A stretch of DNA of 64,000 nucleotides, from positions 7,921,420 through 7,985,419 of the forward strand of contig CM050673.1 in assembly GCA_027574665.1 (NCBI GenBank), in the 5' to 3' direction. The translations under genes were made by a program, and so were the position numbers. The notes under the pieces were generated by a model. That model was given only the letters and a program-made list of their open reading frames with translations, did not search any database and had not been told where the DNA came from. Source of the stretch: Rhynochetos jubatus. Its lineage: Eukaryota > Chordata > Aves > Eurypygiformes > Rhynochetidae. This document shows positions 1 to 64,000 of this stretch, piece by piece. How positions within the stretch are numbered: position 1 is the first letter of the stretch; each line of letters starts with the position of its first letter.

Positions 1-236
1 CCCCAGCTGCCGCAGGCCGGGGGCTCCCTCCAGCCCAGGCGACCGCCCGCAGAGCGCAGCTCCGGAGCCTGCCCCAGCCCGGGGCTGGCAAAGCCTCCCG
101 CTCCTGCCCCGGGTCTCTCCGGGCGGAAAGCAGCACTTGCGACACACACAGCAACGGGAACAGCAGCGGTCACGTCAGCGTGCAGCAAACACGGCATCGC
201 TCGCGAGGGGCAGCGGCAAGGCCTGCTGGGGGACGC
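1..236 (-). other. EZH1: EZH1 3' UTR, cut by the window edge
   Basis: Sequence immediately after the EZH1 stop. It has no coding similarity that I recognise and no AATAAA on the minus strand, so the poly(A) site lies outside the window. Confidence 0.7.
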
Positions 237-3200
237 CTACATGATATCCGTCTCCCTCTCTATGCCGACGTATTTCAGGGCGTCCGCCTGGCTGTACCTG
301 CGGACGGGAAAGTCCCGGCTGCTGGAGGGGCCTCCCGCGCTCCCCGCAGACGGCGGGGGCAGAACGCGGGCTCAGCTCTGCGCCCCAGTCCCAGCCGCCG
401 CTCCCGAGGGTACCTGTAGTCAAAGAAGAGCTCCTCTCCCGCCTGGATGGCCCTCTTGGCAAAGATCCCTATCCGGTGGTCTCCATTCACCATCACAACT
501 GCAACCAGAGAGACGGCATCAGACACGCAGCTCCGGCCACTTGCCCTGCCTGGCCAGCTGCCGGCCCGGGGCCAGGGCACCGAGGTGGTCCCCGGGGGGC
601 TCCCAGCCACTCTAGCAGCCCCCTCTCCCCCAGGAATGTGATGTGCTGCAGAGAGGAGACTTTGAAGTTCTGCTGCTCCCACGGGCTCGGGGCGACTCAG
701 GACCCCGAAAATCTGCGGCAGTCCCGGAGCTGAGGACCCCAGAGACCCTTCCTCCGCCAAGACGTGCCGGGGCTGGGAGCTCTCACCTTTGGCGTAGCAG
801 TTGGGGTTCACCGAGTGATTGGCAAAGCGGATTTTGTTTCCTTTGCGGGTGGCGTCGACAACAAAATCTGTTAAAAGAGAACAAAGAGAAGGAAGCTGTA
901 GTGTGAAGCCAGGCCCGCACCGAGGCGAGATGGGCTGGGACTGCCCGCCTGCCCCCAGCCCCTGCCGGGAAGCCCCCAGCCCCTCGAAGGCCCTGGCATT
1001 ACCGTTGTTGAGGTTGAAGAGGAAGCTGGACATGTACTTGTCATAGACCTTCCCGCGCCGGTCGGCCTCATCCTGTGAAATGAGCTGGAGAAGGGGAACG
1101 GCTTGAGAGACTCGGCGCCGGAGGCACAGCGAGGATCGCTCGGAGGAGCAGCGCTGGCCCGCCTCCTGGACACCCTCCCACCAAGGGAGCTCGGTGGGCT
1201 CCCAGAGAGGGGGCAGAGAGGAGCCGGGCTCCCAGGGAGCACCCACCACGCTCCTCCACGGTGCAGGGCCTAGAGGTACCGAGTTGGGTCCCAAAACGGT
1301 GCGAGGCTCAAACTAAACCTGGGCAGAGCGAGCCCGTGGCCGAGCTGGGGAAGGCACGGCTTTCCGGCCGGCCAAAGAGCCTGGGAAGCGCTGCCGCAGG
1401 CTCCGGGCACGCGGCGTGGCAGCCCGGCACGGCACTGACCTCCCCGCAGTACTCGGAGATGAACTCGTTCTTCTGGACCGACTCCTTGATGAAAGTGCCC
1501 CAGCCGGCGACGTCCGACGGTGCCAGCAGCAGATGCTGGAGCCAAGGCAAAAGGAAACGGTTACAGTCGGCGGGGCCATCGCATCCCATGCATCAGGCAG
1601 GCGGAAAGCACCAGCAACAGCCTCCACCCCCCAGCACCGTTGGACACGTCGGGGTTAGGGCAGCGCCTGGGAGCAGCCACGCTGCGCTGGCCGCACGCTC
1701 CGAGTCCCAACGCCACGGAGCCGAGAACTCCGAGGAGCGACGGGGAGCCAGCCCTGTCCGGCATCCCCCGGTTTGAGGTGACACACGGCTCCCTGCGGAC
1801 CACAGCTCGTTACTTCACACCCACTAATGTGCATCTTTCCCTGAATTTTGGTCTTCCCTTGCCCTGACTGGCAGAATTCAGGAGTTAACCCTTCTCTGGA
1901 GCCACTTTTTACCTTCCCTTGCCCTCACCCTGCCCCATGTCACTCCCATCTCCACATTCACATCCACCATCCGTACTCCAAAGTGCTACAGAGCCTGGGG
2001 CAGAGCAGCTTCGCTCCCAGACGGCTGCGGTGGCTCGCAGACCCTCTCCCCAGCGGCAGCAGCCCTCTATCAGCCCCTCCCCGGGGCAGCCCCTGGAGCC
2101 ACGCTGCTGTCTGTACCTTTTTGAGACCTCGCTGGATGCTGCAGTTCTTGCAGGACACCACCTTGCAGTCCCAGTGCTCCGACGCCCCGCAGGTCAGGCA
2201 CAGGTCCGGGTCGCACTCCCGCACGGCCAGGTAGCACGGGCACTGCTTGGTGTTGCACTGGGTTTTGCAGCGGCAGCCCGGGAAGCGGTTCTGACCTGCG
2301 GGAACGCAGCCCGGGAGGTGTCTCAGCCCCACTGCTCCCCCTCCCCGGGCAGCCCGACCCCACCGAGGGGCACGCTGCCTGCCCACCACCCTGGAAACCC
2401 AACGTGCCAAGGGGGACGCGAGGCGGCCCCCGGGAGCTGGAAGCAAATCACCGAAACGGGAACAGCTCAGGCGCTGGGGAGCTCTGACCCACACCCAGCG
2501 GAGCACAGCCCACACACAGGGTCCTTCCCTGCGCGGCTGGAGACCGGATCCGCCCCCTGGGATTAACCGTGTGCACTGGGAAAACGAACAGCACGGATAA
2601 CGGCACGGATGAGCACAGAGAACCGCGGCGCCCAGGCTGGGTCCCCGGCACCCCGTGATCCTTCCAGCCCCAGCTGGGTGTCACAGCCCTTAACGAACCC
2701 ACCCGCAGAAGCCCCGAGTCTGGCTGGCCCCATCGCGGCGCTGGGAACGGAAGCCCACGGCAGAGCAGTGAGCCAACTCCCACCCTAACCCTGCACCCAT
2801 CCTGCTCTCGGGGGCCCAGCGGCAGCACCGGGGGGTTGCGGGTGCTGGACACAGGCAGCACCGTGTCTCAGCCGCCCCTCGGGCTGTAGCTGAAGGCTAA
2901 TCTAGCAGCTGCAGCCGGACAGGGCAGCAGGAATCGAGGGGGCTCCAGCACGCCCCAGCCCCGCGCCCCCCGCCCGCGCTTCTCCTTACAGTCGGGGTTG
3001 CACTGGCAGAACTTCTCGCAGAAGTTCTGGGTCATGATGCAGGGGCAGGAGCTGTCGCAGGGGTGCTCGGGGTGGTCGCAGGGCTGGTAGTTGTACACCT
3101 GGGTAGGGGAATTATCTGGAACAAGAGGAGAAACGCCCGGATTAGGAGCGGCACCGTTGGTGAGCAGCACACCCAGGGCGCTGGGGCGGGGAAGGCGCAA

Positions 3201-6200
3201 GGCCCCGTCTGCACGCAGGGAGCCCAGCAGCGCCCGGCACCCGAACCCCGCGGCCAACGGTACCTTTCTTCAGCTGGATCTTCCTGCAGTGCGCGGCCCA
3301 CAGCCTGGAAGAGAAGCAGGGAGGGTCTGAGGGGACACGAAGAGGGGCCCAGCCCCTCGGCAGCGGGCAGGGGATCCCGTCTGCTTCGCTCATTAATAAC
3401 CAGCCGCCCTCGGGCGGGGAAGGACGAGAGCGACGCAGCTACGGCGCCAGGCGTTTAATGCTGGAAGCAGAGTAATGCCCGACACCCTGGCATCGGCACA
3501 CGGAAAGGGGTTCTCAGGCAGGGAGTTGGGGGCAACGCTGCCGTCAGCGCAGCCGTCCCGGTCCCCCCGCACCCCTGAGGCACTACAGCCAGGCCTCCTG
3601 CCCCTCTGCTCCGGGGCTGAGCCTGCAGCTGCGGGGCCACCGGGAGATGCTGGGGGCCGCGGGGCCACCAGGAGAGCCCCGGGGCCAGTCGGGCCCCCGC
3701 ACTCGGCCAACGGGAGGGCCCTGGGGCCAGTGCCCAGCCGGAGCCCATGTGACAGCAGGACGTGTGCGCAGACAGGAATTACCAGGAACGCTTTGGCACA
3801 AAAAGCAGCGGATCTGGTTGCGTTTTAAGAACGAGACAAGCTCGTCCCACACTTGCCTGTGCTTCCTTTTCTTCTTCTGGGATGGATTCATCAGCTCGTT
3901 CGTCGGCAGTTTCGTTATCAGTGACTCTTTCACCGCGAACTGAAAGACCTGGCAAAGACCAGAAGCAGAAAGAGCAAAGTTCAGCGCGCTCGAGTCCGTT
4001 CTGTCGAAAGCATGAATCGAGAGAGCGTAAGCGAGCTCACGGGGGGTCCCAGCTGACCACGGCTGCCACTGCTTCTCTTGCCTGGCAAACGGGCGCTGCC
4101 GACAGCAGCCAAGCCACAGGGCAGCCCCCCGGCCCCCCTGGAGGCAGCGTGCGGCAGAGGAGGACCCCCCCACCGCAGGGCTGGACCCCTCCCACTCACC
4201 TGCTTGCAGGTCTTGGTCCCCAGCAGCCGGGCAATGGAGCAGAAGTTGTTGAAGTAGGTCCCGTGGAAGACGCGGAAAAGCGACTCCTCGGCTCCCGTCC
4301 ACTCCACGGGCTCCTGCGGCGTCTCCACCGCCAACAGCTGGGAGGAGGCCGGGCTCAGCTTCTGCTTGGTGGGGGTCTGGCAGCGGGAGTTGGCCTCTGG
4401 CAGGGAAGGTGGACATTAGGCTGGGAGAACGCACCCTCGCCAACACAGCTCCTGGGGGCAGCGGCCCCCCTAAGTGCCCAACGCCCCCCGGCAGCCTTGC
4501 ACCGAGCTCCCTGCCCCCCTCGCAACACCAGAGCTGTGTGCCCCCTTCCCAGGCTGGCCCAGCTTGGAGCCCCCTGACCAGGGCAGCAGCACCAGGGGCC
4601 CGAGGCCGAGAAAGCCGCTCTCCCCTCTCCCATCCAAGACAAGACCCAGATGCACAGGAATCCTCTGCCTCCCCGGGGACCCCATTCTGCCCCCTCCGCA
4701 GCACAGCAGGAGCAGGTCAGTGCCCTGCGGCCTGGCAGGTCCGTGGACAAGCCCCCACGCCAACAGCCCCCAGCTGCTGCTCAGGCACTACCCTCACACC
4801 CAGCCCAGCAAGGTGCCCAGCGCTGGGGGGTCCAGGTTCTGCAGATCCCACCCCTCCTTCCCAGGAGGGACCACGAGTCCCACAGCAGCAGGACAGGGAG
4901 AGTACTGGTGTGGGGTGCTGGGTCTCGGGGTGCCATCATACCCGAGGAGCTAGAGGCCCACTCGTTGCCCGTGTCTCGGTCGCTGTCGCCCTCCCTCGTC
5001 TCCGCGACGGCAGAAGCCGGGGTGCTGGAGCAGGACGCACCCACCGCGTGGTGCCTCCGTCGACGTCGGCCGGAGCACTTGGAGCGGGGGTTGTGCAGCG
5101 CAGCGAACTCCTTGGCTCCTTCCTGCAACCAGAGCAGAAGACAAGGCGGGTGGCAGGCGAGCGGCGAGCGCAGACAGGCTCTTCCATGGCCTCGGGACAA
5201 GCCCTGTCGCCACCAAGGGAAGACCCCCCACGCGTGGCCACTTCAGCGAGTGCCACGGCCCCACCAGCGTGCTTCAGCCTCGCTCCCCTGCCTCTGCCCT
5301 GGCGATGAAATTCTCCCGGCCAACTCCTCTGCTCCAGCCCCGTAGCCACCCCAGACATCCCAGAGCTGCCCAGCCCCGACCCCACCACCAGCTCTTCCGA
5401 CCGGCGGCTCATCCCCGCTGGCACAGCCAGGCTGTACCTCTCCAAGATCATTTTTAAACAGCTCCAGCCTTCCCCGCACGCACTGGATCCCTTCCCCAGG
5501 ATTTTTAACCCAGGCTCCGTTTTTCCAGCGCTGCACTGAGCGCAGGGAAATCACGTGTCACCACAATTCCCCGTCTGCTAGGTATGAAATTAGTCCTCCT
5601 TGGAGATTCGCTAAAACACGCATCCGGTAGGGTCTGTATTTGGATTCACGCGCCCCCAGACCCAACGAGGATTAGAACTGACTCCAAAAAACCACCCGGG
5701 CGCTGAAAAGGACCCGTGGAGTTCTGCCGAGCCGGGCTACCCGCACCACTTCCCTCGTGCTTTCCGCAGCAGCAACGTACCAGCCAGAGGAAGCAGTCTG
5801 CTCCGCAAGGATCTGGCTCGATCTTGGTCTCTCTGTTCTTCCGTTTGTACACATTAGGAGTAGCATGAAAAGCTGAAAAAACAACGGTTATCTTTACGAT
5901 TAGCACCCCCCCAGGGTCTCCCCCCCACCGCCCCAAGGGACGGGGGCGGCACGGCCTCAGAGGTGAGTGGGAGCCCAGGGCAGGCAGCCAGTGCCCGAGC
6001 GGCCCCCAGCGCGGGGAACCTCCTGGAAAGCCAGCTCCAGGCCAGGGCGGGGAGCACTCGGCGAGGAGAGGCCGGAGGAAAAAGATCTGCTTTCAGACTG
6101 ACAAAAAAAGACCACGTGATCTTAAATACTGTATCTTTTAATAAATAATCCCCTGGAAAGAGTCCTGTGGCTTTCCAAAGGAGCCCTCAGACCTGGGAAA

Positions 6201-9200
6201 CGGCAGGTCCGGCAGCTAAGCCGCATCCACAAGGCTGTGGCAGGACAAACCGCAGGAACGTGACTAAGATGAAGCTGTTTAAGTTCCAGCGAGGCAAGAG
6301 AACCCAGGGGCACGTCCAGACTTTGGGATGAGACACTCGCGCCTTCCCCTGACGAGCTTCTGCGGAGCGAGGGCAAAGTCTACTCGCGGCAGCGCTTCTG
6401 GCACGAGCTGCCAGGAGGCTGGAGCGCGGCGCGCTGAGCCGCACCGGGACAGGGGGGGCGCAGCCATGCAGCCGCTTGCCCCTCCGCTCGAGGAAACGAG
6501 TGGAACCGTCTTTACAAAAGGCTTCCGGGCCCCTGCCAGCTCCTACGGCCCCACCGCAACTCCAGGGGGGCACCAGCCCCTCCACGCTGCAGCACAGCCA
6601 CTAAGCCAGGCTACGACGGCGCGAAGCACGCGGGGAAAACGAGGAGAAAAGGGCTCGGGGGAAGCGTCCGGCCGAGACTGCACTTACGATGCAGAAAGCA
6701 GTCGTACTTGAAGCAGCGGCGGCAGAAGAGGGTGTGGAAGGAGTGCAGGGACTGCTCCCGCTGCACCGACTTGGCGCACGGCCCATCTATGTTGGGAGTG
6801 CACTGCGGCGGCAGCACGTTGGGGTCCGACACTTCCGTGAGCTCCCGGTACCTGCTCGACAAACACAGACACCCGCCGGTGAGCCCCCTTCTCCTAATTC
6901 GGGGCATCTCACACGGCTGCGCTACAGCGGGACTCTGGCCCAGGGACCTCGGGCTGAACTACAGTTTGTACCGCCCGAACGCGGCTCTGCTCGGGGCGTC
7001 CGCAGCCACCTGAGCTCAACCTGCCCCAGAGTTCCCCAAAACAGGGACAGGACAAGGGGTGACGGGTTTAAACGGAAAGAGGGAGATGGAGATGGGCCAT
7101 CAGGAAGGAATTCTTCCTGGAGAGGGTGGGGGGGCACTGGGACAGGTTCCCAGAGAAGCTGTGGATGCCCCATCCCTGGGAGTGTCCAAGGCCAGGCTGG
7201 ATGAGGCTGGGAGCAACCTGGGCTAGTGGAGGGTGTCCCTGCCCATGGCAGGGAGTGGGACTGGATGATCTTTAAGGTCTTTTCCAACCCAAACCATTCC
7301 ACGATTCTATGAAAATACAGATTTCAGCCGCCGCTAACAAAGGTAACAGAGAACTAAGATCTTCTACCTCTCCTTCATATCGTCTGGGAAGCCGTATTCA
7401 GGGAACATGGAAGAGATAGCAGTGAATATCATGTCATTTGGAAACCGCTTCTTTGAGCACTTCTTGTTACCTAAGAAACGGGAGAGAGAAAGTCCCTGTT
7501 CAGCTGGATGTGAACCTGCCTGTCCTTCCAGAGCGATTCCAGGAGGTGTTCAGGATTGCAATCCCACACACGGTGGATAAACCCTCTGTCCTGCAGCCAC
7601 GCCGAGGCGCTTCCAGATGCAGTGCACTCCGCCGCGTTTGCAGAAGGGAAGAACTAACGATTTCTGAAGGACTGCCCCTATTCATCCTCACGGGGACAGA
7701 TCTGCAGACAAAGCCTTTTCTCACCTAGACAGGTCCTGGTATTTGTGCAACCCGTATCACTATGAGCCAAAGACAGCGATGAAACTCCCCGTCAGCATTC
7801 CTAAGGTCATGCAGGACATGTGCAACTCCCACAAGCCAGAGCTTCCTCTGTGCCCAAGAACTCCAGCTGGCTCCAGGAGATGGAATACATGAAAACGGGT
7901 CTGGAAGGGATTTGGGAAGGTCCAAATCCCTGTCCTGCAGCAGGATCAGATCCACCTACAAACCTACTGGCAGATGCTTGCCAGTCTGGCACTCCAAACC
8001 CCGCAGGTGCAGGGACTCCCCCGGCCTCGCAGATGACACCCCACCCTCATCTCACCGTGAAATGGCTTTCCACAGGACTCATCTGAATTCTTCCTCAACA
8101 CACATTAAGCTGGTGACTTGTTATCCCGTGACAACAAACGATGTCCCTTCAACGACCAACTTGCCGAGCCGGCTACTGCCCCTCGCGACAGGGGAACACC
8201 CAGGAGCGATGGCAGGAGGGCACTGGCCAAGGCAGGATGGACTCGTGACCGACGCAGCCCCAGTTTCTCTGGCCAAACCCACCTTCCGCTGCGATTCGCT
8301 TTCTTTTCCTCGTGACCGGCAGCTCCTCTTTCCCATCCTCCTGTTTAACCTCAGAATCATTGTGTCCCTCCTCTTCCTCGTCCGAGTACTGGTTCAGGGC
8401 GTTCACCAGCTCCAGGAACACGGCGTCGCTGATGAGGACTGACCCCGAAATCATTTCTGAAAGAGAGAGGTCAGCCGGTCTGCGGGAGCGCGTCACCCTT
8501 CACGCTCCTCACGGTGGTAAGCCCCCAGCCGGCACCACGACGCTGTTAGCAACTAGAACCTGCCCCCAGTTTTGTAGGGATAGGTGGGATTTTAATGCTG
8601 GAGTCGCGAGAGCAGCGTATCATCGTTAGCAATGCGAGGACAGGCCAGAGAGAGCCTTCCGCTGCCCTCCTCCCCGGCAGCGTTCCGTGACGGGGTGGGC
8701 AGCACTGCAGGGCAACGCGCTGACTTTCCATTTGGTAAAAGCCTGATTGAAGTCTTGGCTAAGGTCACAAGCGAATCGGAGCTGCTGAGCTCCTCCTGAC
8801 CTCTAGCACATTGTTCAGCACCCCGGAGCACTCCTGGGAGGAAGAGCGTCGGCTCAGAGCACCCCGGGCCTGGAGCAGAGCGGGACGGCAAAAGGCAGGA
8901 CTGCGTCCTTGCAGACTACACAGCCCGCACCGTCTGTTTGTCTGCTCCCAGGGCTCCAGCGGATAAGCTGGTTACTGCTGCCACCTTTTGACTTCTTAAC
9001 CGCTTGGATACGTTATTTGCAGGAGCCTAACAGACAGTGCTGACCGCTCCCGGGTTACCTTCCTCTCCGTGGACTTTCCCATCATAGTTATTAATGAGCT
9101 CTTCAATGAAAGTTTCATCTTCTTCCTTCACCTCATCTCCCATGTAAGGGATATTGCACAGGACAGTTTCATCCTCCACCTGAAAAGAGGCCGGGTACAG

Positions 9201-11558
9201 CTCAGAAATCCCGACGTGCCGATTCCCGGCCAGGCTGTGTCTCTCGGTCCCTCCGGACCCGCCGTCAGCAGCCCCCCGCCTGCAGTTTCAGATGTCTCAC
9301 TGCTGCCCCACGCCAGCAGCACAGCCCTGACCCCTAAAAGTGCTGTTTGCTTTAAAGAGCGGCGCCTCCAAGGCTTCCAGAAACTCCGAAACATGGACAT
9401 TGCCAAGAATAATAAACAGCCAAAACCCATCAGCGAGTGTGTTCAAGGCAGAGCGGAACCAGAGCAGCGAAAGGCAAAGCAGTAGCTCACCCCCCGAGGA
9501 CACAGAAAGCGAAGGAGCATTCCCGTGTTAACCTCAGGAGCGAGGACACCGGACCACGGCACCGCTGACCACTGTGGCTGGTGCCACACTGCACCCCCAG
9601 CCTGCCACGGGAGCCTCCGGAGCGCCTCGCCCCCACCCCACAGCAGGCAGAGAGGCGGGCCAGCCGCAGACCACCCCAGAGCCTTCCCACGTACCATGAA
9701 ATTCTGCTGAAGGGGGGACCAGGAGTACATAATGGGCACCAGCGCCACCGTGTTCAGGGTCCTCATGTACAGCGTCTGGCTCGGAAACCCCGGGAAAATG
9801 CTCTCAACGGTACACTGGAACACGGGTAAGGAGAAGGGCAGTGAGGAAACCGCCACGGGAGGCGGCCACAGCCTGAAACCGCGTTTCAGGACCAACAGTG
9901 AAGCCCCACGTTCACTCTGGGCTCCTTTACAGGAAAACCCGTGGGCAGGGGGTGGGTTTTGCCCATTTCTGCATCCCAGAGGAGTGCGAGGCACAGCCTG
10001 ACCCCGGGTCAGCACCCGCACAACCCCGCACCCTCACAGCTCCCGGCAACGCCCCGGCTCCAGCCCACCCCTTCTCCTCTCCAAACCTGTTTGAGGAAGG
10101 GGTGCCCGCTGACCGGCTTCATCAGCTGCACCGGCTGCACCCGAAGCTTCTTCCAGTCCTCATTCAGAATCTGAGTCTTCTCGTGAACCTTCGCAAAGTT
10201 GGCCACAAACAGAGCCTGAAGCGAGAGAAAGCAGCGCTCCAGGCTGAAGAAACGGCGCCGAGAACGCTAAAACCCCTCCTGAGGGTTTACGTCAGGTATC
10301 AAAACATAGGCAAGGCAGAGCATTTCCCACCGACGCCGCTCGTCACGAGGAGTTCTAATTAAACCCAGCACTGGCGCACAACCGTGCTGAAAATCCACCC
10401 AACACCCGGTAGCTTTTGGTAACTCCTGATCTCAGCGACCTCGTCTAAAATCCTGCCTGCCAAGGAGCGGAGCACGACCTCGGAAACCCACCGGCACGGA
10501 GCGGGGGGTCCCGCAGGAAGGTATTTGAAAGAACACACGGACTGCTGCAGTCCTGCAAGCGCTCGGCCCGCGGGTACAACCGCCGCCAGGCTAATCGCGG
10601 AGCGCGAGGAGGCGTCTCTCTTCCAACGCATCCAGCTCGTCGACGCGCAGGACGCGGCGAACAGCTGCCCAAACGCCGCCCGGCACGGCGAAGCCCTCCG
10701 GACACCCCTTCTTTACCTTAGCCCCCATGTTCGCCTGAAACCTCTTCAGCTGCCGGAGGCGCATGTATTCCGACTTGACTTTTCTCTTCCAGTAGATGAT
10801 ACACTTGGACGTAGGAGGAGCGGCGATGTCCATGTTTCTGTAGAAGCACAGAAAAAACAAGTAATGGAGAGATGGATCCTGTAAACAAGGGCAATTAGGA
10901 AAAAATCCCTGTGGATTTGGAATGCTTCAAGGCCTTTAACTAGCAAAACCAACGGTGTAACTCTGCCCGAGGGCTGCTGCGGGGCCAACCGGGCACACGG
11001 TGCCCCAGAAGCCCGGGGAGCTCCTGGACTGCAGCCGCAGCTGGGAGCGAAGGGGGCTGACCGGGATCCGGCCGCTCCTGCCCCCCCGACCCCTCCGCGG
11101 GGATGCGGAACGGACGGCCCGGACGCCCCGCTGCCCCCCCCCCCCGAGACCCCGGGTGGGGTTGCGGGGTTCCCGGCCCCACGGACACGCTGCCGGGGGC
11201 AGCGGTGGGTGTAGCGGCGGCTCCCGGGGCACCCCCGGCCAGGCCCGGCCCCCGCTCACGGCGCTACCTCCCTCGCCACGCCGGGCCCGAGCGCCTCCCG
11301 CACGGCTGCCGGGGCGGCAGAGCCGAGCGCGGCCCCGCGCCGGGACCTGCTCCTGGCGGCGCCGGTGACACGCACGGCAGCGGGCCAAGGCCGGGAGCAG
11401 GGAAGCAGGACCGGCCCGCCGCCCCTGCCCCAGGCAGCCGCAGCCCTCTCAAGACCCCGCCGGTGCCGCCGGTGCCGCGGGAACCCCGAAGACCCCCGGA
11501 GCCCCCACCCGCCCCGCGCCGCCGGCCCCGGCCCGCCCCGCACTCACTCCTCGGCCAT
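237..11558 (-). CDS. EZH1: EZH1, histone H3K27 methyltransferase of PRC2
   Basis: Catalytic subunit of Polycomb repressive complex 2 (nuclear; methylates H3 lysine 27). Exons, 5' to 3' on the minus strand: 11558-11548 (possible start), 10837-10717, 10215-10087, 9814-9695, 9179-9059, 8456-8283, 7470-7368, 6851-6688, 5872-5781, 5122-4942, 4396-4200, 3948-3857, 3304-3264, 3115-2990, 2295-2117, 1535-1440, 1084-1003, 867-787, 498-414, 297-237 (TAG). From the ATG at 10833 the joined frame is 746 aa; human EZH1 is 747. Visible landmarks are the N-terminal [11 protein letters not shown] block, RKRKR basic stretch, SANT-region [15 protein letters not shown], the Cys-rich CXC/pre-SET region (about 500-610) and the SET domain (about 612-735) with [11 protein letters not shown] and GEELFFDYR. 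The C-terminus ends ETDIM. One intron (donor after 3857) uses GC-AG; every other junction is GT-AG. EZH2 is excluded by the N-terminal sequence and by synteny with RAMP2 and VPS25. Confidence 0.96.
7045..7312 (+). mobile_element. CR1 LINE 3' fragment (copy 1) in an EZH1 intron
   Basis: 5'-truncated chicken-repeat-1 element. It has the typical 3' order: GAATTCTTCC block, CACTGGGACAGGTT, CAGAGAAGCTGTGGATGCC, AAGGCCAGGCTGGATGAGGC, TCTTTAAGGTC, and an end at ATTCTATGA. It lies antisense to EZH1 in the intron between the exons at 7470-7368 and 6851-6688. Only the 3' non-coding end is present, with no reverse transcriptase. Confidence 0.93.
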
Positions 11559-12626
11559 CGCGCCTGGGGCAGGCCGCGCGCCCCTGCGCAGCCGCGCCTG
11601 CGCCGCGCCCGACCCCGCCCCGGGATGACCCCGCCCCCGCGCAGCGACCCCGCCCCGGCCACGCCCCCGCGTTGTCGCTCCGCCCCGCCGCCGCGCCACC
11701 GCCGACGGTACCGGTCGGGGCGGGGGCGCGCGGGGCTCCCACGGCGGGGCGGGGCGCGTGGGCGTCGGGGCTGTCTGGGGCCGGACCCGGCTCGGCAGCA
11801 CCCGGGGGGAGTCCCGCGGTCGGGCCCGTTTCAGCCCAGAGAACCCACACACACCGGCCGCGGGGAACTGCGCCGAGCCCGGCGGCTCCGAGTCCGGTGT
11901 CCAGCCCGCCCCGGTGCCCGCCCCGGTGCCCGCCCACTCTCGGGAGCGCCCGGCCCCGTCACCCCGCGGTCTCTGCCCGGCCCGGCCCGACCCTGCTGCG
12001 GGCCCGGCCCGGTCCCGCGGGAAGTGCTTAGCGGGGCAGCGCCCGTCCCCGCCCCGGTTCTGCCGCCCTCGGGGCCCGGGGAGCCTGGGCCGGCAGGGCC
12101 GCGCTCCCCGACGAGGTGTCCCCGCCGCCGGGGCCGCAGAGCGGGCAGTGACCGGCCCGGTGCTCCGGGGGAAGGCGGGTGCCGCACCGCTGCGGGCGAT
12201 GGCAGGTCCGGTCCCTGCGGCGGGCGGGCCCCGGGGGCTTCCTGCGGCGGCCCCGGGCAGGAAGCGGCGGTTGGCGGGGGCCTTCCTGCTCCGGGGGCCC
12301 CGGCGGCGGGAGCGGGCGGTGCTGGGTCCTGCCCCGGCGAGGGCCCCGTCCTTCCACCGGCCCCGCCGTAGGCTGGCGGCTGGGGGCTGGGGGCTGCCCG
12401 GGGGCCGCTTCCCGGCGCGGGGCGAGCAGGGCCGGCCCGGGCCCGCATCCCGCCGGGGCCCGCATCCGATGGCTTTGGAGTTTCGCTGAGTCAAGCGGGG
12501 CGGGAGCCCGGGTCCCCCCGACCTTCCCGGGCATTGGCTCGGGAGCAGCGCTGGGACGGGCCAGGGACCGGGATAAATCCCCGGGGGCAGCCCCAGCGCG
12601 GCCCTGGCGGTCCCGGCGGTGTGAGG
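11050..12626. promoter_or_regulatory. CpG-rich interval between EZH1 and the RAMP-like gene
   Basis: Very GC-rich, CpG-dense DNA covering the first EZH1 exon (ATG 11558, minus) and running to the RAMP-like start at 12627 (plus). The two genes are head to head about 1.07 kb apart. Long open frames occur on both strands, but none resembles a protein and they fit the expectation for stop-poor GC-rich DNA. I read it as a promoter CpG island for EZH1. Whether the RAMP-like gene also uses it is inference. Confidence 0.65.
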
Positions 12627-14016
12627 ATGCTCCTCGGGGTGCGGCTCCGCTGCTGCCTCCTCCTTCCTCTGCTCCCGTGGGGTAAGGACCGCTGGGACTC
12701 ACAGCCTCTGGGGCTGCTCCCACGGAGTCCAGGGCCTGTTTCTCCCTTCTGTCCCGTCGTGTCCCGGTCGCAAAGGAGCCCCCTGTTCCCCTCCCCTTGA
12801 CCCGAGCTCAGCTCGGCCTGGGAGGAGGAGGGGGTCCCGGTGTGCTGGGACCACCCCACTCGTGCCCCAAAGCTGGCCGGGTGCTGGGGCTGTCCAGGGC
12901 TGTGCAACTCTGGCACCCTGCGTCTCCTTGCTGCAGGGCATGGGGACACCGAGTACGGGGACAGCGAGGACGAAGGTAAGACCCTGGTGCCATGGTCCTG
13001 GCACAGCTCTGGCCCCGGTGATGCTGCTGCCGCAGGCTCAGCTGCTGGCAGAGGCAGTGTCCGTGCTCCGGGGGTTGGAGGCCAGCCCTCGCACTGTCCC
13101 GTGGGTGCTGCCAGAGCCGACGGCGCTGTCCTTCCAGGTCACTACCAGTACCTGGATGAGGACGGTGAGTAGAGCTGTCCTGCAATCCTCCCTATCCCCC
13201 CACGACCTCAGTGGGCTCCGTGCAGGAGCCCCGGTCCGGGGGTGGTTGAGCCCATGGCACCCCCGCGGCCACAGGCAGCCCCAGCGTGGGACGCCGGGGT
13301 GGCGTATGGTAATCTCATGTGGCAATCAGGGCGCCTGTCCCACGCCGGGCAGAGCTGGGGGCGTTCCCCAGGGCTGTCCCCAAACACCCGGGGCCAGGTT
13401 GGCATCCCTGGGTCAGGCTGGTGCTCCGCAGGGCTGCTGGAGGTGCTGGGGGGGGCAGCCCGCTGCCAGGACACCTACGCCGACTGGATCTCCCTCTACT
13501 GCTGGGCCCCCTTCCACGCCACCCTCATGGCCACCCCCGAGGGCAGCCGCTGCCACTGGGACCGGATCAGCAGGTGGGTCGGCGTCAGCGGTGCCGAATG
13601 CACGCTCGGAGCGGGACCTTGGCGGGGCTGCCGCGGTGGCCGTGTCCCCTCCTGGCCTTACGTCACTCCCACGCAGCACCTATGGCGAGCTCTCCAGCTG
13701 CACCCAGCTGCTGGCCCAGCTGCTCTCCTGCCCCTGGCCCAGCGCCGTCCTCGACGCCTTCTTCCTGCAGGTCCATGCGGAATACTTCAGCAACTGCACA
13801 GAGGCCGGCCCCCCCAGGCTGGGCAGGCTGCCCCCCGGGCTGGCTGTGGCTGTGGCCGTGGGGCTCAGCTGCCTTGTGCCCCTCGCAGCCGCCCTCACGC
13901 TCAGCAGAGCCCAGAAGGGGGCTCAAAGCCCAGCGGGCAGCTGCCCACCCCCTGCCTGCCCCTGCGCCTGCGAGGGGCCGGCAGCAGCCCCCTTCCCTTC
14001 CAGCCCCGGGAACTAA
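12627..14016 (+). CDS. RAMP-family protein, RAMP1-like, tandem neighbour of RAMP2
   Basis: Five exons: 12627-12681, 12937-12975, 13138-13164, 13432-13573, 13677-14016 (TAA). All junctions are GT-AG and in phase, giving 200 aa. The protein starts with a leucine-rich signal peptide (about 1-19). An acidic/tyrosine-rich linker encoded by two micro-exons follows (EYGDSEDEG, HYQYLDEDG). Then comes a RAMP ectodomain with six cysteines in contexts RCQD, LYCW, SRCHWDRIS, SSCTQ, LSCPWP and SNCT. I align these one-to-one with the six ectodomain cysteines of RAMP1. FFLQVHAEYFSNCT resembles the RAMP1 helix-3 end, with one N-glycosylation sequon (NCT). One transmembrane segment (LAVAVAVGLSCLVPLAAALTL) precedes an unusual Pro/Cys-rich cytosolic tail. 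RAMPs escort and re-specify class B GPCRs (CALCRL, CALCR); that role here is by family only. It is not RAMP2, which follows at 15451. It could be a RAMP1 duplicate or an old paralogue lost in mammals. Confidence 0.85.
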
Positions 14017-15450
14017 CGGGTGGGCTGAGGGTGAGGGGCTCAGGGCAGCTCTGGGATGGGGGTCAGAGAATCCCTGGGGATGGAGCAGGTACTGGGGGAG
14101 GCTGGTCCTGGGGGCTCCAGACGCCTGCATCTGCCCAGGGGGAGGAGAGCTGGGCACCAGGGTCCTGACCCTGCTTGGGCTGAGCCCCTTCCTCAGCATC
14201 CCGGGGTGGGGGCTGGCAGGGAGCGCCGGGGATGCCAGGCTTGGGCGGGGGATCCGTGGGTCTTGGCTGGCAGCCACCATCCTGTCCCTGCCCGTCCCCT
14301 CCGGACGCCCCAGGAGGGGGACAGCCGGCCTGGCCCCGGAGCTGCGCTGAGATCATTGGGTGTCTCCCTGGCAGAGGCTCCGGTGGCTCCGACAAAGAGC
14401 AGGACCAGGGGCTCCGGCCCTGCGGCCCCCGGAGCGCCAGGGCCTGATGGCTTCCAGATGTGGCCGCTCACCCGCGGAGGGTCCCACGGTGTCCCGGAGC
14501 GGTGGCTGCCGTGACCTGGGCAGGGTCGGCTGGTTCTGCCGGCACAGGGAGCGTCCCCCCGAGCCGCGGTCCATCGCGCCCCAGTTCATGCTCGGTGCGT
14601 CCGTGGGTGGGCTGTTAAAGGGCAAGCGTCGGGCTCGCACTCTGCCCCGGGCCAGAGGTGAAACGAGCTCGCCCAGCCTCAGCCTGGTCCTCGGGTGGGA
14701 ACACCACAGACAGGCGGGGCTGGAGTCGTCCTTGGCCAGGGGGCTGCGGGCCTGGAGCGGGGGGCTCTGGCAGAAACGGGCGTGGGGCTGGGCGGTACGG
14801 GAGGAAGCCGTCGCGGCCGAGGACTGGCAACGTCGGCCGAGTGTCTGCCCTTCGCCGCTGCCTGCGCACGTCAGCCTCGCACCGCGGGCACGCCGCACCA
14901 TCGCCCTTTCCCCCAGCTGCGGGCAGGGGCTGCGGCTGCCCCGGCAGTGCCGGCCACGGGGCAGGTGCCCGGCTGAGCCAGAAGCCACCGTGTCAGGGCC
15001 GTGGGTCGCCCCCGCCACCCCCGCGCCCAGGCGGCAGCGCCTGTGCGGGGACGTTACGCTTCCCCGTCCACTCCCCCCGGCTGCCGGGCTGCCTGCCCTC
15101 CACGCAGGAGACGAGGGATTTCACAACCCAGCCCAGACAGGATTAAAGAGAAATACACAAGTAAACAAATAGAGGCCTCGTAAAACTGGACGTGCTGCGT
15201 GGGGAGCGGAGCCTCCGGGCCGGCGGGTGAGGCGCGGGCTGCCCGGGCTCCGGGGCGCGGGAGCGATGCCCGCAGGGGCCGGCACCGCGCGGCGGGGTCC
15301 CGCCGGGAGAGCGGCTGCGGAGCGTCGCTGAGCGATCTCATTTTTCACACGTCTCCTGTAGTCAAGCTGCCCCTGTCAGAGGAAAGGAGTTGCTTCCTGT
15401 TATTTCCATTGAAATCCTTGTCCGGCCCTGGGCCCGCCGGCTCTTGCAGG
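14017..15450. other. Spacer between the two RAMP genes
   Basis: GC-rich spacer. I see no coding exon and no recognised repeat. An ATTAAA at 15142-15147 (plus) could be a distant poly(A) signal for the RAMP-like gene, but it is 1.1 kb after the stop and there is no further support. Confidence 0.4.
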
Positions 15451-17716
15451 ATGGCACCGCGCACGCAGCCGGGCTCCGGCCGCCTCTCCCAGGGGCTCCT
15501 GCTGCTCTGGGGTAAGTGCGCGGGGGGCAGCCCCGGGGCCCGGGCTGCCGGCGACGGGAGGCTCCACGCCTCGTGCTGCCCCGCATGCGGCTGCCCTCCC
15601 ACGCGTGGGGCCCCGGGGCCGGGGTCTTGGCTCAGCCTGGCCGCCTGCCCACCCCGGCACGGGGCTGGCCTGGCAGCACGGAGGGCGGTTGGGATGGCTG
15701 TTGCCAGCGTGGGCAGGGCCCGGTGACGGGCAGGCACCGGGTGCTGCGGGGCATCTCCCACCACGCTGAGCCCCATCTTTTGGCAAACGACCCACGGAAC
15801 GGCTGGGGAGCCTGGCGAAGCCCCAGGCTGGGGCAGAGAGGGGCTGGATGGGGGCATCAGGGATGGGGATGGGACGGGCATTGCTGCAGCCACTGTGCCA
15901 GCCTGGGAGCACCAGCGCCTGGCTGTGCTGCAGCTCTGCTGCAGTGGCCCACCGGGCTGGCTCACCGCGCACCGGCATCGCTGCCCCATGCTGCGGGCCC
16001 TCAGCAGAGGGTGGAAGACGGAGGGGGCGGTTGGAGGAGGCACATGCCCCACAACCATGGCGGGCTGTGCTGGGTGTGGGGCAGGGTGGGTGGGGGGGCT
16101 GTCAGGCAGTGCTGCGGTCAGCGCTTCCTCTTCCTGCTCCAGCCCTGTCCGGCTGCAACGCAGCTGCTCTGGGCGACGGGGCGGCCCTCACATGGGTGGG
16201 GGGCATAGTGAGCCCCCATGCTGTGACCCATGGCCTAGGGCCCACAGGTCCCGGTCAGCCTGCCAAGCCCTTGGGCAGCTGCCCACAGCCTGGCTGGCCC
16301 CCTCCCCACAACCCCTGCCCGTACGGGGGTGGACCCCAGCGTGTTCCGGGCTCCAGGTAGCACAGATCCCCACGCCCTGACCTCCGGCTCCAGCAGCCCC
16401 CATGGAACACCCGAAACCCCTTCCCTGTTGCAGACCCCAGCCCCTGCCGGGGCTGCTTCCATGCACAGGGCCATGCCAGCACTGTGCCCTGCTGACCCTG
16501 TACCCTCCCCTCCACAGCACTCCTGGGGACCGAGCTCTGCCACGTGGCTGACGAGGTGGAAGGCTTCGGCTGCAATGCCAAGACGAGCCCGCCCGGGGCC
16601 ATGGTCAACGGGACGGCCCAGCTCTTGGGTGAGTGCTGGGGTTCGGCCAGGGCCGGGGGCGCCGCGGGACTGCCACTGCTGTGGCCGGGGTTGGCTCTAC
16701 GCCGTGGGGTGACTCCTGCCGTCCCCTGGCTGCGGTGGGGGCAGCCGGCAGCAGCCTGCCCTCCTGCTGTGCTCCTGGGGAGTGCCCCGGGGCTGCTGCG
16801 GGGCCCGCCGGACCCCCAACGTGCTGCCACCCTCCCTGCTGGCCGGACACGGGTGGGGGTGCCGGGCGTTAGCCGTGGGCAGGGCTGGGCTCTGGCAGGG
16901 GGTGCCCGCTCAGCGCCTTTCCCTGCAGAGGAGACGTACGCCAACATCACGCAGAGGTGCTGGAAGGAGTTTGTGAACCTGATGAGGAACGTGACGGCGT
17001 CGGAGCTGTGCGAGTGGAGAGTCATCAGCTGGTACGGGGCAGCCGGGGAGCCCTCCCAGGCAGCGCTGCAGGGCACGGGGGGGCAGGGGCTCTGACCGGC
17101 TCTGGGGACGTCCCCGTGGGGACCCTCAGGTGGGAGCATTGCCTGTGGCCCCTCTGTCCCCATGGCCACACGGGTTGAGCAGCTCCAGAAACAGCGGGAG
17201 GCGTTTGCTGGGGGCAGAGTGCCCCGGGCTGTGCCGACAGGCCACCAGCTCCCGCCCCAAGGGGTCACTTTCCCCTCCGGCCGCTCCGGCCGCTCCGGCC
17301 TGCGTGGGGCCGGCTGGTGCAGGCAGTGGGGCACACGGCAAGCCCCGGGTGGTCCAGAGGGGTGCTGATGGGTCGGGGGGGGTTGCCCAGGGTCCGTGCC
17401 TGCGGCGCCCGCAGCCAGCCCTCGCCCATCCCAGCACGTCGCCGGTCTCCCCCCCCCCAGGCCCTACAGCTTGCTGCAGCAGTGCCTGGAGGGGGCGGCT
17501 GACTACCTGTGCTACGGCTACCCCAACGCGCTGGCGGAGCAGTACATCTTCCAGAGCCACCACCGCTACTTCCACAACTGCTCCCTGGAGCACCCGGTCT
17601 ACTTCGACCCCCCCGAGGACGTGCTGCTGGCCATGATCATCGCCCCCATCTGCCTCATCCCCTTCCTGGTCACCCTGGTCATCTGGCGCAGCAAGGACGG
17701 CAAGGCCCAGCCCTAG
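15451..17716 (+). CDS. RAMP2: RAMP2, receptor activity-modifying protein 2
   Basis: Four exons: 15451-15511, 16518-16628, 16929-17031, 17461-17716 (TAG). All are GT-AG, with the joined frame 176 aa. It is a single-pass type I membrane protein that partners CALCRL to form the adrenomedullin (AM1) receptor and traffics it to the plasma membrane. The diagnostic part is the C-terminal block DPPEDVLLAMIIAPICLIPF followed by WRSKDGKAQP, almost the mammalian RAMP2 transmembrane segment and tail. The ectodomain has ELCEWRVISWPYS, QQCLEGAADYLCYGYPNALAEQ and FHNCSLE, plus four sequons (NGT, NIT, NVT, NCS). It has more ectodomain cysteines (seven) than the four of mammalian RAMP2. Its neighbours (VPS25 downstream, EZH1 further upstream) match the human RAMP2 locus. 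Confidence 0.95.
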
Positions 17717-17904
17717 CGCCGCGGCCCCCCGGGACCCCGCGGTGGGCAGGACGCGGGCAGGACACGGGCGACGGCTCTGCGGTTCCACTTCCCGCCCCGC
17801 CACGGGCTGCGGGGCCCCCGGGGGGGGCTCCCGGGGTTACTGGCACACGCTGCCCGGGTGGCTGGATCCCCCTTGCCGCTCCACCGCCCACCCCGCGGAG
17901 GGGG

Positions 17905-17910
17905 ATTAAA
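17905..17910 (+). terminator. RAMP2: RAMP2 poly(A) signal (ATTAAA)
   Basis: ATTAAA lies 189 bp after the RAMP2 stop and is followed by a CT-rich stretch. The variant hexamer and spacing are plausible for 3' end formation. Confidence 0.6.
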
Positions 17911-18019
17911 CGCTTCTTCTTCTTCTTCCCCCACGCGTGGTGCTGGTTCTTCCGCCGCTCGATCCCCGCCGCCTGCGCCGCCGCGGGGAACGCACCGGGC
18001 ACCGGGCAGAGGCCGAGCC

Positions 18020-18241
18020 CGGCCGCCGCCGTCCAGGCGGGGCGGGGCGTAGCGAGGGTGTGGCCTCATTGGTGCGGAGCGACACGGGGGCGTGGCCATA
18101 GGGCTAAGAGGCGGGGCTACGAGGAGAGGGCGGGGCCACGCGGGGGCGGGACAGCGTAGGGGCGGGCGCCGCGGGGCGGGCCGGAAGCGGGCCGGGGCGG
18201 GCCGGAAGGCGGCGGCGGCGGCGGCGGTTCCGGTGGCGGCG
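18020..18241 (+). promoter_or_regulatory. VPS25: VPS25 promoter CpG island with ETS-type sites
   Basis: GC-rich, TATA-less sequence with repeated GGGGCGGG boxes. Two CCGGAAG ETS-family cores (near 18181 and 18202) lie within about 60 bp of the ATG, followed by a short GGC repeat. This is a typical housekeeping promoter. Factor identity is inferred from motif shape only. Confidence 0.6.
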
Positions 18242-20416
18242 ATGAGCTTCGCGTGGCCCTGGCAGTACAGCTTCCCGCCCTTCTTCACGTGAGCGCGGGA
18301 TGGGGCCGGGAGCGGGGGAAGCGGGGCGGAGCGGGGGGGGGAGGGGGGGGCGGGCGGCCTGGGGGAGCGGGTTAGGCCGGGCCGGGGGGGGGTTCCGGTG
18401 CCCCCGCGGAGCCCCCCCGGAGCCCCTCCGGAGCCCCCCCGGCCCGGGCGCTGAGCGGAGCCCCGCAGGCTGCAGCCCAACGGCGAGACGCGGCAGAAGC
18501 AGCTCTCGGCCTGGTGCGCGCTGGCGCTCGCCTACAGCCAGCGGCACCGGCTGCCCGCCATGACGGTGCGGGAGGCCCAGGACAGCCCGCTCTTCGCCAA
18601 CCACCGCCTGCAGCGTATCCTTTGGGGCCCGGTGCCCCCCGCGGCCCTGCCTTCCGCCCCCCGCCCCCCACCCTGCCCGGTCGGTGAGCGCCTCCTTAAC
18701 CCCCCGGCCCAGGGAAGCTGCCGCTGGAGTCCATCCAGGTGGTGCTGGAGGAGCTCCGCAAGAACGGTGGGTGCCAGCCGTCCGTGCGTCCCGCCTGCGG
18801 CCGCTGCCCGGCCCGTCGCTCGCGGGCAGGCCCCGGCCCGCTGCCGGCAGCCAGACCCCGGGGTCGCCGGGCCCCGCCGTGGGGATGGGCCGTGCCTGCA
18901 AGACCCCGCGGCTCGCCCGCCTGGGAGCCGTACCGCCGCGGTTCCAGGGGTGGGCTGAGCTGCGGGAGGGAGACGGGGCTGGGAGGAGAAATTGATTCGG
19001 GCACCCGTAGGGATGTTTAGGGAGCTGGTGGTCACACGGGGGGGGGAGGGCAGTACCCCAGGGGGTACCAGTGGGTGTAATGTCCTGCGCGCAACCCGCG
19101 GGTTGACCTGTGCTCTGATTCAATACCTCTTCCTCCCTTGATTTTAGGGAACCTGGAGTGGTTGGACAAGAACAAAACCAGTTTTCTGATCATGTGGAGG
19201 AGACCAGAAGAATGGGGAAAGCTCATCTACCAGTGGGTGAGAGCGTAGAAGCTGCCTGCCCCACAGCCCAGGCTCTCTGTGTGCGGGAGGACGGGTGGTA
19301 TCGGCTGCGGCTTGTGAAAAAGACCACGGCAATGTTTTTCTCCTCCTTCCTCGCTGCTTTTACCTTTCTTCTTCCGTTCCTCTCCGTCGCAGAGACGTTA
19401 ACAGCCTTTCACTTGCCGCAAGGTGCGGTGTGAGGGGCGGATGCGCAGCCGTCCGCTCCCGCCGCGGTTGTAGCGAGGGCAGAGCCGCCCCGCCGCGTTG
19501 CCTTCGCGTGGCGCGAGTCCTTACGCGAAACACGCGGGCAGGAAGAGCGGGGAAAGGGACCGTCTTGGTTTCCGTAGGCGCTTTCCCTTTGACTCTCCAG
19601 CGCCCTGGAGTGTTTCCAGGGTGTCCTTGCCCATCGAGTGCTGTCCGTGTTGCGTTTCGCTTGCGCTGGCGCGTACGAGAGACGGTGCTGGGGGCGTTCA
19701 ATCACACGGACGAGCCTTGCTCTGTTGCTTTTGCGTTTCCAGGTGTCAAAGAACGGCCTGACCAACTCCGTGTTCACGCTGTACGAGTTAGCCAGCGGGG
19801 ACGATACAGAGAACGAAGGTAACGTTGTGTTAGTCCTGGGGCAGGTTTTCCGAGCGCGCTTGAGCTGAGCACGTGAACGGTAGTAGATCCTTTACAGCTG
19901 CTCCCAGGAGCTGACCCCGGTGCCCACTGCAGCTTCGCGTGAACATCTCCCTTTGTTGTCACTGTTTGCATTTGAAACCCGCCCCTGCCCCGGCCCTTTA
20001 TCTGGCGGGAGGCGTGGGGTGTTTGGGTTTACACCTAGCTCCTGTGCTGCCTTGAGACCGCTGTGACTCATTCCCTGCTGTCTGTTGACCTTCAGGCTTT
20101 GTTCCTGACGTGCCAAAGTAGCGATGAGTCTGTCGGTGTGCCCGTCGCTCTGGATTTGCCGTAGCGGTACGGCGCTGGAGTCCGAAGGGCGCCCTTCGGA
20201 GCCCTCTGCTTCGCTGCCCTCGGTCCCTGGGCTTTAAGCCTGTTTGTTTCCTGATGCGATTTGGGTTTTTCTCCTGTTGATGGGGATCTCCTTCCTTCCC
20301 TAGAGTTCCACGGCTTGGATGAGATGATGCTGCTCCGTGCCCTGCAAGCCTTGCAGCAGGAGCACAAGGCTGAGATTATCACGCTGGACGATGGCCGAGG
20401 GGTCAAGTTCTTCTGA
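18242..20416 (+). CDS. VPS25: VPS25, ESCRT-II subunit
   Basis: Six exons: 18242-18288, 18469-18614, 18713-18766, 19148-19236, 19743-19818, 20304-20416 (TGA). All junctions are GT-AG and in phase, giving 174 aa (human 176). VPS25 is the doubled subunit of ESCRT-II, which sorts ubiquitinated cargo into multivesicular endosomes and recruits VPS20/CHMP6. The N-terminus MSFAWPWQYSFPPFFT carries the PPFF-type motif that docks VPS22/VPS36. It is followed by the two winged-helix domains (LEELRKNGNLEWLDKNK; FLIMWRRPEEWGKLIYQW; ALQALQQEHKAEII). It ends DDGRGVKFF, as in the family. The first ATG after the CpG-rich leader was chosen because the residues that follow match the family. Confidence 0.97.
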
Positions 20417-20915
20417 CAGGAGCCCCCTCCCCGCACCCCGGACGCTGAAGCGGTTCTCACTGCGAAGGTTCGTTCTCCCGGCCTGGTTTTGAGCTGTGAC
20501 TGCAAGCAGCTGCTCACTGGGGATTTCCTGGGCCGAGGAGACTTCCAAAGACACAACTTCTTAGGAATATCCAGACATCCTCTCTCTTTTCTCCCCGTTG
20601 GTTGTTTGAGTGGCTGAAGCTGCTCTGGGCAGTTCTGGGAAGGGACCACCCAGAAGCGAAATAGTGGGGCTGCTCCCATTGCTGATTCCCATTCCCGTAA
20701 AGGCCACGGAGCGGTCGCTTGGCCTCGAAGGGCCCCTTCTTCCGCCCTACAACCGCGCTCTCGGGCTCTGCGGCCCCCGCTGCGTTGCCCAGCGGGGTGA
20801 GAGCAAGCGCAAGGGACTCGCTGTGGAAAACCTCGACGGCAGAATGACGCCTGCTTGCGGCAAAACAGGCTGTGCAGCGGGGTGGGGGCGGGTGCCACGG
20901 GATTAATTTGGAGTA

Positions 20916-20921
20916 ATTAAA
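20916..20921 (+). terminator. VPS25: VPS25 poly(A) signal (ATTAAA)
   Basis: ATTAAA in a locally AT-rich patch 500 bp after the VPS25 stop. No earlier AATAAA was seen. Confidence 0.55.
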
Positions 20922-23668
20922 ATGAGATGTATTTATAGAGCAGCCTGGCTGTTTTCCTCCGTCCCTGCTTTTCCATCAGAAGCAAAACGGAGCAGCGTAC
21001 CGGATTCTCGCCCTCCAGCCGCGTTTCCTTACTGCACCAGATGAGCCCGGCAGTCTGTGGGGAGAGGGGGGGGCCCTGCTGAGCCCCCCGCCCACGTGGG
21101 GAGCAGGCAGCACAGGTGGTGTTTCCACACAACAGCGTTTTCAGGGCAGCGTTTCCTCCACTCAGCAGGATGTGCCGGCTTGGTCCAGGCACGCTGCTCC
21201 GGCGCTGCGGCTGGAGGCTGGTGACCCGGGCTCCTCGCCGTGCCGGTGACGTCGCTGCTGCGGAGAAATTCCCATGTGCCGGCGCTTCTCTGCTGGAGAA
21301 AGGCGCTGGTGGCGTTCCCGAGTCACTGGCGCTGGGCTGATGTGGGCTCCGGTCCTTTCTGGAGACCGTCATCCCTGCGAGCGCTGAGGTGCCGCTGGGA
21401 TGGTGTGGCCACGGTGAGCGTGCCAGCCGGCCCTGCAGCAGCCTGGGCCGAGCTGTGAGGTTTGGGGACGTGGTGGCCCTCGGGGGTGGACACGCTGGGG
21501 ACTCAGAGAGCCGCCTTGGTGTGCGCTGCGGCGGCTGAGCCAGCCCAGCTCCCCGCAGCTGCTGCCAGCCACGACTGCGGCCGCCAAGGCCGGTGCGGGC
21601 TGTGCCGTGCCGGGAGCGCTGCGGCGCGTCCTGGCAGGGGCAGCACGCGTGGCCCTGCAGCTGGCCCAGGCTCTGCTCAGCCAGGGGCTCGCTGGTTGGA
21701 CGGGGATCCTCCCTCCGTGTTCGCAGCCAGGAGAGTGTCCCTGTAGGAGTTGCCCAGGGCAGGTGTGTGCCCCGGGCTAGTTCTGATGCCCGAGATACGC
21801 CTCTTCCCTCTCTCTGCTGTGCCCTCCCTCTTGCTGCGGCCGTCTGCGCCCGGAGGCGTCCGCGTGTGATCCTGAGCAACGAGCCTTCCGCAGCCAGGCC
21901 CGGGGTGTTTGTGTTCCTTGCCCTCCGCGCTGCGTTCCAAGTAACCTGCCTGTCCTTGAGCAAGCCTGTGCTCCTAATGGAATTTGCTCCCTTCTTAGGA
22001 AACGGCTGATGTGACATCAGATAAGCCTAAACCCAGCCTGTTTCTTTCCAAGGCGCTCCTGGCAGCGATTCACTGCTCTCCTTCGGCTTCCTACTCGGTT
22101 GTGTACTTAGGGAGAGGAGGAAGAACGTGTCCCCCCGTTCCAGAACGAACATGGTGTAAAATTCCGGTTTCCGCACCCCTGGGACGGTTACAAAAGGTCA
22201 CACCCAGCTTGTCCTCGTGGGACTGACTCCCTGTGCGCGGCAGCGAGGTGCTTGTGGCTCTGCCGGTGATTGCCGGGCCCTGGGACGGGTCCCGGGCTGG
22301 AGGAGCCGCTGGTGCTGCCGCCCTGGAGGGACCCGAGCGTTCCCTCTGCGGGGGACGGGGGCAGGTTGTGGCTTGCGGTGCCGTCGGCTCCTGCCGGCCG
22401 GTAAAACGGAGCCAAGGGGCTCTCCAGGGAAGGGGCCGTGTCGGGGGGGCTGGCTGTGTCTGGCCGGAGCGATTAGGGCTCGCTGGCCAGGGCGAGGTGG
22501 ACCTCGGGGGCTGGTGCAGAGATAAGGCGCTATCAGACCCTGTACACTTGGATCCTGCTGCTCAGGGAAGGAAAAACACCGAGAGATTTTTCATGTGGCT
22601 GGTTCGGAGCAAGAGTTTCAGTTCGATAAATGTGGATGTTGGGATGAACGTGGACACGGGCTACGTCTGAGGGTTCCTCAGCCCAGGGTTCGTTCCCTGC
22701 CTGGGGTTAAACCCGCGACTGAGGGTTGGGTGACATCTCCTCCTGAACGTGGGGTGAGGAGGGACACGGCAGGAGGGGGCTGGGAGCTCCCGTGGGTGCT
22801 GAAGCCAGCCACAAAACACCCCCCGGGTTGCTGCGGAGCCCCTCCTCTGCGCTGACCCTTCCTGGATGGACACCCCATCCCGCACAACCCCCTCTGCAGG
22901 GAACACCTGCATTCAGGCTGTCCTGGCCCCTCCTGATCCTGCCCCGGGGTCGGCAGGACAATTCCTGGCAGGGCTGAGCAGGGCTTTGATTTCTCATCTA
23001 ATCCCGAGGAGGGCGATTACACCGTCCCCGTTCTCTTCCTGGCAGCCAAACGCCAGCGGGAAGCGGGTGACGTCGCGATTGCGGCGGCTCCTCAAAGCGA
23101 AGGGCTGGCACCTGCAGCCCAGAAATGTCCCCCTGATAACGGCGGGGAGCTGCGGGCACGCCGGGCGCTGCCGTGGGCGGCTTCCTGCGGAGCAGGAACC
23201 CTCTGCTTTTGGGCTGAGCTGGCTCCAGCTTGGTGTCCTGGGCCAGGACAGGAGGGGACCCGCACCCCTGCCCAAGCTGCCTCCGCCCTGCCAAGCTGGT
23301 GGGGTGGGATGGCATTTGGGGGTGCAGTCAGGGAACTGCTCGGGAGTTCAGTGGGGAGGCCAGCGGTCAGAGACAAACTTCACCCCCGATTTCCTCCCCC
23401 GTCTGCAGGGGCCTCACCGGGACACTCCTCTGCTCCTCCGGGATCTTCCGAGGCATCTCGTTTCACGATTGAAATACTTGATAAGGGGACACGAGCCTAC
23501 CAGAGCCCAAGCCAAGATCCCTGTCTGGCTCCGAGTCTCCCACGGAAGAGCTGGGGCTCCTGCCAGCCTGGGCCGTGTCCCTGGGCACTGCAGGGCCCCT
23601 GCCAGGGAGGGGGCGGCCACAGAGCCGGCCTGCAGGGGCTTGGGCAGCATTTTGGCTGGCTGGGACCC
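20922..23668. other. Intergenic, VPS25 to minisatellite
   Basis: No exon with recognisable similarity and no clear mobile element were seen on either strand. The open frames here lack splice context and similarity. Confidence 0.5.
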
Positions 23669-24563
23669 CTGCCCAGCTCGGAGCAGCACGGGTTCGTTCC
23701 CCCTGCCCAGCTCGGCGCAGCACGGGTTCCTTCTCCCTGCCCAGCTCGGAGCAGCACGGGTTCGTTCCCCCTGCCCAGCTCGGAGCAGCACGGGTTCGTT
23801 CCCCCTGCCCAGCTCGGCGCAGCACGGGTTCCTTCTCCCTGCCCAGCTCGGAGCAGCACGGGTTCGTTCCCCCTGCCCAGCTCGGAGCAGCACGGGTTCG
23901 TTCCCCCTGCCCAGCTCGGCGCAGCACGGGTTCCTTCTCCCTGCCCAGCTCGGCGCAGCACGGGTTCGTTCCCCCTGCCCAGCTCGGAGCAGCACGGGTT
24001 CGTTCCCCCTGCCCAGCTCGGAGCAGCACGGGTTCCTTCTCCCTGCCCAGCTCGGAGCAGCACGGGTTCGTTCCCCCTGCCCAGCTCGGAGCAGCACGGG
24101 TTCGTTCCCCCTGCCCAGCTCGGAGCAGCACGGGTTCCTTCTCCCTGCCCAGCTCGGAGCAGCACGGGTTCCTTCTCCCTGCCCAGCTCGGCGCAGCACG
24201 GGTTCGTTCCCCCTGCCCAGCTCGGAGCAGCACGGGTTCGTTCCCCCTGCCCAGCTCGGAGCAGCACGGGTTCGTTCCCCCTGCCCAGCTCGGAGCAGCA
24301 CGGGTTCCTTCTCCCTGCCCAGCTCGGAGCAGCACGGGTTCGTTCCCCCTGCCCAGCTCGGAGCAGCACGGGTTCGTTCCCCCTGCCCAGCTCGGAGCAG
24401 CACGGGTTCCTTCTCCCTGCCCAGCTCGGAGCAGCACGGGTTCCTTCTCCCTGCCCAGCTCGGAGCAGCACGGGTTCCTTCTCCCTGCCCAGCTCGGAGC
24501 AGCACGGGTTCGTTCCCCCTGCCCAGCTCGGAGCAGCACGGGTTCCTTCTCCCTGCCCAGCTC
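23669..24563. repeat. 34-bp minisatellite, 26 copies
   Basis: There are 26 contiguous units of exactly 34 bp (23669-24552) plus an 11-bp partial unit. The unit runs CTGCCCAGCTCGGAGCAGCA then CGGGTTCGTTCCCC (type A); type B ends CGGGTTCCTTCTCC instead. A few units read GGCGCAG for GGAGCAG. Units 1-26 by type read A B AAB AAB AAB AAB B AAAB AAB B B A B, so much of the array has a 3-unit (102-bp) higher-order period. There are no internal indels. The array lacks stops in several frames on both strands, so long artefactual open frames run through it. Confidence 0.97.
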
Positions 24564-25265
24564 AGGACTGGCCACCCTTGGTCCCTGTCACGGCTGTGCC
24601 GGGTCCATCCGGCAGCCGCCCTGCTCCGTGCCGTGTGGAGGGAGCAGGGAGCCGGGCTGGGTTCTCTGGGCTCCCCAGGCTGGGGATGGCCGAGCTGAGT
24701 GTCCCTGGACCCCACGCCTGTCCTGGGGCGGTGGGCGCTCCCACTCCATGCCCTTTCCCTCCCAGGGCAGCTCTGTTGTCCTCTTTAGCTTAGGAAGCAC
24801 TTGGCGAGCGCTGGCCGGTGCGGGGTCACCCCTCGGCAGGCCCCACCGCTGCCTGAGCTGCCAGATTTGCCTCCGCTCCAGCAGCTGCGGAGCGAGACGT
24901 GGCGCTGCCTGTCCCGTGGATCGGGCTGAGGGTTTCCAGCCGGGAAGGACGGAAATCTCCACCTCTGCTGGAAGCTGCAGCCAGGACAGGATAAAAATAA
25001 AAGCAATTGCTTTTTAAGCAGGGAGGTTTTCAAACTTGACGTGTTACATGAGTAGAAGCTGCAGCCTCGTGTCGGGTGATGAGCTTCGGAGGGTGAGGAT
25101 GCGGCTGCTGCTGCCGGCAAGTGGCTCTCAGCAGGGACGTGTCAGCGAATCCCCTCCCTGGGGAGGGGGTACCCAGCTCCTCCAGTGGGATGGAGAGCTG
25201 CGCTGGGGGGGATCCGCACTGTGGCACCCAGCCTGGCCAGGGTTCCTGTAGGAGCAACACCTCAT
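24564..25265. other. Intergenic, minisatellite to CR1 copy
   Basis: GC-rich unique-looking sequence without recognised exons. An AATAAA occurs at about 24996 (plus) in a short A-rich patch, but no coding exon upstream can be assigned to it. Confidence 0.4.
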
Positions 25266-25650
25266 TGAATCATGGGATGGTTTGGGTTGGAAGGGACCTC
25301 AAAGCCCCCCCAGTCCCACCCCCTGCCACGGGCAGGGACACCCTCCACTAGCCCAGGGTGCTCCCAGCCTCATCCAGCCTGGCCTTGGGCACTCCCAGGG
25401 ATGGGGCACCCACAGCTTCTCTGGGCAACCTGTCCCAGTGCTCCCCACCCTCTGCGGGAAGAATTCCTTCCTGATGGCCCATCTCCATCTCCCTCTTTCC
25501 GTTTAACCCCGTTACCCCTTGTCCTGTCACTCCCTGCCCTTGGGAAGAGCCCCCCCAGCTTTCTTGCAGCCCCCCAGGCACTGGAAGGGGCTCCAAGGTC
25601 TCTCTGGAGTTTCCCTTCTCCAGGTTGAACCCCCCAACTCTCCCAGCCTT
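25266..25650 (-). mobile_element. CR1 LINE 3' fragment (copy 2) upstream of WNK4
   Basis: Inverted CR1. It opens with the tail complement (GAATCATGGGATGGTTTGGG) and runs back through AGCTTCTCTGGGCAACCTGTC and GAATTCCTTCCTGATGG to CTTCTCCAGGTTGAAC. It is the longest copy in the window, roughly 385 bp, and non-coding. Confidence 0.93.
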
Positions 25651-25979
25651 TCACTCTGTTAAATGCTTCTCCCTCCTCCCCGCAGTCGGGGGTCTGTGGG
25701 GCGGCAGCAGTGCGGGACGTGGATCCAGCAGCCCCGGATCAGCCGGCGTCACCCGCTTGGGCCAGGTCAGTGTTTGGGGGGGCCGTGTCTGCGCTCCCCT
25801 CTCAATCCTGGACGTTTCCCGTGTGACAGAGCTGAAACAATCTGACCTGAGGGAAGGGAAAGGAGCGCTGGCGCCGGTGGCTTTGTGTTCTGTGTCAACA
25901 CCGGGAACAGCAGCTCCGTTAACCCGGGACACGCGGCTCCGGGCGGCTCCGGCTTTCCAGGGCTGACAGCCCGTTCACA

Positions 25980-26571
25980 CCTTCCCCCGTGCGCGGCCCC
26001 GGTTCAGGATTTGGGGCCGGTAAAGCCGCGGGGGAACGGCTGCTCGGGACGGTGCCGGCAGCGGGGGGTGTCCCGCAGCCCGGGGGGCGGGACGGGGCTG
26101 CTCCGGGACACGCTGCACCGGACCCCCGAGCCAGGAGCTCCGGGGAAACGTCTAAAGCGGGCGCTGCCCCGAGCCCGGCCCCCGCTGCGCCGCCCCCCGG
26201 AGCCCTCCGGGGCCGGGGAAGGGGCTGCCTGCGGGGAGGGCTCGGGTGGGAGCCGGACAGGGTCCCGCCGGCCAGGGCCGGGGGGGGTCACAAGGAGGGG
26301 ATGCCCACCCATCCCGCAGCCCCCGCCCGCAGCCGCAGTGCTGGGCGCCCGTCCCGGTGCCGGTGCCCGGTGGCGGGGCCGGTGGCGCAGCGCAGGCGGG
26401 GGGCGGTGGCGGCGCGGGGGCGGGCCCGGTGAGGGCGGGGGAGGTGCTGGCGGGCGGGGCCGGGAGCGGGGCCGGTGCCCGGGCCGGGGGGCCTCGGCGG
26501 TCGCTCCTGGCTGCGGGGCCGGTGCGAAGCTGCGCGGGAGCGGCCGGCCCGGTCCGGCCCGGGACGAGCCG
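25980..26571 (+). promoter_or_regulatory. WNK4: WNK4 promoter/5' UTR CpG island
   Basis: Dense CpG, stop-poor sequence just upstream of the WNK4 ATG, with several GGGCGGG boxes (for example around 26434-26460). An open frame continues upstream of the chosen ATG but has no WNK similarity there, so the ATG at 26572 was kept. Confidence 0.6.
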
Positions 26572-39340
<12,769 letters not shown>

Positions 39341-39352
39341 CCAGGCAGGGTG

Positions 39353-39358
39353 TTTATT
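39353..39358 (-). terminator. COA3: COA3 poly(A) signal (AATAAA, minus strand)
   Basis: TTTATT on the plus strand reads AATAAA on the minus strand, 246 bp after the COA3 stop. Confidence 0.75.
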
Positions 39359-39603
39359 GCGGGAGGGGACGGGGGGCCCCTGCCCCCCCCGGGAAGGGGG
39401 TCGCTGGCCGCTCTCGAGGAAAGGCGGTGCCCGAGGGGAGGGAGCTCTGACCGCAGGGGAGGCCCGCCCCCCGCGCATTTTCCCGGGCCGCGCCGCGCAG
39501 GCCCGCCCCCCCCGGCCGGTTGCCCCGTGCCCCCGGTCCGTCCTGCCCCCGCGGGGGCTGCAGCTCGCTCGCGGGGCTCCGCGGGGTCCCCCCCCCCCAA
39601 CAC

Positions 39604-40008
39604 TCAGCTCGCCGCGCCCTCGGCCCGCGCCCGGGCCCGCGCCCGCGCCGCCTCCGCCTCCTGCTCCAGCTCGTCCAGGAACCGCTCCTGCGACACCGAG
39701 TAGAAGGTGTAGCCGTCTGCGGGGGCCGTTAAGGAAAAGAGCGGGCGCAGGTTGGCGGCGGCGCGCCCCCCCCCGGCCCCGGCCCGGCCCCCGCCCCGGA
39801 GGATACAGATGCCCACCGCCACCGCGCCGATGCCGAGCGCCAACAGCCCGTTGCGACCGCGGAGCCGCCGCTGCAGCGCGCGCTGCCGCTGCGCACGCTC
39901 CACCCGCGCCATGAGAAGGCGCTGCTCGGGGCTGAGCCCCGGTTCCCGCTCGGGGTCGATTCGCCGCGCGAACGCCGCCTCCTCCCCGGGCTCCCGCGGC
40001 GCCGCCAT
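39604..40008 (-). CDS. COA3: COA3 (CCDC56/MITRAC12), cytochrome c oxidase assembly factor
   Basis: Two exons: 40008-39807 and 39716-39604 (TGA). The donor after 39807 is GT and the acceptor is CAG; the frame joins to 104 aa (human 106). It is a small single-pass inner mitochondrial membrane protein that stabilises nascent COX1 during complex IV assembly. Landmarks are [10 protein letters not shown] near the N-terminus, one membrane segment ([20 protein letters not shown], formed across the splice), then [10 protein letters not shown] and a charged Ala/Arg C-terminus, as in the family. An in-frame ATG 13 codons upstream (40047) also exists; the inner ATG was preferred by length and because the upstream one lies in the promoter CRE. 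It is head to head with CNTD1. Confidence 0.95.
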
Positions 40009-40363
40009 CTTCCCCGCCGCCGCTTCCGTGCAGCGCGGTGACGTCACGTCCGGCGGGGAGGTGGGGGGGGAGGGGGCGGGCGGCGCAGGCGCGCTACGTC
40101 GCGGCGTCGAGGGGTTGGCGGAGGCCCGGCGCGTGCCTGGCCGCGGAGCAGGCGCGCTCCGATTGGCGGGGCGGGGTCACGTGACCGGGCAGGCGCCGAG
40201 GCGGGGCCCGCGCCGGGGCCTCGTCACCGGCGGTCGCGGGTTCCCCGTGGGGCCTTCCGGGCCCCGAGGCCTGGCACAGTCGGGGCGGGGGCTCTCGGGC
40301 CCTTTCCCACCGGCGGTGGCGAAGCGCCGCGGTGCCGTTGAGGCCCCGGACCTGCAGCGGTAC
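40009..40363. promoter_or_regulatory. Bidirectional promoter of COA3 and CNTD1
   Basis: A 355-bp CpG-rich interval separates the two start codons. It contains a full palindromic CRE (TGACGTCA, 40039-40046), an inverted CCAAT box (ATTGG, 40162-40166) next to a GC box (GGGGCGGGG), and a 12-bp palindromic E-box (GGTCACGTGACC, 40175-40186). The core of that E-box, GTCACGTGAC, matches the CLEAR/USF-type consensus. There is no TATA box. Sharing by both genes is inferred from spacing. Confidence 0.75.
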
Positions 40364-43300
40364 ATGGCGGCCCCGGTGCGAGCTGCGCTCCGGGGCCGTG
40401 AGCCAGGCCCTGCCTTCGGCGAGATCGCTCCCGAGATTATCGAGGATTCGCTGATCCGTTTGGCCACGGAAAACGAGCAGCACCTGAGCGACCTCTCGGA
40501 TCAGGCCGGGTGCTTCAAAGAGACGCGCATCGTGGGTGAGCCCCCGGGGCTGCCGCTGGCCGCCGCTGGCCGCCGGGCCCGCAGCCGGCCTCCGCGGGCT
40601 GAAGGGAGCGGCTGTTGCGCTTTTTTGCAGAGTTTACCTTCCTTTTGTCTGAAAAATGGCACTTGGACCAACCGGCGAGGTACCAGGCGGTAGAGTTACT
40701 CGAAAGGTAACGAACGTCCCGAGCGCTCGGGGCGTTGCTGGGTTCGCTCCCGCGGTTCCACCGCGCTCCGCGCGTGCTCTCCCTCTGCCGTGCCTACAGC
40801 TTTGTCTCTTTGCTCGGTTAACAAAGAGCTATCCGTGCACCCCGAGCACAGGCAGAATTGCTTCTCCTCCTCCTTCTTGGCAGAAGAAAACAGTTTTCTG
40901 AGCAGTTGTGGCTTTTTGTAGGTTTATGATCAAGCAGGTAGAACAAATCTCTAAGTCCTCCAGAGAGAACGCCAAAAGCCGTCACCAAGGACAAGGCGGC
41001 AGCCGGAGCTCTCTGAAAGATGAGATCTGCAACACGTTTGTCCTGCGACTCGTGTCGTGCGTTCAGATTGCGAGCAAGCTATCCCTGCACTACAACGTAA
41101 GCCAGCTAAACCGCCGCCTCCAGCAGCTTCTCGCAAGGGCAGCGACTCACGTAGCGTGTTAGTCCCTTAAAAACCAGGTTTCCTCTCTGAAGGACAGTAG
41201 CGGTAGCGAAACGCAAAGGATCCCGAAGCGGAGACCCGAATCTCTTCCGTTTAGGGCAGGGTGATCGTCAGTCGTTGGGTAACAGTTTGTTAGGGAACGC
41301 TGCTAGCCCTGGGGGAAGAAGTACAGGCGGTGGGAACTCGGCCTGTGGCTCTTGGAAATCCTGTGGCCACAGAGGGTTCCCAGCTGCCCGGGGAAGGTTT
41401 GTGGAGGGGAGGAAACCTGTGGGAAAGAGCAGAGAAATCCTGCGGGATGGATTTCTCATCCCAGCTCCAAAGACGAGCTGGGGCAGCGGGGAGCGTTGCC
41501 CCCGCAGCGGATCGTGCTTAAGTTCAGCGGGAGGAGGAGAGCGCGAGTGCTTTGTTCTTGGCAAGGGCCTGATCGCCTAGAAGAGGATTGGTCTTCTTTT
41601 TCCTCCTCAGAGAGTGACCAACGACACGGCTCTCCGGTTTCTGCAGTCCTTGAAATACTCGTACACTAAGCAGGAATTGCTCGAGTCGGAGCTCGCCGTT
41701 CTCAGATCTCTGCACTTCCAGGTCAACGTGTCAACTCCTTTGGCTTACGTGGAATTGCTTCTGGAGGTCTTAGGTGAGAGTATTAACGGGAGAGAATGGG
41801 AACCGAGTTTTTAGAGTGCTTGTAGAGCCCTTGCTGCTCTGAACCAGAATGTCTGGCGTTACAGGGGCTTGCGTAGCGAAGGCACGTGAAACTTTCCAGG
41901 TTGTCCAGGGCTTTTCTTTTCAGATGAGAGCTTTGTCCTTACGTTCTGATGGATGCTGTTGGGCAGCCAGCTGTGACTCGGCCAGGAAAGGGTTAAGAGC
42001 TTAAAGCCCCCCAAACCTAGCGTAAGGCCACGTTTTCCGCAGCGACGTCGTTGTCTTTGCCCAGGTCTGTTTCAGAATGAGTGGAATTATCCTGAGACCG
42101 AGAGCCTGGAGCAGGCCTGTGGCATCCGAACAAAGGGAGGTTGTCACCCAAAAATCATCCTCATCCCTCGCTTACGGAGGCCGCTTTCCGGTGCGGTGTA
42201 CGGTGTGCGGCCGCTTACGTGTGGTCTCTGTGCTAGGACATAACGGCTGCCCGCTGCCCGCGGAACCCTTACATCAGGTGTGCGTGCAACTGCTGGACTT
42301 CTCCTACCTTACTAGAGATACCATCTACGACACTTTGCTGAAGATGGCCGTGGAGAATTCCACACCGAGCAGACTGCAGGTGTAAGTAGCGCGCCCGGCT
42401 GTGAAATAACTCTTTGAAATTAACCCCCTGACAAAACCACAGCAGGTTTTTAGTAGCCTAATTCCCGTTACGCCATTTTTTTAGTCACGTTCTAAACAGT
42501 TTTAATTTGGGGGGCTTTCAGCGTTGTTTATTGGCCTTAATATACCAGCTCAAAGCAACGTGCTTCACCGCTTTTGCTCTAGGGGTGAGCTAGAACATGT
42601 TTAATTTGATTGTAAACCCGGCGCTGGCGTGAACCGTACGGGCTTTATCGGACCGAGCGGGCTGGCGTGTCCGTAGGCCGCACGGCCGTCGCAGACGGTG
42701 CTTTTGGCCTGTAACACTCGCGCTGTTCTACACCGCAAGATGCTTTTACTCCTGCAGAGCAAAGTTTTTGACGGTAAAGGAAGATTTCATGCTCCTGGCT
42801 GTTGGAATCATCAGCACAAGCGTGTTCATGCTCAACCCTGGGCACTGGAGTCAGGTACAGCCTCCCAGCACGCGGCCCCGCATGGCACACGCGGTGCCTG
42901 TTTAGACTCTCCTGGGAGTAGCGTGAGGGAGGCGACGTTTCCCGGGTCAGGAGTGTGTTAGGAGGGGGCGGGGGCGGTTCCTCACCCTCACGCTTCAGCT
43001 TCACAGCCCGCACAAACCCACGGGGACGTGGCTCCGCTGGCGGGGGGGAGCGATCCCGTGGGACAGCGTTCTGCCCGAACTGCTACCGAGTCCTAGAACA
43101 AAGGCCGATTGCAGGTGGTAGCTTTGTCATTTTACTTGAGTAGAAGCAATTAAATTAAGCACAAAGCAAACAAATAACCCGTAAAGCGAGCAAACAAAAC
43201 CCATGCCAAGAGGGCTCAGCTCCTGCCAAAGCCCCGTTAGCGTGTGCCTGGTGACTCCTGTCTGCGAACTGACGTCTCTCGGGCGCTCAAAGTGTCTTCA

Positions 43301-43463
43301 TTTTTCTTTTAAGGTTGTGGAGCATTTAAACTGTATCACGGGCATCACATCACAAAGCATCGTAGAGTTTTCTTACGCGGTACTGAAACACGTCATCGGC
43401 GGCACCACACCAAACCAGCGCTGCGGTGGAACGACGGCTCCCGAGAACAGGATGATGCTCTGA
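40364..43463 (+). CDS. CNTD1: CNTD1, cyclin N-terminal domain protein 1
   Basis: Seven exons: 40364-40535, 40631-40706, 40922-41096, 41611-41773, 42237-42381, 42758-42854, 43314-43463 (TGA). The phase is consistent; 325 aa (human 330). CNTD1 is a meiotic cyclin-like protein that works with HEI10/RNF212 and MutLgamma to turn recombination intermediates into crossovers. It shows IIEDSLIRLATENEQ, RFMIKQVEQI, the cyclin-box core FVLRLVSCVQIASKLSLHYN, ELLESELAVLRSL and STPLAYVELLLEVLGHNGCP. KEDFMLLAVGIIS and the C-terminal EHLNCITGI...IVEFSYAVLK follow. The donor after 42381 was chosen (CAG GT, then GTAAGT) because only that phase joins to VKEDFMLLAVG in exon 6; the alternative donor two bases upstream breaks the frame. 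The 5' end is shared with COA3 and the 3' end converges on BECN1. Confidence 0.93.
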
Positions 43464-44391
43464 AGCAGAGCGTCGCCAGCGTACCGCAGCAAACCGTCCC
43501 GCTGCCGCTCGGCCCTACCCTGCGATACTCGGGGAACCCAACGTGAGTGGGTTTTACGTTTGGTTTTGAACGCGGGGCGTCGGGCAGCGTTTCCGTGTTC
43601 CGCGTTAGTTAGAAAAGCTCGTGCTCCGCGGCGGCGCGCTGCCGCTGTGAAGGGAGCGGGGCGGCATTTGGAGATAACTCCTTCGGCGCAGAGAGCCGTA
43701 CCGTCAGCGCCGCGTCCCCACGCAGACTGTTCCCGAGAGCTGCGTTTAGAAAGGGCCGTAGCGTGCGTGTGCGGCGCTCGGTCACCTGGACGGCGAAGCA
43801 GCCCGCTCGCCCCATCGTTACGAGCGGGGCCGTGCTTGCTTCCTCCACGGGCTGTGTTTGAAAAGCTAGTTGTGTCCCAGGCAGCCAGGCTGCGTGTTAG
43901 TGTTCCCTTTGCCTGTGGTGCCACTCCCCGGGCAGCCAGCCGGCCCCGTGGTGCGGAAAGGACCGCATCCCGCCCGAGACGCGGTTTGCCTGACATCAGG
44001 TGCCAACCCAGCGCGCCCGTGCAGGGGCTCGGCGCTGCGCTCGGCGCGCGCCAGGTGAGCTCCCCGTAGGGCGGCGCGTTAGCGCTAACGCGGCCGCAGG
44101 AAGTGTTACGGCCGGCTGACACCGTCACCGGCGTTCCGAACGGCATCGAGCCTTGGTACGGTCGGTGGCGCAGAGCGGTGGCGAGGCTTAGCAAACGCTT
44201 CGTTTCACACCAGCGGAGCTTCCGTGAGCGCTTCCTCCTAGTCCCTGGGTTTAACGCTTGGCTCTCCTCACCCGGGTGCCAGGCGGTACCAAACTCGCTG
44301 GGGGTGTGAAATTTGACCGTGATTTGTGTCTGTGACCCCCCCCAAAGCATCAGTTCAGCCTCTGTTCGGTAGCTGGTTTCCTTTATTCTTT

Positions 44392-44397
44392 TCGACT
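44392..44397 (-). terminator. BECN1: BECN1 poly(A) signal (AATAAA, minus strand)
   Basis: TTTATT on the plus strand reads AATAAA on the minus strand, 144 bp after the BECN1 stop. It lies inside the presumed CNTD1 3' UTR. Confidence 0.7.
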
Positions 44398-44425
44398 CCC
44401 CCTCCTGCTGCTCGCGTGGTACTGA

Positions 44426-44431
44426 AATAAA
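44426..44431 (+). terminator. CNTD1: CNTD1 poly(A) signal (AATAAA)
   Basis: AATAAA followed by a G/T-rich stretch (GTGTCTTGGGGCTTTTTGG), which is a good downstream element. It lies 963 bp after the CNTD1 stop and 110 bp before the BECN1 stop position on the other strand. Confidence 0.65.
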
Positions 44432-44540
44432 GTGTCTTGGGGCTTTTTGGTATTGTAAACGTTTTGCACTGGTCAACCTCGGAGCCACCCGAACGTGACT
44501 TCCAAGGAACCGCAGCCGCCGGGCCGGGCGCTTCACGTGG

Positions 44541-49191
<4,651 letters not shown>

Positions 49192-49507
49192 CCCGCCGCT
49201 CAGCCCCGCGCCCGCTCCGCCATCCCCCAGCGACGGACGTGACGCACCCGGCGGGACGCGGTCCTGGCAGGGGTGTAAGCGGCCGCCGCCGTTTTCTCTC
49301 GCCCCGCCCCCGACGGCCCGTGTGAGCGGCCAGGACCCTGCGGCGCGTGCGCGCGACGGCGTGGGGAGGCTCACGTGGGCGGCGGGCGCGCACGCTATTG
49401 GCGGACGCCCCTCGTGAGGTCAGTTCCGGTGGCGGCGACGCCGGTGGTGGGGCAGGCGGCAGCGCGGCCCCGCGGCAGAGCGAGACCCGGACCCGCGCGC
49501 CGCCGCC
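49192..49507. promoter_or_regulatory. Bidirectional promoter of BECN1 and PSME3
   Basis: Only 316 bp of CpG-rich, TATA-less DNA separate the BECN1 ATG (49191, minus) from the PSME3 ATG (49508, plus). Visible elements are an E-box (CACGTG, 49372-49377), an inverted CCAAT box (ATTGG, 49397-49401) and a GCGCGTGCGC near-match to the NRF1 site. Shared use is inferred from spacing. Confidence 0.75.
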
Positions 49508-52500
49508 ATGGCCTCGCTGCTCAAGGTGGACCCGGAGGTGAAGCTCAAGGTGCGCCCCCCGCCGCCCCCCCCCCCGGCCCCGTCGGGCTGCTCTGGCGCC
49601 GGCTCGGGCCTCGGGGCGGGGCGCGCTCGGGGCCGCCCCGGGGCGCCGCCCGCACGTTGGGCCCCGGCCCGTTGGGCCCGCGTCCGCCCGCCCGCGCGGT
49701 CCAACCGCCCGGCTCTGCACCCCCCCCCCCAGCACCGGTACCGCCGCCCGCGGTCGGCGCCGCCTCGCGGGGGCGGGGATGGGGCCGCTCGGCGGCCGCC
49801 CCCGAGCGGTTCCCTGGCGAAGGGTGGCCCCGGGCCCGGGCCGCGCGTGTCGGGCACGATGGGGCCGCCTCTCCCCGCCCCGTGCCCCGGGACGGAGCTG
49901 CCCGGCTCTCGGCTCCCCATCGCCCGGTGCCTTCCCTGGACCCTGCGGGGCCCAGCTGGCGTGGGCCGGGCAGGCGGGGAGCTGCTCCGGCCCTTCTCCG
50001 GCAGCTGCCGTTCTCCCGGGGACCGGGGGCTGTTCCCGGAGAGGTCCGGGGTTCGGGCTGAGCTGCCCCCCGCAGCCACGGGGTGCGGCACCTGCCTTGC
50101 GCCGAGCTCCGCGTCTCCAGAGCGGCTCCGAGCTGTTCCTCTTTTCCTCCTGCAGGTCGACTCCTTCAGGGAGCGGATCACGAGCGAGGTGAGTGTCCCT
50201 CTGCCGCTGCCCAGAGCGTGCTTGGGCAGGAGAGAGGCCGCTGGGCTGCGGCGCTCGGACAGGCCTGGTTTGGGGCGATCTGAGCCTCTCCCGGGAGCTC
50301 GGCGGCGCTCAGAGCTCCAGTCACCCGCTGGAGTCGGGTTATGTAGCCTCACGGCTCTCCTGGCATCTTCTCGCCTTGGCGCAGCGTGAGGATTGGCAGC
50401 AGCCAGGACTCGTGTTTCCTGCTGCTTCCTGCCTTTGGACAGTTGATTTTCCCGGCGTTTCTTGCCCGCTGGCAGGAACCTCGTGGCGTTGCCTCCCGTC
50501 ATCGTCTCTTCTTTCTCTCTCAGGCTGAAGACCTGGTGGCAAACTTTTTCCCAAAGAAGCTGCTAGAACTCGACGGGTTCCTCAAGGTAAGGCGCACGTC
50601 GTGCTCCGCATCCTTTCCCGTTTTCAGGCCGGGCGTTGGAAGCGGCGTGGCGCGCCCATCCCCTGTGTTTTCTTGGGTGTCTCACCTCGTTAGAGACACG
50701 GAGCAGCGGCGGGTCCCTGCGGGCATTTGAGCGCCGCTGGCTCTGGGGCGGGTGCTTCCTGCCTCACTTTGCGCAGTCGCTGCGTTTATCCTTCTTACGT
50801 GTGCGGCGGCTCAGGGCTGCCCTTCACAACGCCGCGGCCTCGCGGGCGCTCCAGCCGCTCGGTGGCGTCGATCGCAGCCTGGAGCCGGCGCGTGGCCCCG
50901 GGCGGAGGGAGGGCTCGTGCAGGCCCATCGTTAGACGCTCGTTTTGTTCATTCCTATTTTATAGTTGGGGAAGAGGCTGAATCTTTCATCTCGTTGTGTT
51001 TGGTGTGACAATTTGCTGGTTCCTAATTAAATAACAAGCCTGCTTTATTTTCCAGGAGCCTATCCTGAATATTCATGATCTCACTCAGATCCACTCGGAC
51101 ATGAACCTCCCAGTGCCTGACCCAATTCTTCTCACCAACAGCCACGACGGGCTGGACGGGGTAAGGTTACTCTCTTGGCTGCGATCCCTACGTCCGTTAA
51201 GTAAACCTGCGCAGCTCGCTCTGCGCTGGAGTAGGATGTTCTTACGTAACGACAGGCCGTGGCTATCCCAGAGGCTTTTAGGGATTGATCTGGGGGCCTG
51301 GGAAGTCTGCCGGCGGTAACGCTGCGCTCTGCCGTCCTCCTTTGTTTTGAAAGGCGGATGCTTAGAAACCGGGAGCGTAGCAGAGGCTCTGAAGTTTTCC
51401 TTGTTTCCTTTGCAAGACTGTTACAGCTTACGAGTAGTTTGTGAGTAAAACATTTTGTATATTTTAGCCAAATATGAAAAAGAGGAAGCTGGAAGACCAC
51501 GAAGAGACCTTTCAGGGTAAGAGTCCCCAAGTCTCTTGTGTTGCTGCCTGTCCCCTGAACCAGTGCACCATGCCTTAGGGGCGTGAAGTCTGGGGAACCC
51601 CCCTCGCCCTGTCCCGGCAGCAGCTGCTGCTCATGCAGGACTCTGCCACCTCTTGGAGCCTGACCTATGGATGTTCTGTGCGGAGGAGTCGGGTTCCGGC
51701 CCTTCCAAGCATAAGCAGTGCTTGCTTGAGCTCGGCCTGCTGACAGGCAGCTGATCTCCCTGTGGCTCTGTGCTGAAAGCTCTCCCTGTCTGGAGGAAGG
51801 TGCCAGGCTTTGGGTTAAGCTGAGGCAGAAACAGCTCGTACACGTGCATCGGGAAAGTCCCTTGTGCCCAGCCTCAGCAGCCTGGAGCTCTTCAGCCCTT
51901 GCCTCCGCTCCACGTTTTCTCTTTTCCTTCCTTTGTGGTTACTGCTGCTATCCCACGTCAGACTTCCCACAGGTTAGCCGTAGCCCGGCTCGGCGTCCAC
52001 CGGGCCTTTGTGGGAGGGAAGATGCTCAGGTGGAGCTTCGGCCTGATCCCCCGGCGCAGCCGTTCCGCGCGCTGACGTGAGGTGCTTTTCCCCTATGCCG
52101 CTAGGTACCAAAGTGTTCATGATGCCCAACGGGATGCTGAAGAGCAACCAGCAGCTGGTGGACATCATCGAGAAAGTGAAACCAGAAATCCGGCTGCTTA
52201 TTGAGAAGTGTAACACGGTGGGTGCGAGCGCTGGGGCGAGCGGGGTCCGTGGGACGCTGCTGGAGGGGCGAAGCCGCTCAGAGCAGAAGGAGCAGGCCCC
52301 TCGGGGCTCGGTAGGCGAGGAAAGGCAGGATTTGTGTTAGGGTGTAAAAGCGCCGGGGGCAGGCGTGGGGCAGCCACGTGTTCTGCGCCCCCGGCGAGCT
52401 CTGCAGCTCACCTCCTGCAAGAAGACGACGTCTGTTACGGAGGCTCCTGCCTCAGGGCTTTTCTTCACCCTCCTTTCGCCGTCACGGAGCCCTCCCGAGC

Positions 52501-54486
52501 GCTGCTGTGGCAGGCAGGAGAGCTTCCCGTGGGAAGCTGTGCTTGTGCGGCATCCCAGCCGCGTGGGAAACGATCCCCTCAGCGTTGCACGAGCGTGAAG
52601 GGCCTGCGGGTGTTCATCCTGAGCTGCGTGGTGCAGCAGGGTCCGGGGGCGCTTCTGGGGCGTCTCTGGAGAGTGGTCTCTGTGGAGATGGCGGTGATGA
52701 GCGTTGTGATCTTTCCGCCGCAGGTCAAAATGTGGGTGCAGCTTCTCATCCCCAGGATAGAAGATGGAAACAACTTTGGTGTTTCTATTCAGGTAAGGCC
52801 GTGCCGTCGGGGAGCCGCGCTCCAGGGACGTGGATCGCGGGTTCCTGAGTCGCTCTTTGATGGTGTCCAGCAGTTGTGGTGCTGGGTTAGGGCTTGAACC
52901 CAACCCCGGCTCCACGTGGCACTGCTGAGACCTGCTGCTTTCGGAGCCTGGTGAACTAACGGCTTCCTTGTCTTCCCCGCAGGAGGAGACAGTCGCTGAG
53001 CTTCGAACTGTGGAGAGTGAGGCAGCCTCCTACCTGGACCAGATTTCTAGGTAGGCGTGCGAGAACAGCCCTCTCTGGGATCCTCTTGGGAAAAGTGAAG
53101 TGCTTGGGGACGCTCCCCCGGCTTTTCTGGGGCAGCTTGGGCCTGAACAAACCCTCTTGGTGCTGTTGACGTGACCCTTAGTCTCTCCCTTTTCCTACCA
53201 GATACTATATCACAAGAGCAAAGCTGGTTTCCAAAATAGCTAAGTACCCTCACGTGGTAAGTAAACGGGGAAGTGGCAACTCGCCCGTTACACGCTGCTG
53301 CTCTGGGGACTCTTTGGGCCCCCTCGTCGCGCTCCTCCTTGAGCTGAGGGTCCTGGGGGCAGAGGGGGGACCGTACGAGGGTGCAGGATGTGTGTGGGAG
53401 GAGAGGAAGCTGAAGGGGGGGGTTCCTTTGTGGAAGGTAGGAGGTTTGTGGCGTGGGAGGCGGGGCTGGGGCCGCTCGGCCACGTGTCTGCTCTCCGCAG
53501 GAGGACTATCGCCGCACGGTGACGGAGATCGACGAGAAGGAGTACATTAGTCTGCGCCTGATCATTTCAGAGCTGAGGAATCAATATGTAAGTGAAGCCG
53601 GAGCTCGCGCTGGCTCCCTGCAGTGGAGAGGGAGCCCTTGTGACCCTGCTGCTGCTCTCCCTTTTGCCACGCACACCTTGGCGCGGCGAGAAGCCCCTCT
53701 CCTCCGTGCTCCGCTTGGGCTCTGACGGGAAGAGCCGGCTGTTGCCTCTCCACTGTCTCCCAGAGATGCGGGTGTTTCCGCCTGGGGGCTCGCAGGAGTC
53801 TGGCTCCTGAACGCTTCAGCCTGGAGCTGATCCGGGGAGACCTCAGAGCCCCTTCCAGTGCCTGGGGGGTACAAGAAAGCGGGGGGGGGGGCTTTTCCCA
53901 AGGGCAGGGAGTGACAGGAGAAGGGGTAACGGGGTTAAATGGAAAGAGGGAGATGGGCCATGGGGAAGGAATTCTTCCCGGAGAGGGTGGGGGGCACTGG
54001 GACAGGTTGCCCAGAGAAGCTGTGGGTGCCCCATCCCTGGGAGTGCCCAAGGCCAGGCTGGATGAGGCTGGGAGCACCCTGGGCTAGTGGAGGGTGTCCC
54101 TGCCCGTGGCAGGGAGTGGGACTGGGTGGGCTTTGAGGTCCCTTCCCACCCAAAGCAGTCCATGGTTGGGGCCGTAGAAGCCATTCTGGGGGTCTGTAAA
54201 GGATTCTTCTCCTCGGGGCGGTCCGTGCGGCGGCTGCTGTACAGCCTGGCTGAAAGGAGCCGTCGCTGTGCCCGGGTGTGGGGCCGCAAGCAGGGAGGGA
54301 GGGTGGTGACGGGTGAGCTGTGCCGCTGTTGTTCCAGGCGCCCGTCGTGAAAGCTGCTGGAACGCTCCATCCTTCTCCTCTGAGTCCCGTTCTCCCTTTC
54401 CGCAGGTCACTTTGCATGACATGATCCTCAAAAACATCGAGAAGATCAAGAGGCCTCGGAGCAGCAATGCTGAGACCCTCTACTAA
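49508..54486 (+). CDS. PSME3: PSME3, PA28-gamma/REG-gamma proteasome activator
   Basis: Eleven exons: 49508-49549, 50156-50188, 50524-50586, 51056-51160, 51468-51516, 52105-52217, 52724-52792, 52983-53050, 53202-53256, 53501-53587, 54406-54486 (TAA). All are GT-AG and in phase, giving 254 aa, the same length as human. It forms the nuclear heptameric 11S cap that opens the 20S proteasome for ATP- and ubiquitin-independent degradation (p21, SRC-3, Coilin-linked roles). The protein starts MASLLKVDPEVKLKVDSFRE and shows ANFFPKKLLELDGFLK, a basic nuclear-localisation stretch (MKKRKLE), VFMMPNGMLKSNQQLVD and the activation-loop region RIEDGNNFGVS. It ends RPRSSNAETLY. The DGLD site cut by caspases in the human protein is preserved. 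Near-identity with mammals makes the call secure. Confidence 0.98.
53812..54165 (+). mobile_element. CR1 LINE 3' fragment (copy 5) in PSME3 intron 10
   Basis: Plus-strand CR1 from CTTCAGCCTGGAGCTGATCC and GGGAGACCTCAGAGCCCCTT, through the AGGAATTCTTCC and AAGGCCAGGCTGGATGAGG blocks, to AAGCAGTCCATGG. It is in the sense orientation, 241 bp upstream of the last PSME3 exon. Confidence 0.93.
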
Positions 54487-56080
54487 GTGTCAACGTTTGA
54501 ACTTGAGAACTGTTCAGTCAACTAAAGACCGTCATTGCCTTGGTTTGTTACGTGACTATCGAGATGGGAAACTGGCTGGAAATAGTATCGCGTTCTTAGT
54601 TAAACTCTAAAGAAATTCTCGCCTAGTTTTGTGATTGGTTTTGTTCAGGTCTCAGGAGCTCTCCCTCCCTCTAGTACCTGGGAACGAGAAGGCCGTGCTG
54701 CTCTGGGGCGCCCCAGGGGCGTGCGAGCACCAGCCGGGCAGGAACGCGCCTTCGCGCCTTTCCTCCTACCCGAGTAGGAACGGCACTAGAGACCAAGCCC
54801 TCCCCTCCCACCCCTTGGCTGAGCCTCGCTGGGGCCTCGGGGAACGGGCAGACAGTCCTCAGCACGAGAGCGAGCCGGGGTGGTGGAGAGGCTCGCTCTC
54901 CTCGCCGCTGGCTGCGGCCGGGCCCCTCTACCTCCCCCCTGCTCTGCACTGACCCGCTGCAAGGACGGGGAGCCTGCCCCGTTGGGCTGGTGGCCGCTCC
55001 AGTGCCGCTGAGCAGTCTGCGCTCCCTTTCTGGCTCTCCCCGGCCCGGCAGAGCCTGCCCGTCCGTCTCTGCCTCCTCAGTCCTGCGCGGATCAGTGCAG
55101 AGCGCACGGCCCTGCTCCACACGAGGGCTGCTCGCTGTCCTGGCTGCTCGCCAGCTCGGGTGGCTTCCAGAGCCGCTTTCCTGGCTAAACCCACCGTGTA
55201 CTCCCTGTGCGTCTCGGCGCCCCTCCGGCACGAGATGCGTTTGCCCAGGCTGCGGAGAGGGGGCAGTGCCCGAGGGCCCACGCTGAGGTCCCGCTGGTCC
55301 CCGCGCGCGGCCGGGCTGAGCCCCGCTATCTCCCTGCAGCGCTCCCCGTCTTGGGGCGGCCGACACCCACCCGCCACCACCGCAGCCCTCGTAGCCCTTC
55401 CCCTGCCCAGGGGCACGCTCGCGTGCCCGGCGACCCCTCCAGGCCGCCGGAACGTTTCGTGGTCCATTACAAAACCCCCTTGGAAATGACCGGTTGTGTT
55501 GCGTCAAGTTTTTGTGTGTGGCGAGCGGGCCCGGAACGCTGCGGGCTCCAAAAGTTTCTTATTTATGGTGTTTCTACTGAAATCCCTTGTTGAGGGAACT
55601 CCAAGTCAGTTGTTTCAGGAACCTGGCTGTCTCCCAGGTCCTGCTGTTACACCCGTATGCTCTCGTTGTGCAGTAGCCTTAATAGTTGTGTTAACCTCCT
55701 TGTGGTGACGGTGACAGGTGGAATGAACCTTTTTCCCTCTTACTTGGTTTTTTTTTTTCTTTTTTTACTTTGGTTTTGTTTTTCCTGCTTCCACATCTAA
55801 GAGCCGTGTTGTCTCTTGCTGGTTTCCCAGGGATTTGCCCGGAGTGTGGAGGGCCGCGTGCCCTGGCTATAGACTCTTCTGTTGTTGTTTGTAGTAAGTC
55901 AACTCTTAGTCTTCCCGCTAATAAATATTCAGTAACAAACCAACCGCGTTCCAGCCGCCGTCTGGGAGCAGCTTCCCCTTGTGTTTCTTTGTATTGATTC
56001 CCCTGAACTTGTTCGGCTCTCTCGGCCAGATGGAAGTGTGTAAACGTTTGCCATGTCGAGAAATTAAAACAAGGTTCTTG
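54487..56080 (+). other. PSME3: Probable PSME3 3' UTR
   Basis: The sequence after the stop contains AT-richer patches (54500-54640 and 55480-56080) unlike the flanking GC-rich DNA, and a poly-T tract near 55746-55768. An AATAAA at 55920-55925 and an ATTAAA at 56063-56068 (plus) are candidate poly(A) signals. That gives a UTR of roughly 1.4-1.6 kb, plausible for PSME3. No coding exon was seen. Confidence 0.55.
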
Positions 56081-59000
56081 GAGTTCTTTTAAGGCCGCCC
56101 CGTGTGTGATCCTGAGCTCCTGGGCCGGGCGGCGTCCTGCCTTTCCCACCTCCGCTGCCTCCTTGGGTTGGCCGCTGCGCACGGCTTCGCGGGCTCTTCC
56201 TGCTCCCTGGGCCTTACGGTAGGGCCCGCGCTCGGGTTGATGTGCCCCGTCTCGGCCCAGTCAGCGCTCGGGCCGTGGGTCAAACCGCGCGGGGGCTGCG
56301 CGCGGCGCTTGAGGCTGCCACCCGCCCTGCGGCCACGCTGCCCGGGCGTCGTGCCTGCTGCCCCGGCTCCTCCATCCCTTGCTCCTGGCTGTACCCAGGG
56401 AACCGTGGGCTGCCCCACAGCCCCCCGAGGCATCCGCTCTCCCCGGGGCATCGTCCTCAGCAGAGCTGGGTGCCTGGCCAGGGGTCAGCCGCCCTCCCCA
56501 GCCCGGTGCCACTAGATGGGGCTTGTGCCCAGCCCCGGGAGCGGCCCTGGCCCGGGGCTCCTGCCTGGCCTGCGGCTCGAAGCTGCTGGGGCGCCGGGGC
56601 CACCAGCCCACGGGTGTCCGGCGTGGGAGAGTCCTGGCCGAGCTGCGCCGGGGAGGGTGGGAGTCGAGCTGGAAGCAGGTTGCTGGGGGCTGGAGGCCCC
56701 GGGAAGGGCCGTTGCTGGAGGATTTGAGGTGCAGCACGAGGGGTCCCTCCTTGCCACGTCCCGAGGAAGCTGAGCGCCCCAGCCGCCCCCGGAAGGACGG
56801 AGCATCCAGGGCGGTTGTGCTGGATGTTGGCGGGGCGCGCGGTGCTGCCGCAGGAGCAGGCGAGGGTTTGCCGTCGGTGGTCTTCGCCCCTTGCTCCCCG
56901 GTTCCGCGCTCCGGGAGCCGTGCCGGCAGAGCTCCGAGCCTGTGGCTCGTGAGACGTCCCGGCGCGCACCCGGTGACCGTTAAGATTCCGAGAGGGGGGA
57001 ACGGGCCCAGCAGCCGGGTGCAGACACGGACGCTGCCGGGAACGCGGCCGCCGAGGGTCAGGAGCTTCCACCCCGCGTTTCACGCAAGCTGAGCCCGTGA
57101 GAGAACGGGAGTCGGAGTTTTCCAAAGTCCGAGCCTGGCCGGAGAGTTGGCCGGGGGGTTCTGCACCCTTTGTCCAGCTCCTGGCACCCCCGGCCCTGAG
57201 TTTCCCTAAGCCACAAGCTGCCTGGCTCTGCTGGTGGTTTCTATAAATTCCAGAGACCGTTTGTTTTGCCAGCCCTGTCTTTCCGTGAGCGAACCCCGAC
57301 GGCCTCCGCTCGTCCGGGGGACGTGCGATGTGCCGAGGGGCCGTACCTGGCGGCCTCCGCGTAGCCAAAACAAGCACGGGCAGGATGTGAGCGCTCCGTG
57401 TTACGTGCGAGGGAGAGAGAGAGCGAGGGGCTGATGTGCCGGGGAGGCGAGCTGCGGGAAGGGCTGCCCCCGGCAGCTCGTAAACAAGTTGTGCCGCTGC
57501 TCCAGACGTGTAATTTTTGTAATTCTAGGTTAGCTTTAAGCTGCCCCGGGCTCCTTTTGGAGGAGGCGCACGGGCGGTTCGGTGGTGTGCGTGGCCCTTA
57601 AGATCCCCGACCGCTTCTCATCCGCAGGGTCTTGACGCCGGATTCCTGGCTCGGCAGGCCCAGTTTACTGCTCTGCTCCCTGGCGCCTGCCGCGGGACGG
57701 GGCTGGATTTAGGGCTGTGCCCTGCGTCCCGGGGGGCGCAGGCCGGTTCGCGTGTTGCTCGCGGCGAGCTCTACGAGGCCTCAGCTCGAGAAGCGCGGCG
57801 GAGCGGACGGTGCTCGGTACCGTGCCGCGAGAGGGGGCATCCGGGCGCGTACCCCCGGGGCAGAGGCGGCACGGAGAGCTTCGCGTGCCCGTCGCCTGCG
57901 CGCCCGGGGCGTGTGCTGCGAGTCGCCTCGTCGGGGGGGCTGTCGTCACGCGGCAGGGCTTCTGTTTTTTCCAGGCGCCCAACGTGCACGGAGCCGAGCT
58001 CCCACACCGTATTCTCGGACGTCTCCCCGGCAAGCTGCAGGGCTGAGCTGGCATCTGTGGGGCTGTACGGCCCGTGGAGCTCGGCCAGTTCCCTGAAACC
58101 GCTGCTGCGCTGCTCGGACAACGGCCGGCGGTAATTGCAGCCTGGGCCTCGGCTTCCAGGGACGCAAACCCAGGAGGCGAAGTCAGCCCCGAACGATCCG
58201 CCGGTTTTGTGCCTCTTTGAGGTGCCGCCAGCGCGAGCGTCGTGCCTGCGCCCGCAGGGGCCGTGTCTCGGCTGGGCTCTGGGTGAACTCCGGGGAGGCG
58301 GGGGGTGCGTCCCGGCGCTGCTGGGAACCTTATGGGGGCACCGGCGCTTCCTCTCTGCTCGCCGAAACGAATACCGCGTTCTGGGCTGACACCAAGGGGA
58401 CTTTGTCTTTCGAGCCTCGCCCCGAGTGATGCTCCCAGCCTTCGGGGGTTGGACGTCAGCGCTTCGGCGCTTAATCTGGGGCTACTCGGAGGCGTCTGGC
58501 GCATCCACTGGCAAGTCGGTGGGAGCAGGGAACTCCGGCGTGTGGCCGTTCACCCCGCGCAGCCAAGGCTCCTGTCCCTCCCATCCCTCCCCACTGCTGG
58601 GGTCCGTGCCGCAGTGACCCCCCCTTTCTGGCACCGCAGCCAGGCGGTTCGACTGCCGTGGTTTTGCCGGCGCAGCGGCCCGCGAGGCGGCTGTGACCTG
58701 CCGGCTGTGGCCTGGGCTGAAGAGGGCTGAGGCTGCCGGTGGTGGGGAGGAGAATGGAGTGTCCCACGGCAGCGTGGCTGCCTGCCCGCCACCGTGGTGT
58801 CCCGTCAGCATGGCGGGGGGGCCCGCAGCAGGGCTGAGCCAGGGCAACAGCTGCCGCAGAGGAAGCGCTGGAGGCAGTGCCGAGGCTGGGGGGGGCCGTC
58901 TCCCACCAGGAAACTCTGACGGGAGGAGGAGGAGGAGAAGGCCGGGGTGAGGTGAGGTGAGGTGAGGCTGGCAGCAGGAGTGGAAATGTTGGGCTGAACC

Positions 59001-60006
59001 TCCAGCCCTGGTTCTCTTGGATGCCTTGTGCTCCTCAGCACCAGCGCTGGGCCAGGGTTGTGGCTGAAAGGGCATGTCTCGCGTGCCACCAGCATCTGCC
59101 GCAGGGCAGAGCCCCGAGTCTGGCCGTGGCGTGCCCGGCAGACACACGCAGTGGGTGCCAGTGGGCAGGGGTCCCAGCCTGCGGTACAAACCCCGGAGGT
59201 GGCTGCCGGGCTGGCCACGGAGGCCTGGCAGCACGGTGACAGGGGCCCTGCCATCGCTGGGCGCTGGGGACAGGCTTGTCCTCGCAGGACCTTCTCAGCA
59301 CCTCAGTTTATCTGTGAGCAGGAGGCAGAGCCTGAAGCGGCGAGACCTTGTTCTGGTGGGATTCCTGGGGACGAAGGGGCTGGCGGGAGGAGCTGGTTGT
59401 TCCAGCGCGCTGGGGCCTGAACCTCGCCCTGAGCCGCAGCTCTCCGTGCCTGCCGAAGCTTTCCTACGGCTGCGCAGACGGATGCATTCCCCGCAAAGGC
59501 TTCCACGAGCGAGAGTTAACCAAGTGAAATAAAAAGTACCTCCGAGCTTGGAATCGCGCTGCCAGGGAGAATGTTTACAGGGAAGCAGCCTGATAAACAA
59601 GGAACTTGGGTGAGTTGCAGAGAGGTGAAATTCTACAGCGTGGCAACAATTCCCAGCCTGTCAGAGCCCCGCCGTGGTCCCGGCCACCTCAGGCTGCCTA
59701 CGGGATCGTCGTTTTTCCAGGCAGCTGCGGGAAGCCAGGTTGGACTGAAAAAGGAACAGAAGCCGGAGCCGCCTGTGAGTCACCGACCTGCATCTCGGCG
59801 GGTTCCTCAGGGCACGGCTGGAGGACAGAGGAGGCTGCAGCTCAGAGATCTGCCCTTCTGGTCACCACCAATTTCAGATCTCCTCCCCTAGCCTCTCCCA
59901 GTCTTTTGTGCTTTCCGTGCTAATCCATCCAGTGCAGCATAAACTGACAGCGGCAGCAGCTGGAAACCCGGCTCCGAGAGCCCTGAGAGCCCGGGCGCCG
60001 GCAGCC
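56081..60006. other. Intergenic, PSME3 to amine oxidase
   Basis: GC-rich sequence with no recognisable exon, RNA gene or CR1 copy. A short (GGTGA)n tract occurs near 58947-58966. The last 150 bp or so presumably contain the amine oxidase promoter and 5' UTR; no clear TATA box was identified. Confidence 0.45.
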
Positions 60007-61573
60007 ATGAATGCGAAAACCCTGCTCATCCTCCTCCTCCTGGCCTCAGCCACCGCCTTCGCCTTGGTCTGCGTGCTGCTGAGCAGGGGAAGGGCCCCCA
60101 GCACCTGCCAGCCCCGGCCCCCGGAGCCGGGGGGCGCCGACGACGGCCGGAGCCTGGTCTTTGCCGACCTGACGCCCGCGGAGATGGCGCAAGTGGTGCG
60201 GTACCTGCGGGGCAGCCTGGGCGTGCGGCTGGCCGACGCCTCGCGGGCCGCCCCCTCCGACAGCTGCATCGCCTCCGTCGACCTGCACGTCCCCGCCAAG
60301 GCCGAGGTGCTGCGGTTCCTGGATGAGGGGGGGGCTCGGCCCCCCCGGGAGGCGCTGGCTGTGCTGTACTTTGGGAACCAGCCGGACCCCAACGTCACCG
60401 AGTACGTGGTGGGGCCGCTGCCGGGGCCGGCGTATCACCGGGACGTGACGGTGCAGAAGTACGGGGGGAAGGTGCCCTACCACCGCAGGCCGACGCTGGC
60501 GGTTGAATACCAACAGCTCGCCGGGTTTTTGAGGAGCCGAGTGTTCCCTGCAGCTCCGTCCTTCACGCGTCAGGTCCTGGAGTATGATGGAGCCAATCTC
60601 GCGGCCCTGACGGCCGCTCCCCGGGGGTTCCAGTCTGGAGATCGGATCACCTGGTTTGCTTTGTTCCAGAACGTGAGCGGGTTCTTCCTGCACCCCGTGG
60701 GGCTGGAGGTGCTGGTGGACCACAGCAGCCTGGACGTGGCCCGCTGGGCCGTGAGCAGGGTCTTCTACAACGGGCAGTACTACAGGGACATGGTCCAGCT
60801 GGAGAGCGCCTACGTGCAGGGCCGCGTCAGCGTGGAGAGGGTGAGGAAGGCGCCGCGGGATGGGGACTTCTCGTCCATGAAGCCCCGGGCGCCGCCGGCT
60901 GCGCCGTTCCCTCTGCAGTACGAGCCGCAGGGCCACCGCTACAGCGTCAGGAACAACCACGTCGTCTTCCAGGCCTGGAGCTTTGCCTTCGGGATGAGCG
61001 TGACCACGGGCCTGCGGCTGTTCGACGTTCGACACAGGGGGGAGAGGGTTGCCTATGAGATCAGCGTCCAAGAGGCGCTGTCAGTGTACGGCTCCAACTG
61101 CCCCGGCGGGATGTCCACCAGGTACATGGACGGGAGCTTTGGCATCGGGCGCTACACCTCCCCCTTGGTGCGGGGGGTTGACTGCCCCTACTTGGCCACG
61201 TACCTGGACGTGCACTACCTCGCTCATTCCCAGGTCTCCAGAGTGACGAAGGGCGCCCTCTGCATCTTCGAGCAGAACCTGGGCTCCCCTCTGCGCCGCC
61301 ACTACTCCAACTTGCAGTCGCTCTACTACGGGGGGCTGGTCAACTCCGCCCTGGTCGTTCGGTCCATCGCCACCGTGGGCAACTACGACTACGTGTGGGA
61401 CTTCATCTTCTACCAGAACGGGGCCATCGAAGGCAAGGTGCAGGCCACGGGGTACGCGAGCTCGTCCTTCCTGCACGGGGATGGCCTGAGATACGGCAAC
61501 AGGGTTGGGGAGCACACGCTGGGCACGATACACACCCACGCCGTCAACTATAAGGTGGACTTGGACGTGGGAG
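60007..61573 (+). CDS. AOC3: Copper amine oxidase, AOC2/AOC3 type, first coding exon (partial)
   Basis: One long exon (522 codons plus 1 nt) ends at a GT donor (61574). The remaining exons are not in the window. It is an ectoenzyme that oxidises primary amines to aldehyde, ammonia and hydrogen peroxide, with copper and topaquinone. The N-terminus MNAKTLLILLLLASATAFAL is a type II membrane anchor close to that of AOC3 (VAP-1). Catalytic features are the base Asp375 in YMDGSFGIG, the topaquinone Tyr460 in VGNYDYVWDF, and copper ligands His509 and His511 in GTIHTHAVNYK. The third copper histidine is expected in a later exon. All sit 11 residues before the human AOC3 positions, consistent with a slightly shorter N-terminus. 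Some segments (VGNYDYVWDF, GNRVGE, FFLHPVGLE) look more like AOC2, so the AOC3 symbol is provisional. A partial copy lies downstream at 63545. Confidence 0.88.
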
Positions 61574-63544
61574 GTAGGTTGGGGTCTTCCTTTAATGTCT
61601 GCCGTTGTCCTGATCGACGCCAAAGCTCCGGGGGGGTTGCCTCCCAGCCTGTGCAATCCCTAATAACCCCTCAGCGCTCCGCTTTTCCCCTCTTCTAACC
61701 TCTTCTTTCGCTGGAAAATTGCTTTTCCCCGTGTAAAACAGGGCCCAGGTCACGGCGGCGGGGGCAGCGCGGGTTGTCTGCCCGCTCTGCGCTCAGCCCA
61801 GGGATAGTATGAAAGGCAGCAGCCGAGCGATGTTTGTGTTTCCTGGAGGCCTCACGCCTGGCGCGGTGCGTGTTGCCGCTGGCACGGCGCCTGTTGCCGC
61901 TGGCACGGCCGACGGGCAGACCCAGCCCTGTCTGCAGGCCGGGGGGTGCGAGCCGGCTCCGGCTGCGCCTGCGGATCGTCCTGGTGCTCCCTGTATCCCG
62001 GGAAAGTCCTTCCCGTACCTCAGCTGCTCGGCGCAAGGCAGGACACCGGACGGATGCTCTGCAGCTCCGTCCCCGCGCCTCTTTTGAGGAAACACTTGGA
62101 AGTTGGCTCTGGAGAGTTGGGCTGTGGAGCCGCTGGAGCGAGCCAGTGAATTCCCTGCTCCCGCCCAGTCCCGGCTGTTGGCGGCAGATCCCTGCCGAGC
62201 GTTGTCTGAGTCCAGGAGCAGCTCCTGCACGGTCTGGCGGGCTGGGCAGTGAGGAGCTGCCCCCCCCGGAGGCACAGGGATGCCCATCCCCAGGGAAGCA
62301 GCTTTGCTTCCCCGCAAAGACCGTTCCCGTTAGCGCAGCCCGGGGAGGCGCGGGGGCAGCGGGATGTGGGGCACAGGCGGCCGTTGCGGCTCCCCTAAAG
62401 GGCGGGGGGGAAATGTTCTACATCTGCACAGGAGCAGAGAGACGCTGGTAGGCAGTGGGGAGGGGAAATGCACCCCCGGTAGCCTGTGCCATCGCGGGGA
62501 GCAGCCGGAGAGCGGTGTTTGTCCAGCTGCAGCTGACCCCGGCGCAAGCGTCCGGCCCGACGCGCGTCCTCGTGTACCTGCTGCGACGCGGCGGTTCGTG
62601 CGACGTGGAAAAGCGTTGCCGTTGCGGTGGAGAGCGGAGCTGGCGCCGGTTCCCTCCCGGCGAGCAGGGCTCGGAAATGCGGCAGAGTACGGCTCCCGGG
62701 TCCCCTCCGGGAGAGCGGTGCCCCTCGGCTCCCTGCGCTGCTCACGGACCCCAAGCCCAAGGTGCCCTGGAGAGGAGTCGTGCGAAATCCCAGGCTCGTT
62801 CCCCGGGGCGGGCAGTCCAGTCCCAATCAGGGGATTCGGGGCCACGCGGGGAGCTCGAGGGGTGTCCTACAGGATCCCCGCCTTCCGAGCGCGGGGAGGG
62901 CAGGGCCGCAGCCCAGCGGAAGCGGGTCACGTCCCACGCTGGTTTCTTGGCTCCTGATCTGAGGCTGGTGTGGGACCTGCTGGGAGAACGGGCGAGTATT
63001 CCCTGGCTGGAAGTGGGAACCGAAACGCACGTTCCCACAGTAACGTGATCGCAGAGTGGGAAGCTGACGTGGTGCCGCAGAGGTTTCGGCTCCTGCCTCT
63101 GCCCCAAACCGTCCCCAGGAGAAGGGCGTGAAGAGGATCGGGATCCCTGGAAAACCACCCTCGGCTGTCGGTGTCCTGTCGCTGCCGCCTCGCACGGGGC
63201 TGGGTGCAGGGGGGGCTGTGCAGAACGGTGGGGTGGCCCCCTCTCCCCGGCCCCCTGCCCTCTCCTTGCCAGGGAAGGGCCGTTGTGCGGTCGGGGGAAC
63301 TGGAGAGTTTCCTGGCAGTAACCGCTCCTGCCCGTGACCGTGCGTGTCCAGGGATCGTGTCCGCTGGGATGGCGGAAAGGGACAGGTCGTGGTAGCCACC
63401 CTGCACCCCCGCTCTCGCCGGTGCAGCCGCTCCTGGCACTGCCTCCCGCTTGCGGTTGCTGCCAGGGGTTCGGCGAGCGCGGCCCATTCTCACCAGGGAG
63501 CTTCGTCCCGTCTGGACTGGTCTGCCCAGACCGGTTCTGGCCTC
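61574..63544 (+). other. Amine oxidase intron, sequence between the exon and its partial copy
   Basis: No exon similar to amine oxidase exon 2 (which should start with a GLxNWV-like segment) was found here. No CR1 copy was seen. Confidence 0.55.
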
Positions 63545-63708
63545 CTACCAGAACGGGGCCATCGAAGGCAAGGCGCGGGCCACGGGGTACGCGAGCTCGT
63601 CCTTCCTGCACAGGGGTGGCCTGAGGTACGGCAACAGGGCGGGGGAGCACACGCTGGGCACGATACACACCCACGCCCTCAACTATAAGGTGGACTTGGA
63701 CGTGGGAG
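63545..63708 (+). pseudogene. Partial duplicate of the amine oxidase exon 3' end
   Basis: These 164 bp match 61410-61573 without any indel and with 8 mismatches (about 95%). The offset is 2135 bp and the GGAG/GTAGGT splice donor is kept. The encoded segment starts at YQNGAIEGK and ends at KVDLDVG, with six substitutions. Both copper histidines are kept (GTIHTHALNY). The upstream part of the exon, including the topaquinone NYDY and the catalytic Asp, is absent. The similarity stops abruptly at 63545, preceded by unrelated sequence. It could be a truncated tandem duplicate, an alternative exon, or an assembly artefact. Confidence 0.8.
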
Positions 63709-64000
63709 GTAGGTCGGGGTCTTGTCTCTTCTTTGTGCCCTCCCTGAGTACTTTTAGCCTCCCAAAACACGACATTTTTTGCTCCTTACGGTTTTTCCTG
63801 TGCGTGGGGTGGGCTGACGGAGCCGCCTCCGTCCCGCTCAGGGATCAGCTGCTGCTGGACCCGGAGGGGTTTCCCCTCTGTCCCGTGCGGGTACCCCAAA
63901 GAGCCACGCGGAGCTCCAGCTCCCTGGGTGGGTAACGCCAGCACCCCCTGAAGGGGAGGGGTCCTCCCCCTCCTGCCCGGGCAGAGAGCTCCTGCCCCGA
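63709..64000 (+). other. Right edge, no recognised exon
   Basis: After the duplicated donor, similarity to the first copy's intron fades within about 15 bp. No amine oxidase exon 2 was recognised before the window ends. Confidence 0.5.

Follow-up and report, generated by a model that had tools for sequence, protein, structure and literature searches.

A candidate fourth RAMP gene with a RAMP1-type ectodomain in tandem with RAMP2 in Rhynochetos jubatus

Introduction

RAMPs determine the hormone to which a receptor of the calcitonin family responds. In the window analysed here, a stretch of 64,000 nucleotides of the Rhynochetos jubatus genome, an intact-looking gene of RAMP type, which we call X, lies between EZH1 and RAMP2; the human EZH1-RAMP2 locus is not known to contain any RAMP gene besides RAMP2. 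The original prediction, made from the window alone, held this gene to be a complete RAMP1-like gene and offered two origins for it, an old paralogue or a lineage-specific transposed copy. We ask here whether X is a genuine fourth RAMP, where it may have come from and what it may do.

RAMP1 is described as a core component of the CGRP receptor, which is important for the treatment of migraine (PMC9787598). Additional RAMPs beyond the usual three are found in teleosts as RAMP4 and RAMP5 (mefugu); these are fish genes, considered here from published descriptions. They have been grouped as RAMP1/4 and RAMP2/5 (PMC6283891), and RAMP4 together with CLR1 is reported to form a CGRP receptor (PMC6283891, PMC2614204). 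One of these reports states that RAMP4 genes may exist outside fish, with none yet identified, and that RAMP5 derived from an early duplication of RAMP2 and is held to have been lost before life on land (PMC2614204); X could bear on one or the other of these questions. For birds, the accessible text of a 2024 chicken study describes the cloning of three RAMPs and names no fourth (PMC11010885). The same text reports that chicken RAMP1, and also RAMP3, raise the sensitivity of CLR and CTR to CGRP, that RAMP2 does so little, and that CLR answers CT without any RAMP (PMC11010885). Our search of the openly available literature returned no report of a fourth bird RAMP; X may already bear an automatic database name such as RAMP1-like. 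If chickens or other birds have it, a fourth, RAMP1-type RAMP would add possible receptors to the CT/CGRP response table, and X would help to date the expansion of the RAMP family.

Gene structure and genomic setting

From sequence evidence, X is placed at positions 12627-14016 of the window as a five-exon gene with the following features.

12572..12577, + strand: TATA-like GATAAA upstream of the start codon, putative core promoter of X; a weak pattern match
12627..12681, + strand: X exon 1, with the start codon and an apparent signal peptide MLLGVRLRCCLLLPLLPWG (judged by eye); ends in phase 1
12937..12975, + strand: X exon 2, a 39-base micro-exon, phase 1-1, acidic with one tyrosine, GHGDTEYGDSEDE
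13138..13164, + strand: X exon 3, a micro-exon of 27 bases in phase 1-1, again acidic and holding two tyrosines, GHYQYLDED
13432..13573, + strand: X exon 4, first half of the ectodomain with three of the six cysteines; ends in phase 2
13677..14016, + strand: X exon 5, second half of the ectodomain with the other three cysteines, the CPWP loop, a helix with DAFFLQVHAEYFSNC and the NCT sequon, followed by the transmembrane segment, a tail of about 36 residues and the stop codon
15142..15147, + strand: ATTAAA, possible 3' end of X; the sole AATAAA/ATTAAA between the X stop and the RAMP2 start
15451..17716, + strand: RAMP2, the tandem neighbour, exons 15451-15511, 16518-16628, 16929-17031 and 17461-17716

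The exons join as originally predicted, giving 603 bases in frame from an ATG to one terminal stop and a product of 200 amino acids, and the four introns (255, 162, 267 and 103 bases) are all GT-AG. The predicted location between EZH1 and RAMP2 is likewise confirmed by matches to both neighbours: EZH1 lies upstream on the minus strand (1.4e-43 to human EZH1), and RAMP2 (7.5e-40 to human RAMP2) adjoins X on the same strand, with VPS25 following downstream from about position 18242 (9.7e-71). No AATAAA or ATTAAA occurs within 1.1 kb 3' of the X stop codon. The codons of X have a G+C content of 0.88 at third and 0.56 at second positions, and a hydrophobic span with mean hydropathy up to 2.44 covers approximately residues 139-165.

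X and RAMP2 have their core introns in common, one in phase 1 before the ectodomain and one in phase 2 within it. The phase-2 intron falls in the same alignment column in X as in RAMP1, RAMP2 and RAMP3 of the Rhynochetos genome, the junctions of RAMP1 and RAMP3 having been read by eye from their exons 2 and 3 only. As exons 2 and 3 of X are both phase 1-1, either could be skipped without breaking the frame. These micro-exons (12937-12975 and 13138-13164) both start with GH and end in an acidic run with tyrosines, and they may represent an internal duplication. The window's RAMP2 has peculiarities of its own, namely an extra N-terminal exon (16518-16628) with two cysteines, and a cysteine one column before that of C82, which RAMP2 lacks.

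Family membership and RAMP complement of the genome

The intactness of X, its family, its cysteines, its pocket residues and its tandem position can be read from the DNA. An open frame alone would be weak evidence for the gene, because in DNA as G+C-rich as this the frame of exon 5 runs for 463 codons without a stop; the evidence for a real gene is instead its domain score, its cysteines and its shared intron position. The product matches the Pfam RAMP family (PF04901) with an E value of 1.6e-20 and 73.6 bits (curated cut-off 27), and exon 5 by itself was found by the RAMP model in the whole 1.33 Gb genome (E 9.6e-11). Among PDB sequences the best match is human RAMP1 (4.5e-15), followed by RAMP2 (3.3e-9) and RAMP3 (1.2e-6). 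X has the four ectodomain cysteines (40, 57, 72 and 104) named as conserved in the family by PMC6283891 and PMC2614204, and its cysteines at columns 27, 40, 57, 72, 82 and 104 (human RAMP1 numbering) complete the RAMP1/3 set of six, as had been predicted. Of the 11 ectodomain columns that do not vary among the other six RAMPs, X keeps nine (cysteines 4/4, others 5/7), and it matches the Rhynochetos RAMP1 in 23 of 68 variable columns. This difference (binomial 0.0015), a rough guide given that the six reference RAMPs are related to one another, speaks for continued constraint on X. Beyond the hydrophobic span, the predicted tail runs to about 36 residues, unlike the short intracellular end of RAMPs, given as about nine residues (PMC11131010), which we do not regard as defining the family.

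A search of the 1.33 Gb genome with the RAMP model gave four places above the cut-off (18 of 18 candidates scored), namely X and RAMP2 on contig C28 and a single place on each of C6 and C7. Using X as the query recovered the same loci and no other, with seven exon-level matches at E up to 1, and no relative turned up when viral contigs were scanned for chance vertebrate DNA. The C7 gene corresponds, in its exons 2 and 3, to human RAMP1 (1.2e-51), and the C6 gene, in the same two exons, to human RAMP3 (1.6e-58). As RAMP1, RAMP2 and RAMP3 are all present in the same genome, X counts as a fourth member of the family; that it is RAMP1 placed wrongly by the assembly is rejected, because RAMP1 sits on a separate contig.

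A RAMP1-type ectodomain and its pocket residues

The ectodomain of X is closest to RAMP1, with 41% identity to the Rhynochetos protein and 38% to the human one, compared to 30% and 25% for RAMP2 and 23% and 23% for RAMP3. When ectodomain columns were resampled and similarities summed, RAMP1 was nearest to X in 1973 of 2000 replicates. X shares with RAMP1 (human PDB 6e3y chain E) the six cysteines, a tryptophan two residues after the third cysteine, W84-P85, the residues D90, F93, V96, H97 and F101, the lack of Glu at 74, and the phase-2 intron before TY/SY; among the seven RAMPs aligned, D90, F93 and V96 of helix 3 are common to X and both RAMP1s only. With RAMP3 (human PDB 6uus chain E) it shares six cysteines, W84 and FSNCT, but RAMP3 has Glu at 74 and Leu in place of W59, and only two of 31 RAMP3-diagnostic columns match X. 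RAMP2 (human PDB 6uun chain E) has the C-W and I-S of exon 4 and extra phase 1-1 coding between the signal exon and the core in common with X; unlike X, it lacks C27 and C82, and its residues at positions 74 and 84 are Glu and Tyr/Phe, respectively.

In peptide-bound structures, W84 of RAMP1 is described as packing on the C-terminal Phe of CGRP, and E101 of RAMP2, which corresponds to RAMP1 position 74, as holding a Tyr of adrenomedullin (PMC4504005). The conserved signatures given in the same source are W84 without Glu at 74 for RAMP1, E101 with F/Y at 111 for RAMP2, and E74 with W84 for RAMP3, a small residue being found at 70 in RAMP1/3 (PMC4504005). X, with W84, Q74 and S70, conforms to the RAMP1-type rule, and the RAMP2 features are absent from it, as it has C27, C82, Q at 101 and W at 111 (RAMP2 numbering). 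The other RAMPs of this genome each fit their own rule: RAMP1 has W84, A74 and T70, RAMP2 has E and Y, and RAMP3 has E74, W84 and T70. The rule is a guide and not a proof, because a swap of four pocket residues is reported not to have exchanged RAMP pharmacology (PMC4504005).

A divergent arm, membrane segment and tail

Outside the ectodomain core X differs from RAMP1 in adding the two acidic micro-exons, in a longer, Cys-rich tail and in a strongly changed membrane segment. Three tyrosines lie in the acidic arm that the micro-exons encode. One of them, Tyr25, has five acidic and no basic residues within five positions and satisfies the usual sulfation pattern; Tyr34 and Tyr36 do so less well. 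The tail, which with the membrane segment spans 13870-14013, contains a cysteine cluster, CPCAC, that is absent from the other RAMPs compared. For QSKRT, a tail motif of RAMP1, the literature searched returned nothing.

In the juxtamembrane and membrane part, X keeps two of 11 family-invariant columns as aligned and three of 11 in six other registers. Two motifs, a membrane-proximal DPP and a C-terminal W-SK, do not vary among the other six RAMPs; the Asp of the first and the Trp of the second are lost from X in every register tried, and PP and S can be matched in some. In the MAFFT register only, C-L-V-P in the membrane segment of X aligns to C-L-I-P of RAMP2, and resampling of the membrane-part columns placed RAMP2 nearest to X in 1768 of 2000 replicates. 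With PP or S anchored, the matches to RAMP2-diagnostic columns fall from 4/15 to 0-3 of 14-16, and those to RAMP1 are 3-5 of 9-11. The lean of the membrane part towards RAMP2 is thus register-dependent, since other registers cut the RAMP2-diagnostic matches. Over both parts as aligned, X matches 8/28 diagnostic columns of RAMP1, 7/24 of RAMP2 and 2/31 of RAMP3.

Phylogeny and origin

We constructed phylogenies from seven sequences, namely X, RAMP1, RAMP2 and RAMP3 of the Rhynochetos genome and human RAMP1-3 from the PDB, in eight runs under LG+G4 or a mixture model, the 'auto' alignment under LG+G4 repeating the full-length tree. X paired with RAMP1 in six of the eight runs, with weak support (49/10 to 66/76), and with RAMP2 in the other two, also weakly (einsi 55/29 and ginsi 54/30, both LG+G4). 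Holding X together with the Rhynochetos RAMP2 cost 7.3 to 11.3 log-likelihood units, with p-AU values of 0.018 for the ectodomain, 0.092 for the full length (the same in 'auto'), 0.025 for einsi and 0.028 for ginsi, and of 0.072, 0.093 and 0.105 in the mixture runs, being below 0.05 in three of the eight. Pairing X with the Rhynochetos RAMP1 gave p 0.11-0.25, and with the RAMP3 pair p 0.20 to 0.24, so that neither grouping is rejected. The terminal branch of X exceeds all others in the trees, at 1.5-1.9 changes per column under LG+G4 and 3.6-4.1 under the mixture model, a length that either relaxed constraint or a new role would lead one to expect. Because the trees comprise seven sequences, one of them on a very long branch, the deep placement of X is weak either way. 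The protein search and the resemblance in cysteines and ectodomain uphold the predicted RAMP family and RAMP1 as the closest match; descent from the RAMP1 lineage is possible but, given the six-to-two split of the trees, weakly supported.

X looks old by these comparisons, being neither a recent copy of RAMP2, given the log-likelihood cost, nor one of RAMP1, given the identity between them. Both that cost and the p-AU values speak against a recent origin of X from RAMP2 next to it; at the DNA level, X and the RAMP2 region share one 28-base match, of X exon 5 to a RAMP2 intron, that we take as chance. In our view X is probably an old paralogue, in tandem with RAMP2, that has kept a six-cysteine, RAMP1-type ectodomain and works in a RAMP1-like manner. 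X may descend from a pair of genes older than the block duplications, or from a later copy of RAMP2.

The second of these origins deserves serious weight, although we lean against it. X would then stem from a tandem duplication of RAMP2 before the bird-mammal split, its ectodomain being ancestral and RAMP2 having later lost C27-C82; it would still be a modifier of CLR/CTR, and might even correspond, in tetrapods, to the RAMP5 of fish. The adjoining position, the extra phase 1-1 exons that both genes carry between signal exon and core, the two LG+G4 trees that join X to RAMP2, the near-equal share of whole-length diagnostic columns and the membrane part in the MAFFT register are consistent with such a duplication. 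The extra exons of the two genes are, however, unlike each other by eye, the membrane lean drops away once PP or S is anchored, and both the ectodomain resampling and the six weakly supported trees point to RAMP1.

The other origin, an old pair, can be extended into a more tentative proposal, which we consider possible but doubtful: a tandem RAMP pair, one gene of six-cysteine type and one of RAMP2 type, would predate the vertebrate genome duplications, and X would be the surviving six-cysteine partner beside RAMP2, an ohnologue of RAMP1/RAMP3, kept in birds as a fourth receptor subunit whose sulfated arm captures basic peptides of the CGRP family. In the genome profile search, each RAMP contig carries matches to the IGFBP model, at 0.6 Mb from RAMP3 on C6 (two matches, 28 kb apart), 0.75 Mb from RAMP2/X on C28 and 21 Mb from RAMP1 on C7 (two matches, 88 kb apart), all at the level of the family model. 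Sharing of a contig is not by itself rare, because 19 IGFBP matches are spread over 12 contigs. Human IGFBP1/3, IGFBP4 and IGFBP2/5 are placed on the HOX-linked chromosomes 7p, 17q and 2q in PMC2235844, which itself argues that a single two-round scheme does not account for those regions. The IGFBP setting is consistent with RAMP1, RAMP2 and RAMP3 as relatives by block duplication, and X as an extra gene beside RAMP2.

Proposed function

Under the old-paralogue reading that we prefer, X would be made as a single-pass membrane protein and would work as RAMP1 does, pairing with CLR, and probably also with CTR, through its three-helix ectodomain and its membrane helix. With a tryptophan in its loop, and lacking the glutamate that favours adrenomedullin, it would complete the hormone pocket in such a way that CGRP-like peptides are preferred; we infer such a preference, with CLR or CTR, because W84, Q74 and S70 fit the RAMP1 rule. 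The arm and tail suggest ligand capture and trafficking different from those of RAMP1: an acidic, probably sulfated N-terminal arm, a glycosylation site at NCT and the longer Cys-rich tail would alter both. The expression of X, its pairing partner, its ligand preference and its sulfation are predictions from the sequence, and X is best described as a real, intact-looking and old fourth RAMP with a predicted function. As RAMP membrane helices are reported to contact TM3-5 of CLR (PMC8427520), the changed membrane part could weaken the pairing of X with CLR. The combination, in a natural protein, of a RAMP1-type ectodomain with another membrane helix would offer a ready-made test of the role of each part.

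The changed membrane segment and tail could also mean that X is expressed but acts outside the calcitonin-receptor system, with other receptor partners or at the surface alone, and RAMPs are reported with many other receptors (PMC11131010, PMC3907859); we think this unlikely, as X keeps the RAMP1 pocket residues, a retention that would be surprising for a peptide site out of use. Less likely still is that X is decaying or silent, with a frame still open but no functional protein made. The long branch, the poorly conserved membrane part, the want of AATAAA/ATTAAA close behind the stop and the cheapness of open frames in G+C-rich DNA are what such a gene might display, but four intact introns, including those around the two micro-exons, all six cysteines and nine of 11 invariant ectodomain columns argue for a gene in use. 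Least likely is that, within the bird line, RAMP1 was copied to the RAMP2 locus, the transposed copy of the original prediction: the top similarity of X is indeed to RAMP1 and the trees tolerate the pairing (p 0.11-0.25), but RAMP1 stands on C7 with its own exons 2 and 3 and X on C28, the 41% identity between them is below the 56% of human and Rhynochetos RAMP1 in the ectodomain and therefore argues against a recent copy, X is no retrocopy because it has introns and micro-exons of its own, and its DNA likeness to the 70 kb RAMP1 region amounts to one 138-base stretch, 67% alike, at the start of exon 5.

Other features of the window and genome

Two further observations concern sequences away from X. 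The window contains a long open frame at 59779-61695, which we take to resemble an AOC-type amine oxidase, and two near-identical stretches about 2.1 kb apart (61413-61547 and 63548-63682) suggest a tandem copy. Avian-type keratin genes, which other reptiles also carry, gave at least 150 matches to their model (150 of 197 candidates scored, all matching), with large arrays on the window's own contig C28 (1.85-1.96 Mb), on C32 (2.79-3.16 Mb), on C35 (1.38-1.63 Mb) and on C1 (0.96-1.17 Mb).
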